DNA from: Actinophytocola xinjiangensis
GTDB lineage: Bacteria > Actinomycetota > Actinomycetes > Mycobacteriales > Pseudonocardiaceae
NCBI RefSeq assembly: GCF_001921215.1
Contig: NZ_MSIF01000017.1
Span: 1-64,000 of the forward strand
DNA length: 64,000 nt
Reading direction: 5' to 3'
Below are positions 1-64,000 of this stretch, piece after piece (within the stretch, counting starts at the first letter, position 1; each line of letters opens with the position of its first letter). The notes beneath the pieces were generated by a model, which did not search any database, had not been told where the DNA came from, and worked only from the letters and a program-made list of their open reading frames with translations. The position numbers and the translations under genes are program-made.

Positions 1-831
1 GACGCCCCGCCGCCGCCCGCCGCCCCCGCGGCCCCCGCGGCCCCCGCGGCCCCGGCGCCGCCTCCGCCGCCTCCGGTCAAGCCCGGCCCGCCGCCGGAGC
101 CGATGACCGAGGAGCTGCCCCGGGTCCCGACCTACCCGTCGATGGACCCGGTCGGCCCGCGCCACCCCGGCCAGGACAGCCGCACCCGGATCACCCCGCC
201 CGTGCCGCCGCACGACCAGTTCCCGTCCGGCCCGCAGCCCCGGGTCGACCGCGACTTCGACCCGGACTTCGACCCCGACTTCGAGCGCGACGGCGACTAC
301 CGCGACACCGGGTACGACAACTTCGGCGGTGGCGGCGACTACCGGGACAACAACTTCGGCGGCGACTTCGACCGGGGTGACCTGGACCGGAACCTGGACC
401 GTGACTACCCCCCCGGCCCCGACACCGGCTTCGAACGCGGCCTCGACCTCGACGACCGCGACCCGCGCCGCGAGCCACACCGGGACCCGCGCCGGGACCT
501 CGACGGCGACCTCGACGAGGAACTCGCCCGGGAGCTCGACGACCTCGACGGCGACCGCGAGCCCCGGTCGGCCGCCCGCGAATGGCTGGTCATGGCCGGC
601 CAGCTCGCCGTCGGCGTGCTCGGCGGCGCGGCCGTGTGGCTGGGCTTCAACTGGCTGTGGGGCGCGCTCCCGCAGGCCGCGCTGGTCCTGGCGCTCGCGG
701 TGATCGCCGGCATGGTGTTCATCGTGCGCAAGATCCGCAAGGCCGAGGACCTGCAGACCACGGTCTACGCGGTGCTCGTCGGCCTGCTCGCCACGGTCTC
801 CCCGGCGGCCCTGCTGCTGCTCAACCGCTGA
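1..831 (+). CDS. Pro/Asp-rich membrane protein, 5' end cut by window edge
   Basis: The frame is open from the first base, so the gene begins before the window; 276 residues are visible. The first 35 or so residues are almost all Pro and Ala, encoded by short GC-only tandem repeats. A long acidic and Arg-rich stretch with many Asp-Arg and Asp-Leu pairs follows, and then about three hydrophobic segments in the last 85 residues. This suggests a disordered, probably cytoplasmic, N-terminal region anchored by C-terminal membrane helices. The position directly before a sugar-phosphate isomerase-like gene matches Rv0497 in M. tuberculosis, a membrane protein of unknown function (recalled, not searched). 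No enzymatic motif is visible. An internal ATG at 103 could be read as a start, but the same composition continues upstream, so a longer protein is more likely. Confidence 0.75.
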   Translation, partial: DAPPPPAAPAAPAAPAAPAPPPPPPVKPGPPPEPMTEELPRVPTYPSMDPVGPRHPGQDSRTRITPPVPPHDQFPSGPQPRVDRDFDPDFDPDFERDGDYRDTGYDNFGGGGDYRDNNFGGDFDRGDLDRNLDRDYPPGPDTGFERGLDLDDRDPRREPHRDPRRDLDGDLDEELARELDDLDGDREPRSAAREWLVMAGQLAVGVLGGAAVWLGFNWLWGALPQAALVLALAVIAGMVFIVRKIRKAEDLQTTVYAVLVGLLATVSPAALLLLNR

Positions 832-838
832 TCACGCC

Positions 839-1645
839 GTGCCAGGGCGGATCATGGTCGGCCTGTCGACCGCGTCGGTGTGGCCGCAGACCGCCACCTC
901 CGCCTTCCACCTGGCCGCCGACCTCGGCTACGACGGCGTCGAGGTGATGGTCTGGGCCGACGCCATCAGCCAGGACCCGGTCGCGCTGCGCCGCCGCTCC
1001 CGGCAGGCCGGCGTGCCGGTGCTCGCCGTGCACGCGCCCTGCCTGCTGATCACCCAGCGGGTCTGGTCGCCCAAACCGGAGGAACGGCTGCGCCGCTCGG
1101 TCGGCGCCGCCCAGGACCTCGGCGCGCGGACGGTCGTCGTGCACCCGCCGTTCCGCTGGCAGAAGCGCTACGCCGACGGCTTCGCCGAGCTCGTCGCCAC
1201 CCTGGAGGAGACCAGCGGGGTGGCCATCGCCGTGGAGAACATGTTCCCCGTGCGGCGCTTCGGCGGCGCCGTGTCCGCCTTCCAGCCCTCCATCGACCCC
1301 ACCGACGTCGGCCACCGCAACTACACCCTCGACCTGTCGCACACCGCCGCCGCCGGCACCGACGCGCTCGCCCTCGCCGCCAGGATGGGCCGCCACCTCA
1401 GCCACCTGCACCTCGCCGACGGCACCGGCGCGCCACGTGACGAACACCTCGTTCCCGGCCGGGGGAGCCAACCGTGCGCGGAGGTCTGCGAGCTGGTCGC
1501 GCGCACCGGCACCGCCCAGGTCGTGGTGGAGATCAACACCAGGCGGGCGCGTGGCCGGGCCGAACGGGTCAAGGACCTGGCTGAGGCGCTGCTGTTCGCC
1601 AGGCTGCGTCTCGGTCAACAGCCGGACCACCAGCCGGACCAATAG
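839..1645 (+). CDS. Sugar phosphate isomerase/epimerase (xylose isomerase-like TIM barrel)
   Basis: A 268-residue protein with the pattern of the AP endonuclease 2/xylose isomerase-like barrel family. It begins with a GLSTASVWP strand, then has GYDGVEVMVWAD near residue 30, a VLAVHAP strand, a VVVHPPFRW strand, IAVENMFPV near residue 132, LDLSHTA near 158 and LSHLHLADG near 185. The Glu and His residues on these strands are the usual metal ligands of the fold. The substrate cannot be deduced. The gene lies 7 bp after the membrane protein gene and is probably co-transcribed with it; the same pair occurs in mycobacteria (Rv0497-Rv0498, recalled). GTG at 839 is used here; ATG at 854 would shorten the protein by five residues. 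Confidence 0.8.
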   Translation: MPGRIMVGLSTASVWPQTATSAFHLAADLGYDGVEVMVWADAISQDPVALRRRSRQAGVPVLAVHAPCLLITQRVWSPKPEERLRRSVGAAQDLGARTVVVHPPFRWQKRYADGFAELVATLEETSGVAIAVENMFPVRRFGGAVSAFQPSIDPTDVGHRNYTLDLSHTAAAGTDALALAARMGRHLSHLHLADGTGAPRDEHLVPGRGSQPCAEVCELVARTGTAQVVVEINTRRARGRAERVKDLAEALLFARLRLGQQPDHQPDQ

Positions 1646-1748
1646 CCGGCGAGGGCGGACGACCGCGCCCGGCGCAACGTAGAGTCACGCGACAAGGCAC
1701 CCGTCGGATGGGGCGGGTGGCCCCCGTGTGCGTGGAATGGGAGCTTCC

Positions 1749-2675
1749 GTGAACCCGCTGCGTAGCTTGATCCTTGCCGCGGCCGGCAACGACGTGATCC
1801 GTCGTGCCGTCGCGGCCGCACCCGTTAGCCGTGACGTGGTCCGCCGGTTCGTCGCCGGTGAGAGCACGGCAGAGGCGATCGGAGTCACCCGAAGGCTGGT
1901 CGACAGCGGCCTGACGGTGACGCTCGACTATCTGGGCGAGGACACCACCGACGAGGACCTCGCCGATCAGACCGTGTTGGCCTACCTGGAGCTGCTTGAG
2001 GCGCTGCGCGCCGAGGGCCTCGCCGGACGGGCCGAGGTCAGCGTGAAGCTGACCGCGGTCGGCCAACTGCTCGACGAGCGGCTGGCGCTGACCAACGTGT
2101 CGCGGATCTGCGCCGCGGCACAGGAGAGCGGCACCACGGTGACGCTCGACATGGAGGACCACACCACCACCGACTCGACCCTGCGGGTGCTGGCCGAACT
2201 GCGCGGCACCTGGCCCACGGTGGGCGCGGTGGTGCAGGCCTACCTGCGCCGCACGGTCGAGGACTGTGCCCGGCTGGCCGGGGAGGGCTCGCGGGTGCGC
2301 CTGTGCAAGGGCGCGTACGCCGAGCCCGGTGAGGTGGCCTACCAGGACAAGCACGAGGTCAACCTGAGCTACGTGCGGTGCCTGAACGTGCTGCTCGCCG
2401 GCGACGGTTATCCGATGTTCGCCACCCACGACCCGCGCCTGGTGCCGATCGTGGACGCCAGGGCGGCCCACCACGGCCGCAAGCCGGGCAGCTTCGAGTT
2501 CCAGATGCTGTACGGCATCCGGCCCGACGAGCAACGGCGGCTGGCCGAACTGGGACACACGGTGCGGGTGTACGTGCCCTACGGGGTGCGGTGGTACGGC
2601 TACCTCATGCGACGGTTGGCCGAACGCCCGGCGAACACGGCGTTCTTCTTGCGCGCCTTGGCATCCCGCTCCTGA
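1749..2675 (+). CDS. Proline dehydrogenase (monofunctional, FAD-dependent)
   Basis: A 308-residue PRODH barrel. It catalyses oxidation of proline to delta-1-pyrroline-5-carboxylate, passing electrons through FAD to the membrane quinone pool. Visible hallmarks are the N-terminal helix region with RRFVAGE, VTLDYLGED near residue 55, RLCKGAYAEP near 185, and the C-terminal YxxRRxxExxxN signature (YGYLMRRLAERPAN) that binds proline in this family. The length fits a monofunctional bacterial enzyme with no P5C dehydrogenase domain. GTG at 1749 is preferred because GGGAG lies about five bases upstream; GTG 1728 and ATG 1737 are longer in-frame options. A -10-like TAGAGT sits at 1680-1685. proC, encoding the opposite reaction, is two genes downstream, so both directions of proline/P5C interconversion are encoded together. 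Confidence 0.9.
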   Translation: MNPLRSLILAAAGNDVIRRAVAAAPVSRDVVRRFVAGESTAEAIGVTRRLVDSGLTVTLDYLGEDTTDEDLADQTVLAYLELLEALRAEGLAGRAEVSVKLTAVGQLLDERLALTNVSRICAAAQESGTTVTLDMEDHTTTDSTLRVLAELRGTWPTVGAVVQAYLRRTVEDCARLAGEGSRVRLCKGAYAEPGEVAYQDKHEVNLSYVRCLNVLLAGDGYPMFATHDPRLVPIVDARAAHHGRKPGSFEFQMLYGIRPDEQRRLAELGHTVRVYVPYGVRWYGYLMRRLAERPANTAFFLRALASRS

Positions 2676-2732
2676 CGGGTACGCCCCAACGCGATCTGAT
2701 CAAGCTCAACCTCACGTGGCAGGCTAATAATC

Positions 2733-3578
2733 ATGAGCAGTCTTGCGGGCGATGCCCGCGGCGGGCCAGGTTCGACCGTCGGCCCGTTCACCGCGTCCAC
2801 GAGGGTCCGCTCGCTCGGAGACGGAACCTTCACCGCGGACCTCGGAAGCGCGTGGACAGTCGGCGGCAAGCCGCACGGCGGGTACCTGCTCGCGCTGCTG
2901 GCCAGAGCGGCGGTCGGGACGGCGGGCGCCGGCGTCCCGGGCACCGACCCGCTGTCGGTCAGCGCCCAGTACCTGCGTGCCCCCGAGGTCGGACCGGTGC
3001 TGCTGCGTACCGACGTGCGCAAGTCCGGCCGGCAGGCGACCGTCGTGTCCGTGTACCTGGAGCAACGCGGCCAGTCGTGCGTCGAGGGGGTGGTGACCAC
3101 CGGCCGGCTGCCCCGGGAGCGGGCGGCGTGGTCGGACCTGCCCAACCAGCCGGCCGAGCCGCCGGGCAACGCGGTCGACCTGGCCACGCTGCCGATGGCG
3201 TCGGTGTTCAAGCTGACCGCCGGCTGTGACGTGCGGCTGGACCCCAACGGGGCCGGCTTCCTGCACGGCCACGTCGGCGACCCGCCCCGGCTGCGGCTGT
3301 GGGTGCGTCCGCGCGGGGACCAGGTGGACACCATGTTCGCGTTGCTGGCCGGGGACATCTCGATGCCGGTGACGTTCAACCTCGGCCGCTTCGGCTGGTC
3401 GCCGACGGTGCAGCTGACCGCGTTGCTGCGCTCGCGGCCGGCACCGGGGTGGCTGCGGGTGCAGATGGACTGCCGGGCGGTGCACGGGGCGTGGTTCGAC
3501 TCCGACGCCACCGTCGTGGACTCCACCGGCCGGCTGATCTGCCAGGCCCGCCAGCTGGCGTTGTCCGCGAAGGCCTGA
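2733..3578 (+). CDS. Acyl-CoA thioesterase family protein (double hotdog)
   Basis: A 281-residue protein that looks like two hotdog folds in tandem, as in TesB-type thioesterases of actinobacteria. The N-terminal half has WTVGGKPHGGYLLALLARAA near residue 42, the typical hotdog helix with GGY, followed by SAQYLRAPEVGPVLL. The C-terminal half ends with HGAWFDSDATVVDSTGRLICQARQLAL, the usual closing strand pair. Members hydrolyse acyl-CoA thioesters; the chain length preferred here cannot be told. It lies between the proline dehydrogenase gene and proC, as in other actinobacteria. The stop codon lies in a short direct repeat, GGCCTGAGCC at 3572-3581 and 3582-3591. Confidence 0.75.
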   Translation: MSSLAGDARGGPGSTVGPFTASTRVRSLGDGTFTADLGSAWTVGGKPHGGYLLALLARAAVGTAGAGVPGTDPLSVSAQYLRAPEVGPVLLRTDVRKSGRQATVVSVYLEQRGQSCVEGVVTTGRLPRERAAWSDLPNQPAEPPGNAVDLATLPMASVFKLTAGCDVRLDPNGAGFLHGHVGDPPRLRLWVRPRGDQVDTMFALLAGDISMPVTFNLGRFGWSPTVQLTALLRSRPAPGWLRVQMDCRAVHGAWFDSDATVVDSTGRLICQARQLALSAKA

Positions 3579-3627
3579 GCCGGCCTGAGCCGGGCCCGCC
3601 GGGGGGCCTCATGGAAGGCTGGGCGGC

Positions 3628-4464
3628 ATGACTGACGCCACCACCGCCGACCGGCCGGCCATCGCCGTACTGGGTGCCGGCAAGATCGGCGAGGCGCTGC
3701 TGTCCGGCCTGCTCACCGGCGGACGGCGCGCGGACGAGCTCATGTTCACCGAGCGGCACCGGGAGCGCTCCGGTGAGCTGACGACCCGTTACGGCATCCG
3801 CGGTGTGGACGTCGCCACCGCCGCCAAGGAGGCGGGGGTGCTGATCGTCGCGGTCAAGCCGCAGGACATCGACCCGGTGCTGGACGAGCTGGCCCCCGCG
3901 GTCGGCCGGGACACCCTCGTGGTGTCGCTGTGCGCCGGGCTGCCGACCTCGCTCTACGAGCGTCGGCTGCCCGAGGGCGTCCCGGTCGTGCGGGTCATGC
4001 CGAACACGCCGATGGTCGTCGGTGAGGCGATGAGCGCGATCTCCCCTGGCCGGCACGCCTCGGCCGCGCACCTGGAGACCGTGGAGCAGGTGCTGGGGAC
4101 CGTCGGGCTGGTGGTGCGGGTGCCGGAGTCGCAGCAGGACGCGGTGACCGCGCTGTCCGGCTCCGGGCCCGCGTACTTCTTCTACCTGGTCGAGGCCATG
4201 ATCGACGCCGGGATCCTGCTGGGTCTGCCGCGCGCTGTGGCCGAGAAGCTGATCATCCAGTCGGCGGTCGGCGCGGCGGCGATGCTGGCGCGTACCGGTG
4301 AGCACCCGGTGACCCTGCGCGAGGCGGTGACCTCGCCGGCCGGCACGACGATCATGGCGATCCGCGAGCTGGAGAACCACGGCGTGCGGGCGGCGTTGCT
4401 GGCGGCGATCGAGGCGGCGCGCGACCGGTCAGAGGAACTGGGCAACGCACACAAAACCGGCTAG
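3628..4464 (+). CDS. proC: Pyrroline-5-carboxylate reductase
   Basis: Catalyses the last step of proline synthesis, NAD(P)H-dependent reduction of pyrroline-5-carboxylate. The 278-residue length is normal for ProC. A Rossmann motif VLGAGKIGEALLSGL lies near residue 14, VAVKPQDI near 72, VMPNTPMVVGEAMSAI near 120, and the family signature ALSGSGPAYFFYLVEAM near 172, followed by the dimerisation helices with the SPAGTT motif near 238. A GGAAGG Shine-Dalgarno precedes the ATG. It is followed by the HTH gene and the bS22 gene, the same order as Rv0500-Rv0500A-Rv0500B in M. tuberculosis (recalled). The TAG stop lies in a 12-bp palindrome at 4457-4468. Confidence 0.95.
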   Translation: MTDATTADRPAIAVLGAGKIGEALLSGLLTGGRRADELMFTERHRERSGELTTRYGIRGVDVATAAKEAGVLIVAVKPQDIDPVLDELAPAVGRDTLVVSLCAGLPTSLYERRLPEGVPVVRVMPNTPMVVGEAMSAISPGRHASAAHLETVEQVLGTVGLVVRVPESQQDAVTALSGSGPAYFFYLVEAMIDAGILLGLPRAVAEKLIIQSAVGAAAMLARTGEHPVTLREAVTSPAGTTIMAIRELENHGVRAALLAAIEAARDRSEELGNAHKTG

Positions 4465-4593
4465 CCGGGAAAAAACCGCACGCGGCGTCGCATCTGTCAC
4501 ACCAGTCCCGCTACCCTCGGGTGAAGCACGTGCGTGTCGATACCGCCGGTGGGGAAGCCGAGCGGCGCGACGCGTGTCGAAGGGCTGGTGATC

Positions 4594-4815
4594 ATGCCGG
4601 CGAACAATGCGAACGACCCCGAACATCCCGGGCTCGCGCAGGTGAAGTTCCTGACCGTCGCCGAGGTGGCGACGGTCATGCGGGTGTCGAAGATGACCGT
4701 GTACCGCTTGGTGCACAACGGAGAGCTGCCCGCGGTGCGGGTCGGCAAGTCCTTCCGGGTTCCCGAGAAGGCCGTCGACTCGTACCTGCGCAGCGCGTAC
4801 TTCGACGCTGGGTAG
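4594..4815 (+). CDS. Small excisionase/MerR-type helix-turn-helix DNA-binding protein
   Basis: A 73-residue protein consisting almost entirely of a winged helix-turn-helix of the excisionase/BldC type: FLTVAEVATVMRVSKMTVYRLVHNGELPAVRVGKSFRVPEKAVDSYL. The Met-Thr-Val-Tyr-Arg recognition helix and RVGKSFRV wing are diagnostic. It is a relative, not the orthologue, of BldC (a closer BldC match lies at 30367-30582). ATG 4594 is chosen because AAGGG lies nine bases upstream; a longer in-frame ATG at 4534 has no such site. A -10-like TACCCT at 4512-4517 may drive it. Because the same gene follows proC across actinobacteria, it is a chromosomal regulator rather than a phage excisionase. Its targets are unknown. 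Confidence 0.85.
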   Translation: MPANNANDPEHPGLAQVKFLTVAEVATVMRVSKMTVYRLVHNGELPAVRVGKSFRVPEKAVDSYLRSAYFDAG

Positions 4816-4970
4816 ACGCCCAGCGGAGAGCCGGTCGCCAGGTGCCCGCACCCGCCGGGTAATCTTGGCGACCGTTGTGCCTGGTTTCCTGAGCACGTCC
4901 GTGACCTGATGGTCGAGTGGTCGTTGCCGCCCCAGGCAAGATCGATCACCGACTACAGCGAAGGATCCGC

Positions 4971-5072
4971 ATGGGCTCGGTCATCAAGAAGCGCCGCAAG
5001 CGCATGTCGAAGAAGAAGCACCGCAAGCTGCTTCGCAAGACGCGGGTGCAGCGTAGGAAGCTCAAGAAGTAA
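4971..5072 (+). CDS. 30S ribosomal protein bS22 (AURKAIP1/COX24-like)
   Basis: A 33-residue, extremely basic protein starting [19 protein letters not shown] and ending with RVQRRKLKK. This is the actinobacterial small ribosomal subunit protein bS22, seen in mycobacterial ribosome structures near the decoding centre and related to the AURKAIP1/COX24 domain. AAGGA lies five bases before the ATG. It follows the small HTH gene at the conserved place (Rv0500B in M. tuberculosis, recalled). Lysine is encoded only by AAG here, as expected for a highly expressed gene of this genome. It is small enough to be missed by automatic gene calling. Confidence 0.93.
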
Positions 5073-5247
5073 CTCACGGCACGTTCGCGGATGCCGCCGT
5101 TCGAGTGACATCCGCGAGCGGGCCTGTGAGCTGCGTTAACTACTCGTTGCCAGCGACGATTCGATCACGATCGGCCGGTAGAGTCGCGGGTGGTCCGCCA
5201 CCGTGGTAGCCGGACCTCCCTCTTCCTGATCGATTCAACGGAGTCGC

Positions 5248-6156
5248 ATGGCGCCCGAAGTCGTTCTCGTGACCGGCGTCGCCGGTCAACTCGGTGGCCG
5301 CCTGGCCGCCACCCTCACCGCCGAACCCGGCATCACCCGGATCATCGGCGTGGACACCCGCCGGCCCCGCGCCGCCCTGCCCGACCGGGTGGAGCTGGTC
5401 ACCGGCGGGACCGACCTCCACGACCTGCTGCGCACCGAGGACGTCGACACCGTCGTGCACGCCGCGCCCCGGCCGGCCGGGCACGGTGACCGTGACCGCG
5501 ACCTGGTCGCCACGATGCGGCTGCTCGCCGCCTGCCAGCGCGCCGAGAACGTGCGCAAGCTGGTGTTCCGCTCCACCGCCGAGGTCTACGGCGCGTCCCC
5601 CACCTCCCCGGCGGTGTTCACCGAGACCGACCGGTCCGCTCGCGGCCGGGCCGTCGAGCTGGAGGGCTACGTCGACGGCCTCGCCCGCCGCCGCCCCGAC
5701 CTCACGGTCACCACCGTGCGGCTGGCCGAACTGCTCGGCGCCGGCGTGCACACCGCCTTCGCCAACTACCTGCGCCTGCCGGTCGTGCCCACCGCGCTGG
5801 GCTTCGACGCCCGCGTCCAGGTGCTGCACCCGGCCGACGCGGTCGCCGTGCTGCGCCGGGCCACCACCCACGACCTGCCCGGCGTGTTCAACGCGGGCGG
5901 CGACGGGGTACTGCTGCTCTCGCAGGCGATCCGCCGGGCGGGTCGGGTGGCGCTGCCGGTGCCGAGGGCCGCGGTGCCGGCCGCCGCGCGGCTGGCCCGT
6001 GCCGAGCTGTCGCCGGGGCTGAGCCGCCTGCTCAGCTACGGCCGGGTGATCGACACGACCCGGCTCAAGACCGCGTTCGGCTACACCCCCGGGTGGTCGA
6101 CCGCCGCCGCCTTCGACGACTACCTGCATGAGAGGACGGGGATCACGAGTGGCTGA
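5248..6156 (+). CDS. NAD-dependent epimerase/dehydratase-like (extended SDR) protein
   Basis: A 302-residue extended short-chain dehydrogenase. The cofactor loop VTGVAGQLGGRLA (GxxGxxG) starts at residue 8, the acidic end of the second strand is GVDTRRP, and VVHAAPRP and FRSTAEVYG mark strands 4 and 5. The usual catalytic YxxxK is not intact: the matching segment reads GYVDGLARR, with Leu in place of Lys. This suggests a structural, binding or regulatory role, or a changed reaction. It sits in the place of Rv0501 (annotated galE2) in M. tuberculosis and is followed by the acyltransferase with an 8-bp overlap, so the two are translationally coupled. A TAGAGT -10-like hexamer is at 5179-5184. 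Confidence 0.8.
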   Translation: MAPEVVLVTGVAGQLGGRLAATLTAEPGITRIIGVDTRRPRAALPDRVELVTGGTDLHDLLRTEDVDTVVHAAPRPAGHGDRDRDLVATMRLLAACQRAENVRKLVFRSTAEVYGASPTSPAVFTETDRSARGRAVELEGYVDGLARRRPDLTVTTVRLAELLGAGVHTAFANYLRLPVVPTALGFDARVQVLHPADAVAVLRRATTHDLPGVFNAGGDGVLLLSQAIRRAGRVALPVPRAAVPAAARLARAELSPGLSRLLSYGRVIDTTRLKTAFGYTPGWSTAAAFDDYLHERTGITSG

Positions 6157-7072
6157 GGCCCAGGTCATCCCGCTGCCGCGACGGGAGACCGCGACGCGCA
6201 GGGTCAGCCCCACCGGCCCGTCCCGCCCGCCGACCCCGCTGCGCCCGCGCCGCCGCCCGCCGGGCCTGCGCACGTTTCTGCGCCACCGGCTCACCGGCGA
6301 CTACCCGGTCGACGAGTTCGGCTTCGACCCCGAGCTGACCGACACCCTGCTGCTGCCGCCGCTGCGCGCGGTCTACGAGAACTGGTTCCGGGTCACCGTG
6401 ACCGGCACGCTGCCCGCCGGCACCGGTGCCCTGGTCGTCGCCAACCACTCCGGCACCCTGCCGTGGGACGCGCTGATGACCGCGATCGCCGTGCACGACC
6501 ACCACCCCGAGGGCCGGCACCTGCGGATGCTCGGTGCCGACCTGGTGTTCCGCCTCCCGGTCGTGGGCAACCTGGCCCGCAAGTCCGGCCAGACCCTGGC
6601 CTGCGGCGCGGACGCGGTGCGGCTGCTGCGCGCCGGCGAGACCGTCGGCGTGTGGCCGGAGGGCTTCAAGGGCATCGGCAAGTCCTTCCACGACCGCTAC
6701 CGGTTGCAGCGCTTCGGCCGGGGCGGCTTCGCGACCACCGCGCTGCGCGCCGGGGTGCCGATCGTGCCGTGCTCGATCGTCGGCGCCGAGGAGATCTACC
6801 CCAAGATCGGCGACCTCAAGCCGCTGGCCACACTGCTCGGCCTGCCCTACTTCCCGGTGACGCCGCTGTTCCCGCTGCTCGGCCCGCTGGGCGCGATCCC
6901 GCTGCCGACCAAGTGGCACATCCACTTCGGCGAGCCGGTGCGCACCGACCTTGCCCCGCCGGACGCCGCCGACGACCAGGCACTGGTGATGGACGTCGCG
7001 GGTGGGGTGCGGGACACGATCCAGGAGACCCTCGACCACCTGGTGGCCGGCCGGACCTCGATCTTCCGATAG
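6149..7072 (+). CDS. Lysophospholipid/glycerophospholipid acyltransferase (PlsC-like)
   Basis: A 307-residue member of the PlsC/LPLAT family, which transfers acyl chains to lysophospholipids or other lipid acceptors at the inner membrane face. The first motif is NHSGTLPWD near residue 99, a variant with six rather than four residues between His and Asp. A second block is VWPEGFKGIGKSF near 168, corresponding to the EGTR block, and a third is GVPIVPCSIVGAEE near 202. The first 50 residues are Arg/Pro-rich and probably disordered. GTG 6149 is chosen because GGACGGGG lies upstream and the start overlaps the epimerase stop. Same position as Rv0502 (recalled). The stop lies in a direct repeat: GATCTTCCGATAG occurs at 7060-7072 and again at 7074-7086. 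Confidence 0.82.
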   Translation: MAEAQVIPLPRRETATRRVSPTGPSRPPTPLRPRRRPPGLRTFLRHRLTGDYPVDEFGFDPELTDTLLLPPLRAVYENWFRVTVTGTLPAGTGALVVANHSGTLPWDALMTAIAVHDHHPEGRHLRMLGADLVFRLPVVGNLARKSGQTLACGADAVRLLRAGETVGVWPEGFKGIGKSFHDRYRLQRFGRGGFATTALRAGVPIVPCSIVGAEEIYPKIGDLKPLATLLGLPYFPVTPLFPLLGPLGAIPLPTKWHIHFGEPVRTDLAPPDAADDQALVMDVAGGVRDTIQETLDHLVAGRTSIFR

Positions 7073-7086
7073 TGATCTTCCGATAG
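7060..7086 (+). repeat. 13-bp tandem duplication carrying a stop codon
   Basis: GATCTTCCGATAG occurs twice, separated by one T. The first copy encodes the last codons and TAG of the acyltransferase gene; the second gives another TAG just downstream in another frame. It looks like a slipped-strand duplication. Confidence 0.9.
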
Positions 7087-7096
7087 AGCCGGGAGC

Positions 7097-8047
7097 TCAG
7101 GCGAGGCGGTCGCGGCGCCGGTAGGCCAGGCCCGCGGCCACCGCCCCGGCCACCGCGCCCGCGCCCAGCACCGACGGGACGCCGATCTTGGCGGCCTTGC
7201 GCCCGGTGCGGAAGTCGCGGATCTCCCAGCCGCGCTTGCGGGCGGTCTCGCGCAGCGTGCCGTCCGGGTTGATCGCCACGGCCGTGCCGACGACCGAGAG
7301 CATCGGCACGTCGTTGGCCGAGTCCGAGTACGCGGTGCAGCGGCGCAGGTTCAGGCCCTCGCGGGCGGCCAGGGCCCGCACGGCGTGCGCCTTGGCCGGG
7401 CCGTGCAGCATCTCGCCGACCAGCCGGCCGGTGTACACGCCGTTCTCGCTCTCCAGCACGGTGCCCAGCGCGCCGGTCAGCCCTAGGCGGCGGGCGATGA
7501 TCGTCGCCAGGTCGACCGGGGTGGCGGTGACCAGCCAGACCCGCTGGCCGGCGTCGAGGTGCATCTGGGCGAGGCCGCGGGTGCCGGGCCAGATCTTGTC
7601 GGCCATCAGCTCGTCGTAGATCTCCTCGCCCAGCGCGGTCAGCTCGGTGACCGAGTGGCCGGCGATGAACGAGAGCCCCGACTCGCGCGCGTTGCGGATG
7701 CCGTCGCTGGTCTCCCGCCCGCCGACCCGGAACATCACCTGCTGGAGCGCGAAGCGGGCCAGGTCGGAGCTGGTGAAGAACTTGCGCGCGGCCATTCCCC
7801 TGGCGAAGTGGAAGATCGACGCGCCCATCATCATCGTGTTGTCCACGTCGAAGAACGCGGCCGCGGTCAGGTCGACCGGGGGACGGCCATCGGCCGCCTC
7901 GGGCGTCGCGCGTTCGATCGCGACCGCGGCCTCGGCCGAGGCCTCACCGGCAAGCGTCGCGAGCTGCTCGAGCTCCGGCTGCTTGTCACGGCCACGCCAC
8001 AGGGACACGCGCCCGCCCTCCTGGTGGATCTGGGGTGTTTCGACCAC
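7097..8047 (-). CDS. HAD-IB family hydrolase (SerB-like phosphatase)
   Basis: A 316-residue HAD phosphatase. Motif I is [11 protein letters not shown] at residues 65-75 with the nucleophilic Asp in DVDNT; motif II is LVTATP; motif IV is [11 protein letters not shown]. These are the motifs of the SerB/phosphoserine phosphatase-like IB subfamily, also seen in CicA-type and lipid phosphate phosphatases. A 60-residue N-terminal extension precedes the domain, and a hydrophobic Gly/Ala-rich segment at the C-terminus ([15 protein letters not shown]) could touch the membrane. It corresponds in place to Rv0505c (serB1), but phosphoserine specificity cannot be claimed from sequence. It is convergent with the acyltransferase gene. 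Confidence 0.82.
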
Positions 8048-8133
8048 TTGTACTCACCGACAGCCTAACGATGTCGCATGAACGCGTCGTGTTCGTGGTC
8101 TTTCCCGCGATTCACCTCCGAGCGGCACGCCGT

Positions 8134-9510
8134 TCAGCGACCGATGACGATCCCCGGCAGTCCCGGCAGCAGCGGCGGCAGCTCGATCCCGGGCAGCGGC
8201 AGCGGCAACTCGATGTCCGGCGACCCGCCACCGTCGGCCGGCGGCTGCTCGGAGCGGCCGGTGCCGGGCAGCACACTGCCCACCCCGGGCAGCGGCAGCA
8301 GCGGCGGGTCCTCGTCCTCGGGCAGGTCAGTGGCCGGTGGCGTCGTCGGCGTGGTGGATCGCGCGGCCGGCGGGGCCGGCTGGTCATCGTGGCGCGGCCC
8401 GCCCTCCTGCTCGTTCGACGAGGCCGGCACGTCGCGCGGCGGTCCACCGGCGGCCACCTTTTCGCAGCGCCCCGACGCCGGCAGCGCGCCCACCTCGTCG
8501 AACGAGCCGGAGGTGATCTGGTAGCAGTCCATCCGCGCGAGCAGCGCGTCCGCCCGCCCGGCGATCGTGCCGAGCAGCGCCACCGAGGCCGCCTCGCTGG
8601 CGCGGACCGACGCCGGCAGCTCGATCCCGTTCAGCCGGTCGCGGTGCTGGCGGGCCCACGCGCCGAGCAGCTCCAGCTGGCTGCCGTCGGCGCGGGTGGC
8701 CAGGGCGATCAGCTGGCGGGAGCCGGCGGCGGCGTCGGTGTCGAAGTCGGTGAGCGCGGTCAGGTAGGAGCCGGTCGGCGCGGTGGCCGGCTCCGGGTAG
8801 CGGTGGGCGAGGGTCTCGATCTCGCTGACCCTGGCGCTGGCGAAGTCCAGGTGCTTGAGCGCCTTGGACTCGTCGCCGAAGGTGAGGCCGAGCGACGCGG
8901 CCTCCGCGGTTCGCTTGAACCCGTAGAGCGCGTCGCCCGGCAGCGCGTCCCGCGCCAGCAACAGGCTCATGCCCGTCAGCGACCCGACGAGCGCGAGCAC
9001 CGCGACGGCGGCGATGGCGAAGCGGGCCCGCGCACCGGACACCGGTCTGGCCGGGCGGTCGTCCCGTCCTCCACCGCGCGTCGCGTCGCGACGGCCGCGC
9101 GGCCCCCGACGTGCCCGCGCGACTCGTCCGGCCACGGCCCGGTGACGCCTGGGCCGGACCCGGTCGGTGGAGGTGGTGACGTCGTCGGCCACCACCGTGG
9201 TGCCGGCCGCCGACGCGGCCGGTTCGGTGTCCTCCGCCACGGCGACCTGGTGCGTGGTCCCCGGCTCGGCGGTGTCGGTCAGGCCGGCGAGGACGCGTTC
9301 GCGGATGCGGTCGCGTTCGCCGGCCGTCGGTCCGGTCAGTGGGGCCAGTGCCGCGAGTACCGACATGACCTCGCGGTCCTGCCCGGTGTGCTCGCCGCCC
9401 GTGTCCACATCGTGCTCCGGTCCTGCTCCTGGAACCGAATCCAGGATCTCGTGTTGTGAACGAGCCGGGCGGACCCTGGTTACGGCTCTACGTCTGGATT
9501 TCCGGGTCAC
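8134..9510 (-). CDS. DUF5667 domain membrane protein, sigma-factor partner
   Basis: A roughly 458-residue protein. An Arg-rich segment precedes one membrane helix (FAIAAVAVLALVGSLTGMSLLLA), and the typical DUF5667 block follows directly: LPGDALYGFKRTAEAASLGLT, then a long helical, probably extracytoplasmic region. The C-terminal 110 residues are Pro/Gly-rich and low complexity. DUF5667 proteins are often encoded next to ECF sigma factors, as here. The chosen GTG start (9510) forms a GTGA overlap with the stop of the sigma gene, so the two are translationally coupled. I infer a membrane sensor or anti-sigma-like role from the pairing; no classic zinc anti-sigma motif is visible. The exact start is uncertain. 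Confidence 0.72.
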   Translation of the reverse strand: MTRKSRRRAVTRVRPARSQHEILDSVPGAGPEHDVDTGGEHTGQDREVMSVLAALAPLTGPTAGERDRIRERVLAGLTDTAEPGTTHQVAVAEDTEPAASAAGTTVVADDVTTSTDRVRPRRHRAVAGRVARARRGPRGRRDATRGGGRDDRPARPVSGARARFAIAAVAVLALVGSLTGMSLLLARDALPGDALYGFKRTAEAASLGLTFGDESKALKHLDFASARVSEIETLAHRYPEPATAPTGSYLTALTDFDTDAAAGSRQLIALATRADGSQLELLGAWARQHRDRLNGIELPASVRASEAASVALLGTIAGRADALLARMDCYQITSGSFDEVGALPASGRCEKVAAGGPPRDVPASSNEQEGGPRHDDQPAPPAARSTTPTTPPATDLPEDEDPPLLPLPGVGSVLPGTGRSEQPPADGGGSPDIELPLPLPGIELPPLLPGLPGIVIGR

Positions 9511-10130
9511 CGCAACTCCGTTGGCAACAGTTGGGCCAGGCGGCGCACGGCCCGGTGCTGCAGTGCCTTCACCGCGCCCTCGTTGCGGGCCATGATCCGC
9601 GCCGTCTCGGCCACCGACAGTCCTTGCAGGAAACGCAACACGATGCACTCACGCTGGTCGTCGCCGAGCTTGCTGACGCATTCCAGCAGCGTCGCGCGGG
9701 TGAGCGTGGAGAGCACCTGCTGCTCGGGCCCGACCTCGACCCGCTGGGAGTCGTCGACCTCGGCGGTGGCGACCTCCAGCCGGAACCGGCTCGACTTCAC
9801 GTGGTCGAGCACCAGGTTACGGGCGATCGTGACGAACCAGGCGCCGACGTCGCGGCCCTGGTAGCTGATGGAGGTGATCCGCCGCAGCGCGCGCAGGAAC
9901 GTCTCGCTGGTGACGTCCTCGGCCAGCTCCCGGTCGCCGACCCGGAACAGCACGTACCGGAACACGACGTCGACGTAGCGGTCGTAGAGCGCGGCGAACG
10001 CGGACTTGTCGCCGCCCTGGGCGGCGTGCACCAGGTCCCAGGAACCACCGGGCTCCTGGCGTGGAATGTCCGGTTTCTGGTCGGGGACCGCCCCGGCCGC
10101 GTCCCGTGGAACTGGGCGCACGGACGGCAT
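9507..10130 (-). CDS. ECF RNA polymerase sigma factor (BldN/SigE-like)
   Basis: A 207-residue sigma-70 family protein with regions 2 and 4. Region 2 runs from FAALYDRYVDVVFRYVLFRVGD through LAEDVTSETFLRAL to AWFVTIARNLVLDHVK. Region 4 contains LGDDQRECIVLRFLQGLSVAETARIM and the recognition helix NEGAVKALQHRAVRRL. A non-conserved 45-residue N-terminal extension precedes region 2, as in BldN-type factors, where such extensions can be proteolytically removed; whether that applies here is unknown. ATG 10130 is chosen because GAGGGAG lies six bases upstream; ATG 10190 has no Shine-Dalgarno. It is followed by the DUF5667 gene and is divergent from the acyl-CoA ligase gene. Confidence 0.88.
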   Translation of the reverse strand: MPSVRPVPRDAAGAVPDQKPDIPRQEPGGSWDLVHAAQGGDKSAFAALYDRYVDVVFRYVLFRVGDRELAEDVTSETFLRALRRITSISYQGRDVGAWFVTIARNLVLDHVKSSRFRLEVATAEVDDSQRVEVGPEQQVLSTLTRATLLECVSKLGDDQRECIVLRFLQGLSVAETARIMARNEGAVKALQHRAVRRLAQLLPTELR

Positions 10131-10320
10131 GGATGTCTCCCTCGTCGGTTCCCGGTCAGCCGCACCGCCGACCGGAGCCTTGAGCAGCATACGTGCGGCT
10201 ACTTAGTAGTAGGTACGGTTCGTGGTCGAGACTTGTCAGGTGGTCAACCATGACGCGGGTGAGTCGTGCCACACTGCGGGGAAGTTACGGGATGGGGTCA
10301 GTCGAGGGTGGAGGGGTCCC

Positions 10321-11838
10321 ATGGTCGACTCACGGACCGGCAGCGTCGCCGATCTGGTCACGCGGGCCGCGACCAGGGTTCCTGACGAACCCGCCCTCGT
10401 CGACCTGGCGTCCGGGCGCACGCTCACCTGGCAGCGGGTCGACGAGGCCGCCTCGGCCTTCGCGGCCATTCTCTGGCAGCGGGGCATCGTGCCCGGCGAC
10501 CGGGTCGCCATCGCGCTGCCCACCAGCGCGGAGTTCGCGGTGGCGCTGTTCGGGGTGCTGCGGGCCGGCGGGATCGCCGTGCCGGTCAGCGCCCAGTCAC
10601 CGGAGCCCGAGCTGGCCAGGGTCCTGGCCGACAGCGGCGCCGCCTACCTGACCGGCCTGGAGTCCACCGGTGGCGTCGCCGCGCTGCCCCGGCCCGACCT
10701 GGACGCCCCCGCGCCCGAGGTCGACCTGGACCGGGACGGCCGGCGCGGCGGCGAGGACATCGCGCTGCTCTGCTACACCTCCGGTACCGCCGGGCTGCCG
10801 CGCGGCGTGATGCTGTCCCACCGCGCGCTGCTGGCCAACGTCGAGCAGTGCGCGTCGCTGGACCCGTCGCCGGTGACCGCGTCGGACCGGGTGCTGCTGG
10901 CGGTCCCGCTGTTCCACGCCTACGGCCTTGGCCCTGGGTTGTTGCAGGTCGCGGCGGCCGGGGCGAGCGCGGTGCTGCTGGAGTCCTTCGGTGTCGAGCG
11001 CGCGCTGGCCGCCTGCGCCGAGCACCGGGTCACCGCGCTGGTCGGCGTGCCGGCGATGTACCAGGCGCTGGCCACCGCCCCCGCCGCGCGGCTGGCGCAG
11101 GCCATGGCCTCGGTGCGCCTGCTGACCTCGGGCGCCGCGCCGCTGCCGCCGCCGGTGCTCGCCGCGATCACGGACGCGACCGGTCTGCCGGTCTACGAGG
11201 GCTACGGCCTGACCGAGACCGGCCCGGTGCTGACCTCCACGCTGGTCGGCGGGGTCGCCAAGCCCGGCTCGGTGGGCCGCCCGCTGCCCGGCGTGGAGCT
11301 GGCGCTGGTCGACTCCGACGGCCGGCCGGTCGGCGAGGTCCCGGACGCCGACGAGCAGATCTGGTTCGACGACCACGAGCCGGAGACCGGGCGGGTGGCG
11401 GCCAGGGGCCCGAACCTGTTCAGCGGCTACTGGCCCGACGGCGCGCACGGCCCCGACGAGGACGGCTGGTTCCGCACCGGCGACGTCGGCTACCTCGACG
11501 CCGACGGCGACCTGCGGCTGGTCGACCGGGCCAACGACCTGATCATCGTCAACGGCTTCAACGTCTACCCCAACGAGGTCGAGCGGGTGATCGCGGAGCT
11601 GGCCGGGGTGGCCGAGTGCGCGGCCGTCGGCATGGCCGACGACCGGACCGGCGAGCGGGTGCGGGCGGTGATCGTGCCGGCCGAGGGCGCCGAGCTGACC
11701 GAGGACGCGGTCCGCGAGCACTGCGCGCGGCGGCTGGCCCGGTTCAAGGTCCCGCGCACGGTCGAGTTCGTCGACGCGCTGCCCCACGGCGTGACCGGCA
11801 AGGTCCGGCGGGCGAGCCTGCGGGGTAACGTCGCGTAG
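10321..11838 (+). CDS. AMP-dependent acyl-CoA synthetase/ligase (FadD-like)
   Basis: A 505-residue adenylate-forming enzyme that activates a carboxylic acid with ATP and joins it to CoA. The P-loop-like motif LLCYTSGTAGLPRGVMLSH lies near residue 150, YEGYGLTETGPVL near 298, the hinge region DGWFRTGDVGYLDADGDLRLVDR near 380, and the C-terminal catalytic Lys in HGVTGKVRRASL near 492. The acyl specificity cannot be read from sequence. ATG 10321 is preceded by GGAGGGG at good spacing. The gene abuts the glutaredoxin-like gene with no gap. Probably not a menE paralogue, since a better menE candidate is at 36113-37216. Confidence 0.85.
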   Translation: MVDSRTGSVADLVTRAATRVPDEPALVDLASGRTLTWQRVDEAASAFAAILWQRGIVPGDRVAIALPTSAEFAVALFGVLRAGGIAVPVSAQSPEPELARVLADSGAAYLTGLESTGGVAALPRPDLDAPAPEVDLDRDGRRGGEDIALLCYTSGTAGLPRGVMLSHRALLANVEQCASLDPSPVTASDRVLLAVPLFHAYGLGPGLLQVAAAGASAVLLESFGVERALAACAEHRVTALVGVPAMYQALATAPAARLAQAMASVRLLTSGAAPLPPPVLAAITDATGLPVYEGYGLTETGPVLTSTLVGGVAKPGSVGRPLPGVELALVDSDGRPVGEVPDADEQIWFDDHEPETGRVAARGPNLFSGYWPDGAHGPDEDGWFRTGDVGYLDADGDLRLVDRANDLIIVNGFNVYPNEVERVIAELAGVAECAAVGMADDRTGERVRAVIVPAEGAELTEDAVREHCARRLARFKVPRTVEFVDALPHGVTGKVRRASLRGNVA

Positions 11839-12066
11839 ATGGTGACCGTGGTGTCGCGGCAGGGCTGCCACCTGTGCGAGGTGGCCGAGGCCGACGTGGC
11901 GCGCATCTGCGCCGACCTGGGTGTCGAGTGGACCACCGTCGACGTCGACGCCGACCCGGACCTGCGTGCCGAGTACGGCGACTTCGTCCCGGTGATCCTG
12001 GTCGACGGCACCGAGCACGGCTACTGGCGCGTCGAGGAGGACCGCCTGCGGGCGGCCCTCACCTAA
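11839..12066 (+). CDS. Glutaredoxin family protein (DUF836-like)
   Basis: A 75-residue thioredoxin-fold protein: a VTVVSRQGCHLC strand and active site with Cys10 and Cys13, then VEWTTVDVDADPDL, and the cis-Pro segment DFVPVILVDGTEHGYW. The CxxC pair and cis-Pro loop point to a thiol-disulfide role. It starts immediately after the TAG of the ligase gene, so it is co-translated. In M. tuberculosis the matching gene (Rv0508, recalled) also stands just before the hemA cluster. Confidence 0.85.
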   Translation: MVTVVSRQGCHLCEVAEADVARICADLGVEWTTVDVDADPDLRAEYGDFVPVILVDGTEHGYWRVEEDRLRAALT

Positions 12067-12116
12067 GAACTCCGTAACCTCGTTGGGGTTGCCGGTCCGG
12101 TCGCGGTGGCGGGACT

Positions 12117-13634
12117 GTGGTCGGCGTGGATTCCGAACCCGAGTTGAGTCGTGGGCGGTCGGTCGCCGTGGCGGTGATCGCGGTGGGGGCGGCGCTCGCG
12201 GCCGGGCACCTGGTCGCCGGGTTCGTCGGGCCGCCGGCCTCGCCGTTCCTGGCGGTCGGGAACTGGGTGCGCGACCTGAGCCCGCACCCGGTCACCGAGT
12301 GGGCCAAGCAGACCTTCGGCACGGCCGACAAACTCGTGCTGTTCCTCGGCGTGACGCTGGTGCTGCTGGCGGTCGTGGTCGCCGGCGCGCTGGCCTCCCG
12401 GCGCCGCGCCTGGCCGGGTCTGCTGGTCGCCGTCGGGCTCGGGATCGTCGGGTTCGTGGCCGTGACCAGCCGGCCCGACCTCGGCCAGCTCGGCTTCCTG
12501 GCCCCCATCGCCAGCCTGCTGGCCGGCGTGTTCACCTTCCGCCTGCTGCACACCAGGGCACTGACGACCACCACCAGCGGCGACCGGCGCGCGTTCCTGC
12601 GGCTGTCCGGCGGGGTCGCGCTCGGCGCCGGGCTGCTCGGCGGCCTGGGCGCGGTGCTCTCCTCCCGGGTGGACGTCGAGGCGTCCCGGCGCGAGGTCGG
12701 CCGGCTGCGCGTGGCCGACCCGGCGCCGCCGGTCCCGGCGGGGGCGGACTTCCCGGGCACCGCCTCGTTCATCACCGCCAACCGCGACTTCTACCGGATC
12801 GACACGGCGCTGACCGTCCCCCAGGTCAGCGCCCAGGACTGGCGGCTGCGGGTGCACGGCCTGGTCGAGCGCGAACTCGACCTGGACTTCGCCGCCCTGA
12901 GCGGGCGCCGGCTGGTGGAGCGGCCGGTCACCCTGGCCTGTGTGTCCAACGAGGTCGGCGGCTCGCTGGTGTCCACGGCCGAGTTCATCGGCGTCCCGCT
13001 GCGTGAGCTGCTCGACGAGGCCGGGGTGCGCCCCGACGCCGACCAGCTGCTGTCCACCAGCGTCGACGGGTTCACCGCCGGCAGCCCGGTCGACGCCGTG
13101 CTCGACCCCGCCCGGGGCGCGCTGCTGGCGATCGGCATGAACGGCGAGCCGCTGCCGGTCGAGCACGGTTTCCCCGCGCGGCTGGTCGTGCCCGGCCTCT
13201 ACGGCTACGTCTCGGCCACCAAGTGGGTCACCGACCTGGAGCTGACCACCTTCGCCGCCAAGCAGGGGTACTGGATCCCGCGCGGCTGGTCGGCTCGCGG
13301 ACCGGTGAAGACCCAGTCGAGGATCGACACCCCGCACGACGGCTCGGCCACCGGCGGCGAGCTGACCGTCGCGGGGGTCGCGTGGGCCCCGGCCGTCGGG
13401 ATCGACCGGGTCGAGGTCGGTGTCGACGGCCGGTGGCGCGACGCCGAGCTGGCGACCGAGGTGAGCGTCAACACGTGGCGGATGTGGCGGGTCCGGCTGG
13501 ACCTGGCGCCCGGGGACCACCGGATCGCCGTGCGGGCCACCGACCGCACCGGCGCGACCCAGACCGACCGCCTGGCCCCACCCGCACCCGACGGGGCCAC
13601 GGGGTGGCACACGGTCACCGTGACGGTCTCCTGA
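12117..13634 (+). CDS. Membrane-anchored molybdopterin-dependent oxidoreductase (sulfite oxidase family)
   Basis: A 505-residue protein with four or five N-terminal membrane helices followed by a soluble domain. At about residue 158 the segment DRRAFLRLSGGVALGAG resembles a twin-arginine signal, suggesting Tat export of the cofactor-loaded domain. The Moco domain includes FYRIDTAL, RLRVHGLV and the Mo ligand Cys in TLACVSNEVGG, then GYVSATKWVTDLEL. The last 110 residues form the Ig-like dimerisation domain of sulfite oxidases. The physiological substrate is unknown. GTG 12117 is used; GTG 12126 is an alternative. TAACCT at 12075-12080 is a -10 candidate. Not normally part of the hem cluster, so its position before rex is a lineage feature. 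Confidence 0.8.
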   Translation: MVGVDSEPELSRGRSVAVAVIAVGAALAAGHLVAGFVGPPASPFLAVGNWVRDLSPHPVTEWAKQTFGTADKLVLFLGVTLVLLAVVVAGALASRRRAWPGLLVAVGLGIVGFVAVTSRPDLGQLGFLAPIASLLAGVFTFRLLHTRALTTTTSGDRRAFLRLSGGVALGAGLLGGLGAVLSSRVDVEASRREVGRLRVADPAPPVPAGADFPGTASFITANRDFYRIDTALTVPQVSAQDWRLRVHGLVERELDLDFAALSGRRLVERPVTLACVSNEVGGSLVSTAEFIGVPLRELLDEAGVRPDADQLLSTSVDGFTAGSPVDAVLDPARGALLAIGMNGEPLPVEHGFPARLVVPGLYGYVSATKWVTDLELTTFAAKQGYWIPRGWSARGPVKTQSRIDTPHDGSATGGELTVAGVAWAPAVGIDRVEVGVDGRWRDAELATEVSVNTWRMWRVRLDLAPGDHRIAVRATDRTGATQTDRLAPPAPDGATGWHTVTVTVS

Positions 13635-13687
13635 CCACCAGCGGACACCGTCGCGAAAGGCCGCGAAAACGGCCCTGGCCGGCGACT

Positions 13688-13716
13688 TTGTGCCCGCGTT
13701 CACAAGCAGCTACCGT
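13688..13716 (+). promoter_or_regulatory. Rex operator overlapping the predicted rex-hem promoter
   Basis: TTGTGCCCGCGTTCACAA at 13688-13705 fits the Rex operator consensus TTGTGAA-N4-TTCACAA; only the two A positions of the left arm differ. The first six bases, TTGTGC, also make a plausible -35, and TACCGT at 13711-13716 a -10, with a 17-base spacer. Rex bound here would therefore block its own promoter. The site is 50 bp upstream of the rex start. Known actinobacterial Rex proteins autoregulate the rex-hem operon and release DNA when NADH rises. Confidence 0.8.
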
Positions 13717-13754
13717 AAGCACATCCCAGGGGCCGGTATTCGAGGAGTAGCAGC

Positions 13755-14576
13755 GTGGCGCAGCGTGGCCAGTCCGACGCAGCCGGTAGATCCCGCCGCG
13801 CGCCCGCCGAGAACGCGGCCGAGATCACCACACCGATGCCCGCCATCGGCGGCAACGGCCTGCGTGACCGGGCCAGGGCGATCCCCGAGGCCGCCGTCGC
13901 CCGCCTGGCCGTGTACCTGCGGGTGCTGTCCGGGATGCGCGAGCAGGGCGTCGGTTCGGTGTCCAGCGAGGAACTGTCGGTGGCGGCCGGCGTCAACTCG
14001 GCGAAGCTGCGCAAGGACCTGTCCTACATCGGCTCGTACGGCACCCGGGGCGTTGGCTACGAGGTCGAGGTGCTCGTCGACCAGATCGAACGTGTGCTCG
14101 GCCTCACGCGCGAGCAAAGCGTCGCTGTAGTCGGCATCGGTAACCTCGGACACGCACTCGCCAACTACGGCGGATTTCCAGGCAGAGGCTTCCCGGTGAC
14201 CGCACTGTTCGACGTCGACCCCGACCTGATGGGTGTGCCCGTCGGGGGTATTCCGGTCGCCCACATCGACGACATCCCGTCCGTGTGTGCCGCCCGCGAG
14301 GTCACCATCGGCGTGATCGCCACCCCGCCGCCGGCCGCCCAGGCCGTGTGCGACCGGCTGGTCGAGGCCGGTGTCGAGTGCATCCTGAACTTCGCGCCCG
14401 TCGTGCTCCAGGTCCCGGAGACGGTCGAGGTGCGCAAGGTCGACCTCGCGGTCGAGTTGCAGATCCTGTCCTTCCACGTCGCCCGCCGGGCCGACCACGC
14501 CCCGGCCGAGGACGCGACGCCGGCCCAGCGGGTCAACGGGGTGGCCAACCCCAACGGCGTGGCGGTGCGTCGGTGA
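13755..14576 (+). CDS. rex: Redox-sensing transcriptional repressor Rex
   Basis: A 273-residue Rex protein that senses the NADH/NAD+ ratio. The winged helix lies at about residues 47-95, with IPEAAVARLAVYLRVL and the recognition segment NSAKLRKDLSYIGSYGTRGVGY. A Rossmann domain follows with VGIGNLGHALANY at 126-138, FDVDPDLMG and the late LNFAPVVLQVP, as in other Rex proteins. The C-terminal 25 residues are not conserved. The gene heads an operon with hemA, hemC, hemD and hemB, the classical actinobacterial arrangement linking respiration state to haem synthesis. An operator lies in its promoter, so autoregulation is expected. A repeated mini-cistron element follows the stop codon. Confidence 0.95.
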   Translation: MAQRGQSDAAGRSRRAPAENAAEITTPMPAIGGNGLRDRARAIPEAAVARLAVYLRVLSGMREQGVGSVSSEELSVAAGVNSAKLRKDLSYIGSYGTRGVGYEVEVLVDQIERVLGLTREQSVAVVGIGNLGHALANYGGFPGRGFPVTALFDVDPDLMGVPVGGIPVAHIDDIPSVCAAREVTIGVIATPPPAAQAVCDRLVEAGVECILNFAPVVLQVPETVEVRKVDLAVELQILSFHVARRADHAPAEDATPAQRVNGVANPNGVAVRR

Positions 14577-14578
14577 TC

Positions 14579-14668
14579 GAGGGGGCGTCGTGAGCGAGCG
14601 TGCGAGCGAACCAATGTCACAGGGCGACCGCGAGCGGCGCGACCGAGCCTGCGAGGGGGCGTCGTGAG
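14579..14668 (+). repeat. Translational-coupling repeat element, copy A
   Basis: A 74-bp module bounded by GTGA at both ends (14590-14593 and 14664-14667). The 16-bp GAGGGGGCGTCGTGAG is found at both borders (14579-14594 and 14653-14668). It is about 90% identical by hand alignment to the paaB-paaC copy. Confidence 0.85.
14590..14667 (+). CDS. 25-codon mini-cistron within repeated element, copy A (rex-hemA)
   Basis: Between rex and hemA lies a 25-residue reading frame starting with GTG and reading through [12 protein letters not shown] to a TGA stop that overlaps the hemA GTG start (GTGA). Its start is preceded by GAGGGGG, and the same GAGGGGGCGTCGTGAG recurs at its 3' end as the hemA Shine-Dalgarno and start. 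A second copy lies between paaB and paaC (45748-45825) with about seven base changes in 74, no indels, and the frame kept open. Whether the peptide is made or only translation through it matters is unknown. Protein function: none assignable. Confidence 0.5.
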
Positions 14669-15989
14669 TCTTCTGGCGGTTGGGCTGTCTCATCGGTCCG
14701 CTGACCTGCGGGTGCTGGAGCGTGCGACGGTGCCGGCCGGTGAGGTCGGCAAGGTCCTCGACGAGCTGCTGCGCTGCGAGAACGTCGTCGAGGCGACGAT
14801 GGTGACCACCTGCAACCGGGTCGAGGTCTACGCGGTCGTCCAGGCCTTCCACGGTGGGCTCGCCGACATCGTCGGGGTCCTGGGCCGGCACTCCGGGCTC
14901 GACGCCGCCGAACTCTACGAGCACCTCTACGTCCACTACGCGGCCGCCGCCGTCGAGCACCTGTTCACCGTCGTCGCCGGGCTGGACTCGATGGTCGTCG
15001 GCGAGTCGCAGATCCTCGGCCAGGTCCGCAACGCCTACGGCACGGCCCGCGAGGCCGGCACCGTCGGCCGCACGCTGCACGAGCTGGTGCAGCGGGCGCT
15101 GCGGGTCGGCAAGCGGGTGCACTCCGAGACCGGTCTGGACCGGGCCGGCGGCTCGGTGGTGTCCGAGGCGCTGGCCGACGCCGACCGGCTGCTCGACGGG
15201 CTCGCGGGGCGCCGCGCGCTGATCGTCGGCGCCGGGTCGATGGGCGGGCTGGCCGCCGCGGCGCTGCGCCGCGAGGGCATCGGCGAGATCGTCGTCGCCA
15301 ACCGGACCGAGAGCGCCGGGGCGCGGCTGGCCGAGTTGCAACGCGAGCACGGCGTGCCGGCCACGGCCGTCGGTCTCGGTGATCTGGCCGCCCAGCTGGC
15401 CGCCGCCGACGTCGTGGTCTCCTGCACCGGCGCGTCCGGCTCGGTGATCGACGCCGGCACCGCCGAGGTGGCGCTCGCCGGCCGTGACCGCGCGCTGGTG
15501 ATCTGCGACCTGGGTCTGCCCCGCGACGTGGACGCCCAGATCGCCGATCTCGACCACGTCACCATCGTCGACCTGGAGAGCCTGCAGCGCCGGCTGGCCA
15601 CCGCGCCCAGCGGCCTGGACACCCAGCGGGCCAGCGCGATCGTCGCCGAGGAGGTGCGCGGCTACTTCGCCACCCAGCGCTCGGCCGAGGTCACTCCCAC
15701 GGTCACCGCGTTGCGCCGCCGCGCCGCCGAGGTGGTGGACGCCGAGCTGCTGCGGTTGGACTCGCGGCTGCCCGAGCTGGACGCGGGGGTGCGCGGCGAG
15801 GTCGCGCAGACCGTGCGCCGGGTCGTGGACAAGCTGCTGCACACGCCGACCGTGCGGGTCAAGGAGCTGGCCTCGGCTCCCGGCGGCGCCGAGTACGCCG
15901 AGGCGCTGCGCGAGCTGTTCGGGCTCGACCCGACCGCACCGGTGGCGATCGCCAAGGGTGCCGTGAAGACGGATGGTGAACGCCGGTGA
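14664..15989 (+). CDS. hemA: Glutamyl-tRNA reductase
   Basis: First committed enzyme of C5-pathway tetrapyrrole synthesis: reduces glutamyl-tRNA(Glu) to glutamate-1-semialdehyde with NADPH. The 441-residue length is typical. [10 protein letters not shown] opens the catalytic domain; the nucleophile is Cys50 in [21 protein letters not shown] lies near 112; the NADPH site is [13 protein letters not shown] near residue 190; a C-terminal helical dimerisation domain follows. The GTG start overlaps the stop of the upstream mini-cistron. It ends in a GTGA overlap with hemC. Because it depends on re-initiation after the mini-cistron and on Rex, its output is probably tuned at both translation and transcription (inference). 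Confidence 0.95.
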
Positions 15990-16951
15990 CCCGCACGATC
16001 CGGATCGGTACCCGGGGCAGCGCGTTGGCGCTCGCCCAGACCGGGACCGTGGCCGACCAGCTGTCCAGCGCCGGTGCCAAGGTCGAGATCGTGACCGTGG
16101 TGACCCCCGGCGACCGCTCGTCGGCGCCGATCGCCGAGATCGGTGTCGGCGTGTTCACCTCGGCGTTGCGCGACGCGCTCGCCGACGGCACGGTCGACGT
16201 CGCCGTGCACTCCTACAAGGATCTGCCGACCAAGCCCGATCCGAGGCTTTCGTTGGCCGCCGTTCCGCCACGGGCCGACCCCCGGGACGCGCTGGTGGCC
16301 AGGGACGGGTTGACGCTCGGCGAGCTGCCGCCCGGCTCGCGCGTCGGTACCGGTTCCCCGCGCCGGGCGGCCCAGTTGGCCGCGCTCGGTCTCGGGCTGA
16401 CCATCGTGGCGATCCGCGGCAACGTGGACACCCGTATTCGCAAGGTCTCCGACGGCGAGCTGGATGCCGTCGTGTTGGCCAGGGCCGGGCTCGCCCGGCT
16501 CGGCCGGCTGGGCGAGGTCACCGAGGTGCTCGACCCGATCCAGGTGCTGCCGGCTCCCGCGCAGGGGGCGCTCGCGGTGGAGTGCCGGGTGAGCGACGTC
16601 GACACCGAACACCTCCTTCAGTCCATTGTGGACGACCAGTCGACGAGGGTGGCGGTGGCCGCGGAACGCGCCATGCTGGCCACCCTCGAGGCAGGTTGCA
16701 GCGCGCCGGTCGGTGCGTTGGCCGACGTCGTCGAGGACCTCGACGCCGACGACCAGGTGGTTCACCGCCTGTCGCTGCGCGGGGTCGCGGCGGTCAACTG
16801 GACCATCGACAGTGGGCTGGAGGGAACCGCCGTCGAGTTGCTGCGCGCCTCGGCCACCGGTGACCTGACCGCAGGGGAGCAGTTGGGGCGCGCGTTGGCC
16901 GCCGAACTGCTCGAACTCGGAGCCGGCGTGCTGTCCGGCCCCGAGTCGTAG
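15986..16951 (+). CDS. hemC: Hydroxymethylbilane synthase (porphobilinogen deaminase)
   Basis: Polymerises four porphobilinogens into hydroxymethylbilane in the cytoplasm. A 321-residue protein with [13 protein letters not shown] at the N-terminus, [11 protein letters not shown] near residue 73, [12 protein letters not shown] near 120, [11 protein letters not shown] near 141 and the dipyrromethane cofactor-binding Cys238 in [11 protein letters not shown]. The GTG start overlaps the hemA stop (GTGA), so the pair is coupled. Confidence 0.95.
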
Positions 16952-16994
16952 TTGACGACCACAGACTGTGCTGATGAAAGAAAGTGGCCGAGAA

Positions 16995-18587
16995 ATGACC
17001 ACCCGTACCCGAAAGAGCTCGGGTCGCATCGCGTTCGTCGGTTCCGGCCCGGGCGACCCCGGGCTCCTCACCGTCCGCGCCAAGGAGCTCCTCGCCAGGG
17101 CCGAGCTCGTCGTGACCGACCCCGACGTGCCGGCCGGCGTGCTGGCCATCGCCGGCAGTGAACTCTCCGGCGACCCCGCCGGCGACCCCGCCGGTGCGGA
17201 GGAGGCCGGCGAGCAGGCCAGGGCCGAGGTCCGCCCGGCCGTCGGCGACCCGACCGACGTCGCGAAGGACCTGGTGACCGAGGCCAAGGCCGGTCGGCTG
17301 GTGATCCGCCTGGTCTCCGGCGACCCGCTGACCAACTCCGCCCTCGTCGCCGAGGCGCAGGCCGTGGCCCGCACCAGCGCCGCGTTCGACGTGGTGCCCG
17401 GCGTGCCGCCCGGCACCGCGGTCCCGGCCTACGCCGGCATCGCCCTGGGCGCCGCGCACACCGAGGTCGACGTGCGCGGTGAGGTCGACTGGGCTGGCCT
17501 GGCGGCCACGCCCGGCCCGATCGTGCTGCTCGCCAGCTCCAGCCACCTCGCCGAGGCGGCCGGCGCGCTCGCCGAGCACGGCCTCGCGCCGCAGACCCCG
17601 GTCGCGGTGACCGCCGACGGCACCGGCTCCGGCCAGCGCACCCTGGACACCACGCTGGCCTCGCTGGCCGCCGACGCCGGCGAGATCGCCGGCAACCTGG
17701 TGGTCACCGTCGGCCAGGCGGTCGCCGGGCGCACCAAGCTGTCCTGGTGGGAGTCCCGCGCGCTCTACGGCTGGCGCGTGCTGGTCCCCCGGACCAAGGA
17801 CCAGGCGGGGGAGATGAGCGAGCGGCTGCGGCTGCACGGCGCCATCCCCTCGGAGGTCCCGACGATCTCGGTCGAGCCACCGCGCAGCCCCGCGCAGATG
17901 GAGCGCTCGGTCAAGGGCCTGGTCGACGGCCGCTACCAGTGGCTGGTGTTCACCTCCACCAACGCGGTGCGCGCGGTGTGGGAGAAGTTCGCCGAGTTCG
18001 GCCTGGACGCCCGCGCGTTCTCCGGCGTGAAGATCGCCTGTGTCGGCGAGGCCACGGCCGAGCGGGTGCGTAGCTTCGGCATCATCCCCGAGCTGGTCCC
18101 CTCCGGTGAGCAGTCCTCGGAGGGCCTGTTGGAGGAGTTCCCGCCCTACGACGACATCCTCGACCCGGTGGACCGGGTGCTGCTGCCCCGCGCCGACATC
18201 GCGACCGAGACTCTCGCCGCCGGCCTGCGCGACCGTGGCTGGGAGATCGACGACGTGACCGCGTACCGCACGGTGCGGGCCGCGCCGCCGCCCGCCGAGA
18301 CCCGCGAGATGATCAAGACCGGTGGGTTCGACGCGGTGTGCTTCACCTCGTCCTCGACCGTGCGCAACCTCGTCGGTATCGCCGGCAAGCCGCACACCCG
18401 CACGCTGGTCGCCTGCATCGGCCCGAAGACCGCCGAGACGGCCCGGGAGTTCGGCCTGCGCGTGGACGTGCAGCCCGAGCACGCCCAGGTGCCCTCGCTG
18501 GTGGACGCGCTGGCCGAGCACGCCGCCCGCCTGCGCGCCGAAGGCGCGTTGCCCCCGCCCCGCAAGACCAAGCGAGCCCGCCGCTAG
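16995..18587 (+). CDS. hemD: Uroporphyrinogen-III synthase fused to SUMT-like domain
   Basis: About 530 residues in two parts. The N-terminal 255 residues are a uroporphyrinogen methyltransferase-like domain beginning IAFVGSGPGDPGLLTVRAKELL; the C-terminal part (from WRVLVPRTKDQAGEMSERL) is the HemD synthase that cyclises hydroxymethylbilane, with VFTSTNAVRAVWE, ACVGEATAERV and CFTSSSTVRNLVG. The SUMT half is divergent: where active enzymes have a glycine-rich GGDPFVFGRG-type loop, this one reads LVSGDPLTNSALVAEA. Methyltransferase activity is therefore doubtful. The same fusion is normal in actinobacteria. ATG 16995 is chosen by similarity of the N-terminus; earlier in-frame starts at 16968 and 16974 exist. 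It is 43 bp after hemC. Confidence 0.88.
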   Translation: MTTRTRKSSGRIAFVGSGPGDPGLLTVRAKELLARAELVVTDPDVPAGVLAIAGSELSGDPAGDPAGAEEAGEQARAEVRPAVGDPTDVAKDLVTEAKAGRLVIRLVSGDPLTNSALVAEAQAVARTSAAFDVVPGVPPGTAVPAYAGIALGAAHTEVDVRGEVDWAGLAATPGPIVLLASSSHLAEAAGALAEHGLAPQTPVAVTADGTGSGQRTLDTTLASLAADAGEIAGNLVVTVGQAVAGRTKLSWWESRALYGWRVLVPRTKDQAGEMSERLRLHGAIPSEVPTISVEPPRSPAQMERSVKGLVDGRYQWLVFTSTNAVRAVWEKFAEFGLDARAFSGVKIACVGEATAERVRSFGIIPELVPSGEQSSEGLLEEFPPYDDILDPVDRVLLPRADIATETLAAGLRDRGWEIDDVTAYRTVRAAPPPAETREMIKTGGFDAVCFTSSSTVRNLVGIAGKPHTRTLVACIGPKTAETAREFGLRVDVQPEHAQVPSLVDALAEHAARLRAEGALPPPRKTKRARR

Positions 18588-18596
18588 GGAGTGGCC

Positions 18597-19568
18597 ATGT
18601 TCCCGAGTCACCGGCCCCGCCGGCTGCGTGGCACCGCCGCGCTGCGGCGGCTGGTCGCCGAGACGACCGTGCGGCCCAACCAGTTGGTGCTGCCCATGTT
18701 CGTCCGCGAGGGGGCGACCGAGCCGCAGCCGATCGCGACCATGCCCGGCGTCGTCCAGCACACGCGGGACTCGCTGCGCAAGGCCGCGGTCGAGGCGGTG
18801 GCCGCCGGCGTCGGCGGGCTGATGCTGTTCGGCGTGCCGCAGCGGCGCGACGCGACCGGCTCCGGCGGGCTGGACCCCGACGGCGTGCTCAACGTCGCCC
18901 TGCGCGACCTGCGCGCCGAACTCGGCGACGACACGGTGCTGATGTCGGACCTGTGTCTCGACGAGTTCACCGACCACGGCCACTGCGGGGTGCTCGACGC
19001 CGACGGCAACGTCGACAACGACGCCACGCTGCGGATCTACGGGGACATGGCCCTGGCCCAGGCCGAGGCCGGCGCGCACCTGCTGGGGCCAAGCGGGATG
19101 ATGGACGGCCAGGTCGGCGCGATCCGCGAGGCGCTGGACCGCGCCGGGCGAGGCGACGTCGGCGTGCTGGCCTACTCGGCGAAGTACAACTCGGCGTTCT
19201 ACGGCCCGTTCCGCGACGCCGTCGAGTCGCAGCTGGTCGGGGACCGCAAGACCTACCAGCAGGACCCCGGCAACGTCCGGGAGGCGCTGCGCGAGGTGCG
19301 GCTGGACCTCGACGAGGGCGCCGACCTGGTGATGGTCAAGCCCGGCATGCTCTACCTGGACGTGCTGCGCGCGGTGTCGGAGATCAGCGACGTGCCGGTC
19401 GCGGCCTACCAGATCTCCGGCGAGTACGGCATGGTCGAGGCCGCCGTGGCCGCCGGCTGGCTGGACCGGCGGGCGGCCGTGCTGGAGACGCTGACGGCGT
19501 TCCGCCGGGCCGGCGCGGACGTCGTGCTGACCTACTGGGCGGTCGAAGCCGCGGGCTGGCTCCGCTGA
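18597..19568 (+). CDS. hemB: Delta-aminolevulinic acid dehydratase (porphobilinogen synthase)
   Basis: Condenses two 5-aminolevulinate molecules to porphobilinogen. About 323 residues, normal length. The metal-site region reads [14 protein letters not shown] (residues 118-131): Cys120 and Cys130 are present, but the middle ligand of the three-Cys zinc site is Asp122, as usual in actinobacterial HemB. Schiff-base lysines are Lys196 in [13 protein letters not shown] and Lys248 in [13 protein letters not shown] 18597 has AGGGAG five bases upstream; GTG 18591 overlaps that site. Last gene of the rex-hemACDB cluster. Confidence 0.95.
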
Positions 19569-19597
19569 GACCCACGGTCGCGGGTAACCTCCCGGCC

Positions 19598-20203
19598 GTG
19601 ACCAAGCCAGACAACTCGGACGCGGACGACGCGGCCGACCGGGACACCACGGCCGAACCGGCGAAGAAGCCGGCCGCGCGGTCGGCGCAGCAGCCGGCGA
19701 AGCCGCCCGTGAGGAACAAGCCGCGTCCGGTCATGCCGACCGCGCGGGAGGCGGCCGCGGCCGCCGGCGACAAGCCGCCACCGGCGGTGGTCAACTGGGG
19801 CTTCTACGTGATCGCGCTGGCCGTCGTGGTCGGTGTCGTCGGGGCGATCTACCTGATGCTCAACAAGGACACGCTGGTGAACAACCAGCTCACCCTGGAG
19901 GGCGCGGAGAAGATCACCCGCGAGGAGGCCGAGCGGGTGGTGTCCAACGCGCTGTGGACGCTGATCGTCATCAACGTGGTGTTCGGCGCGTTCCAGGGCC
20001 TGTTCGCCTACAAGGCCCGCGAGGGCCAGCGCAAGGCGCGGATGCTGGTCACCATCGCGACGGTGATCGTCGTGGTCTTCCACTACCTGGCGGTGCCGAC
20101 GCTGTTCGGCCAGCTCGCCGGCCTGCTCGCGGCCATCGGCTGCGCGCTGCTGTACCTGCCGGGGGCCAGGGACTTCTACCCGCCACGGCAGCCGGTGAAG
20201 TGA
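19598..20203 (+). CDS. Membrane protein of unknown function, charged N-terminus
   Basis: A 201-residue protein with about 60 disordered residues rich in Asp, Lys, Pro and Ala, then four predicted membrane helices (near residues 68-87, 122-142, 150-170 and 173-190). No catalytic motif. TAACCT at 19585-19590 lies seven bases before the GTG start, so the mRNA may be leaderless. It ends in a GTGA overlap with the next gene. Small membrane proteins of this kind follow hemB in mycobacteria too (Rv0513 region, recalled). Function unknown. Confidence 0.75.
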   Translation: MTKPDNSDADDAADRDTTAEPAKKPAARSAQQPAKPPVRNKPRPVMPTAREAAAAAGDKPPPAVVNWGFYVIALAVVVGVVGAIYLMLNKDTLVNNQLTLEGAEKITREEAERVVSNALWTLIVINVVFGAFQGLFAYKAREGQRKARMLVTIATVIVVVFHYLAVPTLFGQLAGLLAAIGCALLYLPGARDFYPPRQPVK

Positions 20204-20658
20204 CCCAGCCGGCGTCCGACGAACCGGTGCTGTTCGCCGAGGACGGCTCGACCTGGTGGCCGGCGCTGTGGGGGCCGCTGTTCGCGGTGATCGGCGCGGT
20301 GGTCGAACTGGTGACCGGTGGCCCGGTGCACTGGTCGCAGTGGCTGGTGGTGGCCGTCGCGCTGGGCGGCGGCGCGCTGGTGTGGGTGCAGGCCAGGCGC
20401 AAGGTCTACCTGGTGCGGCTGACCACCGCCACCCTCACCCAGGGTCGCGAAGTGATCCCGGTGGACACGATCGCCCAGGTCAGCGAGGTGGGCGTGCCGG
20501 TGGGGGCGAAGGTCCTGGGCGGCGGCTGGACCGTGCCGCGCAAGACCAACGCCGTGCCGCTGCGGCTGTCCGGCGGCTCGGTCGTGCTGGCCTGGGCCCG
20601 CGACGACGACACCCTGCGGGAGGCGCTGCGCCGGCTGGTCGAACCCGACCCGAACTGA
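20200..20658 (+). CDS. Small two-helix membrane protein, possibly DUF3093-like
   Basis: A 152-residue protein starting with GTG in a GTGA overlap with the previous stop. It has WWPALWGPLFAVIGAVVELVTGG and WLVVAVALGGGALVWVQA as two membrane helices, followed by a beta-rich, probably cytoplasmic C-terminal domain. The layout resembles DUF3093 proteins, but I cannot confirm the family. Translational coupling implies a shared process with the upstream gene. Confidence 0.7.
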   Translation: MTQPASDEPVLFAEDGSTWWPALWGPLFAVIGAVVELVTGGPVHWSQWLVVAVALGGGALVWVQARRKVYLVRLTTATLTQGREVIPVDTIAQVSEVGVPVGAKVLGGGWTVPRKTNAVPLRLSGGSVVLAWARDDDTLREALRRLVEPDPN

Positions 20659-20671
20659 GCGTGGCGGCGTC

Positions 20672-21247
20672 ATGTTCAATGGAGGGGTGTCGACCCCCCA
20701 CGACGATGGCCGGAACTGGGAGCCGATGCCGCCCGTCCAGGACGGCGGCAGCGGCGAGATCCCCCGGCCCAAGGCCGTGGACACCGCGTTCCAGGCGAGC
20801 CTGGCCGGGGCGGTGGTCGGCGCGCTGGCCACCGTGGTGACCGTGCTGCTCGACCGTGAGCAGATGCTCACCCTGGCCCGCGAGGCGCTCGCCGGCGCCG
20901 GCCTGCCCGACGGTGACGCGGAGGTCACCCAGGCACTGAGTACCTTCCGGGTCGCCATGGGCTTCGGCATCGCGCTGTTCCTGGGGCTGTGGCTGCTGTT
21001 CGCGACGAAGATGCGCGCCGGCCGCAACTGGGCCCGGATGCTGATCACGATCTTCGCGGTGGTCGGCTCGATGAGCTTCCTGTCCGCGATGGCCAGCACC
21101 GGCGCCGAGCTGGGGCTGATGTGGAACCTGGCCGAGGTCGCGTTCATGATCACGGCGGTGATCTACATGTTCCGGCCGGAGTCGACCCGGTACTTCGCCG
21201 AGCACCGCCAGCGCCGCCTCGCCCGGCGCGGCGGCCATCCACGATGA
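20672..21247 (+). CDS. Membrane protein of unknown function
   Basis: A 191-residue protein with a soluble N-terminus of about 45 residues and four hydrophobic segments (near residues 47-63, 93-112, 120-140 and 146-165). It resembles the protein encoded at 19598 in layout (polar N-terminus, a DREQMLTLAREAL-type amphipathic loop, then three helices), so the two may be distant paralogues. ATG 20672 is used; GTG 20687 is in frame but GGAGGGG directly abuts it, too close to serve it. No functional motif. Confidence 0.68.
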   Translation: MFNGGVSTPHDDGRNWEPMPPVQDGGSGEIPRPKAVDTAFQASLAGAVVGALATVVTVLLDREQMLTLAREALAGAGLPDGDAEVTQALSTFRVAMGFGIALFLGLWLLFATKMRAGRNWARMLITIFAVVGSMSFLSAMASTGAELGLMWNLAEVAFMITAVIYMFRPESTRYFAEHRQRRLARRGGHPR

Positions 21248-21268
21248 GTACATGAGAGGGTTGCCGTC

Positions 21269-21622
21269 GTGACCGCTCCGCAGGCAGCCGCCCCGCTGGT
21301 GGCGCCCCCGCCGACCGAACCGGCGGCGCTGCACCGGCCGTGGCGCGCGCTCGTCGCGGTCGTCGAACTGGCGTTGGCCGGCGGCCTGGTGTTCGCCGCG
21401 TTCTGGGCGTGGCCCCGGGGTTTCTCCACGATCCTCACGGTGACCTCCGAGGGGCGTGAGGTGGTCGCCGACCGGATCCACGGCAACTGGCTCGCCACGG
21501 CGATCGGGTTCGGCGCGCTGGGCGCGCTGCTGGTGGTGGACGCGGTGCGTCAGGCGGCGCTGGCCGTGCGGACCCGGCCAAGGCAGGCCAAACGATCGAC
21601 GAAGGTGGCACGTGAGGACTGA
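21269..21622 (+). CDS. Small membrane protein, two predicted helices
   Basis: A 117-residue protein with a Pro/Ala-rich N-terminus, one helix at about residues 28-47 ([22 protein letters not shown]) and a second at about 74-92, ending in a basic tail. AGAGGG lies about ten bases upstream of the GTG. Its end overlaps the chosen hemL start by 11 bp, so it probably belongs to the same transcript. Function unknown. Confidence 0.68.
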
Positions 21623-22913
21623 GGTGGGTACCGCGCGGCGTTCGGCGGAGCTGTTCGAGCGGGCGCGGGCGGTCACGCCCGGCGGGGTGAACTCCCCGGT
21701 ACGCGCGTTCCAGGCGGTCGGCGGCACGCCCAGGTTCATGGTCCGGGGCCAGGGCCCGTACCTGTGGGACGCCGACGGCACCCGCTACGTCGACCTGGTG
21801 GCCTCCTGGGGCCCGATGATCCACGGCCACGCCCACGAGCCGGTGGTCGAGGCCGTGCGCGCGGCGGCGACCTCCGGCCTGTCGTTCGGCACCCCGACCG
21901 AGGGCGAGATCGACCTGGCGGCGGAGATCATCGGCCGGGTCGGCCCGGTCGAGCAGGTCCGCCTGGTCAACTCGGGCACCGAGGCCACGATGAGCGCGAT
22001 CCGCCTGGCCAGGGGTTTCACCGGCCGGCGGGTGATCGTCAAGTTCGCCGGCTGCTACCACGGCCACGTGGACGCGCTGCTCGCCGAGGCCGGTTCCGGC
22101 GTGGCCACCCTCGGCCTGCCGACCACCCCGGGCGTGACCGGCGCGTCGGCCGCCGACACGGTCGTGCTGCCCTACAACGACCTCGACGCGGTGCGGGCGG
22201 CGTTCGCCGAGCGCGGCGCCGAGATCGCGGCGGTGATCACCGAGGCGGCGGCCGGCAACATGGGTGCGATCGCCCCGGACCCCGGCTTCAACGAGGGCCT
22301 GCGTGACCTGTGCACCGAGCACGGCGCGCTGCTGGTGATGGACGAGGTGATGACCGGCTTCCGGGTGTCGGCCGCCGGCTGGTTCGGCATCGACTCGGTC
22401 GCCGGCGACCTGTACACCTTCGGCAAGGTCATGTCCGGCGGCCTGCCGGCGGCGGCGTTCGGCGGCCGCGCCGACGTGATGGCCGCGCTGGCCCCGGCCG
22501 GCCCGGTGTACCAGGCGGGCACGCTGTCCGGGAACCCGGTGGCCGTGGCCGCCGGCCTGGCGTCGCTGCGCGCGGCGACCCCCGAGGTCTACACGACGCT
22601 GAACACCAACGCGACCCGCCTGGGCACCCTGCTGGACACCGCGCTGACCGAGGCCGGTGTCGAGCACACCGTCCAGTTCGCCGGCAACCTGCTGTCGGTG
22701 TTCTTCACCGGCGAACCGGTCCGCGACTACGCCGGCGCGAAGGCCACCGCGACCGGCCGCTACCCCGCGTTATTCCACGCGCTGCTGGCCAGGGGCGTGT
22801 ACGCGCCGCCCAGCGCGTTCGAGGCGTGGTTCGTCAACGCCGCGATGGACGAGGAGGCGTTCGGGATCATCGCCTCGGCGCTGCCCGAGGCGGCGAGAGC
22901 GGCGGCGGCATGA
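21612..22913 (+). CDS. hemL: Glutamate-1-semialdehyde 2,1-aminomutase
   Basis: PLP enzyme that converts glutamate-1-semialdehyde, the HemA product, to 5-aminolevulinate. About 433 residues. [12 protein letters not shown] lies near residue 22, [16 protein letters not shown] near 119, [17 protein letters not shown] near 141, MDEVMTGFR near 243 and the PLP lysine Lys272 in [21 protein letters not shown] 21612 is chosen because GAAGGTGG precedes it. It completes the C5 route to haem in this window (hemA, hemL, hemB, hemC, hemD). The stop overlaps the next start as ATGA. Confidence 0.95.
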
Positions 22914-23542
22914 GCACCAGGACGACCGTGCACCTGCTGCGCCACGGCGAGGTGCACAACCCCACCGGGATCCTCTACGGCCGCCTGCCCGGCTTCAACC
23001 TCTCGGAGTTGGGCCGCCGCCAGGCGCTGATCGTCGCCGAACACCTGGCGGGCAACGACATCACCCACGTGGTGGCCTCGCCGCTGGACCGGGCCCAGCA
23101 GACCGCCGCCCCGATCGCCGACTCCCACCAGCTGACCCTGGCCACGGACGGGAACCTCATCGAGGCCGACAACGTGTTCGAGGGCAAGCGCGTGTCGGTC
23201 GGTGACGGCGCGCTGCGCCAGCCGAGGAACTGGCCCAAGCTGTACAACCCGTTCCTGCCGTCGTGGGGCGAGCCGTACCTGGTGATCGCCCGCCGGATGC
23301 TGGCCGCGGTGTACCGGGCGCGCCGGCAGGCCGAGGGTCACGAGGCGGTGTGCGTGTCCCACCAGCTGCCGATCTGGACGCTGCGGCGCTTCCTGGACGG
23401 CAAGCGCCTCTGGCACGACCCCCGCCGCCGCGAATGCTCCCTGGCGTCGCTGACCAGCCTGGTCTTCGACGACGAACGGCTGGTCCGGATCGCCTACGGG
23501 GAGCCGGTCGGCGCTTCGAGCCCGAAGGTCACCGGCGCATGA
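22910..23542 (+). CDS. Histidine phosphatase (phosphoglycerate mutase-like) family protein
   Basis: A 210-residue protein with the RHG motif in [32 protein letters not shown] near residue 8; this His is the phospho-acceptor. [11 protein letters not shown] lies near residue 58 and the second catalytic His is in [10 protein letters not shown] near 146. Such proteins dephosphorylate small molecules or act as mutases; the substrate is unknown. The ATGA overlaps on both sides (hemL before, tlpA-like gene after) show tight coupling. Same place as Rv0525 (recalled). Confidence 0.85.
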
Positions 23543-24114
23543 GAACACTGGTTCTGCTGCTGGCCGCGGCCCTGACCGCCACCGCCTGCACCACCGGCAC
23601 CGACGCCGTGGTCCGGGGCGCGGAGTTCCGGTTCGTCTCCCCGGGCGGCCAGACCACGATCCTCTACGACGTCGAGGACCGCCAGGAGGTCCCGGAGATC
23701 TCCGGCGACGACCTGATGAACGAGGGCGAGGAGATCGCCGTCTCGGACTTCGTTGGCGACGTCGTCGTGATCAACATCTGGGGCCAGTGGTGCGGCCCGT
23801 GCCGCGCCGAGGCCCCCGAGTTGGAGGAGATCTACGAGTCCCGCAAGGACGAGGGCCTCACCGTGCTGGGCATCGACGTGCGTGACCCCAACCGCACCAC
23901 CGCCCAGGACTTCGTGCGCGACACCGGCCTGACCTACCCGTCGATCTACGACCCGCCCGGCCGTTGTCTGCTGGGCCTCAAGGGCTACCCGCGCTCGATC
24001 GTCCCGTCCACGATCGTCCTGGACAACAAGCACCGGGTGGCCGCGGTCTTCCTCCGCGCCGTGATGGCGCAGGACCTCACACCCACCCTGGACGCCCTGC
24101 TCGACGAACGCTGA
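23539..24114 (+). CDS. TlpA/ResA-type thiol-disulfide oxidoreductase, lipoprotein
   Basis: A 191-residue thioredoxin-like protein with a short N-terminal hydrophobic signal ending in TATAC17, a lipobox-like site for lipid attachment outside the membrane. The thioredoxin active site is WGQWCGPCRAEAPELEE with Cys85 and Cys88, and the cis-Pro segment is SIVPSTIVLD. In system II cytochrome c maturation the ResA/CcsX protein keeps apocytochrome haem-binding cysteines reduced, using electrons from CcdA, which is encoded next. ATGA overlap with the phosphatase gene. Confidence 0.9.
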   Translation: MRTLVLLLAAALTATACTTGTDAVVRGAEFRFVSPGGQTTILYDVEDRQEVPEISGDDLMNEGEEIAVSDFVGDVVVINIWGQWCGPCRAEAPELEEIYESRKDEGLTVLGIDVRDPNRTTAQDFVRDTGLTYPSIYDPPGRCLLGLKGYPRSIVPSTIVLDNKHRVAAVFLRAVMAQDLTPTLDALLDER

Positions 24115-24192
24115 GCACGAAGGCCGGAGAACCAGGACACAGCAACAAGACCCTGGACAACTCACAGGAATCCCACTGCTTACCCTGACCCC

Positions 24193-24984
24193 GTGGACCC
24201 CACAGCAATAGCGTTCGACGGCCCGCTACTGCTGGCCGCCGCCGTCTCCCTGCTGGCCGGCCTGATCTCCTTCGCCTCCCCCTGCGTGGTCCCGCTGGTC
24301 CCCGGTTACCTGGCCTACCTCGCCGCCCTCGTCGGCGCCGACGCCCCCCCGGTCAAGGTGGGCGCCGGTGCCCCCGCGCCGGAGGAGGAACGGCCGAGGA
24401 AGCAGGCGCGCGTCCTCACCGCGGTGGGCCTGTTCGTCCTTGGCTTCACGGTCGTGTTCACCGTGGCGGTCGGCAGCCTCGTCTGGCTGGCCGACGCCCT
24501 GCTGCTCAACGAGGACCTGCTCCAGCGCATCGGCGGCGTGATCACCATCGCCATGGCCCTGGTCTTCGTCGGCCTCATCCCGGGCCTGCAACGCGACGTG
24601 CGCCTCCATCACACGCCCCGCATCGGCCTGGCCGGCGCGCCGGTCCTGGGTGCGATCTTCGGCCTGGGCTGGACCCCGTGCCTTGGCCCCACGCTCTCCG
24701 CGGTGATGGTGATGGCCAGCAGCACCGGCGGCACCGCCGCCCGGGGCTTCACGCTGGTCCTGTTCTACTGCCTCGGCCTGGGCGTCCCGTTCCTGGTGAT
24801 CGCCCTGGGGGCCCGCTGGACGGTCCGCACCAACGGCTGGCTGCGCCGCCACAGCCGCACCATCCAACTCGTCGGCGGTGGGCTGCTGTTCGTCGTCGGT
24901 GTGCTGCTGGTCACCGGGCTCTGGGCCGACCTGACCTCCTGGCTGCGCGACGCCGTGGTCACCACCACGGAGCTGCCGTTGTGA
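24193..24984 (+). CDS. ccdA: Cytochrome c biogenesis protein CcdA (DsbD-like transmembrane)
   Basis: A 263-residue membrane protein with six predicted helices. It passes reducing equivalents from cytoplasmic thioredoxin across the membrane to the TlpA/ResA-type protein. The two reactive cysteines are in SFASPCVVPLVPGYL (Cys31) and GLGWTPCLGPTLSAV, in the first and fourth helices as expected. A charged loop after the second helix (PEEERPRKQAR) faces the cytoplasm. The stop forms a GTGA overlap with resB. Confidence 0.93.
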   Translation: MDPTAIAFDGPLLLAAAVSLLAGLISFASPCVVPLVPGYLAYLAALVGADAPPVKVGAGAPAPEEERPRKQARVLTAVGLFVLGFTVVFTVAVGSLVWLADALLLNEDLLQRIGGVITIAMALVFVGLIPGLQRDVRLHHTPRIGLAGAPVLGAIFGLGWTPCLGPTLSAVMVMASSTGGTAARGFTLVLFYCLGLGVPFLVIALGARWTVRTNGWLRRHSRTIQLVGGGLLFVVGVLLVTGLWADLTSWLRDAVVTTTELPL

Positions 24985-26567
24985 TCGCGTTCCTGCGTAA
25001 CACCTGGCGTGGCCTCACCTCCATGCGCACGGCGCTGTTCCTGCTGTTCCTGCTGGCGCTGGCGGCGATGCCGGGCGCGCTGCTGCCCCAGGTGGACCTC
25101 AACCCCGTCAAGGTCGAGGAGTTCGTCGCGGCCAACGGCTGGTGGGGCCGGCTGCTGAACAGCCTCGGGTTCTTCGACGTGTACGCCAGCGTCTGGTTCT
25201 CGGCGATCTACGTCCTGCTGTTCGTCTCGCTGGTCGGCTGTCTCACGCCGCGCACGTTCGAGTACCTGCGGTCGCTGCGGGCCCGGCCGGTCATCACCCC
25301 GCGCAACCTGTCGCGGCTGCCGCACCACCGCGAGGGCACCACCGACGGGGACGTCGACGAGGTGATGCGCGCGGCCCGCGAGCGGTTGCGCGGCTGGCGG
25401 ATCGAGGAGCGCGAGGAGGCCGACGGCGCCCGCAGCATCTCCGCCGAGCGCGGCTACCTGCGCGAGACCGGCAACCTGGTGTTCCACTTCGCGATGCTCG
25501 GGCTGATCATCGCGCTGGCCATCGGCAAGATGTTCAACTACGAGGGCCAGGTCGTGGTGATGGCCGACGGGTCGGAGTTCTGCAACTCCGGCACGTTCGC
25601 CTACGACTCGTTCAGCCCCGGGCTGCGCGTGGACGGCACCGAGCTCAACGAGTTCTGCGTGCGGGTCAACGACTTCAACGCCCACTACCTGCCGACGGGC
25701 CAGGCCGACTTCTTCCGCGCCGACATCGAGTACCAGGTCGGCGAGGACCTGGCGACCAACACCTGGCGGCCCTACCCGCTGGAGGTCAACGACCCGCTGC
25801 GGATCGCCGGGGACCGGATCTACCTGCTCGGCAACGGTTATGCGCCGACGTTCACCGTCACCTTCCCCGACGGGCAGCAGCGCACCCTGACGACCCAGTG
25901 GCGCCCGGCCGACCAGATCACCCTGCTCTCGGAGGGCGCGACGAAGTTCGACCCGCCGGGCGTGACCGACCCGGCGCAGCGGCGTGAGCAGCAGATCGCG
26001 GTGACCGGCCTGTTCGCGCCGACCGCGACGTTGCAGGGCAAGCTGCTCGCCTCGTCGTTCCCCGACCTGCGGGACCCGGCGGTCGCGATCGACGTGATGC
26101 GCGGGGATCTCGGCACGAACGCCGGGCGCGGCCAGTCGATCTTCGAGATCGACCAGTCGATGGTCGACAGTGGCCGGCTGGAGCGGGTGGCGCGGGCGAA
26201 CCTGCGGCCGGGGGAGGACGTCCGGCTCGACGACGGCACGGTGGTGTCCTTCGACGGCGTCGAGCGTTTCGCGTACCTGCAGGTCTCGCACGACCCGGCG
26301 CAGACCTGGGTGCTGGTGTTCTCGGTGTTCATGACGTTGGGCCTGAGCACCTCGTTGCTGATCAAGCGCCGGCGGGTGTGGGTGCGGGCCACCCCGGGAG
26401 CCGGGGATGACGGTGATCGCCGTACGGTGGTCCTGCTCGGTGGTCTCGCCCGCACCGACCAGGCCGGGTACGGCGAGGAGTTCGGCAGGATCGCCGACGA
26501 CCTGCTGCCGGAGCGCGAACCTGAGGACGCCCCCCAGCAGGACGTCACCGCGGGAAGGGAAGTCTGA
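24981..26567 (+). CDS. resB: Cytochrome c biogenesis protein ResB (Ccs1)
   Basis: A 528-residue ResB. With CcsA it forms the system II haem exporter and cytochrome c haem lyase. Three N-terminal helices (near residues 16-33, 74-94 and 168-186), a large extracytoplasmic domain of about 270 residues, and a final helix (WVLVFSVFMTLGLSTSLLI) are visible. Helix borders include LPQVDLNPVKVEEF and GNLVFHFAMLGLIIALAIGK; the His in VFHF is a probable haem ligand. GTG start in a GTGA overlap with ccdA; five bases separate it from the ccsA-like gene. Confidence 0.93.
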   Translation: MIAFLRNTWRGLTSMRTALFLLFLLALAAMPGALLPQVDLNPVKVEEFVAANGWWGRLLNSLGFFDVYASVWFSAIYVLLFVSLVGCLTPRTFEYLRSLRARPVITPRNLSRLPHHREGTTDGDVDEVMRAARERLRGWRIEEREEADGARSISAERGYLRETGNLVFHFAMLGLIIALAIGKMFNYEGQVVVMADGSEFCNSGTFAYDSFSPGLRVDGTELNEFCVRVNDFNAHYLPTGQADFFRADIEYQVGEDLATNTWRPYPLEVNDPLRIAGDRIYLLGNGYAPTFTVTFPDGQQRTLTTQWRPADQITLLSEGATKFDPPGVTDPAQRREQQIAVTGLFAPTATLQGKLLASSFPDLRDPAVAIDVMRGDLGTNAGRGQSIFEIDQSMVDSGRLERVARANLRPGEDVRLDDGTVVSFDGVERFAYLQVSHDPAQTWVLVFSVFMTLGLSTSLLIKRRRVWVRATPGAGDDGDRRTVVLLGGLARTDQAGYGEEFGRIADDLLPEREPEDAPQQDVTAGREV

Positions 26568-26571
26568 CCTG

Positions 26572-27540
26572 ATGCCGGTGAACGAGACGCTCTCCACCTA
26601 CAGCGACTGGTGCTACGGCGCGGCCGTGGGTGTGTACGTGCTCGCGATGTTGTTCTCCCTGATCGACCAGGCCTTCGGCCGCCGGGTGCCCAAGGCGGTA
26701 CGCCGGGCGCGCGAGCGGGAGCTGGTCGGGGCCGGTGGGCCGGTCCTGACCGAGGACGTCCCGGTCACCGACGACACCGACGTCAGGACCGACGGGCCGG
26801 AGCCGGGCGAGCGTGCCCGCCGGTTGGGCCGGATGTCGGTCGCGCTGACGGTGCTCGGGGCCACGCTGCACCTGGTCGCGCTGGTGATGCGCGGGGTGGC
26901 GACCGAGCGGGTGCCGTGGGGCAACATGTACGAGTTCGGCGCGACGCTGTGCCTGGTGGCGGTGATCACCTGGCTGGTGGTGTTGCGCAGGTTCCCGATC
27001 CAGCACCTGTCGGTGTGGGTGCTGCTGCCGGTGATCGCGCTGATGTTCCTCGGCGGCGTGGTGCTCTACAGCGACGCGGCCCCGGTGCAGCCGGCGTTGC
27101 AGTCCTACTGGCTGGTCATCCACGTGTTCTCGATCGCGTTGGGCAGCGGGATGGTGCTGGTGCCGGGCGTGGTGTCGGTGCTGTACCTGGTGAAGAACAG
27201 CCGGCTGCGGGTGGCCGACAGGCTGCCTTCGGCCGACGTGCTGGACCGGGTGGCCTACCGCACGACGGTGTTGGCCTTCCCGATCTTCACGGCGGGCGTG
27301 ATCTTCGGTGCGATCTGGGCGGAGTCGGCGTGGGGCCGGTTCTGGGACTGGGACCCGAAGGAGACGGTTTCGTTCGTCGCCTGGATCGTCTACGCCGCGT
27401 ACCTGCACGCGCGGGCGGTCGCCGGGTGGCGCGGGAAGCCGGCCGCGATGATCAACATCGCCGGGATGGCGACCATGATCTTCAATCTTTTCTTCATCAA
27501 TCTGGTTGTCGCGGGCCTGCACTCGTACGCGGGTGGCTGA
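26572..27540 (+). CDS. Cytochrome c biogenesis protein CcsA/CcsB (haem handling)
   Basis: A 322-residue polytopic protein with about eight helices. The haem-handling tryptophan-rich motif reads WGRFWDWDPKETVSFVAWIVYAAYLHAR near residue 253, and conserved histidines are present in TLHLVALV, SYWLVIHVFSIALGSG, AAYLHAR and VAGLHSYAGG. An insertion of about 50 hydrophilic residues lies between the first two helices, typical of actinobacteria. AGGGAAG lies upstream of the ATG. It ends the resA-ccdA-resB-ccsA operon; a possible hairpin follows. Confidence 0.93.
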   Translation: MPVNETLSTYSDWCYGAAVGVYVLAMLFSLIDQAFGRRVPKAVRRARERELVGAGGPVLTEDVPVTDDTDVRTDGPEPGERARRLGRMSVALTVLGATLHLVALVMRGVATERVPWGNMYEFGATLCLVAVITWLVVLRRFPIQHLSVWVLLPVIALMFLGGVVLYSDAAPVQPALQSYWLVIHVFSIALGSGMVLVPGVVSVLYLVKNSRLRVADRLPSADVLDRVAYRTTVLAFPIFTAGVIFGAIWAESAWGRFWDWDPKETVSFVAWIVYAAYLHARAVAGWRGKPAAMINIAGMATMIFNLFFINLVVAGLHSYAGG

Positions 27541-27545
27541 CCAGG

Positions 27546-27566
27546 CTTGGTGGACAACCAGCCAAG
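27546..27566 (+). terminator. Weak hairpin after the cytochrome c maturation operon
   Basis: CTTGGTGG-ACAA-CCAGCCAAG can fold as an eight-pair stem with one bulged G and an ACAA loop, five bases after the ccsA-like stop. No T-run follows, so termination here is only a suggestion. Confidence 0.35.
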
Positions 27567-27640
27567 AGATCAGTACTCTCCGCCACCGGGGTTCGTCCGC
27601 TCACCCGTACGGGTGAGATATCAGGGCCAGGAGGGTGCAA

Positions 27641-28357
27641 GTGAGCTACGCGGCTACCTACGGCGGTCACGAACGAGTACCAGCTGAGCGGCAGTTACGT
27701 CGCGACCATCCGCTGGGACTGCGCAAGACCTACGACGATCCCGAGGACTCCGACGACCGTGGCAACGCCCGCCGCTGGAGCTTCGGTGTCGCCGCCGGCG
27801 CCCTGATCGTCGCCGGCACCTTCGCCGCCGGCGCCCTCGGCCTCAACGACGGCGCCGCCCCGCTGGCCACCGGCTCCGCCCCTGAACACGCCCCGGCCGC
27901 GCCGGGCAACAGCACCGGCAACGGCGGCGGCGACATCGGCGGCCCGGCCGTCGCCCCACCGCCCGGCAAGGACGCCAACCACAACGCCGACAAGGACCAG
28001 GCGAGATCGGTCCCGAAAGCCCCGGTGACCGTGGCCCCGGCCGGTGACCACCGCCCGGCCCCGCCCGTCGGCGGTTCCGCCAGCGGCTCGGCCGACGCCG
28101 CCGTGCCCACCCCCGCGCCGGCCCCCGCTCCGGCGCCGGCCCCCGCGCCGCAACCCGCGCCCGCCCAGCCCCCGGCGCCCGCCGAGCAGTCCCGTCCCGG
28201 CCTGGTCGAGGGCGTGACCGACACCGTCGGCGGTGTGGTCGGCGGCGTCGGCGACACCGTGGGCGGCGTGCTCGCCCCGGTGACCGGGCTCCTCGGCGCC
28301 AACGAGCAGCCCGCCCTGACGATGATCAACCCGGGCGGGGACCTGTTCGCCGGGTGA
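27641..28357 (+). CDS. Single-pass membrane protein with Pro/Ala-rich extracytoplasmic region
   Basis: A 238-residue protein. About 45 polar N-terminal residues precede one membrane helix (FGVAAGALIVAGTFAAGALGL, near residue 48), then a long low-complexity region with a Pro-Ala dipeptide run near residues 155-178 and a C-terminal stretch VEGVTDTVGGVVGGVGDTVGGVLAPVTG that repeats a G-D-T-V-G-G-V motif. It looks like a cell-wall-spanning or surface-exposed protein. GTG 27641 has CAGGAGGG five bases upstream. No known domain. Confidence 0.72.
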   Translation: MSYAATYGGHERVPAERQLRRDHPLGLRKTYDDPEDSDDRGNARRWSFGVAAGALIVAGTFAAGALGLNDGAAPLATGSAPEHAPAAPGNSTGNGGGDIGGPAVAPPPGKDANHNADKDQARSVPKAPVTVAPAGDHRPAPPVGGSASGSADAAVPTPAPAPAPAPAPAPQPAPAQPPAPAEQSRPGLVEGVTDTVGGVVGGVGDTVGGVLAPVTGLLGANEQPALTMINPGGDLFAG

Positions 28358-28521
28358 CGATTCGGCCCGGACCTCACTGAAACCCCTGTCCGGGTGCCGC
28401 CTGAACTGTCACGGTTGCTGGTGCGAAGACCGGCAGGACCCGTGTCGACGTTCGCCCGATGCTGCGACTACCGTCGGCCTCGGAGCGGTCCCGGGGGCAG
28501 TTTTCAGGGAGGAACCCAGCG

Positions 28522-30033
28522 GTGAGTGGGCGCGAGCACGAGCCGGACACGGCTGGAGCCGGCCAGGATTTCTCCTGGCTGCCCTCCGGCCAGCAGCGGC
28601 CACAGACCGACGCTGACGCGGCCGAGGACTTCGGCCCCCAGTCCCTGGTGTCGACCGAGGCGGTGCCGCCGGGGGCGCACCCCCAGCCGCACTACACCGA
28701 ACCGAACGCGTCCGGCCCGCACCAGTACGTCGACCCGGCCACGGTGAGCAACCACCCGGTCGTCGACCCGTACCCGCAGCAGCCGCCCGCCGAAGGGGCG
28801 GTGACCTCCGGGACGGCAGGGACCTCCGGCCCGCACCCGCCCGTCGACCAGCAGTACGCCAACCCCAACACCTCGGGTCCGCACCAGTACGTCGAGGCGA
28901 CCCCGTCGGGGCCCCAGCAGTACGCCAACCCGAACACGTCGGGTCCGCACCAGTACGTCGAGGCGACGCCGTCCGGACCCCAGCAGTACGCCAACCCGAA
29001 CACCTCCGGCCCGCACGCCACGCCGCCCGGCGGCTACCCCCAGGGCGGCTTCCCGCCCGGCTACCCGGCCCAGGCCCAGCAGCAACAGCAGCCGCCCCGG
29101 CGGGCCGACGAGCTGTCCTCGGCCAAGCTCATCAAGCAGGCCAAGCGGCGCCCGCAGTCCGGCTGGCGCAAGGCCGTCTACGTGGCGACCGGTCATCTGG
29201 TCAACGTCGGCGAGAGCCCGTCGGACGTGCACCGGCGCGAGTTGATAGCGCGGGTCAACCAGCCGCTGCGCGGCTGCTACAAGATCGCGATGCTCAGTCT
29301 CAAGGGCGGCGTCGGCAAGACCACCACCACGACCACGCTCGGTTCGACGTTCGCGTCGCTGCGTGGCGACCGGGTGATCGCCGTGGACGCCAACCCCGAC
29401 CGGGGCACGTTGAGCCAGAAGATCCCGCTGGAGACCACGGCCACCGTGCGTCACCTGCTGCGCGACGCCGACCGGATCCACCGCTACAGCGACATCCGCG
29501 CCTACACCTCGCAGGGCCCCAGCCGCCTGGAGGTGCTGGCCAGCGAGCAGGACCCGGCGGTCTCCGAGGCGTTCAGCGAGGACGACTACCGGCGCACGGT
29601 CGCGCTGCTGGAGCACTTCTACAACATCGTGCTCACCGACTGCGGCACCGGCCTGATGCACTCGGCGATGAAGGGTGTCCTGGACATCGCCGACGCGCTG
29701 GTCATCGTGTCCTCCGGTTCGGTCGACGGCGCCCGCAGCGCGTCGGCGACGCTGGACTGGCTGGACGTGCACGGCTACCGCGACCTGGTCTCCCGCTCGG
29801 TCGCCGTGATCAACTCGGTGCGGCCGAGGGCCGGGTCGGTGGACCTGGACAAGCTGGGCCAGCACTTCGGTTCACGCTGCCGCGCGGTGTGCCGGATCCC
29901 GTTCGACCCGCACCTGGAGGAGGGTGCGGAGATCGAGCTCGACCGGCTGGGCGCGCCGACCAGGCTCGCGCTGCTGGACCTGGCCGCGACCGTGGCCGAC
30001 GGGTTCCCCAGCGAGTTCTACTACATGCGCTGA
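28522..30033 (+). CDS. MinD/ParA-family ATPase with repeat-rich N-terminus (EspI-like architecture)
   Basis: About 503 residues. The first 230 are low-complexity and include a tandem repeat QQYANPNTSGPHQYVEATPSGP. The C-terminal 270 residues are a SIMIBI ATPase: the deviant Walker A SLKGGVGKTTTTTTLGS near residue 262, VIAVDANPDRGTL near 287, and IVLTDCGTGLMHSAM near 368 in place of the classic DxxG. This architecture matches Rv0530 and the ESX-1 protein EspI (Rv3876) of M. tuberculosis (recalled). No ESX genes are in view, so a secretion link is unproven. GTG 28522 has AGGGAGGAA seven bases upstream. The TGA stop is one arm of a 20-bp palindrome shared with the convergent gene. Confidence 0.85.
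   Translation: MSGREHEPDTAGAGQDFSWLPSGQQRPQTDADAAEDFGPQSLVSTEAVPPGAHPQPHYTEPNASGPHQYVDPATVSNHPVVDPYPQQPPAEGAVTSGTAGTSGPHPPVDQQYANPNTSGPHQYVEATPSGPQQYANPNTSGPHQYVEATPSGPQQYANPNTSGPHATPPGGYPQGGFPPGYPAQAQQQQQPPRRADELSSAKLIKQAKRRPQSGWRKAVYVATGHLVNVGESPSDVHRRELIARVNQPLRGCYKIAMLSLKGGVGKTTTTTTLGSTFASLRGDRVIAVDANPDRGTLSQKIPLETTATVRHLLRDADRIHRYSDIRAYTSQGPSRLEVLASEQDPAVSEAFSEDDYRRTVALLEHFYNIVLTDCGTGLMHSAMKGVLDIADALVIVSSGSVDGARSASATLDWLDVHGYRDLVSRSVAVINSVRPRAGSVDLDKLGQHFGSRCRAVCRIPFDPHLEEGAEIELDRLGAPTRLALLDLAATVADGFPSEFYYMR
28849..29019 (+). repeat. 66-bp in-frame tandem repeat, about 2.6 copies
   Basis: Units at 28849-28914 and 28915-28980 and a partial unit at 28981-29019 encode a 22-residue motif rich in Pro, Gln, Tyr and Thr-Ser-Gly-Pro. 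DNA copies differ mainly at third positions, so the coding sequence is being kept. It is inside the MinD-like gene. Confidence 0.9.
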
Positions 30034-30050
30034 CGCCCGCGCGGGCGTCA
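30031..30050. terminator. 20-bp perfect palindrome joining two convergent stop codons
   Basis: TGACGCCCGCGCGGGCGTCA is a perfect inverted repeat. Its left TGA is the stop of the MinD-like gene and its right TCA is the reverse-strand stop of the small membrane protein gene. It could act as a bidirectional terminator, though there is no T-run on either side. Confidence 0.55.
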
Positions 30051-30287
30051 GGCGGGGGGCTGCTGCTTGCCGTCAGGGTCGGCCGGCGGCTTCCGCTCGC
30101 TGAGCGACCGGAGGAACTCCGGGTCGTCGTCCGGTGCGAGGGGCGCCGGCCGGCTCGGACGGGTGGGGCGCAGGGGACGGCGTTCGCCCTGTTCAGGGCG
30201 GTTGGTCTCGGTGGCGTTCGACACGAACGCCCGCCACAACAGCACGGCGATGCAGATGGCGCCGATCGCGGCGAGCAGGTACGGCAT
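30048..30287 (-). CDS. Small single-pass membrane protein
   Basis: A 79-residue protein: MPYLLAAIGAICIAVLLWRAF is a clear N-terminal membrane helix, followed by a 58-residue Arg/Pro/Asp-rich cytoplasmic tail. GGGAGGTGG lies upstream of ATG 30287; a longer in-frame start at 30314 is less well supported. It is divergent from nothing nearby and convergent with the MinD-like gene. No known domain. Confidence 0.75.
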   Translation of the reverse strand: MPYLLAAIGAICIAVLLWRAFVSNATETNRPEQGERRPLRPTRPSRPAPLAPDDDPEFLRSLSERKPPADPDGKQQPPA

Positions 30288-30366
30288 CGTGCCACCTCCC
30301 GAAGGTCTTGCCAACGAGATTAGCCCGTTTGTTCCGTTTCCGGGGGCTCGGGGGGTGCTCGATGTG

Positions 30367-30582
30367 TCACGCCGACCCGTTGGGCTTGGTCGCCTCCGTG
30401 GTCAGCTCCGCGAGCAGGGTCTTCACCTCGGACTCGCGGAAGCGACGGTGGCCGCCCGGGGTCCGGATCGAGCCGATGCGGCCGGCTGTCGCCCAGCGGG
30501 TGACCGTTTTCGGGTCGACCCGGAACAGCGCGGCGACCTCGCCCGGAGTCAGCAGGCGCTCACCGACGTGTGCTGTTGTCAC
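30367..30582 (-). CDS. bldC: BldC-family developmental regulator (MerR-like winged HTH)
   Basis: A 71-residue DNA-binding protein. The core LLTPGEVAALFRVDPKTVTRWATAGRIGSIRTPGGHRRFRESEV matches Streptomyces BldC, which binds DNA head-to-tail on direct repeats and represses entry into development. The PKTVTRW recognition helix and GGHRRFRE wing are diagnostic. GTG 30582 is preceded by GAGGAGG on its strand, an excellent Shine-Dalgarno, which favours it over the longer ATG at 30705. This is a monocistronic gene. Orthologues occur also in non-sporulating actinobacteria, so development cannot be inferred from it alone. Confidence 0.9.
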   Translation of the reverse strand: MTTAHVGERLLTPGEVAALFRVDPKTVTRWATAGRIGSIRTPGGHRRFRESEVKTLLAELTTEATKPNGSA

Positions 30583-30729
30583 GTGTCCTCCTCGGGATGC
30601 AGGGAATCGGACACGCCAATCGTGGCATCTCGCCCGTCGGGTACTCGAACGGTTGTCTGATGGTAAAGAGGTAGTAAGGGACAAATCGGCTGGTTCGGGC
30701 GTCAAGCCCTGCCGCTAGAGTCCCAGGAC

Positions 30730-31194
30730 GTGGACACCCTCGACCGGCGGATCATCGCCGCGCTGCGCGAGAACGGCCGCGCCACCTACGCCGAGCTCGG
30801 GCGCCAGGTCGGCCTGTCGGCCTCGGCCGTGCACGAGCGGGTCGGCAAGCTGGAGTCGACCGGTGTGATCACCGGCTACCACGCCATGGTCGACCCGTCG
30901 TCGGTCGGCCTCGGCGTCACCGCGTTGATCGGCATCCACTCGACCGACACCGCCGACGACGAGGACGTGGCCGCGTCGCTCGCGCTGCTGACCGAGGTGG
31001 AGTCGTGCTACCGGGTCGCCGGCGAGGAGTCGTTCGTGGTGAAGGTCCGGGTGGCGACGGTCGACGAGCTGGAGCAGACCCTGGGCCGGCTGCGGCGCAT
31101 CGCCGGCATCGCCCGCACCCGCACCACCCTGGTGCTCTCGACGAGGTTCGAGGGCCGGCCGAACACCTCGGAGGTCGATACCCGTGACGAGTAG
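30730..31194 (+). CDS. Lrp/AsnC-family transcriptional regulator
   Basis: A 154-residue feast/famine regulator: the N-terminal HTH (LDRRIIAALRENGRATYAELGRQVGLSASAVHERVGKLESTGVITGY) is followed by an RAM ligand-binding domain (VTALIGIHSTDT, CYRVAGEESFVVKVRV, ARTRTTLVLSTRFEGR). Members bind amino acids and form octamers. The gene for a Cds1-like cysteine-degrading enzyme lies two genes downstream, making amino acid or cysteine sensing plausible but unproven. TAGAGT lies eight bases before the GTG start. It overlaps the DUF4229 gene by 11 bp. Confidence 0.9.
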   Translation: MDTLDRRIIAALRENGRATYAELGRQVGLSASAVHERVGKLESTGVITGYHAMVDPSSVGLGVTALIGIHSTDTADDEDVAASLALLTEVESCYRVAGEESFVVKVRVATVDELEQTLGRLRRIAGIARTRTTLVLSTRFEGRPNTSEVDTRDE

Positions 31195-31462
31195 GCCGGC
31201 CCTGGGCCGCGACCTGGCCCTGTACACGCTGGCCAGGCTGGCCCTGGTCGCCGTGGTGACCGTGGTGCTGGTGCTGTTCAACGTGCCGCTGCTGGTGTCG
31301 CTGGCGGTCGCGGTGATCGTCGGTTTCCCGCTGGGCCTGCTGGTCTTCCGTGGCCTCAACCGCCGGGTCACCAGCGGCCTGGCCGAACGCGGCGCCTCCC
31401 GGGACGCCGAACGTGACCGCCTGCGCGCGCAGCTGCGCGGCGAGGAACAGGAGGAGGACTAG
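31184..31462 (+). CDS. DUF4229-like small membrane protein
   Basis: A 92-residue protein with two adjacent helices ([22 protein letters not shown] and [20 protein letters not shown]) and a charged C-terminal tail rich in Arg and Glu. The layout fits the DUF4229 family, usually found near menA in actinobacteria. The GTG start overlaps the end of the Lrp-family gene, so it is translated by coupling. Function unknown. Confidence 0.78.
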
Positions 31463-31464
31463 CG

Positions 31465-32559
31465 GTGTCGGCCATCGACCGGTGCAGCGAGAAGACGAGG
31501 ACCTGGGTCTGTGAGGCGGTGCGCCTGATCGAGGCGGACGCCAACCGCAGCGCCGACACGCACCTGATCCCGTTCCCGCTGCCGGTGGAGTGGGACGTGC
31601 AGCTCTACCTCAAGGACGAGTCGACCCATCCGACGGGCTCGCTCAAGCACCGGCTGGCGCGGTCGCTGTTCCTGTACGCGCTGTGCAACGGCTGGATCGT
31701 CGAGGGCACCCCGGTGATCGAGGCGTCGTCGGGGTCGACGGCGGTGTCTGAGGCGTACTTCGCCCGGATGCTGGGGCTGCCGTTCATCGCCGTGATGCCC
31801 CGCACGACCAGCGCGGAGAAGGTCGAGCTGATCGAGCGCCAGGGCGGCCGGTGCCACTTCATCGACGAGCCGGGCGCGCTGTACGCCGAGTCCCACCGGC
31901 TGGCCGGCGAGCTGGGCGGGCACTTCATGGACCAGTTCACCCACGCCGAGCGGGCCACCGACTGGCGGGGGAACAACAACATCGCCGAGTCGATCTTCGA
32001 CCAGATGGCGCTGGAGCCCCACCCCGAGCCGGAGTGGGTCGTCGTCGGCGCCGGCACCGGCGGCACCAGTGCCACGGTCGGCCGCTACATCCGCTACCGC
32101 CAGCTGCGCACCCGGCTGGCCGTGGTCGACCCGGAACACTCGGTGTTCTTCGACGCCTGGCGCGACTCGGACCCGGCCCTGACGGCGGGACGCGGGTCGC
32201 GCATCGAGGGCATCGGGCGCCCGAGGGTGGAGCCGTCGTTCATCGGCCAGGTCATCGACCGGATGATCAAGGTCCCGGACGCGGCGTCCCTGGCCGCGAT
32301 CCACGCCGTCGAACCTCTCCTCGGCCGGCGTGTCGGCGGTTCCACCGGCACGAACCTGTGGGGCGCGTTCCAGCTGGTCGCCGAGCTGCGGGCGGCGGGG
32401 AAGCCGGGCAGCGTCGTGACCCTGCTCTGCGACGCGGGCGACCGGTACACCAACACCTACTACGACCAGTCGTGGCTCAACTCCAACGCGCTGGACCTGA
32501 CCTACCACTCGTCGGCCGTGACCGAGTTCCTCACGTCGGGCACCTGGTCACTCAGCTGA
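31465..32559 (+). CDS. PLP-dependent cysteine synthase-fold enzyme, Cds1-like L-cysteine desulfhydrase
   Basis: A 364-residue fold-type II PLP enzyme. The Schiff-base lysine is Lys61 in [40 protein letters not shown] near residue 90 binds the substrate; [21 protein letters not shown] near 192 is the phosphate-binding glycine loop. Residues such as [21 protein letters not shown] and [15 protein letters not shown] match M. tuberculosis Cds1 (Rv3684), reported to break cysteine into H2S, pyruvate and ammonia. An ordinary cysteine synthase or CBS is less likely; a true cbs is at 59355. The gene ends in an 8-bp overlap with the convergent menA (TCAGCTGA). Confidence 0.85.
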
Positions 32560-33418
32560 GCGCCATCGCGACGCTGGCCAGCAGCGCCCAGGCCAGCATC
32601 GCCAGGCCGGTGTCGCGCAGGACCGGGATCAACGCGAGTCCTTCCCGCCCCCCGGTGACCGTCCTCACCGACGGCACCACCAGCGCCCCGGCGGCGAGCG
32701 CGAGCAGCATCCACGGCGTCCCCAGCGCCGCCACGACGGTCACCACGAACGGGACACCGACCAGCACCACGTAGAGCGTGCGCGTGCGCCGCTCCCCGAG
32801 CCGAACGGCGAGCGTGCGTTTGCCGCTGGTGCGGTCGGTCGGCACGTCCCGCAGGTTGTTCGCCACCAGCACCGCCGCCGAGAACGCCCCCAACGCCACG
32901 GCCCCGCCGGCCCCCAGCCACGTGATCCGCTCGGCCTGCACGTACTCGGTCCCCAACACGGCGACCAGCCCGAAGAAGACGAAGACCGCGGCCTCACCCC
33001 ACCCCGAGTACCCGTAGGGCCGCGACCCGCCCGTGTAGAACCAGGCGGCCGCGACACTCACCGCACCGATGGCGACCATCCACCACAACCCGGTCAGCGC
33101 CACCAGCACCAGCCCCGCCAGACACGCCACCCCGAAACACCCGAACGCCGCCAGCCGCACCGCCTTCGGCGTGGCCAACCCCGACCCCACCAACCGCACC
33201 GGCCCGACCCGCTCGCTGTCGGTGCCCCGGATGCCGTCGGAGTAGTCGTTGGCGTAGTTCACCCCGACCTGTAACGCCACCGACACCACCAGCGCGAGTG
33301 CCGTCGCCCACCAGCTGAACCGGTCGACGACACTGGCGGCCGCGGCCCCCACGATCACCGGCGCGACCGAGTTGGGCAGGGTGCGAACCCGTGCGCCTTC
33401 GACCCATTTCGTGGCCAT
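32552..33418 (-). CDS. menA: 1,4-dihydroxy-2-naphthoate polyprenyltransferase
   Basis: Membrane prenyltransferase that joins a polyprenyl diphosphate to dihydroxynaphthoate to give demethylmenaquinone. About 288 residues and eight or nine helices. The first Asp-rich motif is [14 protein letters not shown] near residue 56; the second is [17 protein letters not shown] near 180. Both bind magnesium-diphosphate in UbiA enzymes. ATG 33418 is chosen because the family N-terminus begins there ([17 protein letters not shown]); a longer frame reaches 33583. Other men genes in the window: menE, menB, menD, menG and a menJ-like gene; menC and menF are not seen. Confidence 0.93.
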
Positions 33419-33503
33419 CACCCCATCCTCGTCCCCGCCCGACCCGGCGCCGGGCGCGGGTGACCCTGTGACCGTGGCCACGCGCGCCTCCCCGAGCGCG
33501 AGC

Positions 33504-34076
33504 TCAACGGCGGTCGGGTTCGGCGCGGCTGGCCGCCACGAGGTCGGTGTAGCTGTCGGTGATGAGTTCCTGGTCGGTGACACCCAGTTCGCCGAGCACG
33601 GCCCGCAGGGCGGTCAGCGCGTCGGACAGGTCGTCGGGCTCGGTGATCGTCTCGAGTTCGAGGAAGGTGCGGCCGGCGAGTTCCGGGATCCGCACGACGC
33701 TGGCCAGCAGGTCGTGCCCGTGGGCGGTGAAGCGGAAGTTGTCGCAGTGCTTGCGGTAGGAGATGTGCTCGACCAGCCCGAGGCCGAGGAACATCGTGTG
33801 CGGGACGGCGCGTTCGGCCACCTCGGTCTCGTGCTCCGGTTTCGACCCGAACTCGTCGACCGCGGGCTCCTTGTACGTCAGGACAACACGATCACCGGAG
33901 CTGGTGGTGATCGTGCGCAGGCGCAGCTCGTAGCCTCTCGCGACCATCGACAGGTCGGGGCGGTCGTAGTAGGCGTCGGCGTACACGCTCGCTTCGCCGA
34001 CGGCACGGCCCGCGAGGGCGGCACGCACCTGCTCCGGGTGGGCGAGCAGGGCGGTCAACTCGGCTTCGATGGACAC
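33504..34076 (-). CDS. CYTH-domain protein (class IV adenylate cyclase/thiamine triphosphatase-like)
   Basis: A 190-residue protein with the CYTH barrel pattern: YYDRPDLSMVARGYELRLRTI near residue 40, VVLTYKEPAVDEFGSKPEHETEV near 65, ISYRKHCDNFRF and FLELETITEPDD near 140. The N-terminal signature normally written ExExK reads EAELT here, so the Lys that contacts the triphosphate is replaced by Thr. The other basic and acidic tunnel residues (RLR, TYKEP, EHETE, YRK, ELE) look intact. GGAGGG lies before GTG 34076. Activity on triphosphates is plausible but may be changed. Confidence 0.82.
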   Translation of the reverse strand: MSIEAELTALLAHPEQVRAALAGRAVGEASVYADAYYDRPDLSMVARGYELRLRTITTSSGDRVVLTYKEPAVDEFGSKPEHETEVAERAVPHTMFLGLGLVEHISYRKHCDNFRFTAHGHDLLASVVRIPELAGRTFLELETITEPDDLSDALTALRAVLGELGVTDQELITDSYTDLVAASRAEPDRR

Positions 34077-34226
34077 CGACCCTCCGTTCGGACCGCGTGA
34101 CGGCAGTCCCCGCCACACCTGTCCGACGAACCTACGCAACCCGCGACGCGACACCCATGGCGTGGGCCGGCGTGCCGGAATGTTCGTCCCGCCCGCCCCA
34201 TACCGGGCGCGGGTAACCTTGTGACC

Positions 34227-35450
34227 ATGGCCACGCCGGATCCCGAGCTGCCCACGGGCGGGCGAATCCAGTGGTACCGCGAGAACCTGGGCATGTCCCG
34301 GCCGGTGCTCGCCGGGCGGGTCGGCAAGTCGGTGTCCTGGGTGAAGTCCGTGGAGAACGGCCGCCTGCGGACACCGAAACTGTCGGTGCTGCTGCGGATA
34401 GCGCAGGTTCTCGAACTCGCGGATCTCGCGGAGCTGACCGGCGCCGGCGAAGCGGTCCCGGTGCGGGTGTTCGCCGGCGAGCGACACAGCGCACTGACGG
34501 CCGTCCAGTCCGCGCTCACCGACTACCAGGTGACGCCGGCGGGTCGACCGCCGAGGATCGCCCACCTGGCGTTGCGTCTGGACCAGGCGTGGCGGGTGCG
34601 GCACGCCAGCCCGGACCACCGGACCCAACTCGGCGCACTGCTGCCCGACCTGATCCGCGACGCCCAGCACGCCGCGCGCACCGCGCCGGCGCAGGATCGG
34701 CGGACGGCCCGCCGAACCCTCGCCGGCGTGTACCAGCTGGCGGACTTCTATGTCGCCTACCAACCGGCCCAGGAGCTGGTGTGGCTGGTCGCGGACCGGG
34801 CGCTCACCGAGGGCCGCGAGGCCGACGATCCGTACGTGGTCGCCGGCGGCGCGTGGGCCATGGTGCAGGCACTGCGCGACGCCGACCGTTGGGACGAGGC
34901 CGTGACTCTCGCCACCGACGCCGCCCGCCAGCTGGAACCCCACCTCGACACAGCCCCGGACGACTGGCGCGGAATGGTCGGCGCGCTCGAGGCGGAGCTG
35001 GCGTACGTGCACGCGCGGCGCGGTCGCCCAGGCCGGGCCTGGGCCCACCTGGAACGCGCGGACACGATCGCCCGCCAACTGGGCCCCGGCTACCGGCACG
35101 TGCAGTCCAGCTTCTCGGTCCCGGTGATGGCCGCCCACGCCACCACGGTCGGTGTGGAACTGCGCCGTGCCGGCGAGGCACTGCGAGCGGCCGATTCCGT
35201 GGACGCCGACCAGATCGCCTCCGTCCCACGCCGCAGCCGACACCTGATCGAAGTGGCCCGAGCCCACCACCAGCGCGACGAACGCGCGGCCGTCTGGGCC
35301 CTGCTGTACAAGGCAGAGCGCGTGGCTCCCGAAACGATCCGCTACAACGGCTTCGCCCGGGACATGCTCATCGACCTCAGCGCCCACCCCCCGGCCGGCT
35401 TCCGCAACGACGTCCTCGACCTCTGCCACCGAGTGGGCATCGCCGCGTAG
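34227..35450 (+). CDS. XRE-family transcriptional regulator with TPR-like C-terminus
   Basis: A 407-residue protein. The N-terminal 60 residues are a Cro/CI-type HTH (GRIQWYRENLGMSRPVLAGRVGKSVSWVKSVENGR); the rest is all-helical with the Ala- and Leu-rich periodicity of tetratricopeptide repeats, as in streptomycete regulators that may bind small signals or peptides. TAACCT at 34214-34219 lies seven bases before ATG 34227, so the transcript is probably leaderless. A small helical gene follows at 35514. No target can be named. Confidence 0.82.
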   Translation: MATPDPELPTGGRIQWYRENLGMSRPVLAGRVGKSVSWVKSVENGRLRTPKLSVLLRIAQVLELADLAELTGAGEAVPVRVFAGERHSALTAVQSALTDYQVTPAGRPPRIAHLALRLDQAWRVRHASPDHRTQLGALLPDLIRDAQHAARTAPAQDRRTARRTLAGVYQLADFYVAYQPAQELVWLVADRALTEGREADDPYVVAGGAWAMVQALRDADRWDEAVTLATDAARQLEPHLDTAPDDWRGMVGALEAELAYVHARRGRPGRAWAHLERADTIARQLGPGYRHVQSSFSVPVMAAHATTVGVELRRAGEALRAADSVDADQIASVPRRSRHLIEVARAHHQRDERAAVWALLYKAERVAPETIRYNGFARDMLIDLSAHPPAGFRNDVLDLCHRVGIAA

Positions 35451-35513
35451 CCCGACGGAGTGGGGGCACAAACTGTGCCCTCCGCCGGTGCCGGACCGGC
35501 CGATACTCACGCC

Positions 35514-35678
35514 ATGGCAGAGCAGAACGGTGCGTGGCACGACACCCTGACGCTGATCAGCGATCTGTCGTCGGTGAACAAGCGCATCGCCACGTTCGTC
35601 CTGCGGGTCCTGGACGCGGACGCGGGTGGTGGGAGCCACCGTCGCCGGCCGCTGGGCAGGCGTTGGGAGCCCGACTGA
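35514..35678 (+). CDS. Small protein downstream of XRE regulator, possibly frameshifted
   Basis: ATG 35514 starts a reading frame of 54 residues (helical NGAWHDTLTLISDLSSVNKRIATFVLRVLDADA, then an Arg-rich tail). The tail looks out of frame. Another frame that takes over near 35620-35640 and stays open to 35821 encodes ALGARLIDLGHVLRDRALEAGG, a natural helical continuation. A one-base deletion (or two-base insertion) near the GGTGGTGGG run would explain this. So it is either a truncated gene, a pseudogene, or a sequencing error. Family unknown to me with certainty. Confidence 0.5.
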   Translation: MAEQNGAWHDTLTLISDLSSVNKRIATFVLRVLDADAGGGSHRRRPLGRRWEPD

Positions 35679-35851
35679 TCGACCTGGGACACGTCCTGCG
35701 GGACCGGGCGCTCGAAGCCGGCGGCGTGCCCGCCCCTCAGGGCGGGCCGTGCGGCCACCGGCGGGAACCGCACACCCCGTGGACCGGCGGGCGAAGCGCC
35801 ATCTACGTCGCTGGCAACTGACGATCCTCGAACCAGAAAGTCGAATCACAC

Positions 35852-36142
35852 ATGCATGCCTCGTTGTTCAGTCTCGTCACCGTCGATGACCCCGGGGTCG
35901 TTTTCGCCTGGGGAATGGAGATCGTCGGTGATCGTGATGGTGAAGAGTGCCGGAAGACGGTCGTTCACGTCGGCGGGCCGGGTGGGCAGGGGTCCATCTC
36001 CACCCACGAGTCGGCGGAGAAGGCGTGTGCCCGGTGGAGTGCGGTGGTGCCGCTGGATCTCCGGTGGGACGTCGACGACTGGATCGACGCCACGCGTCTG
36101 GTCGCGGGCTGGTCAGCCGGTGAGCAAGGTGCGGACCGCTGA
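35852..36142 (+). CDS. Hypothetical protein, 96 residues
   Basis: A reading frame of 96 codons beginning LFSLVTVDDPGVVFAWGMEIVGDRDGEE with acidic character and several Trp residues. Third positions are mostly G or C, in line with a real gene. The 3' end overlaps the convergent menE by about 30 bp. No Shine-Dalgarno of note is upstream. No family recognised. Confidence 0.5.
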   Translation: MHASLFSLVTVDDPGVVFAWGMEIVGDRDGEECRKTVVHVGGPGGQGSISTHESAEKACARWSAVVPLDLRWDVDDWIDATRLVAGWSAGEQGADR

Positions 36143-37216
36143 GTGGTCGATCTTGCCCGGTCCGCGCAGGGGCAGGTCCGGGACGAACCGGACCAGCCGG
36201 GGCACGGCCTGCCCGCCCAGCACCGTCCGCACGGTCTCCTGCAGGGCCTCCACGCGGGGCGGGTGTCCTGGGTCGGCCGGGACGACCGCCGCCGCCACCA
36301 GGTCGCCCCATTCCTCGTCCGGCACGGCCACCACGCACACCTCGGCCACGTCCTCCCGTGCGGTGAGCGCGTTCTCGACGGCCGCCGGGGCGATCTTCAC
36401 GCCGCCGGTGTTGATCACCGTGTCGGCGCGGCCGTGGACGGTCAGGGTGCCGTCGGGGTGCACGGTCCCCAGGTCGCCGGTGCGGAACCAGGGGCCGAAC
36501 CGGGCCCCGCGCCGGTAGCCGTTGGCCAGGGTCGGTCCGGCGATCCGGATCTCGCCGCCGACCACCCGCACGGACACGCCGTCGAGCGGGCGGCCGTCGT
36601 ACACGCAGCCGCCGGCCGTCTCGGACATGCCGTAGGTCGTCACGACGCGGATGCCGGCGGCGCGTGCCCTGGCGACCAGCGCGGGTGACGCGGCCGCGCC
36701 GCCGACCAGGACCGCGTCGAAGCCCAGCAGGGTCGGCTCGTCGAGCAGGCGGAGCAGTTGGGTCGGGACCAGCGACGTGTAGTACGGGCCCGGGTTCTCG
36801 AACAGCCGCGCGGCGGCCGTGGCGAACGATCCCTCGCGCACGACCGGGTCGTGGCCCGCCAGCAGGGAACGGACGATCACCTGTGCGCCGGCGACGTGGT
36901 GGGCCGGCAGGGTCAGCAGCCAGCGGCCGGGCCCGCCCAGGCGCGTGTGGGTCGCGGTGGCCGAGGCCACCAGCGCGCTGGCCGACAGCAGCACGCCCTT
37001 GGGCTCACCGGTCGAGCCGGAGGTGGCGATGATCAACGCCGTGTCGGGTTCGACCGGGTGGTCGGGGGCCAGGTGGGCGACCAGGGCCGCCCGCCGGGGG
37101 TCGGTGGCCGACACCGGCAGGACCGCCGGGCCGCCGGTCAGCGCCGCGCGCAGCGCCGTGGCCAGGTCGGTCACCGAGTCTGGGCCGTCCACCGGGATCA
37201 CACGCACGTCGCCCAT
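36113..37216 (-). CDS. menE: o-Succinylbenzoate-CoA ligase
   Basis: Activates o-succinylbenzoate to its CoA thioester for MenB. A 367-residue, compact adenylate-forming enzyme, the usual size in actinobacteria, where the N-terminal part is reduced. ALIIATSGSTGEPKGVLLS lies near residue 63, LPAHHVAGAQVIVRSL near 103, TYGMSETAGGCVYDG near 198, WFRTGDLGTVHPDGTLTVHGRAD near 246 and the catalytic Lys in LRGPGKIDHSAV near 353. Menaquinone context (menB next door) supports menE over other acyl-CoA ligases. Confidence 0.92.
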   Translation of the reverse strand: MGDVRVIPVDGPDSVTDLATALRAALTGGPAVLPVSATDPRRAALVAHLAPDHPVEPDTALIIATSGSTGEPKGVLLSASALVASATATHTRLGGPGRWLLTLPAHHVAGAQVIVRSLLAGHDPVVREGSFATAAARLFENPGPYYTSLVPTQLLRLLDEPTLLGFDAVLVGGAAASPALVARARAAGIRVVTTYGMSETAGGCVYDGRPLDGVSVRVVGGEIRIAGPTLANGYRRGARFGPWFRTGDLGTVHPDGTLTVHGRADTVINTGGVKIAPAAVENALTAREDVAEVCVVAVPDEEWGDLVAAAVVPADPGHPPRVEALQETVRTVLGGQAVPRLVRFVPDLPLRGPGKIDHSAVRTLLTG

Positions 37217-37232
37217 TGTGGCCGGCCGCGGC

Positions 37233-37379
37233 TCAGAAGTAGTCGGTCAGGTCCTCGCCCCGGTCACGGGCCCGCAGGAACTCCCGCCTGGCCGCCGTCA
37301 CGCCCTGCCGCCGGCCCAGGCTGAAGCCGAACACCAGCCCGACCAGCAGCGACACCAGCACGGCGATCGTGATGCCCAT
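37233..37379 (-). CDS. 48-residue single-pass membrane protein between menE and menB
   Basis: Found by reading the gap: ATG 37379, preceded by GAAGGGG on its strand, opens a 48-codon frame. The N-terminal half (GITIAVLVSLLVGLVFGFSLG) is a membrane helix; the rest is basic then acidic (RRQGVTAARREFLRARDRGEDLTDYF). It lies in the menB-to-menE direction with 16-bp gaps on both sides, so it should be co-transcribed. Function unknown. Confidence 0.7.
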   Translation of the reverse strand: MGITIAVLVSLLVGLVFGFSLGRRQGVTAARREFLRARDRGEDLTDYF

Positions 37380-37395
37380 GGCGAACCCCTTCGGG

Positions 37396-38307
37396 TCAGT
37401 AGTGGTACGGGTACGGCGTCCAGTCCGGGTCGCGCTTGTCGAGGAACGCGTCGCGCCCCTCGACGGCCTCGTCGGTCATGTACGCCAGCCGGGTCGTCTC
37501 GCCGGCGAAGATCTGCTGGCCGACCAGGCCGTCGTCGATCAGGTTGAACGCGTACTTGAGCATGCGCTGGGCCGTGGGCGACTTGCCGTTGATCTCCCGC
37601 GCCCACTCCAGCGCGGTCGCCTCCAACTCGGCGTGCGGGACGACCTCGTTCACCGCGCCCATCCGGTGCATGTCGGCCGCCGAGTACGTCCGGCCGAGGA
37701 AGAACACCTCGCGGGCGAACTTCTGGCCCATCTGCCGCGCCAGGTACGCCGAGCCGTAGCCGGCGTCGAAGCTGCCGACGTCGGCGTCGGTCTGCTTGAA
37801 CCGGGCGTGCTCCTCGCTGGCCAGCGTCAGGTCGCACACCACGTGCAGGCTGTGGCCGCCGCCGGCCGCCCAGCCGGGCACCACCGCGATCACCACCTTG
37901 GGCATGAACCGGATCAGCCGCTGGCACTCCAGGATGTGCAGCCGGCCCGCGCGCGCCGGGTCGACCGTCTCGGCGGTCTCGCCGGCCGCGTACTGGTACC
38001 CGGTTCGCCCCCGGATCCGCTGGTCGCCGCCCGAGCAGAACGCCCAGCCGCCGTCACGTGGTGACGGTCCGTTGCCGGTGAGCAGCACACAGCCGACGTC
38101 GGGGCTCATCCGCGCGTGGTCCAGCGCGCGGTACAGCTCGTCGACGGTGTGCGGGCGGAACGCGTTGCGGACCTCCGGCCGGTCGAACGCGATCCGCACC
38201 GCCCCGGTGTCCACCGCGCGGTGGTAGGTGATGTCGGTGAAGTCGAAGCCGTCGACCTGCCGCCACGCGGAGTGATCGAACAGCTCGGACACGGGTTGGG
38301 TCGCCAC
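37396..38307 (-). CDS. menB: 1,4-dihydroxy-2-naphthoyl-CoA synthase
   Basis: Crotonase-family ring-closing enzyme of menaquinone synthesis. About 303 residues. FDFTDITYHRAVDTGAVRIAFDRPEVRNAFRP lies near residue 20, the oxyanion-hole and bicarbonate or acid region GGWAFCSGGDQRIRG near 85, VVPGWAAGGGHSLHVVCDLTLAS near 140 and GSFDAGYGSAYLARQMG near 177, then the C-terminal helix with YPYHY. All are characteristic of MenB rather than general enoyl-CoA hydratases. GTG 38307 is chosen because TATGCT lies seven bases upstream on the same strand (leaderless pattern); ATG 38319 is an alternative. Confidence 0.93.
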   Translation of the reverse strand: MATQPVSELFDHSAWRQVDGFDFTDITYHRAVDTGAVRIAFDRPEVRNAFRPHTVDELYRALDHARMSPDVGCVLLTGNGPSPRDGGWAFCSGGDQRIRGRTGYQYAAGETAETVDPARAGRLHILECQRLIRFMPKVVIAVVPGWAAGGGHSLHVVCDLTLASEEHARFKQTDADVGSFDAGYGSAYLARQMGQKFAREVFFLGRTYSAADMHRMGAVNEVVPHAELEATALEWAREINGKSPTAQRMLKYAFNLIDDGLVGQQIFAGETTRLAYMTDEAVEGRDAFLDKRDPDWTPYPYHY

Positions 38308-38391
38308 GCGGCGAAGCATATGGGCAGCGAATCGCTTGAGGTAGCGCCCGGTGAATCGCGGTACGGCGGGCCGGCGTGTCAAGCTGATCTG

Positions 38392-39747
38392 GTGCACGAC
38401 GTCGACTCCGCGCTCGACCTGCTGTGCGACCGGGACCTCGCGTCCGGTCGCCGGGTCAGCGAGGCCTGGCGAGGGTTGTCCGGCGGCGACGCCAGGTACC
38501 GCGCCTCACAGTTCGACGTGCAGCGCTACCTGTGGCTGATCCTGCCCCGGCTGGTCCGCGCCGGTGACCCGGTCGACTGGCGCCCGGTGGTGGAGGCGTT
38601 CGGCGCGTTCTTCGAGCTGACCGGCGAGCCCCGCTACGCCGAGATCTGCCGGGGGCGCTGGACCGAGCGGGTGCTGGCCGCCGCCGACGACCTGGACCGC
38701 TGCGCCGAGCTGGCGATCAACGCGATGGACGACTCGGGCGTGCTGCCCCCCGAGGACCTCGACATCGCCTGGCTGTCCGAGCCGGGCCCGTACGAGGCGG
38801 CCGCGTTCGACGCGATCGCCCGCGCCCTGGAGTCGGCGATCGAGGACGGGCAGATCCCGCTGGCCACCCCGGCCACCGACGCGATGCGCCTGGTGCTGGC
38901 CGTTGACCTGCTCAACAGCACGCTCGCCGACGAGGGCCGGCGCACGGTCGCGCAGGCCATGACCACCGAGCGGATGCGTTACTGGTCGCGCCAGACCCCC
39001 AGCTCGGCGCTGCGTGAGCTGCTGGTCCGCACCGAACCGGACATCGCCGCGCCGCCCCGGCGGGACCTGCGGCTGGACACGCTGGCCCCGCTGCGGCTGC
39101 TGCTGGAGGCGTGCGGCGGGCCGGGCGCCCGGCTGACCCGCGCCGGCTACCTGCCGACCGAGTTGGTCGCGCGGCTGGTCGAGGCGCTGCCCGACGAGCT
39201 GGCCTCGGCCGGCGGCGGGCGCAGCGAGGCCGGCTGGCCGCCGGTCATGCGGCTGCGTGACCTGGCCGAACGCTGCGAGCTGCTGGAGCCCGACGGCGGC
39301 CGGCTGCGGCTGACCTACCTCGGTGAGGACGCCCTGATCGACGAGCTGGCGCTGTTCGGGGCGTTGATCAGCCGGCTGATCGGCATGGCCGACCCCACCC
39401 ACCGCCAGCACGTGCTGGAGACCGTGTTCACCATGATGCTGCTGGAGGCCAGGGTCGACCGCGCCGCGCTGGACCGGCGGATCACCGTGGTGCTCGCCGA
39501 GTACGGCTGGGAACGCGTCAGCGACCCCGACAGCGACCCCGACAGCGACCCGGTTGGCGATCTGGCGGACGAGGTGCCGGCGCTGCGCGCCGAGACGCTG
39601 GCGGACCTGCGGATCCTCGGCGCGCTGGCCGACGGGGCCGACGCGGCCGACGACGACGGTCGCCCGGTGGGTGTGAACGACTTCGGCCGGGAGCTGGTGG
39701 TGGCCTCGATGCGGGCGCGGGTCATGCAGGGGTGGTGGTGGGGATGA
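38392..39747 (+). CDS. Uncharacterised helical protein translationally coupled to menD
   Basis: About 451 residues, mostly helical and Leu/Ala/Arg-rich, without membrane segments or a recognisable catalytic motif. A short low-complexity insertion of Asp-Ser-Asp-Pro repeats (DPDSDPDSDP near 39530-39558) lies about 70 residues from the C-terminus. Codon use is like its neighbours. Its TGA overlaps the menD ATG (ATGA), so it is co-translated with menD. The frame stays open upstream to 38116; GTG 38392 is a reasonable start but not certain. I do not recognise the family. Confidence 0.65.
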   Translation: MHDVDSALDLLCDRDLASGRRVSEAWRGLSGGDARYRASQFDVQRYLWLILPRLVRAGDPVDWRPVVEAFGAFFELTGEPRYAEICRGRWTERVLAAADDLDRCAELAINAMDDSGVLPPEDLDIAWLSEPGPYEAAAFDAIARALESAIEDGQIPLATPATDAMRLVLAVDLLNSTLADEGRRTVAQAMTTERMRYWSRQTPSSALRELLVRTEPDIAAPPRRDLRLDTLAPLRLLLEACGGPGARLTRAGYLPTELVARLVEALPDELASAGGGRSEAGWPPVMRLRDLAERCELLEPDGGRLRLTYLGEDALIDELALFGALISRLIGMADPTHRQHVLETVFTMMLLEARVDRAALDRRITVVLAEYGWERVSDPDSDPDSDPVGDLADEVPALRAETLADLRILGALADGADAADDDGRPVGVNDFGRELVVASMRARVMQGWWWG

Positions 39748-41423
39748 ATCCGGCGACCGCGCAGGCCTGGGTGATCGTCGACGAGCTGGTGCGCTGCGGC
39801 GTGACCCAGGTCGTGCTGTGCCCGGGGTCGCGCAACGCGCCACTGTCGATGGCACTGTTCGAGGCCGCCGAGACCGGCCGGCTGACCCTGCACGTGCGGA
39901 TCGACGAGCGCTCCGCCGGCTACCTGGCGCTGGGCCTGACCCGGGGCTCCGGCCGCCCCGCGGCCGTGGCCTGCACGTCCGGGACCGCCGCGGCCAACCT
40001 GCACCCGGCCGTGCTGGAGGCCGCGCACGCCGGCGTCGGGTTCCTGGCGCTGACCGCCGACCGCCCGCCGGAGCTGCTGGGCATCGGCGCCAACCAGACC
40101 GTCGACCAGCGCGACCTGTACGGCCCGGCCGCCGCGACCGTCGCCTTCCCGGTCGCCCAGCGGCTCGACGGGCAGGGCCGGGTGTGGCGGGCGCTGGTGT
40201 GCCGCGCGGTCGCCGAGGCGGAACACGGCCGGCCGGTGCAGGTCAACGTGCCGTTCCGGGAACCGCTGGTGCCGACGTTCGAGCCGCCGTGGCCGGACTC
40301 GCTCGACGGGCGGCCCGACGGCCGGCGGTGGACGGTGTCCGCGCCGCCGCCGCTGCCCCGGGGCGGGATGGACTTCACGCTGCCGGCGCGCACGCTCATG
40401 GTGCTGGGCAGCGGCCGGGCCGACCGGGCGGTCGCGGCGGCGTCGGTCGCGCAGAGCGCCCGGTGGCCGGTGCTGGCCGAGCCGACCGCGCGGGCGGCGG
40501 CGCTGTCCGGCGGGGCGGTGGTGCTGCGCCACGGCACGCTGCTGGTCAGCGGTGAGCTGCCGGAGGCGCTGCGCCCCGACGCGGTCGTGGTCGTCGGCCG
40601 GCCGACGCTGTCCCGTGGCGTGTCGCGGCTGCTGGCGGGCACGACGGTCTACGCCATCGACGACGTGCCAGGCTGGGCGGACGCGCAGCACGCGGCGGCG
40701 CAGGTGCGGTGCTGGCTCGACCTGGGGGACCTCGGGCTGATCGAGGGCATCGAGACCGAGTGGCTGCCGTCGTGGCGCCAGGCCGACGTGAGCGCGCAGA
40801 CCGCGGTCGACAAGCTGCTCGCCGAACAGGAGTGGCCCACCGGGCTGCAGGTGGCGGCCGAGCTGGTGGCGGCGCTGCCCAGCGGCGGCCAGCTGTTCGT
40901 CGGCTCCTCGAACCCGATCCGCGACGTGGACCTGGTGGCCGAGCCCCGGTCGGACATCGCGGTGTACGCGAACCGGGGCGTGTCCGGGATCGACGGCAAC
41001 GTGTCGACCGCCGCCGGGCTCGCCCTGTCCTCGACCGGGCCGACCTACGCGCTGGTCGGTGACCTCACCTTTCTGCACGACCTCAACGCGTTGGTCGTCG
41101 GCCCGCCCGAGCAGCGCCCGGACCTGACGGTCGTGGTGGTCAACGACAACGGCGGCGGGATCTTCTCGCTGCTGGAGCAGGGCGCCGCCGAGCACCGGCC
41201 CAGCTTCGAGCGGGTCTTCGGCACCCCGCACTCGGTCGACCTGACGACGCTGTGCACGGCGCTGAACGTCCCGCACACGCTGGTCACCGACCGGGCCACG
41301 CTGCGGTCGGCCGTGGTGCCCCAGCCGGGCCTTCGGGTGGTCGAGGTCCGCACCGACCGGGCCGCGCTGCGGGAACTGCACGCGCGGCTGCGCACCACCG
41401 CCACCGAAGCCAGCCACACCTGA
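39744..41423 (+). CDS. menD: 2-succinyl-5-enolpyruvyl-6-hydroxy-3-cyclohexene-1-carboxylate synthase
   Basis: ThDP-dependent enzyme joining 2-oxoglutarate-derived succinic semialdehyde to isochorismate. About 559 residues. VLCPGSRNAPLSMALFEA near residue 26, RIDERSAGYLALGLTRGSGRPAAVACTSGTAAANLHPAVLEA near 54, PFREPLVP near 170, ANRGVSGIDGNVSTAAGLAL near 414 and the ThDP-binding VGDLTFLHDLNAL and VVVNDNGGGIFSLLEQ are MenD hallmarks. ATG 39744 overlaps the upstream stop. A strong bidirectional terminator follows. Confidence 0.95.
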   Translation: MNPATAQAWVIVDELVRCGVTQVVLCPGSRNAPLSMALFEAAETGRLTLHVRIDERSAGYLALGLTRGSGRPAAVACTSGTAAANLHPAVLEAAHAGVGFLALTADRPPELLGIGANQTVDQRDLYGPAAATVAFPVAQRLDGQGRVWRALVCRAVAEAEHGRPVQVNVPFREPLVPTFEPPWPDSLDGRPDGRRWTVSAPPPLPRGGMDFTLPARTLMVLGSGRADRAVAAASVAQSARWPVLAEPTARAAALSGGAVVLRHGTLLVSGELPEALRPDAVVVVGRPTLSRGVSRLLAGTTVYAIDDVPGWADAQHAAAQVRCWLDLGDLGLIEGIETEWLPSWRQADVSAQTAVDKLLAEQEWPTGLQVAAELVAALPSGGQLFVGSSNPIRDVDLVAEPRSDIAVYANRGVSGIDGNVSTAAGLALSSTGPTYALVGDLTFLHDLNALVVGPPEQRPDLTVVVVNDNGGGIFSLLEQGAAEHRPSFERVFGTPHSVDLTTLCTALNVPHTLVTDRATLRSAVVPQPGLRVVEVRTDRAALRELHARLRTTATEASHT

Positions 41424-41427
41424 CACA

Positions 41428-41465
41428 GAAGCGGGCCCCCTGCCGGAGGCCCGCTTCCTGTTTAT
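41428..41465. terminator. Strong intrinsic bidirectional terminator (menD / M6 protease)
   Basis: A 10-bp perfect stem, GAAGCGGGCC and GGCCCGCTTC, with a 10-base loop, followed by CTGTTTAT. It lies between the menD stop and the end of the convergent protease gene and can serve both. Confidence 0.85.
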
Positions 41466-41475
41466 CAGTGCACCG

Positions 41476-43866
41476 CTACCGCGAGCCGATGCGGATCTTC
41501 ATGCTCGTGCCGGTCTCCGCCTGGACGCGGATGGTGGTGCCGGTCGCGGGGAGCTTGACCCCGGAGAACGGCTCCTCCTCGTACCAGTACTTCTTCCGGT
41601 CGTCGAACAGCGGAACACCCGCCTGGCCACGGACGTAGCTCGGCTTGCCGTTCACGTGCAGCGTGAACGAGGACGCCTTCTGGAGGGAGAACGGGGCGTC
41701 GTAGCCCGAGATCCGCTCCCGCCAGCGGTTGCCCTCGATGTTGTAGAGCGGCGCCGGGTGGGCGTCGACGGGCAGCGCGATGCCCTCACCGGGGTGCTGG
41801 CTGGTGTTGTTGTCCGACTGGGACGTGTCCCAGTACCAGACGTGCAGCCCGGTCTCGTACGGGAAGTGCTCCACCCAGTCCGGGCGGTCCGGGAAACCGG
41901 CGTTGTACGGGCCGTGCTCCATGTACTGGTCGTAGGACTCGTAGGTGCGGTTCGACGCGATGTAGAAGTTGTCGAACAGCTCGGTCTCCACGGCCTGGGT
42001 GGTGCGGAAACCGTTGAGGGTCCAGCCGTTCGCACCGTCCTCGGCGCCGTCGGTGAACACCGGCTCGCCGTCGGCGGTCACGCTGATCTCGTCGGCGAAG
42101 AAGCCGTTCTCGACCCACGCGCCGTCGGTGATGTACCGGAACCGCAGCTGGACCGGGGAGCCGGCGTAGGCGTCGAGCGGCACGCTCAGGTCCACCCAGG
42201 CGTCCTCGGACGTGCCGGTCAGCGCGGGCTGGCCGTTGGCGTCACGCGGGAACGCGGCGCCGCCGACGGTGCCGTCGAGCGTGGTCCAGGTGGTGCCGTC
42301 GGTGGACGCCTGCACGTACAGGTAGTCGAAGTCCTGCTCGATCTGGTAGCGCGCGGACAGATCGAGCGAGGCCGTGGTGGCGCCGGTGAGGTCGACGGTC
42401 CTGGTCATGGTGGTGTCCAGGTCGTCGCCCTTGGTGGACCACCACTGGTTCTCGCCGGCGGCGGGCGAGCCGTACTCGAACTCGACCTCCTTGTCCGGCA
42501 GCACGACGACCACGCCCTGCGGCTTGGCCGAGTTGTACTCGTGCGGTCCGAGTTCCAGGGTCCTGTTCTGGCCGGCGACCACGATCTCGTAGTCCAGCCA
42601 CCCCATCTGCAGCTTGGACCACGGGTCCATGTCGTTGACCCGGCTGCCGAGCACCTCGCCCGGACCGGACACCCGCTGCTGGGCCATCAGCGACCACCAG
42701 TTGATGTGGTTGGCGCCGCCGCCGGAGTAGTCGTAGAGGTCCGGCAGGCCGAGGTCGTGGCCGTACTCGTGGGCGAACACGCCGATGCCGCCGTTCTCCG
42801 GCTGCATGGTGTAGTCGCCGACCCACAGGCCGGTGTCACCGATCTCGGTGCCGCCCTGGAGGTTGCCGTCGGGGCCGGTGGTGGTGTTGCTGAAGGCGAA
42901 CGCGCGGTGGCTCCACAGCGCGTCCTCGCCGTACACCGGGTCACCGTCGGCCTGGTCGCCGCCCGCGTGGACGATCTGGAAGTGGTCCAGGTAGCCGTCG
43001 GGCTCGTCGAAGTTCCCGTCGCCGTCGTGGTCGGTGCGGTCCCACACGTCGTAGCGCGCGAGTTCCTGCTTGACCTGCTCGGGGGTCTTGCCGGCGGCGA
43101 TCTGGTCGGCGTACCAGGTGTTCACGCCGTCCTGGACCAGGTTGTAGGCGTTGTTGCAGACGTTGCCCGAGCACGGGTAGCCGTTGGACCGGCCGTAGCG
43201 GGCCTGGTTGTAGTTGACCCGGACCCAGTCGGAGACGGTGCCCTGCACCGAGTAGCGGCCAGAGGACTGCTTCTCGTAGTAGTTGGCGACCGAGTCGACG
43301 TTCGGGTCGTCGGAGAAGTACAGGTCCTGGAAGTGCTGGCGGTCGTAGTTGGGCTGCCAGATCGTCGAGTTGTCGACGCTGCGGTCGGGCTCGGGGATCT
43401 CGTTGTAGCGCGGGCCGTCGAAGGTCACCGGGCCGGGAACGGTGGGCGCGGTGTCCTGGTCGGGGTAGTTGGGGTGCCGTTCGTCGCCGAACTCGACGAG
43501 CACGACGAAGATGTTGTCGGTCTTCTCCCGCGACAGCTCGACGTACTGGTCGACCTTGCCGGCCTTGGCGCCGCGCGCGGAGGCGCTGGTGTTGGGTCCT
43601 GGCTTGCTGCCCATGTTGACCACGGTGCTCGAGCCGCGCTTCTCGGCCTTGCGGTCGCCGGTGAGCACGTCGGCGATGGCCGCCTCACGCAGTGCCCGGC
43701 GCTTCTGCTCGGCGGCGCTGGGCAGGTCGTCGACACCGGGGGTGGTGACCTGCGGGGCCGGGGCGGGTGCCGCCTGGGCGACGGGTCCCAGTGCCGCCAG
43801 CCCGGACGTCGCCAGGGCGACACTCGTCAGGCCGACGAGAATTCTTCGTTGCAACGCGTCCTCCAT
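41476..43866 (-). CDS. Secreted M6-family metalloprotease (immune inhibitor A-like)
   Basis: About 796 residues with an N-terminal signal peptide (RRILVGLTSVALATSGLAALGPVAQAAPA). A propeptide-like Ala/Lys-rich region follows. The zinc motif HEYGHDLGLPDLYDYSG is at about residues 366-382, the HExxH plus downstream Asp typical of M6/InhA peptidases. The C-terminal half contains a MAM/lectin-like beta-sandwich (DWTTLDGTVGG, LRFRYITDGAWVENGFFADEI) found in this family. Calcium-binding DHDGDGNFDEPDG lies near residue 280. The role is extracellular protein degradation. It is an addition relative to the mycobacterial menD region. ATG 43866 is preferred, with GGAG upstream; ATG 43884 is possible. Confidence 0.9.
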   Translation of the reverse strand: MEDALQRRILVGLTSVALATSGLAALGPVAQAAPAPAPQVTTPGVDDLPSAAEQKRRALREAAIADVLTGDRKAEKRGSSTVVNMGSKPGPNTSASARGAKAGKVDQYVELSREKTDNIFVVLVEFGDERHPNYPDQDTAPTVPGPVTFDGPRYNEIPEPDRSVDNSTIWQPNYDRQHFQDLYFSDDPNVDSVANYYEKQSSGRYSVQGTVSDWVRVNYNQARYGRSNGYPCSGNVCNNAYNLVQDGVNTWYADQIAAGKTPEQVKQELARYDVWDRTDHDGDGNFDEPDGYLDHFQIVHAGGDQADGDPVYGEDALWSHRAFAFSNTTTGPDGNLQGGTEIGDTGLWVGDYTMQPENGGIGVFAHEYGHDLGLPDLYDYSGGGANHINWWSLMAQQRVSGPGEVLGSRVNDMDPWSKLQMGWLDYEIVVAGQNRTLELGPHEYNSAKPQGVVVVLPDKEVEFEYGSPAAGENQWWSTKGDDLDTTMTRTVDLTGATTASLDLSARYQIEQDFDYLYVQASTDGTTWTTLDGTVGGAAFPRDANGQPALTGTSEDAWVDLSVPLDAYAGSPVQLRFRYITDGAWVENGFFADEISVTADGEPVFTDGAEDGANGWTLNGFRTTQAVETELFDNFYIASNRTYESYDQYMEHGPYNAGFPDRPDWVEHFPYETGLHVWYWDTSQSDNNTSQHPGEGIALPVDAHPAPLYNIEGNRWRERISGYDAPFSLQKASSFTLHVNGKPSYVRGQAGVPLFDDRKKYWYEEEPFSGVKLPATGTTIRVQAETGTSMKIRIGSR

Positions 43867-44045
43867 GGATCGCTCCGAAAGCATGGGTCACCCGAAAGAG
43901 GGACCTCAACGCGAGCGAGATCCTACGTAAGGACACCTCTTCTGGGACCCGGCGAAAGGTGTAATCCAACCGGGTTAACTCAACGGTGTTGCTCCAGTTG
44001 GGCGTGCGGAACGGGCCTTTGGGGGCCACCGGCTACGCTCACCGC

Positions 44046-44501
44046 GTGGCGGGGCAGGGGACACAGGCGCGGCGCCGGCTGATCCGGCGGATCGCCGTGC
44101 GCTCGCTGCTCGCCCTCGGTGGGATCATCACGTTCTGTGGCGTGGTGCTGGTGGTCGCCGCCTGGACCGAGGACATCGCCATCGACGGCGACCTCGGCAA
44201 GGCCAACGCCGAGGTGCTCGACGACACCTTCTCCCGCACGCTGGTGCGCTTCTACACCCTCGACGGCGCCGAGTACATCCCGCAGGTCGGCGTGCTCTAC
44301 CCGGCCGGCCTGGAGGTCGGCGACGTGGTCGAGGTGGAGTTCCGCAAGGAGGATCCGGAGCTGGTGCGGGTCGCCGGGCGCGGGGCCGTGGTCACGTTGT
44401 TGCCGGTGGGACTGACGGTGCTGTCGGTGTGGGTGGTGCTGGTTCCGGCGGTCTGGGTACTGCGCCGACAGCTCCGGTCGCCCGATGTAACACCTGTCTG
44501 A
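44046..44501 (+). CDS. DUF3592-like membrane protein
   Basis: A 151-residue protein with a helix after a short basic N-terminus (LLALGGIITFCGVVLVVAAW), an extracytoplasmic beta-rich domain of about 70 residues (FSRTLVRFYTLDGAEYIPQVGVLYPAGLEVGDVVEVEFRKEDPELVRV) and a second helix near the C-terminus. This is the DUF3592 pattern. TACGCT at 44034-44039 lies six bases before GTG 44046, so it may be leaderless. In M. tuberculosis the matching gene (Rv0556, recalled) lies directly after menD; here the protease gene intervenes. Confidence 0.78.
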   Translation: MAGQGTQARRRLIRRIAVRSLLALGGIITFCGVVLVVAAWTEDIAIDGDLGKANAEVLDDTFSRTLVRFYTLDGAEYIPQVGVLYPAGLEVGDVVEVEFRKEDPELVRVAGRGAVVTLLPVGLTVLSVWVVLVPAVWVLRRQLRSPDVTPV

Positions 44502-44529
44502 ATTTGGGCCTTTCAGATGTAACATCGGG
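44481..44529 (+). promoter_or_regulatory. paa promoter with nested inverted repeats
   Basis: Outer arms CCCGATGT (44481-44488) and ACATCGGG (44522-44529) enclose inner arms TCTGAA (44497-44502) and TTCAGA (44512-44517). A direct repeat GATGTAACA occurs at 44484-44492 and 44516-44524, 32 bp apart, close to three helical turns. TAACAT at 44520-44525 is a -10 candidate six bases before the paaA GTG, so the promoter and an operator overlap. The regulator is unknown; PaaR-type TetR or PaaX proteins act on such operons elsewhere. Confidence 0.6.
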
Positions 44530-44531
44530 GC

Positions 44532-45476
44532 GTGGACGCTGAACTGGAGCGCGAGTTCGACCGCGTCGTCGACGCGGAGCAGCGCATCGAGCCGAGGGAC
44601 TGGATGCCCGACGGCTACCGCAAGACGCTCATCCGTCAGATCGCCCAGCACGCGCACTCCGAGATCATCGGCATGCAGCCCGAGGCGAACTGGATCAGCC
44701 GCGCGCCCTCGCTGCGGCGCAAGGCGATCCTGCTGGCGAAGGTGCAGGACGAGGCCGGCCACGGCCTGTACCTGTACGCGGCGACCGAGACCCTCGGCGC
44801 CGACCGCGAGGACCTCACCACCAAGCTCATCGAGGGCCGGCAGAAGTACTCCTCGATCTTCAACTACCCCACGCTGAACTTCGCCGACGTCGGCGTGATC
44901 GGCTGGCTGGTCGACGGCGCGGCCATCGTCAACCAGGTCCCGCTGTGCCGGACCTCCTACGGGCCGTACGCGCGGGCGATGATCCGCATCTGCAAGGAGG
45001 AGTCCTTCCACCAGCGGCAGGGCTTCGAGCTGCTGATGACCATGATGCGCGGCACCGACGCGCAGCGGCGGATGGTCCAGGACTCGGTCGACCGCTGGTG
45101 GTGGCCGTCGCTGATGATGTTCGGCCCGCCGGATGAGAAGTCCGCCAACACCGAGCAGTCGATGGCCTGGCGGATCAAGCGGCACACCAACGACGAGCTG
45201 CGGCAGAAGTTCGTCGACATGACCGTGCCGCAGGCGCGGGCGCTGGGCGTGACGCTGCCCGACCCGGACCTGCGGTGGAACGACGACCGAGGCCACCACG
45301 ACTTCGGCGAGCTGGACTGGGAGGAGTTCTGGCAGGTCGTCGGGGGTGACGGCCCGTGCAACAGGCAGCGGGTCGCCCACCGCCGCGCGGCGCACGAGAA
45401 CGGGGCGTGGGTACGGGACGCGGCGGCCGCCTACGCGGCCCGGCGCGCGGGATCGGACGCGGAGGAGGTCGCATGA
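44532..45476 (+). CDS. paaA: 1,2-phenylacetyl-CoA epoxidase, catalytic subunit PaaA
   Basis: Di-iron oxygenase subunit that epoxidises the ring of phenylacetyl-CoA in aerobic phenylacetate degradation. 314 residues. Iron-ligand motifs are [12 protein letters not shown] (Glu and His at about residues 74-77) and [14 protein letters not shown] (about 155-166). [20 protein letters not shown] precedes the first. The GTG start is six bases after a -10-like TAACAT. ATGA overlap with paaB. All five epoxidase genes are present; ring-opening and beta-oxidation genes (paaZ, paaG, paaH) and paaK are not in the window. Confidence 0.95.
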
Positions 45477-45751
45477 GCTGGCCGCTCTACGAGGTGTTCG
45501 TGCGGGGCAAGCGCGGGCTCAACCACGTCCACGTCGGTTCGCTGCACGCGCCGGACGACGAGATGGCGCTGCGCAACGCCCGCGACCTGTACACCCGGCG
45601 CAACGAGGGCGTGAGCATCTGGGTCGTGCGCGCCTCGGCGATCACCGCGTCCTCCCCGGACGAGAAGGACCCGTTCTTCGCCCCGGCCGGCGACAAGGTC
45701 TACCGCCATCCCACGTTCTACTCGATCCCGGAGGACGTGCCGCACCTGTGA
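45473..45751 (+). CDS. paaB: 1,2-phenylacetyl-CoA epoxidase subunit PaaB
   Basis: A 92-residue small structural subunit of the epoxidase complex: [50 protein letters not shown] is typical PaaB. ATG 45473 overlaps the paaA stop and has GGAGGAGG upstream. Its own stop lies in CTGTGA, where the GTG of the following mini-cistron begins, so translation can pass straight into it. Confidence 0.95.
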
Positions 45752-45825
45752 ACGAGCCTGCGAGTGAACCGATGTCACAGGGCGACCGCGAGCGGCGGCA
45801 CCGAGCCCGCGAGGGGGCGTCGTGA
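45748..45825 (+). CDS. 25-codon mini-cistron within repeated element, copy B (paaB-paaC)
   Basis: GTG 45748 overlaps the paaB stop (GTGA), and the 25-codon frame ends in TGA overlapping the paaC start (GTGA at 45822-45825). It shares [12 protein letters not shown] with the copy at 14590-14667; five of 25 residues differ. A GAGGGGG Shine-Dalgarno at its 3' end serves paaC. It is thus inserted between two genes that would otherwise overlap directly. No peptide function can be assigned. Confidence 0.5.
   Translation: MNEPASEPMSQGDRERRHRAREGAS
45748..45825 (+). repeat. Translational-coupling repeat element, copy B
   Basis: Same 74-bp module as at 14590, with about seven substitutions and no indels. 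The flanks suggest that it entered at a pre-existing GTGA stop/start overlap and duplicated those four bases. Confidence 0.85.
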
Positions 45826-46718
45826 GTTTCGACAACGCGTATGACGCGATCACCGAGGATTCCGGGGACGACCGGCAGTGGGCGTTCGGCACCGGGTTCG
45901 ACGATCCGCTGTCCGGTGTGGACCGTGCGGTGCCCGGCGAGGTGTCCACCTCGGACCTGTCGGTGTACTGCCTGATGCTGGCCGACGACGCGCTGATCCT
46001 GTCCCAGCGGCTGACCGAGTGGTGCTCGCGCGCCCCCGAGTTGGAGGAGGACGTCGCCCTGGCGAACATCGCCCTGGACCTGCTAGGCCAGGCGCGGCTG
46101 CTGCTGGCCCGCGCCGGCGAGGTCGAGGGCGCCGGGCGGGACGAGGACGCCCTGGCCTACCTGCGCGACGAGCACGAGTTCCGCAATGTGCGGCTGGTCG
46201 AGATCGACTGTGGGCCGGGCCCGGGCGGCGACTTCGCGACCACGATCGCCCGGCTGCTGGTGTTCTCCACGTGGCGGCTGGCGGTGCTGGGCCAGCTCGC
46301 CCACTCCGGTGACCCGGTGCTGGCGGCGGTCGCCGCCAAGGGTGTCAAGGAGCTGGCCTACCACCGCGACCACGCCGCCCAGTGGACGCTGCGCCTGGCC
46401 GGGGGCACCGACTTCTCGCGCGAGCGGATGGTCGCCGGGCTGGCGACGGTGTGGCCGTTGCACGACGAGCTGTTCACCCCGCACCCGGTCGAGCTGGCGT
46501 TGCCGGCGGTGGCGGTCGATCCGTCGACGGTGCGCCCGGAGGTCGACGAGGTCCTCGACACGGTGCTGGCCGAGGCGGACCTGTCCCGGCCGCGGGTGTC
46601 GCCGTTGGCGATGGTCGGCGGGCGGGCGGGGCGCGACGGCGTGCACACCGAGGCCCTGGGCTACCTGCTGGCGCCGATGCAGCACCTGGCCCGCGCGCTG
46701 CCGGGAGCCCGGTGGTGA
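45822..46718 (+). CDS. paaC: 1,2-phenylacetyl-CoA epoxidase subunit PaaC
   Basis: A 298-residue non-catalytic helical partner of PaaA, with ferritin-like fold. STSDLSVYCLMLADDALILSQRLTEWCSRAPELEEDVALANIALDLLGQARLLL near residue 42, a LRDEHEFRNVRLVEI segment near 113 and KGVKELAYHRDHAAQWTLRLAGGTDFS near 170 fit PaaC. The first 40 residues are a poorly conserved extension. Start overlaps the mini-cistron stop; the stop overlaps the paaD start. Confidence 0.95.
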   Translation: MSFDNAYDAITEDSGDDRQWAFGTGFDDPLSGVDRAVPGEVSTSDLSVYCLMLADDALILSQRLTEWCSRAPELEEDVALANIALDLLGQARLLLARAGEVEGAGRDEDALAYLRDEHEFRNVRLVEIDCGPGPGGDFATTIARLLVFSTWRLAVLGQLAHSGDPVLAAVAAKGVKELAYHRDHAAQWTLRLAGGTDFSRERMVAGLATVWPLHDELFTPHPVELALPAVAVDPSTVRPEVDEVLDTVLAEADLSRPRVSPLAMVGGRAGRDGVHTEALGYLLAPMQHLARALPGARW

Positions 46719-47203
46719 CCGCCCGCGAGGTCGCCGAGGGTGTGCTCGATCCGGAGCTGCCCGTGTTGACGCTGGCCGATCTCGGGGTGTTGCGCGAGGT
46801 CACCGAGACCGCCGGCCGGGTCGTGGTGACGATCACGCCGACCTACTCCGGCTGCCCGGCCATCGACCAGATGCGCAGCGACCTGCGGGCGAGTCTGGCC
46901 GGTGCCGGCTACCGCGACGTCGAGGTGCGCACGGTGCTGGCGCCGGCGTGGACCACCGACTGGATCACCGACGCGGGCCGGCGCAAGCTGGCCGAGTACG
47001 GGATCGCGCCGCCGGCCAGGATCGGCCCGCGTCCGGCGGGCCCGGTGCCGCTGAACCTGACGCCGCCGCCCAGCCGGGTGCGGTGCCCGCGTTGCGGCAG
47101 CGCGGAGACCGTCGAGCTGTCCCGGTTCTCGGCGACGGCGTGCCGGGCGTTGCGCCGGTGTGAGTCGTGCCGTGAGCCGTTCGAGCACGTCAAGGAGCTG
47201 TAG
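46715..47203 (+). CDS. paaD: Phenylacetate degradation protein PaaD (DUF59/MIP18-type iron-sulfur assembly factor)
   Basis: A 162-residue protein. The N-terminal DUF59 domain (VLDPELPVLTLADLGVLREV, TPTYSGCPAIDQM) is related to SufT/MIP18 and helps mature the iron centres of the epoxidase or its reductase. A C-terminal zinc ribbon has CPRCGS and CESCRE. The GTG start overlaps the paaC stop as GTGA; a further in-frame GTG lies three bases upstream. It abuts paaE. Confidence 0.93.
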   Translation: MTAREVAEGVLDPELPVLTLADLGVLREVTETAGRVVVTITPTYSGCPAIDQMRSDLRASLAGAGYRDVEVRTVLAPAWTTDWITDAGRRKLAEYGIAPPARIGPRPAGPVPLNLTPPPSRVRCPRCGSAETVELSRFSATACRALRRCESCREPFEHVKEL

Positions 47204-48271
47204 ATGAGCAGCCGGACGTTCCACCAGTTGCCGGTCGCGCGGGTCGACCGGCTGTGCGAGGACGCGGTCGCGGTGACGTTCGCCGTGCCGGCCGAGCTCC
47301 GCCGCACCTTCGCCTTCCGCGCCGGGCAGTACCTGACGTTGCGCCAGGAGGTCGACGGGGTGGAGGAGCGGCGGTCGTACTCGATCTGCGCGGCGCCGTC
47401 GGCGGCGCCGAGGATCGGGGTGCGGCGGGTGGCGGGCGGGTTGTTCTCCAGCCGGCTGGTCGACGCGCTGCGGCCGGGTGACCTGCTGGAGGTGTTGGCG
47501 CCGCAGGGCAGGTTCACTCCCGACCCGAGCGCGACCGGTGCCCGGCACGCGTTCGTCGCCGCCGGGTCGGGGATCACGCCGGTGCTGTCGATCGTGACCT
47601 CGCTCCTGGAGTCCGATGTGGACAGCCAGGTGACGTTGCTCTACGGCAACCGCCGCTCGGACACGGTGATGTTCGCCGACGAGCTGGCCGATCTCAAGGA
47701 CCGGTTCACCGACCGGTTCCAGCTGGTGCACGTGCTGTCCCGGGAGCCGAGGGACGTCGAGCTGTTCTCCGGGCGGCTGGACGGCGAGCGCCTCACCCGG
47801 CTGCTCTCGACGGTGGTGCCCTCCGCCGAGGTGGACCACTGGTGGCTGTGCGGCCCGTTCGGCATGCTCACCGACGCCGAGGCGGCGCTCAAGGCCCTGG
47901 ACGTCCCGGCGGAGCGGATCCACCGCGAGCTGTTCTACGTGGACGAGCCGCCGCCGGCGGTGACGCGCGCCGACGAGTCCACTGTGGAGGGACCGGTGGC
48001 CGAGGTGACGCTGGTCCTCGACGGCCGCGAGACCACGGTGAGCCTGCCGGCCGACACGCCGATCCTGGACGCCGCGCAGCGGGTGCGGGCCGATCTTCCG
48101 TTCGCCTGCAAGGGCGGTGTGTGCGGCACCTGCCGCGCCAGGCTGGTGACCGGCGAGGTCGAGATGCGCCGCAACTACGCCCTCGAACAGCACGAGCTGG
48201 ACGCCGGGTTCGTGCTGACCTGCCAGTCCCTGCCCCGCTCGCCGACCCTCACCGTCGACTACGACGCCTGA
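47204..48271 (+). CDS. paaE: 1,2-phenylacetyl-CoA epoxidase, reductase subunit PaaE
   Basis: A 355-residue flavoprotein that delivers electrons from NADPH to PaaA. FAD domain: FRAGQYLTLRQEVDGVEERRSYSICAAP near residue 37; NAD(P) domain: FVAAGSGITPVLSIVTSLL near 117 and WWLCGPFGMLTDAE near 213; C-terminal plant-type 2Fe-2S ferredoxin with CKGGVCGTCRARLV near 303 and a fourth Cys in VLTCQSLP near 342. It starts right after the paaD stop and ends the operon. Confidence 0.95.
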   Translation: MSSRTFHQLPVARVDRLCEDAVAVTFAVPAELRRTFAFRAGQYLTLRQEVDGVEERRSYSICAAPSAAPRIGVRRVAGGLFSSRLVDALRPGDLLEVLAPQGRFTPDPSATGARHAFVAAGSGITPVLSIVTSLLESDVDSQVTLLYGNRRSDTVMFADELADLKDRFTDRFQLVHVLSREPRDVELFSGRLDGERLTRLLSTVVPSAEVDHWWLCGPFGMLTDAEAALKALDVPAERIHRELFYVDEPPPAVTRADESTVEGPVAEVTLVLDGRETTVSLPADTPILDAAQRVRADLPFACKGGVCGTCRARLVTGEVEMRRNYALEQHELDAGFVLTCQSLPRSPTLTVDYDA

Positions 48272-48280
48272 TCCGCGCGC

Positions 48281-48655
48281 CTAGAAGGTCAGCAGGACCA
48301 CGCTGATCGCGACCACCACCACGGCCGTCGCGCCGTGGACGCCGAAGGCGATGGCGCGGGGTCCCTTGGCGCGCAACACGATCGCCATGTCGCCGAACGG
48401 GATGCCGCTGCAGGCGAGCAGGTACCAGCCGAGCACGGCCGGGGTCGCGGCGAGCATCAGCACGAAGACGAAGACCCCGGTCCCGATGTCGCGCACGGCC
48501 TTGACCGTCAGCCAGGCCCGGAAGGTCGGGTCGTCGACCGGTGAGTTCGGGATGCCGAAGCCGGCCGCCCGTTCGGGGCGGAAGAACGCCTGGATGCCGA
48601 TGGCGATGATGCCGACCCCGACGAGTCCGGCGAGCACGGTGGCGGTGGTGATCAT
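48281..48655 (-). CDS. DUF4267-like small membrane protein
   Basis: A 124-residue protein with four hydrophobic helices and the motif FGIPNSPVDDPTFRAWLTVKAVRDIGTGVFVF near residue 32, matching DUF4267. GAAGGGA lies just upstream of the ATG. It is divergent from a TetR gene, with operator-like palindromes between them, so it is the probable target of that regulator. Biochemical function unknown. Confidence 0.82.
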   Translation of the reverse strand: MITTATVLAGLVGVGIIAIGIQAFFRPERAAGFGIPNSPVDDPTFRAWLTVKAVRDIGTGVFVFVLMLAATPAVLGWYLLACSGIPFGDMAIVLRAKGPRAIAFGVHGATAVVVVAISVVLLTF

Positions 48656-48673
48656 GTCGTTCCCTTCGTTGTG

Positions 48674-48737
48674 CTAGCGCCGCTAGCGATGAGAGCAACG
48701 ATAGATCTATCGACGGCAGATTGTCTAGCACTGCTAG
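48674..48737. promoter_or_regulatory. Symmetric three-palindrome operator between DUF4267 gene and TetR gene
   Basis: CTAGC-N3-GCTAG occurs at 48674-48686 and at 48725-48737. Midway between them lies a perfect 14-bp palindrome, CGATAGATCTATCG, at 48699-48712. The centres are 48680, 48705.5 and 48731, so the central palindrome is exactly equidistant from the two outer ones. TAGCAT at 48735-48740, six bases before ATG 48747, may be the -10 of the TetR gene and overlaps one site. Confidence 0.75.
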
Positions 48738-48746
48738 CATGTGGTC

Positions 48747-49310
48747 ATGGCCACCATCAACGAGCGCCGGGAACGCGAACGCGCCCAACGCCACCAGCTG
48801 ATCGTCACGGCCGCCCGCGAACTCGCCGAGGAGCAGGGCTGGGACGCGGTGACCACGCGCCGGCTCGCCGAACGCGTCGAGTACAGCCAACCCGTGCTCT
48901 ACAGCCACTTCGACGGCAAGAGCGCCATCATGGGCGCGGTCGCCCTCGACGGGTTCGCCGACCTCGCGCGGCGGCTGGGCCGCGCCCGCCGGGCCGCCCC
49001 ACGCACCGCCCTGCGCTCGGTGTGCCGCGCCTACCTCGACTACGCGACCGAACGGCCGGCCATGTACCAGGCCATGTTCGTGCTGCCGACCGACCTGCGC
49101 TTCGCCCACGCCGACACGCCCGCGCCGATGCGCGCGGCCTTCGACGCGTTCGTCGCCTGCTTCGGCGAGGACAACCCGCGACGCGAGGCACTCGCCGAGA
49201 TCGTCTGGAGCGCGCTGCACGGCCTGGTCGTGTTGGCCGACAGCGGCCGCATCCCCCCGGCCGGCCAGCGGGAACGGGTCGACCTGCTGGTCAGCCGGTT
49301 CACCGACTGA
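48747..49310 (+). CDS. TetR/AcrR-family transcriptional regulator
   Basis: A 187-residue regulator with the TetR HTH: RHQLIVTAARELAEEQGWDAVTTRRLAERVEYSQPVLYSHFDGKSAIMGAVALDGF. The C-terminal part (YLDYATERPAMYQAMFVLP) resembles the TetR_C WHG-type domain. It is divergent from the DUF4267 gene and probably represses both. ATG 48747 is six bases after a -10-like TAGCAT; GTG 48741 is also in frame. Short degenerate repeats (TTCCG spaced by 12) follow its stop. Confidence 0.88.
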   Translation: MATINERRERERAQRHQLIVTAARELAEEQGWDAVTTRRLAERVEYSQPVLYSHFDGKSAIMGAVALDGFADLARRLGRARRAAPRTALRSVCRAYLDYATERPAMYQAMFVLPTDLRFAHADTPAPMRAAFDAFVACFGEDNPRREALAEIVWSALHGLVVLADSGRIPPAGQRERVDLLVSRFTD

Positions 49311-49420
49311 GGTTCCGGCGGAGATTCCGACTGGGATTCCGGTGGAGGGTTTCGACAACGTTCGCGTGGCGGCCATGTCGCCGTCCTTGGCGCGGCAGGC
49401 GAGGTTGTCACCGTGGGCGG

Positions 49421-50542
49421 GTGCGTGTCGCCATCGTCACCGAGAGTTTTCTGCCGCGGGTGAACGGCGTGACCAACTCCGTGCTGCGCGTCGTGGAGCA
49501 CCTGCGCGACCGTGGGCACGACGCCATGGTCGTGGCCCCCGGCGCCAGCGGCCCGACCCGGTACCTGCACGCCCCGGTGCACCGGGTGCGGGCCATCGAC
49601 CTGCCGAGGATCACCAACTTCCCGATCGGCGTCCCGTCGCCGAAGGTCCACTCGGCACTCGCGGCCTTCGCGCCCGACGTCGTGCACCTGGCGTCGCCGT
49701 TCGTGCTGGGGGCGGCCGGGCTGCGTTCGGCCCGCCGGCTGGGGATCCCGACCGTCGCGGTGTACCAGACCGACGTCGCCGGGTTCGCCGCCGCGTACGG
49801 GCTGCGCCACGGCGCCCGCGCGGCCTGGCGGTGGATCCGCCGGCTGCACGCCGCCGCCGACCGGACCCTGGCGCCCTCGCTGGCATCCGTGCACGACCTG
49901 GCCACCCACGGCGTGCCGCGCGTGCACCGCTGGGCGCGCGGTGTGGACATCGAACGCTTCGCGCCCTGGCACGCCGACCTGCGGCTGCGCCAACGGCTGG
50001 CCCCGCACGGGGAACTGCTCGTTGGCTACGTCGGCCGGCTCGCGCCGGAGAAGCACCTGCACCGGCTGGCCACCCTGCACGGGCTGCCCGGCGTCCGGGT
50101 GGTGGTGGTCGGCGAGGGCCCGGTCGAGCCGACGCTGCGCCGGCTGCTGCCGAACGCGGCGTTCCTGGGGTTTCGCACCGGCGACGAACTGGCCACCGCC
50201 TACGCCAGCCTGGACGTGTTCGTCCATCCCGGACCGCACGAGACGTTCTGCCAGGCCGTGCAGGAGGCGATGGCCTCCGGTCTGCCGGTGGTCGCGCCGG
50301 ACTCGGGCGGGCCACGTGACCTGATCGAGACGAACCGAACCGGCTTCCTCATCGAACCGCACGACGACCTCCGCTTCGCCGGCGAACTCTGGTCCACTGT
50401 GGAGCAACTGCGGAACCCGGCGCCACGACGGCGGATCGGTCTCGCCGCGCGGGACTCCGTCCTGTCCAGGACCTGGCCGGCGGTCTGCGACGAACTGCTG
50501 GGCCACTACCACCAGGTGAGCGCCGCGATGCTCGCCGCCTGA
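49421..50542 (+). CDS. GT4-family glycosyltransferase (GDP-mannose-dependent mannosyltransferase-like)
   Basis: A 373-residue GT-B enzyme: VAIVTESFLPRVNGVTNSVLRVVEHLRDRGHDAMVVAP at the N-terminus, TNFPIGVPSP, VYQTDVAGFAAAYG, RWARGVDIERFAP near 172, VGYVGRLAPEKHLHRL near 203, VVVVGEGPVEPTLRRLLP and the donor-binding EX7E region HETFCQAVQEAMASGLPVVAPDSGGP near 284. These are typical of PimB/MgtA proteins, which add mannose to phosphatidylinositol or glycolipid acceptors. Rv0557 (mgtA) lies at the same place before menG (recalled). GTG 49421 is taken as start. Confidence 0.85.
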   Translation: MRVAIVTESFLPRVNGVTNSVLRVVEHLRDRGHDAMVVAPGASGPTRYLHAPVHRVRAIDLPRITNFPIGVPSPKVHSALAAFAPDVVHLASPFVLGAAGLRSARRLGIPTVAVYQTDVAGFAAAYGLRHGARAAWRWIRRLHAAADRTLAPSLASVHDLATHGVPRVHRWARGVDIERFAPWHADLRLRQRLAPHGELLVGYVGRLAPEKHLHRLATLHGLPGVRVVVVGEGPVEPTLRRLLPNAAFLGFRTGDELATAYASLDVFVHPGPHETFCQAVQEAMASGLPVVAPDSGGPRDLIETNRTGFLIEPHDDLRFAGELWSTVEQLRNPAPRRRIGLAARDSVLSRTWPAVCDELLGHYHQVSAAMLAA

Positions 50543-50565
50543 GCGGTTGCCGTAGGGTCTGACAC

Positions 50566-51282
50566 ATGTCTCGTGCTGGGTTGGACAAGGACCCTCGCGA
50601 CGTGGCCGTGATGTTCGACGGCGTGGCCAAGGGCTATGACCGGACGAACTCGGTCATGACGCTGGGCTTCGACCGGCGCTGGCGGTGGCTGACCCGTCGT
50701 GTCCTTGAGGCCACGCCGCGTGACCGCATTCTCGACCTCGCCGCCGGCACCGCCGTGTCGACCGCCGAGTACGCCAGGTCCGGCGCCTGGTGCGTCGCGG
50801 CCGACTTCTCGCTCGGCATGCTGCGCAGCGGCGGGCACCGCGACGTCCCGAAGGTCGCCGCCGACGCCTTCCACCTGCCCTTCGCCGACGGCGCGTTCGA
50901 CGCGGTCACCGTGTCGTTCGGCCTGCGCAACATGGCACCGACCGTCGACGCGCTGCGCGAGATGTGCCGGGTGACCCGCCCCGGCGGGCGGCTGGTCATC
51001 TGCGAGGTCTCCCAGCCGACGTGGCGGTTGATCCGCTGGCTGCACCACCACGTGGTGCTGCGGATGCTGCCCCTGATCACCCGGCCGTTCTCCTCCAACA
51101 AGGACGCCTACACCTACCTCGCCGAGTCCATGCGCGACTGGCACGACCAGCGCGCGCTCGCCGAGCTGATCGCCGAGGCGGGCTGGCAGGACGTCGAGTG
51201 GCTCAACCTGACCTTCGGTGTGGTCGCCCTGCACCGCGCGACCAAGCCGGCCCCCGAACCGGCCCCCGGGTCGACCGACTGA
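50566..51282 (+). CDS. menG: Demethylmenaquinone methyltransferase
   Basis: SAM-dependent methylation of demethylmenaquinone to menaquinone. A 238-residue UbiE-family enzyme: [28 protein letters not shown] near residue 14, SAM motif [16 protein letters not shown] near 53, [14 protein letters not shown] near 110 and [20 protein letters not shown] near 182. TAGGGT lies seven bases upstream of the ATG, so leaderless initiation is likely. Its TGA directly abuts the reverse-strand stop of the next gene (TGATCA). Confidence 0.93.
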
Positions 51283-51519
51283 TCACGCCGGGCGAGGGGT
51301 CTCCTGCCAGGCGGTGATCTGCCGGATCGTCAGCACCACGAACACACCGGCCACGCACAGGATGAGCTGGTAAGTGGTCCAGCCCAGCCAGGTCGCGGCC
51401 ACGTTCAACACGCAGACGACCGCGACCAGCACGGACGCGGCGATCGCCAGCCCACGGACCGGCCGGAAGTCCGGCGCCTCCGGGGGGAGGACGGGTAACA
51501 GGGGGTCGTTCATGGACAT
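51283..51519 (-). CDS. Small membrane protein, two helices
   Basis: A 78-residue protein with a polar N-terminus (NDPLLPVLPPEAPDFRPVRG) and two hydrophobic helices (LAIAASVLVAVVCVLNVAATWLG and LILCVAGVFVVLTIRQI). AGGAG lies seven bases before ATG 51519. It follows the next membrane gene by 27 bp on the same strand, so they form a pair. Function unknown. Confidence 0.7.
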   Translation of the reverse strand: MSMNDPLLPVLPPEAPDFRPVRGLAIAASVLVAVVCVLNVAATWLGWTTYQLILCVAGVFVVLTIRQITAWQETPRPA

Positions 51520-51546
51520 GCGGAAACTCCTGGTCATGCGAGGGGG

Positions 51547-52089
51547 TCACCCTCGCATCGTCCGACCGGGTTGGTTCGTTTCCGTCGTGATCCGATTGGT
51601 GGTTCGGCGGATGACCACAACAAGGGCGGCGCCGGCCAGGCACTGCGCGGTGGCGAGGGCCGAGTCGAGCCGGGCCAGCTGGGAGAGATGGTCGACGGTG
51701 GCGTCCAGGTCGTGGAACAGGGTCAACGCCACCCCGGCGGCGGCCGTCGCCAGCCAGCCGCCGGCGGCCAGCGTCCTGGGTAACCGGCGCGGGACCTGGC
51801 CCCGGGTGTTGGCCCGGACCCGGGCGAGCCAGACCAGCACGGCCACCACCGCCGCGATCACCGCGAACACGTAGAGGGCGTCGGCGGTGCGACCGGTGGC
51901 CGACGCGCTGGTGAGGTCCGCCACGCCGACCCCGGGGGCGGAGGCGACGTAGTCGGCGGTCACGCCGTGGCGGAACCAGGAGGACCACGCGTCGAGCAGT
52001 GCCGCCAGGCAGGCGGCGGCGACCAGCACCGACGAGGTCGCGGTCGGCCCCGCCAACGGCACCGGTCGGGCCGCCTCCGCACTCGCCAT
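51547..52089 (-). CDS. Membrane protein, four helices
   Basis: A 180-residue protein with four predicted helices (near residues 15-33, 64-83, 100-121 and 143-160), of a layout seen in DUF4328-like proteins, though I cannot confirm the family. ATG 52089 is preferred with GGGGGC upstream; a longer frame to 52158 exists. Co-oriented with the smaller membrane gene downstream; divergent from the menJ-like gene. Confidence 0.68.
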   Translation of the reverse strand: MASAEAARPVPLAGPTATSSVLVAAACLAALLDAWSSWFRHGVTADYVASAPGVGVADLTSASATGRTADALYVFAVIAAVVAVLVWLARVRANTRGQVPRRLPRTLAAGGWLATAAAGVALTLFHDLDATVDHLSQLARLDSALATAQCLAGAALVVVIRRTTNRITTETNQPGRTMRG

Positions 52090-52182
52090 GTCGCCCCCAG
52101 GCACAGCTAGTTCGTAGATAACTGGGTGTCGCCCGAGGCCGGCTGTCCGTTTCGTCACGCGCTGGTGGTTCCCCGGTGCGGA

Positions 52183-52215
52183 TAGAATGACCCCAGTTCG
52201 TGAACGATTTCACAA
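52183..52215 (+). promoter_or_regulatory. -10 element and Rex-type operator in the menJ-like leader
   Basis: TCGTGAACGATTTCACAA at 52198-52215 matches TTGTGAA-N4-TTCACAA at all but one position, a better match than the operator at rex itself. TAGAAT at 52183-52188 is a plausible -10, which puts the operator over the transcription start and first bases. It ends 23 bp before the start codon at 52239. Confidence 0.72.
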
Positions 52216-52238
52216 GCCCTGTGTCAAGGAGTCGCCGG

Positions 52239-53534
52239 ATGGGAACCCCGACGCGCCGTACCGCCGCGGAGGACGCCGAGGTCATCGTCGTCGGGGCGGG
52301 CCCAGCCGGCTCGACCGCCGCCACCTACCTGGCCAGGGCCGGGCTGGATGTGCTGCTGCTGGAGAAGAGCACCTTCCCCCGGGAGAAGGTCTGTGGCGAC
52401 GGCCTGACCCCCCGAGGGGTCAAGCAGCTGATCGACCTGGGCATCGACACCCGCCAGGAGGCGGGCTGGCTGCACAACCGTGGCCTGCGGGTGGTCGGCG
52501 GCGGCGTCACGATGGAACTCGACTGGCCCGACCTGGCGACCTTCCCGCCCTACGGTGTGGTCCGCCCCCGCCAGGACTTCGACGAGCTGCTGGCCAAGAC
52601 AGCCCAGAGCGCCGGCGCCCGCCTCCAGGAACAGACCACGGTCACCGGAGCGATCACCGACGACCGTGACGGCCGGGTCGTCGGCGTCACCGCCAAGGCG
52701 GGCCCGGACCGAACCCCGGTCTCCTACCGCGCCCCCATCGTGATCGCCTGCGACGGCGTGTCGGCCCGGTTGGCCCTGTCGGTGGGCCTGGAGAAGATCG
52801 AAACCCGCCCGATGGGCGTGGCCGTTCGCCGGTACTACGCGTCACCCAGGAGCAAGGACGACTATCTGGAGTCGCACCTGGAACTGTGGGACCGCTCGGA
52901 CCCCGCGGCGCCGAACCTGCTCCCCGGCTACGGCTGGATCTTCGGCATGGGCGACGGCACGGTCAACGTGGGCCTGGGAATCCTGTCGACGTCCAAGGCC
53001 TTCGGCAAGACCGACTACCGGGCGCTGCTGAAGGCCTGGCTGGACGGAACCCCCGAGGAGTGGGGTTTCCGCGAACACAACGCCACCGGAAAGATCGGCG
53101 GCGCGGCCCTGCCGATGGGCTTCAACCGGGTCCCGCACTACTCCCGGGGCCTGCTGCTGGTCGGCGACGCCGGCGGCATGGTCAACCCGTTCAACGGCGA
53201 AGGCATCGGCTACGCGATGGAGTCGGCCAAACTGGCCGCCGAATGCGTGGTCCAGGCCCTGGCCCGGGCGCAGGGCCCGTCCCGCGAACGCGCCCTGGCG
53301 GGCTACCCACTGGCCATGAAGGACGCCCTGGGCAGCTACTACCGCCTGGGCAACATCTTCAGCCGCCTGATCGGCAACCCCCTGATCATGCGCACCGCCA
53401 CGAAGTACGGCCTCCCGCGAACGACCCTGATGAAACTGGTCCTCAAACTCCTCGCCGGCCTCTACGACCCCCGGGACGGCGACGCCTACGACAAGATCAT
53501 CACCACGGTCACGAAAATGGCCCCCAGCGTCTGA
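52239..53534 (+). CDS. Geranylgeranyl reductase-family FAD oxidoreductase (menaquinone reductase MenJ-like)
   Basis: A 431-residue flavoprotein: VIVVGAGPAGSTAATYLARAGLDVLLLEKSTFPREKVCGDGLTPRGV at the N-terminus, a PYGVVRPRQDFDELL segment near 106, IVIACDGVSARLA near 168 and LLLVGDAGGMVNPFNGEGIGYAMESAKLAA near 303. In M. tuberculosis MenJ (Rv0561c) saturates one isoprene unit of menaquinone; this gene holds the same place after menG. ATG 52239 has AAGGAG seven bases upstream. A Rex operator lies in its leader. The gene often precedes the nuo operon in actinobacteria, but no nuo genes follow here. Confidence 0.88.
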   Translation: MGTPTRRTAAEDAEVIVVGAGPAGSTAATYLARAGLDVLLLEKSTFPREKVCGDGLTPRGVKQLIDLGIDTRQEAGWLHNRGLRVVGGGVTMELDWPDLATFPPYGVVRPRQDFDELLAKTAQSAGARLQEQTTVTGAITDDRDGRVVGVTAKAGPDRTPVSYRAPIVIACDGVSARLALSVGLEKIETRPMGVAVRRYYASPRSKDDYLESHLELWDRSDPAAPNLLPGYGWIFGMGDGTVNVGLGILSTSKAFGKTDYRALLKAWLDGTPEEWGFREHNATGKIGGAALPMGFNRVPHYSRGLLLVGDAGGMVNPFNGEGIGYAMESAKLAAECVVQALARAQGPSRERALAGYPLAMKDALGSYYRLGNIFSRLIGNPLIMRTATKYGLPRTTLMKLVLKLLAGLYDPRDGDAYDKIITTVTKMAPSV

Positions 53535-53664
53535 TCACGGGCTTGTCAGTCGCGTTTCCGCTCGCGGTGGTCGGCGGCGGGCAGGATCACCTCGACATCG
53601 CGCACGGCGGGTACGTCGGCCCCGGTACCTCCGCGGGGAGAGCACCGGTGGCCGACGCGATGTC

Positions 53665-53874
53665 CTACCCGACCTGATCCCGCTTCACAGCGGAGATCAA
53701 CCCGGAAATGTCGGCGTTCAGGCGCGGTCCGTCGGGGTTCTTGCTGTCGCGCACCGCGCCGACGTTGGCCAGTTCAACGCACTGGCCTCCTTCGCCGCCG
53801 CTCGCGCTGGCCTTCCGCCAGCGCGCGCCCGTCAGGTCCGGGAGCATCCCGCACCCCTTCCAGTTGTCCCTCAT
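53665..53874 (-). CDS. DUF397 domain protein
   Basis: A 69-residue protein with the DUF397 core LTGARWRKASASGGEGGQCVELANVGAVRDSKNPDGPRL. DUF397 proteins, the family containing Streptomyces BldB, are usually encoded with an XRE regulator as here. The ATG overlaps the XRE stop (ATGA), so they are coupled; an internal ATG at 53847 with AAGGGG upstream is an alternative start. Confidence 0.9.
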   Translation of the reverse strand: MRDNWKGCGMLPDLTGARWRKASASGGEGGQCVELANVGAVRDSKNPDGPRLNADISGLISAVKRDQVG

Positions 53875-54722
53875 AGGTCATCTACCAGGGTACTTAGCAG
53901 ATCGATGGAGTTCGCCGGCGGCAGAGCCAGCGTCGTGAGCCGGTCGAACATCCACCGGTACCGGTCGAGATCGCTCGGTGCGTCCAGGTAGACCGCGCCG
54001 CGCCCGTTCTCCAGGTAGACCGTCGCCATCTCGTCGATGTCGAACCCGAGCAATGTGAACGGGCTGGTCATGGCCGGGTGCGCACCCGCGTTGAACGGCA
54101 ACACCTGGATCGTGACGTGCGGTTGGTCAGCGACTTCGGCCAGCCGGCGCAGCTGGTCGCGCATGACCTCCGGACCGCCCACGAGGGTGCGGAGCGACGC
54201 CTCGTTCAGCACCGCATGCAACATCGGCGGGTCGTCGCCGTCCACCCTCGCCTGTCGGGCGCGTCGCAGGGCGACGTACGCGTCGAGGTCCCGGCCGCTC
54301 GCATCGGGCTGGTTCGCGAGGCCGACGGCACGCGCGTACTCCTCGGTCTGGAGCAGCCCGTCGATCAGCTCGACGCTGTAGGTGCTGATCATCGCCGCCG
54401 CGCCCTCGTAGCCGAGGTACTGGCGGAACCACTTCGGCACCTGGCTGGCCAGCGCGACGTACCACTCGGGCTGGTTCGCCTCGGCGGCCGCCTGGAGTAG
54501 CTCGTTGTTGGCGTCGTCGGGAACGCCGTACAGGGAGGCGAGCAGCTTCACGTACAGCGGTTTGATCTGCTGCTTCCCGCTTTCGATCTTGGACAGGGTG
54601 GCCTGGCTGACCTCCAGGTATCGCGCCGCCTCGGTCGGCGTCACGCCGGCCTGCTCACGGAGGCGGCGCAGCTCTTGGCCGAGTTGCCATCGGCGGATCG
54701 TCGGCGTGGGTCGTCGTGCCAT
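53871..54722 (-). CDS. XRE-family regulator with DUF5753 C-terminal domain
   Basis: A 283-residue protein: N-terminal HTH (LGQELRRLREQAGVTPTEAARYLEVSQATLSKIESGKQQIKPLYVKLLASLYGV) and a DUF5753 domain (STYSVELIDGLLQTEEYARAV near residue 110, VLNEASLRTLVGGPEVMRDQLRRLAEVADQPHVTIQVLPFNAGAHPAMTSPFTLLGF near 170). Together with DUF397 it forms the WhiJ-type pair abundant in streptomycetes and relatives, involved in development or antibiotic control in some cases. ATG 54722 starts at the family N-terminus. Confidence 0.92.
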   Translation of the reverse strand: MARRPTPTIRRWQLGQELRRLREQAGVTPTEAARYLEVSQATLSKIESGKQQIKPLYVKLLASLYGVPDDANNELLQAAAEANQPEWYVALASQVPKWFRQYLGYEGAAAMISTYSVELIDGLLQTEEYARAVGLANQPDASGRDLDAYVALRRARQARVDGDDPPMLHAVLNEASLRTLVGGPEVMRDQLRRLAEVADQPHVTIQVLPFNAGAHPAMTSPFTLLGFDIDEMATVYLENGRGAVYLDAPSDLDRYRWMFDRLTTLALPPANSIDLLSTLVDDL

Positions 54723-54788
54723 GCCGGCCAGTCTGCACTGCTGGCGGAGCGCGTCACGATCAGGTTCACCCGATAGACGCAAGCTCGG

Positions 54789-54833
54789 GACGAATTTCGT
54801 CTGCTACTTTCGTCTTGCCGAAGTTCGCTTCGG
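54789..54833. promoter_or_regulatory. Operator-like palindrome and UUCG hairpin upstream of XRE pair
   Basis: GACGAATTTCGTC (54789-54801) is a perfect palindrome around one base. TTTCGTC is repeated at 54808-54814. TACTTT at 54804-54809 after TGC resembles an extended -10. CCGAAG-TTCG-CTTCGG at 54818-54833 forms a six-pair hairpin with a very stable tetraloop on the plus strand. Confidence 0.5.
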
Positions 54834-54968
54834 TGGCTGCCCCCGCCCGGTCCCTCGTAGGTCGAGTGTTTCGGGCGGGGGCCGGTCGAGGACTGGGCGC
54901 GAGGAGTTGGGCCATGGCTCGCTCGCCGGGCCTTGTCGAGGAGAGCGCCGCAAAGGAGTGACCGCACC

Positions 54969-55052
54969 ATGACCGCACACGACACACTGCTTCTCCGGGC
55001 TGGGGCGCGGGGCCGCGCTGGAGCGCGGGTAGCCGTTCGGGGTGTGTCGTGA
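54969..55052 (+). CDS. Possible 27-residue leader peptide
   Basis: ATG 54969, with AAAGGAG about ten bases upstream, opens a 27-codon Arg- and Gly-rich frame whose TGA overlaps the GTG of the next small gene. It may be only a translational lead-in for that gene. Low confidence. Confidence 0.35.
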   Translation: MTAHDTLLLRAGARGRAGARVAVRGVS

Positions 55053-55273
55053 CCGCCGCCAGTGATCACCTTTCCGGTGTGGCGGTGGACTCGATGGACA
55101 AAGAGATCCGGTACACCGTGACGATCTCCAACGGCCGTGCGGAGATCATCTTCGCGCGAGCGGGATCCACCACCGGGATTCCGTCGCTGCGGCTCAGCGT
55201 CGACGAGACAGCCTGCGCCGCCCTCGCGAACACCGTGCTCGCCACCGTCCGCCATCTACAGGCAAAGCCCTGA
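55049..55273 (+). CDS. Hypothetical small protein, 74 residues
   Basis: GTG 55049 starts a 74-residue frame with alternating strand-like segments (IRYTVTISNGRAEIIFARAG, SLRLSVDETACAALANTVLATVRHLQ). Divergent from the XRE gene and coupled to a tiny upstream frame by GTGA. Such small genes are frequent companions of XRE/DUF397 loci. No domain recognised. Confidence 0.55.
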   Translation: MTAASDHLSGVAVDSMDKEIRYTVTISNGRAEIIFARAGSTTGIPSLRLSVDETACAALANTVLATVRHLQAKP

Positions 55274-55314
55274 GCGACACCGACGGATCTACCCCAGAAA
55301 CTGGAGTGAACACC

Positions 55315-55542
55315 ATGGAAATCGTTCCGTTCATGCTGACCTCGACCGAGGACACCACCAACCGCGTCTACGCCGCCTGTATGTGGATCACCACCGACAA
55401 CGGCGACTCCGAGGTCGTCGTCTTCCGCCGGGGAACCGACGGGCTGCCCATGCTCGGACTGTCCGACAGTCCCGAAAGGGCCTTGCGGCTGCACAGCATG
55501 GTGACCCCACTGCGCATCGAATGGTGCGACAACACGAACTGA
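55315..55542 (+). CDS. Hypothetical small protein, 75 residues
   Basis: ATG 55315, with TGGAG eight bases upstream, opens a 75-residue frame: EIVPFMLTSTEDTTNRVYAACMWITTDNGDSEVVVFRRG, then a helix. Lower GC than core genes. It follows the 74-residue gene by 41 bp and probably belongs with it. No family recognised. Confidence 0.55.
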   Translation: MEIVPFMLTSTEDTTNRVYAACMWITTDNGDSEVVVFRRGTDGLPMLGLSDSPERALRLHSMVTPLRIEWCDNTN

Positions 55543-55560
55543 CCACTCCGCCCAGGCGGA

Positions 55561-55590
55561 GGGTGCGGTAGCTCAGTCGGGTGGGGCGGG
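55561..55590 (+). other. 5' tRNA-like fragment (A-box region)
   Basis: GGGTGCGGTAGCTCAGTCGG and the next ten bases look like the acceptor 5' strand and D-arm of a tRNA (TAGCTCAGTCGG matches the conserved A-box). The expected T-arm (GGTTCGAATCC-like) and the 3' acceptor strand are missing in the following 80 bases. It may be a remnant of a tRNA or of an integration event. Confidence 0.4.
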
Positions 55591-55604
55591 GAACTCGTCA
55601 TTGC

Positions 55605-56255
55605 TCAAGGAATCTCATCCGGCCCCAAGGCGCCAAGAATCAACTCCAACCCGAACCCGAACTCATCCGCGTAAGCGTAATCAGGCCGAGAGGCGTAACT
55701 CACCATGATCTCGGTCAGATAAGGATAGGCATCCGCCGGGAGGTCGCCCATGATCTCCCCGGCGACCTCCTCCAACTCGTCCCGGGTGGAGAACGGCAAC
55801 CCCACTTCCTGCAACACGAAACCGTAGACGTAACTGTCGATCAGCGACACGGCGTGCCCGGCCATCACGATCGAGAACCCCCCGCCCCGTAGCGCCCCCA
55901 GTACGGCGTTGTGGTGGCGCAACGTCGCCTCCCCGGGTGACCGCCGCGAGTCCATCAACGCCACGGCCCAGGGATGACGCCCCAGCGTCGCCCGAGCCGA
56001 CGAGGCCCGCGCCCGCATGGCCTCCCGCCAGTGAACCCCCTTCTCCGGCAGTGAGATCTCCGAGAAGACCACGTCGACCATTCCGTCGAGGATGCCCTCC
56101 CGCCCGGCCACGTGGTTGTAGAGCGACATGGCCTCGACCCCGACGACGCCGGCGACGGCGCGCATCGTCACCCCGGCGACACCTTTCTCGTCGGCCAGTG
56201 CCACGGCCGCGGTGATCACCTGTTCCCGGCTCAACGGCGTACGCCTGCCCACCAC
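55605..56255 (-). CDS. TetR/AcrR-family regulator (TetR C-terminal type)
   Basis: A 216-residue regulator: SREQVITAAVALADEKGVAGVTMRAVAGVVGVEAMSLYNHVAGREGILDGMVDVVF is the HTH; the C-terminal part (ALMDSRRSPGEATLRHHNAVLGALRGGGFS) fits the TetR_C_1 group. Divergent from an NAD(P)H-binding protein gene, with two identical-arm operators in between. Its C-terminal codons show more A/C-rich usage than the core genes. It likely represses both itself and its neighbour. Confidence 0.88.
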   Translation of the reverse strand: MVGRRTPLSREQVITAAVALADEKGVAGVTMRAVAGVVGVEAMSLYNHVAGREGILDGMVDVVFSEISLPEKGVHWREAMRARASSARATLGRHPWAVALMDSRRSPGEATLRHHNAVLGALRGGGFSIVMAGHAVSLIDSYVYGFVLQEVGLPFSTRDELEEVAGEIMGDLPADAYPYLTEIMVSYASRPDYAYADEFGFGLELILGALGPDEIP

Positions 56256-56277
56256 GATCTCCCCGAACGGTTGACGA

Positions 56278-56316
56278 ACTTACGCCGTAAGTCTAGCGTT
56301 TACTTACACCGTAAGT
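56278..56316. promoter_or_regulatory. Twin TetR-type operators
   Basis: ACTTACGCCGTAAGT at 56278-56292 and ACTTACACCGTAAGT at 56302-56316 have identical 6-bp arms around three bases. Their centres are 24 bp apart. They lie between the divergent TetR gene and the NAD(P)H-binding protein gene. Confidence 0.85.
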
Positions 56317-56333
56317 CACAAGGGGAGCATGTG

Positions 56334-57050
56334 ATGAAGATCTGCATTGTGGGCGCCTCCGGAAAACTCGGCCAGTACATGGTCCGCCACGCCCTCGACC
56401 GTGGTCACGAGGTCGTCGGCGTCTGCCGCGAGCGCAGCGTCGGCAAACTCGCCGCACTCGCCGACCGGATCACGATCGTCCCCGGTCAGACCAACGACCG
56501 CGACGTCATCCGCCGCGCCGTCGCCGGCTGCGACGGGGTCCTGACCGTGCTCGTCCCCTGGGGCGTGCGCCAGTACTCCTCCGGCACCGCCAAGGCCGTC
56601 CTCGACCACGCCGAACCCGACGCCCGGCTCGTCTTCTCCTGCGGCTGGCACATCAGCCGCGACGGCCAGGACCGGTACTCCTGGCTGTTCCGCACCGGCC
56701 TGCGGGTCGCCACCTGGCTGACCAAAGCCCTGCGGCTGGTGGAGATCGACGACCAGGTCCTGGCCTGCCGCACCATCTTCGACAGCGACCGGCGCTGGAC
56801 CGTCGTGCGCGGCAGCGACCTGGAGGAGGGGGAGAGCCAGGGCCTGCCGGTGTGGAGCGAACACGTCGGCGACCCGGTCCTGGCCAGCAACATGACCCGC
56901 CGGATCGACTTCGCGTTGTTCATGGTCGAGGCGCTCACCGACGACACCCTCATCGGCCAGGTGCCGGCGATCGTCGGCCGGGGGACGCCCAGCGCCCTGG
57001 CCCACGCCGGCGGGTCCGGGCAGGGACCCGCCGGCGACCAGGTCAGCTGA
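56334..57050 (+). CDS. NAD(P)H-binding (NmrA/atypical SDR) protein
   Basis: A 238-residue Rossmann protein: [30 protein letters not shown] (GxxGxxG) at the N-terminus, [28 protein letters not shown] near 45. No YxxxK catalytic pair is evident, in line with NAD(P)H-binding atypical SDRs. AAGGGGAG lies before ATG 56334. Controlled, by inference, by the divergent TetR regulator. Its end overlaps the thiolase end by 8 bp (TCAGCTGA). Confidence 0.82.
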
Positions 57051-58263
57051 GCCGCTCCAGGACCATGGCCATGCCCTGGCCACCGCCGACGCACATGGTC
57101 TCCAGGCCGAACTGCTTGTCGTGCCACTGCAACGAGTTGATCAGCGTCGTGGCGATCCGGGCGCCGGTCATGCCGAACGGGTGGCCGACGGCGATCGCGC
57201 CGCCGTTGACGTTCAGCTTGTCGAGGTCGATGCCCAGGTCACGGTAGGACGGGATGACCTGGGCGGCGAACGCCTCGTTGATCTCCACCAGGTCGATGTC
57301 GTCGATGGTCATCCCGGCCAGCGCCAGCGCCCGCTTCGACGCCTCCACCGGGCCAAGGCCCATGATCTCCGGCGACAGACCGGACACCCCCGTCGACACG
57401 ATCCGCGCCAGCGGGGTGATCCCCAGCTCCTTCGCGCGGTCCGAGCTCATGATCACCAGCGCGGCGGCGCCGTCGTTGAGCGGGCAGCAGTTGCCGGCCG
57501 TCACCCGGCCGTTGGGCCGGAACACCGGCTTCAGCGTGGCGGTCTTGTCGTAGGTCACGCCAGCCCGGGGGCCGTCGTCGGTGTCCACGACGCGGCCGTC
57601 GGGCAGGGTCACCGGGGTGATCTCCCTGGCCCAGAAGCCGGCCTTGATCGCCTCCTCGGCCAGGTTCTGCGAACGCACCCCGAAGTGGTCCATGTCCTCG
57701 CGGCTGACGTCCTTGGCCAGCGCCAGGTTCTCCGCCGTCTGGCCCATCGCGATGTAGACGTCGGGCAGCACGCCGTCCTGGCGCGGGTCGTGCCACGACG
57801 TGGCGCCCTCGGCGGCCGCCGCCGAGGTCCTGGCCTCCGCCTCGGCGAACACCGGGTTGTGCGTGTCCGGCCAGCTGTCGGCGCTGCCGTTGACGAACCG
57901 GGACACCGTCTCCACCCCGGCGCTGATGAACACCGAGCCCTCGCCGGCCTTGATCGCGTGCAGCGCCATCCGGGTCGTCTGCAGGCTCGACGCGCAGTAC
58001 CGGGTCACCGTGCAGCCCGGCAGATGGTCGTAGCCCAGCTCAACGGCCAGCGCGCGGCCCATGTTGAAGCCCTGCTCGCCACCGGGCAGACCACAGCCCA
58101 GCATCAGGTCGTCGATCTGGGTCGGGTCGAGTTCTGGCACCTTGTCCAACGCCGCCCGCACGATCTGCGCCGCGAGATCGTCCGGCCTGATGTCCACCAG
58201 CGAACCCTTGGCGGCCCGGCCGATGGGCGAGCGGGCCGCGGAAACGATGACCGCATCTGGCAT
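57043..58263 (-). CDS. Acetyl-CoA C-acyltransferase (thiolase)
   Basis: A 406-residue thiolase: nucleophile Cys90 in [25 protein letters not shown] near residue 316, the catalytic His in [16 protein letters not shown] near 355 and the second Cys in [15 protein letters not shown] near 394. It cleaves or forms 3-ketoacyl-CoA; degradative FadA is more likely than biosynthetic but cannot be decided. It corresponds to Rv1074c (fadA3, recalled), beginning the second syntenic block. Confidence 0.92.
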
Positions 58264-58299
58264 GCGTAACTCCCTCGTCAGTGATGCCTGCGAAGGAGG

Positions 58300-59112
58300 T
58301 TACGCGTGGGTAAGGTCCCGGCTCCCCCACAAGCCGGCAGCATCACACAACGGGGCGAGCAGCAGGTCCGCCGCCAGTTCGTAGCCGGCGCCGCTGGGGT
58401 GGAACCGGTCGTCGCTGAACAGCTCGTCCGGGCGGGCCAGGAACTCCGGGGTCAGCAGCGCCGCCGTCGACACCGTCGACACCCCGTCCAGCCGCTCCAG
58501 CTCCCGGCGCTGCGCCCGCGCCAGGGCCAGCCCCCAGCGCGACGCGATCGCCCGCAGCGGCTGCGGTATCGGCGCGATGATGTCCAGGTCGGGGCAGGTG
58601 CCGACGACCACCGTGGTGCCGGCGCGGACCATCCGGCGCACCTGCTTGGCCAGCACCGCCGCCGACGTGCCGATCCGCATCCGGCTCGTCACGTCGTTGC
58701 CGCCGATGATCACCATCGCCAGGTCTGGCGGGTCGATCAACGCCACGTCGACCTGCTCGTCCAGGTCGGAGGTGCGGGAACCGCTGACCGCGTGCGTGGT
58801 CAGGCGCACCGGGCGGCCGGACTCGTCGGCCAGGCCCCTGGCCAGCAGCACCCCCGGCAGCTGGTCGGTGCGCTCGGCGCCCAGGCCAGCGGCCAGCGAG
58901 TCGCCGAGCATCGCGAAGGACAGGGTGCCGCCGGGTTCGCCGGCCACCGGGCCGCTACCGTCGGGCAGGTACACGCCGTCAGCGTTGAGCGGCAGCGCAC
59001 GGGACTTCCCGATGATCGTGCGCGCCTTCTTCGACTGACCGTTGAGCAAGCTGATCGCCGCACCGGACAGCCCGCCGACCGAACCGGCGACCAGGACCAG
59101 TGCTCTGAACAT
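58300..59112 (-). CDS. SGNH/GDSL hydrolase, N-terminally anchored
   Basis: A 270-residue esterase or lipase-like protein with an N-terminal hydrophobic segment (FRALVLVAGSVGGLSGAAISLL) that could be a signal anchor. Block I FAMLGDSLAAGLG with catalytic Ser72, block III VIIGGNDVTSR near 145, and block V DRFHPSGAGYELAADLLL near 245 carrying Asp and His. ATG 59112 is chosen with GGGAG upstream. Matches Rv1075c in position (recalled). Substrate unknown. Confidence 0.88.
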   Translation of the reverse strand: MFRALVLVAGSVGGLSGAAISLLNGQSKKARTIIGKSRALPLNADGVYLPDGSGPVAGEPGGTLSFAMLGDSLAAGLGAERTDQLPGVLLARGLADESGRPVRLTTHAVSGSRTSDLDEQVDVALIDPPDLAMVIIGGNDVTSRMRIGTSAAVLAKQVRRMVRAGTTVVVGTCPDLDIIAPIPQPLRAIASRWGLALARAQRRELERLDGVSTVSTAALLTPEFLARPDELFSDDRFHPSGAGYELAADLLLAPLCDAAGLWGSRDLTHA

Positions 59113-59354
59113 CCGCACTCCCGCCAACGCCGTCCTCCTCAGACAACCAGTGAACCACCGGGACACGATCCGGCAGGCGGGCACGGCCACCCGCGACACC
59201 GGATCGAAGCTCGATTGAGTGTGTTCCTTGTCACTAGCGATCCGCTCAAGGTCAGCTCGAGCCGCATAGGCAGAACCTGTCACGCCGTGCTAACCGAACC
59301 GGGCTACGCTCGCGGCGTGCCGGGGGGCGCCACGTTCGCGAACAAGGAGTGCAG

Positions 59355-60731
59355 GTGGAGTACGTCGAACACGTCATGGATCTGGTCGGCAACACGCCGC
59401 TGGTGAAGCTGAACTCACTGGCCGAGGGGATCTCCGCGACCGTCCTGGCCAAGGTGGAGTACTTCAACCCGGGCGGCAGCGTCAAGGACCGGATCGCGCT
59501 GCGGATGATCGAGGCCGCCGAGAAGTCCGGCGAGCTGCGCCCCGGCGGCGTGATCGTCGAGCCGACCAGCGGCAACACCGGGGTGGGGCTGGCGATCGTC
59601 GCCCAGCGCAAGGGCTACCGCTGTGTGTTCGTCTGCCCGGACAAGGTCAGCGAGGACAAGCGCAACACCCTCAAGGCCTACGGCGCCGAGGTCGTGGTGT
59701 GCCCGACGGCGGTCGCGCCCGAGCACCCCGACTCCTACTACAACGTCTCCGACCGCCTGGTCACCGAGATCGAGGGCGCCTGGAAGCCCGACCAGTACTC
59801 CAACCCGAACAACCCGGAGAGCCACTACCTGGCCACCGGACCGGAGATCTGGCGGCAGACCGGCGGGCGGATCACCCACTTCGTGGCCGGTGTCGGCACC
59901 GGCGGCACCATCTCGGGCACCGGCCGCTACCTCAAGGAGGTCTCCGATGGCCAGGTGAGGATCGTCGGCGCCGACCCGGAGGGCTCGGTCTACTCCGGCG
60001 GCACCGGCCGGCCCTACCTGGTCGAGGGCGTCGGTGAGGACTTCTGGCCCGACACCTACGACCGGGGCGTCGCCGACGAGATCATCGCGGTCTCCGACGG
60101 CGAGTCCTTCGACGTCACCCGCCGCCTGGCCAGGGAGGAAGGGCTGCTGGTCGGCGGCTCCTGCGGGATGGCGGCGGCCGCGGCCATCCGGCTGGCCAAG
60201 CGCCTTGGCCCGGACGACGTGGTGGTCGTGCTGCTGCCCGACGGCGGCCGCGGCTACCTGTCGAAGGTGTTCAACGACGACTGGATGGCCTCCTACGGCT
60301 TCCTGCCGCCCGAGCACTCCGGCGCCACCGTCGGCGACGTGCTGCGCCGCAAGGGCACCGGCGGCGCCATGCCCGACCTGGTGCACGCCCACCCGACCGA
60401 GACCGTCGCCGACGCCGTCGGCTACCTGCGCGAGTTCGCCGTCAGCCAGATGCCGGTGGTCAACGCCGAGCCGCCGGTGATGGCCGCCGAGGTCGTCGGC
60501 GCGGTCAACGAGCGCGACCTGCTGGAGGCGCTGTTCACCGGCAAGGCCAATCTCGCCGACCGGCTGGACAACCACATGTCGCCGCCGCTGCCGACCATCG
60601 GTGCCGGCGAGCAGGTCAGTTCGGCGATGAAGGCGCTGGCCGACGCCGATGGCGCGCTGGTGCTGATGGACGGCAAACCGGCGGGTGTCGTCACCCGGCA
60701 CGACCTGCTGGGTTTCCTCGCCGGACGATGA
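59355..60731 (+). CDS. cbs: Cystathionine beta-synthase
   Basis: Condenses serine (or O-acetylserine) with homocysteine to cystathionine, using PLP. 458 residues: catalytic domain with Lys44 in NPGGSVKDRIALR, PTSGNTGVGLAI near 72, GVGTGGTISGTGRYLKE near 183, plus two C-terminal CBS domains (residues about 335-458) that may bind adenosyl ligands. The domain set matches Rv1077 (recalled). GTG 59355 is preferred, with AAGGAG five bases upstream; GTG 59349 overlaps that site. metB lies two genes downstream, so both directions of transsulfuration between cysteine and homocysteine are encoded. Confidence 0.92.
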   Translation: MEYVEHVMDLVGNTPLVKLNSLAEGISATVLAKVEYFNPGGSVKDRIALRMIEAAEKSGELRPGGVIVEPTSGNTGVGLAIVAQRKGYRCVFVCPDKVSEDKRNTLKAYGAEVVVCPTAVAPEHPDSYYNVSDRLVTEIEGAWKPDQYSNPNNPESHYLATGPEIWRQTGGRITHFVAGVGTGGTISGTGRYLKEVSDGQVRIVGADPEGSVYSGGTGRPYLVEGVGEDFWPDTYDRGVADEIIAVSDGESFDVTRRLAREEGLLVGGSCGMAAAAAIRLAKRLGPDDVVVVLLPDGGRGYLSKVFNDDWMASYGFLPPEHSGATVGDVLRRKGTGGAMPDLVHAHPTETVADAVGYLREFAVSQMPVVNAEPPVMAAEVVGAVNERDLLEALFTGKANLADRLDNHMSPPLPTIGAGEQVSSAMKALADADGALVLMDGKPAGVVTRHDLLGFLAGR

Positions 60732-60831
60732 GGAAACCCCGTCAATTGGCCCCGTTGGCGCAGCTGTACCACTCGAATGCACTAGCGTTGCCCCGAACTC
60801 AACTTGACAACTCTGAAGGGGTTGGAACCCG

Positions 60832-62049
60832 ATGAGCTCTCCGCAGCCGCCGAACCAGCCATGGCAGGGCGGCCCGCCGCCGCAGCAGCACGGGGAGGGT
60901 GAGCAGCCGGACAACCCGGCGCTGGCCAGCCCCGGTCCGACGCAGGTCGTCCAGCCGGGCGGGCAGCGTGGCGCCGACGGAGTGGAGCGCACCCAGGCGA
61001 TCCAGCCCGGTCAGCAGCCGCCGCCCGTCGGTCAGGACTCCGGTGCCACCCAGGTCGTGCCGCCGGGCCAGTTCGCCCAGCAGGGCCCGGACGCCGGCGC
61101 CACGCAGATGGTCCCGCCCGGGTCGATGCCTCCCCAGCAGCCGCCCTACGCCCCGCCGCCCGGCGCCGACGCCTCGCCTCCCGGCGGGTTCCCCGGCCAG
61201 CCCGGTGGGTTCGGCCAGCCCCCGGCCCAGCAGGGCTACGGTCAGCCGCCGGCGCCTCCCGGGTACGGCCAGCCGCCGATGCAGCAGGGCTACGGTCAGC
61301 CGCCGGCCCCTCCCGGGTACGGCCAGCAGCCTCCTGGTGGGTTCGCCCAGCAGCCGGGCCTTGGCGCCGGCCCGAACTTCGGTGGCCCCGGCCAGAACCT
61401 GCAGATGATCTCGTGGGGCCTGGCGGGCGTCGCGGCGCTCATGGGTCTGCTCGTCGCCATCTTCCTGCTGGTCGACATGGGCGACATCGGCGACTACTCC
61501 GATGGCTACGACTCGGTCCCCGAGGCCATGCGGGACGAGATGGGCCTGCCTGCGCCGGGGATGGTCTGGCTCTGCTCGATCGCCATCCTGCTCGGTGCGC
61601 TGGCCGCCATCGGCGGTGGTGTCCTGATCTACCTGAAGCACAAGATGGCGGCGCTCGCGCTTGTGGTCGGCGGCGGGCTGATGCTGGTGTTCGGGATCAT
61701 TGAGATGATCATGTTCGGCAGCATCGACACGGGGGGTATCGGCGCTCCCAGCGCGCCGGACAGCGCGGTGTGGGGTCTGATCGGCGGCATCATCGTCGGC
61801 GGGGTCGGTGCGCTCGGCTACTTCCCGCAGACCAAGAAGTTCCTCGGTGGAGACTCGGTGTTCGGCCCGGGCGGCCCCGGTGGCCCCGGCGGTTTCGGTC
61901 AGCCCCCGGGCTTCGGCCAGCCCCCGCAGCAGGGCTTCGGCCAGCCGCAGCAGGGTTTCGGTCAGCCGCCGCAACAGGGCTTCGGTGCCCCGCCGCAGCA
62001 GGGCTACGGCCAGCCGCCCCAGCAGGGTGGCCCGCCGCCCCAGTGGTGA
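60832..62049 (+). CDS. Pro/Gln/Gly-rich four-helix membrane protein (Pra/34-kDa antigen-like)
   Basis: A 405-residue protein. The N-terminal 185 residues and the C-terminal 60 are low complexity, with repeats such as QGYGQPPAPPGYGQPP and GFGQPPQQ; in between lie four helices (near 193-212, 243-263, 270-291, 306-325). The position between cbs and metB matches Rv1078 (pra, proline-rich antigen homologue, recalled). AAGGGG precedes the ATG. Presumed membrane or cell-wall protein; function unknown. A strong terminator follows. Confidence 0.82.
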   Translation: MSSPQPPNQPWQGGPPPQQHGEGEQPDNPALASPGPTQVVQPGGQRGADGVERTQAIQPGQQPPPVGQDSGATQVVPPGQFAQQGPDAGATQMVPPGSMPPQQPPYAPPPGADASPPGGFPGQPGGFGQPPAQQGYGQPPAPPGYGQPPMQQGYGQPPAPPGYGQQPPGGFAQQPGLGAGPNFGGPGQNLQMISWGLAGVAALMGLLVAIFLLVDMGDIGDYSDGYDSVPEAMRDEMGLPAPGMVWLCSIAILLGALAAIGGGVLIYLKHKMAALALVVGGGLMLVFGIIEMIMFGSIDTGGIGAPSAPDSAVWGLIGGIIVGGVGALGYFPQTKKFLGGDSVFGPGGPGGPGGFGQPPGFGQPPQQGFGQPQQGFGQPPQQGFGAPPQQGYGQPPQQGGPPPQW

Positions 62050-62063
62050 CCTGACGTTGGTGG

Positions 62064-62102
62064 AAACGCCGGCGGCCCGTCCGGGCCGCCGGCGTTTCTC
62101 GT
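62064..62102 (+). terminator. Strong intrinsic terminator after the Pro-rich membrane protein gene
   Basis: A perfect 15-bp stem (AAACGCCGGCGGCCC with its complement, 62064-62078 and 62083-62097) around a GTCC loop, followed by CTCGTTCC. It isolates the metB-like gene from upstream transcription. Confidence 0.88.
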
Positions 62103-62159
62103 TCCATTCCCGAGGTTCCACATGGTGGGCACGTCAGGGCCTGGTAATAATGTGTGTCC

Positions 62160-63314
62160 ATGGCAGACGACACGAGCCGTTGGGGCTTCGAGACTCGCGC
62201 TATCCACGCCGGTCAGCGCCCGGATCCGCAGACCGGCTCGGTCATCGTGCCGATCTACGCGACCTCCACCTTCGCCCAGGACGGCGTCGGTGGCCTGCGT
62301 TCGGGCTACGAGTACTCCCGCTCGGCCAACCCGACCCGCACCGCCCTGGAGGAGGCGCTGGCCTCGCTGGAGGGCGGCCGGCACGCCCTGGCCTTCTCCT
62401 CGGGCATGGCCGCCGCGGACGTCGCGCTGCGGGCCATGACCCGCCCGGGTGACCACGTCATCCTCGGCGGCGACGCCTACGGCGGCACGTTCCGCCTGCT
62501 GGACAAGGTCCTCGCGCACTGGGGCGTCGAGTACACCACCGTCGACCTGGCCGACGTGGACACCGCGCGGGCCGCCGTGCAGGCCAACACCAAGGTCATC
62601 TGGTGCGAGACGCCGACCAACCCGCTGCTGGGCATCGCCGACATCGCCGCGCTCGCCCAGGTCGCCACGGTCGCCGGCGCGCGGCTGGTCGTGGACAACA
62701 CCTTCGCCACCCCGTACCTGCAGTCGCCGCTTGGCCTTGGCGCGGACGTGGTGCTGCACTCCACCACCAAGTACCTCGGCGGCCACTCCGACGTCGTCGG
62801 CGGCGCGCTGATCACCTCCGACCCGGACCTGCACGAGCAGTTCGGGTTCCTGCGCAACGCGGTCGGCTCGGTGCCCGGCCCGTTCGACGCCTACCTGACG
62901 CTGCGCGGCGCGAAGACGCTGGGCCTGCGGATGGAGCGGCACAGCGACAACGCCGAGCGGATCGTCGAGGCGCTGCTGGGCCACCGCAAGGTCACCAAGG
63001 TCTACTACCCTGGCCTGGCCGACCACCCCGGTCACGAGGTGGCCGCCAAGCAGATGCGCCGCTTCGGCGGCATGGTGTCGTTCTCGGTGGCCGGCGGTGA
63101 GGCCGCCGCGCTGGAGGTCGCGGCCCGCACGCAGCTGTTCATCCTGGGCGAGTCGCTGGGCGGGGTCGAGTCGCTGATCGAGCACCCCGGGCGGATGACC
63201 CACGCCAGCACGACCGGCTCGCCGTTGCAGGTGCCCGACGACGTGCTGCGCCTGTCGGTGGGCATCGAGGACGCCACCGACCTGGTCGGCGACCTGCTCC
63301 AGGCACTGGGCTGA
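62160..63314 (+). CDS. metB: Cystathionine gamma-synthase/lyase family PLP enzyme
   Basis: A 384-residue Cys/Met metabolism PLP enzyme: GYEYSRSANPTRTALEEALASLEGG near residue 49, SGMAAADVALRA near 81, VVDNTFATPYLQSPLGLGADVVLHSTTKYLGGHSDVVGG with the PLP Lys204, and ESLGGVESLIEHPGRMTHAS near 320. MetB (cystathionine from O-succinyl- or O-acetylhomoserine and cysteine) and CGL (reverse) are hard to separate by sequence; the synteny with Rv1079 favours metB. ATG 62160 is used; TAATAA at 62145-62150 is a -10 candidate. Confidence 0.88.
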   Translation: MADDTSRWGFETRAIHAGQRPDPQTGSVIVPIYATSTFAQDGVGGLRSGYEYSRSANPTRTALEEALASLEGGRHALAFSSGMAAADVALRAMTRPGDHVILGGDAYGGTFRLLDKVLAHWGVEYTTVDLADVDTARAAVQANTKVIWCETPTNPLLGIADIAALAQVATVAGARLVVDNTFATPYLQSPLGLGADVVLHSTTKYLGGHSDVVGGALITSDPDLHEQFGFLRNAVGSVPGPFDAYLTLRGAKTLGLRMERHSDNAERIVEALLGHRKVTKVYYPGLADHPGHEVAAKQMRRFGGMVSFSVAGGEAAALEVAARTQLFILGESLGGVESLIEHPGRMTHASTTGSPLQVPDDVLRLSVGIEDATDLVGDLLQALG

Positions 63315-63343
63315 GAAAACCGGGCTGAGAACCGGGCTGAGAA
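63308..63343 (+). repeat. Triplicated GGGCTGAGAA around a stop codon
   Basis: GGGCTGAGAA occurs at 63308-63317, 63322-63331 and 63334-63343. The first copy carries the stop codon of the metB-like gene; the other two are in the intergenic space before the convergent gene. Confidence 0.9.
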
Positions 63344-63352
63344 CGACGAACG

Positions 63353-63625
63353 CTACGGGGCCGTGATCCGGTCGGTCATCTCGTTGACCGCCGGCTCGGC
63401 CGGCTCCGGCGTGTTCCTGTCGTAGTGGTGTTCGGTCGGCAGCTGGGCCGGGTCGACACAGCTGTCGACCAGTTCGACCTGCCCGTTGTCGTGCTGGACG
63501 TACCGGCCCGGATCGGCACAGCTCGCCTGGCCGACCGTGTACACGGCGACACCGGCGAGCGCCACGGCCGCCAACGACGCACCGGCAAGCGGGAGCACTC
63601 CCGCGACTCGAGACCCAACGGCCAT
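63353..63625 (-). CDS. Small secreted or anchored protein with Cys pair
   Basis: A 90-residue protein: an N-terminal hydrophobic segment (VLPLAGASLAAVALAGVAVYTV) followed by an extracytoplasmic region with two cysteines (QASCADPGRYV and LVDSCVDPAQLP) that could form a disulfide. ATG 63625 is chosen; a longer frame to 63865 lacks sense. Convergent with metB. No family recognised. Confidence 0.68.
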   Translation of the reverse strand: MAVGSRVAGVLPLAGASLAAVALAGVAVYTVGQASCADPGRYVQHDNGQVELVDSCVDPAQLPTEHHYDRNTPEPAEPAVNEMTDRITAP

Positions 63626-63761
63626 CGTTGCAACCCCATCCACGCTGCTTGCGACCGAGAATACCCGGCTTCGGGGATTTCCTGTCGCCAGCTGTCGATC
63701 CCGGCCCCGCCCGTCCGACGCGTCAGCGACTGACCGACCAGGACCGAACAGGGGAGCTGCC

Positions 63762-64000
63762 ATGAACAGGATCGCCAGGACCGCCGCCACCGCCGTCGCC
63801 ACCGTCGTCGCCGCGTCGATGCTCACGGTCGGGACCACCACCGCCTCCGCCGGCGTCGACGACACCCGGGGTCGCGGCCACTATGCCGAGGTCAACGGCC
63901 TGCGCTTGTACTACGAGGTGCATGGCAAGCGCACCAGCCGGCCGCCGGTCGTGCTCGTCCACGGCGCGTTCTCCGCCACCGGCACGTCGTGGGGCGAGCT
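63762..64000 (+). CDS. Secreted alpha/beta hydrolase, 3' end cut by window edge
   Basis: 79 codons are visible. An N-terminal signal peptide (NRIARTAATAVATVVAASMLTV, cleavage after ASA likely) is followed by YAEVNGLRLYYEVHGK and PPVVLVHGAFSATGTSW, the opening strands and oxyanion-hole HG of an alpha/beta hydrolase. AGGGGAG lies before the ATG. The catalytic Ser lies outside the window, so the substrate class is unknown. Confidence 0.8.
   Translation, partial: MNRIARTAATAVATVVAASMLTVGTTTASAGVDDTRGRGHYAEVNGLRLYYEVHGKRTSRPPVVLVHGAFSATGTSWGE

Follow-up and report, generated by a model that had tools for sequence, protein, structure and literature searches.

A short mobile repeat with a mini-ORF at RTGA start codons in Actinophytocola and other actinomycetes

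The window analyzed here (the whole stretch of 64,000 nucleotides from Actinophytocola xinjiangensis contig NZ_MSIF01000017.1) contains two copies of a short repeat, one between a rex-like gene and hemA and the other between paaB and paaC (Table 1). The name rex is our assumption from the Pfam domains PF06971 and PF02629. A previous sequence-only reading had located both copies correctly. It had also counted about seven substitutions and no indels between them, and this was confirmed: the ungapped alignment covers 80 nt at 91% identity, with 7 substitutions (element positions 5, 11, 18, 24, 51, 52, and 61 of 78) and 0 indels. In the left-hairpin model, positions 5 and 18 face each other as a pair, which is G-C in copy 1 and A-T in copy 2. 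The expected number of chance occurrences of the element's 26-nt core in the window was 0 (100 shuffles).

As had been described, both copies consist of GTG, 24 further codons, and a TGA that overlaps the GTG of hemA or paaC; the overlap of the mini-ORF with its neighbours is 4 nt in both copies. The unbroken chain of paaB, mini-ORF, and paaC was also verified, with the paaB stop (45749-45751) inside the left GTGA. At the other junction the rex stop lies at 14574-14576, and a mini-ORF of six codons bridges the distance to copy 1, so the chain of rex, copy 1, and hemA is unbroken as well. The last 16 bases of this small ORF are identical to the 3' tail of the element, and it is probably the remnant of an earlier insertion. 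Two other repeats were seen in the window: a tandem repeat with a period of 33 nt at 28686-29012, which probably codes for a repetitive protein segment, and, at 61188-62042, probably coding GC-rich repeats whose periods range from 21 to 27 nt.

Table 1. Element copies, predicted hairpins, and neighbouring genes in the window
Feature	Positions	Strand	Basis
rex-like gene, upstream of copy 1	13755..14576	+	Pfam PF06971, PF02629
Mini-ORF, 6 sense codons, from rex stop to copy 1	14573..14593	+	sequence
Element copy 1, mini-ORF GTG..TGA, 25 sense codons, rex/hemA junction	14590..14667	+	sequence
Left terminal hairpin of copy 1 (predicted): RTGA (14590-14593) against GAAC (14608-14611), R1=G, Y22=C	14590..14611	+	model, covariation; not stable by standard folding energies
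Right hairpin of copy 1 (14636-14663, model), then right RTGA (14664-14667), the hemA start codon plus A	14636..14667	+	covariation
GAGGGGG, Shine-Dalgarno-like, within 3' arm of the right hairpin of copy 1	14653..14659	+	sequence
hemA, glutamyl-tRNA reductase, downstream of copy 1	14664..15989	+	Pfam PF05201, PF00745
paaB, upstream of copy 2, stop overlaps left GTGA	45473..45751	+	Pfam PF06243
Element copy 2, mini-ORF GTG..TGA, paaB/paaC junction	45748..45825	+	sequence
Left terminal hairpin of copy 2 (model)	45748..45769	+	sequence, covariation
Right hairpin of copy 2 (45794-45821, model) and right RTGA (45822-45825), the paaC start codon plus A	45794..45825	+	covariation
GAGGGGG, Shine-Dalgarno-like, copy 2	45811..45817	+	sequence
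paaC, downstream of copy 2; the Pfam model spans PaaA and PaaC	45822..46718	+	Pfam PF05138

The genome searches that the sequence-only reading had proposed found further copies in the same genome and in related ones. BLAST at E 0.01 gave 12 strong copies and three weaker matches in the 9.5-Mb A. xinjiangensis genome; at E 1e-4 there were 12 in this genome, and five congeners had 26, 15, 4, 77, and 1. With a profile made from ten of the own copies, 145 matches in 98 clusters were obtained within the loci fetched from the six Actinophytocola genomes. These loci were fetched around BLAST matches, so that weaker copies are missed, and one BLAST match of the own genome (L014) was absent from the profile matches. 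Single copies made up 71 of the 98 clusters, and the others were arrays of two to six.

There were two main unit classes in the genus, of 74 bp and 77 bp. In the alignment, the 77-bp class is longer by three bases, each at its own position, which keep the frame and alter the first third of the peptide. Tandem arrays with a constant unit occurred in various genomes, with units of 74, 75, 65, 80, and 107 bp. The 75-bp unit (79 nt with both RTGA) was seen at L190 and other loci of genome G106, where the 4-nt overlap frame of the other classes is not kept. At loci L064 and L072 of another genome, G004, subrepeats from the left part of the element stood in tandem, with a length of 30 nt, a multiple of three. 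Three G004 contigs (C209, C197, and C128) start or end in or at element copies; assemblies probably break at these repeats, and copy numbers may thus be underestimated.

At wider ranks, a DNA query matched 12 of the 150 genomes of the family Pseudonocardiaceae at E 1e-7. With a covariance model, matches were found in 20 of 296 genomes of the class (11 of 115 genera), in 18 of 40 genomes of one actinomycete genus, probably Mycobacterium, at E 0.05, and in six of 296 genomes of the phylum, two of these six being marked as same phylum only. Searches over more than 40 genomes ran under stricter filters, so these counts are lower bounds. A scan of named genomes, done with a pattern that left out the first base of the left RTGA, returned at least 120 stretches, of which 80 loci were read, including one of G004. 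Among the matches listed, relatives occurred in at least 24 actinomycete genera and three higher taxa; the genera included Micromonospora, Microbispora, Nocardioides, Kutzneria, Kibdelosporangium, Pseudonocardia, Rhodococcus, and Actinoplanes. A 76-bp query had no match among plasmid or phage records, and no Rfam covariance model matched at E 0.1 when seven loci were given.

The sequence-only reading had argued that the reading frame is preserved and that each copy supplies a ribosome-site motif to the downstream gene, and both points held among 107 near-full copies. In 101 of them the frame was open all the way between the left RTG position and the closing TGA; five of the six broken copies had a length not divisible by three and one had an early stop. 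RTGA stood at the left in 96 of the 107, and the first codon was not RTG in a few. Among the 102 copies with a length divisible by 3, 99% were free of stops, compared with 71% of dinucleotide shuffles. The rare length variants (neither 78 nor 81 nt) were split into six multiples of three and five that are not, so the frame argument rests on the open frames of the main classes. The Shine-Dalgarno-like motif (GGAG, GAGG, or AGGA before the right RTG) was present in 106 of the 107 copies and in 26% of the shuffles. A function of the peptide was considered and rejected, since the 74-bp and 77-bp classes encode different peptides in the left third and both are open. Four elements that look truncated at the 3' end (L233, L238, L249, and L304) have a mini-ORF that continues in frame for hundreds of codons, and there the element sequence may have become a new N-terminus.

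The insertion sites were judged with a crude codon-usage gene caller trained on the window; one site at a contig edge was skipped. Among the 97 judged sites, the upstream stop coincided exactly with the left TGA in 62; in 18 there was a stop 3 to 157 nt upstream of the left RTGA, and in the remaining 17 no same-strand upstream gene was seen. The site had been described before as an existing GTGA stop/start overlap. The pre-existing tetranucleotide stood, but the site is better given as a GTGA or ATGA start codon, with or without an overlapping stop. The right end was intact in 79 sites, and a gene started exactly at the right RTG in 69. At five other sites the frame of the right RTG was the best but weak, and five did not fit: L059, L065, and L077, all of one genome, look antisense, L086 is ambiguous, and one in L046 had another frame. 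The orientation of insertion was nearly always sense.

By the same crude gene calls, RTGA occurs in the window 27 times at called starts, 74 times in intergenic sequence, and 595 times inside genes. Compared with the background of 27 start-codon to 74 intergenic RTGA, the proportion of 69 in 79 had p=2e-29. Start codons are strongly preferred, since RTGA in the window is far more often elsewhere than at starts. This preference may result from targeting or from survival.

Relatives without the element show what such a site looks like when empty. In some related genera, a bare ATGA or GTGA was found at rex-hemA or paaB-paaC (for example L125, L127, L131, L155, and L160), and in others the junction differs. 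These bare sites agree with the earlier proposal that the element inserts in an existing RTGA and leaves RTGA on both sides. Within the genus, rex-hemA contained the element in G000, G002, and G004 (two divergent copies in G004) and was empty in G001, G003, and G005. Of the four genomes judged at paaB-paaC, G000, G001, and G002 had the element and G003 was empty. At one site, a full element in G001 corresponds to an 18-nt in-frame stretch in G003, which looks like an element remnant. Copies at different sites of one genome were as close as 1 mismatch in 70. The bare RTGA, the differences in presence between species, and the near-identical copies at different sites point to a mobile element.

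We found that the first base of the left RTGA (R) is matched to an internal base of the element (Y). In the genus, 89 of the 98 clusters were readable and gave G-C 52, A-T 27, G-T 3, and A-C 7, that is, a match (A-T or G-C) in 79 of 89 sites (p=3e-13); within single genomes, p was 9e-5 and 3e-4. The scan of named actinomycetes, which allowed C or T at Y, gave the same picture among the matches listed: all 84 had A or G as R, with A-T 44, G-C 35, G-T 4, and A-C 1, and seven taxon labels showed both A-T and G-C. Matches of the model R1 were not counted as R-Y evidence, because the model includes that pair. In 69 complete copies, mutual information with R was 0.456 at Y and at most 0.11 at five variable neighbours that were checked. 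The peptide does not explain the match: in the 74-bp class the switch is between GTG with Pro8 and ATG with Ser8, and in the class with the 77-bp unit Y falls on the third position of codon 8 (AAC 23, AAT 5, and ACT 1; n=29), so that the switch is silent in 28 of 29. For the right RTGA, no covariation with the supposed guide base was seen in the genus (C with G 51, C with A 38); in the named set, among the matches listed, 18 of 33 with a detectable stem matched. The covarying ends and the R-Y match had no place in the sequence-only reading.

A hairpin can be drawn at either end, with the RTGA forming part of its base. Distinct copies were analyzed by class (58 of 78 nt and 29 of 81 nt), and in each class the right arm held the top two covarying column pairs, which were nested and mostly Watson-Crick. 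The coupling of column 1, where the left RTGA begins, with the base 21 or 23 positions on ranked eighth and fourth, and some couplings ranked above it are not base pairs. RNAalifold gave other structures, with the left helix absent, when each length class was folded alone; with 47 diverse copies (35 from the genus, picked to be diverse, and 12 of the 15 copies of other genera) and no structure given, it returned the left helix including column 1, plus the right helix. The modelled structure had 85.2% standard pairs compared with 78.3% in shuffles (0 of 500 reached this), 74 double-change cells compared with 31 (0 of 500; slid controls at most 24), and nine pairs with double changes compared with 5.6 (3 of 500). 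One of the five measures, further pair types, was not above the shuffles (27 compared with 25.1; 83 of 500). G.A pairs were excluded from this structure count, and the left hairpin would rest largely on tandem G.A pairs. By standard energies, the left hairpin alone is unstable as DNA and as RNA, and over 40 copies the RNA of whole elements folded no more stably than that of shuffles (mean z +0.23). A stable right hairpin was seen in one case, of the Nocardioides type and with TCAT...ATGA included (z -3.4 as RNA, -2.2 as DNA).

The reading that we prefer, with a probability of about 0.6, is a MIRU-like mobile translation-coupling cassette with an internal guide that pairs with the target as in IS200/IS605. 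A small non-autonomous mobile repeat, with a unit of 74 bp here, would insert immediately downstream of an RTGA in which RTG serves as a start codon. The left RTG would then start the 25-codon mini-ORF, and the element would bring the Shine-Dalgarno-like motif and a second RTGA, in which TGA would end the mini-ORF and RTG would start the displaced gene. A ribosome coming from the upstream gene or leader would translate the mini-ORF and reinitiate at the 4-nt overlap, and the displaced gene would stay expressed. The first base of the left RTGA, which would be native to the site, would pair with the internal guide base (G-C or A-T), so the target would be recognized before insertion, and we infer that the moving form is single-stranded DNA.

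The enzyme was looked for in the genomes that carry copies. Y1_Tnp (PF01797) was found in none of the six genus genomes; among 14 other copy-bearing genomes it was absent from nine and present in five, and was not co-distributed with the element. As a control of the search, 5 of 14 control genomes were positive in both searches. A Y1 transposase as the resident mobilizer was therefore rejected; with none found in the genus, the enzyme would be different, lost, or outside the model used. The IS91-type Y2_Tnp was likewise found in none of the six genus genomes, and the control genomes had no match either, so this negative carries no weight. A wider form of our reading is tentative, and we hold it at well under an even chance: an actinomycete-wide mobile family, moved by an enzyme beyond those found, whose internal guide would pair with the RTGA of start codons and whose guide-base changes would redirect copies between ATGA and GTGA, the mycobacterial MIRUs being one branch.

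The same mobile mini-cistron could show the R-Y match for a different reason, namely a hairpin in the RNA at the start codon of the mini-ORF that is selected after insertion and tunes initiation, with no part in target recognition. We consider this unlikely, but it is the most probable of the alternatives. In its favour, the pair involves the initial base of the start codon of the mini-ORF, and the double changes in the helices are what a selected structure would leave. Y can also mutate after insertion, as the shared-site loci with a changed Y and R still G indicate: L246 and L264 (Planomonospora) and L276 and L282 (Kibdelosporangium) apparently represent one insertion per pair, each pair coming from two species, with the same left GTGA and a guide base of T in one and C in the other. 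The arrays speak against such a structure. There the left R of an inner copy comes from the adjacent unit, and inner copies matched in 17 of 28 cases compared with 81 of 91 first copies (p=0.0014; 84 of 91 with G-T included, p=0.0002; first copies were read by a looser rule than in the 89-site count), although each copy would need the same control. The lower match of inner copies is easier to reconcile with a base selected at insertion than with a structure that every unit requires. Folding stability is not in excess, and the unrelated downstream genes make one common regulatory need unlikely.

Somewhat less probable again is that the left RTGA travels with the element, in which case the R-Y pair would be ordinary internal structure and the location at start codons would reflect only the removal of harmful insertions by selection and quicker loss at other places. 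The comparison with empty relatives gives this some room: at 12 sites with unlike left and right R, the left R was matched by just 19 of 38 empty relatives in a hand count (13 sites were begun, and L084 was dropped because it had only apparent paralogs). A few copies also lie outside start codons, such as the three antisense-looking ones in a single genome. However, a travelling RTGA should give inner array copies a matched R, yet they match less; intergenic RTGA in the window is about 2.7 times as frequent as start-codon RTGA, yet the intact sites are mostly starts; and in the closest species pair (G001 and G003) the left R equals that of the empty site in 4 of 4 informative sites, which favours a native left R, with one more site matching neither. 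An old conserved translation signal that never moved and was kept or lost at these junctions is very improbable. It would explain the sites common to several species (rex-hemA in three genomes of the genus and paaB-paaC in three), but it is already contradicted by the bare RTGA in relatives, the copies 1 mismatch apart at different sites, the tandem arrays, and the range from 1 to 77 matches across species of one genus.

The preferred reading, a mobile cassette with a guide, joins features of two known kinds of element. MIRUs are the mycobacterial interspersed repetitive units, for which Supply et al. (1997) is cited. A 2025 review describes them as short, apparently mobile repeats at start codons, with an ORF coupled to the next gene at a spacing of -4 nt (PMC12548453), and tandem units of 77 bp and 53 bp are reported (PMC2453075, PMC4213456). 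The present element resembles them as a short repeat with an ORF and overlaps of about 4 nt at its two ends, in its insertion at start codons that are empty in relatives, and in its tandem arrays of constant unit; as far as these texts go, 77 bp is a unit length in both. The MIRUs of the senX3-regX3 region are described there as confined to M. leprae and the M. tuberculosis complex (PMC2453075 / PMC4213456), in contrast to the many actinomycete genera that have this element. A hairpin or guide was not found in the accessible MIRU descriptions, and the two are compared here by description.

In IS608, according to the accessible parts of PMC5934647 and PMC6006769, a tetranucleotide is kept in the left flank and pairs with an internal guide that can be reprogrammed, the final tetranucleotide is paired similarly at the right end, and both guides lie 5' of hairpins. 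IS200/IS605 (IS608) and REP/TnpA-REP have terminal hairpins, and our element would resemble them if its covarying ends form the modelled hairpins and if the internal base that covaries with the flanking tetranucleotide acts as a guide. The left guide of our element, however, would lie 3' of its hairpin and not 5' as in IS608. Unlike IS200/IS605 and REP, it occurs in a genus with no Y1 transposase found, contains a mini-ORF together with a start, a stop, and a ribosome site, lies mostly at start codons, and has RTGA as its target instead of TTAC or GTAG/GTGG. Rickettsia palindromic elements are small mobile palindromic repeats compatible with open reading frames, inserted in frame inside genes, whereas the copies described here appear as separate coupled mini-cistrons. 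By these comparisons we would call the element MIRU-like without counting it among the proven MIRUs; in its putative target recognition it would work like IS200/IS605 but not belong to that group.

We recognized no paper on actinomycete relatives of the element or on how such repeats move in a literature search that was short of most subscription journals. MIRU-type repeats underlie the typing of tuberculosis, and the accessible sources held no answer on how they move. In this family, soil actinomycetes provide many insertions and the empty site is defined, and there is a testable one-base prediction, that the guide base decides between ATGA and GTGA. Some odd N-termini and short gaps in the annotation of actinomycetes may have their explanation here. 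The family also suggests that a parasite can insert at start codons, working operons included, and yet give back the start signal.
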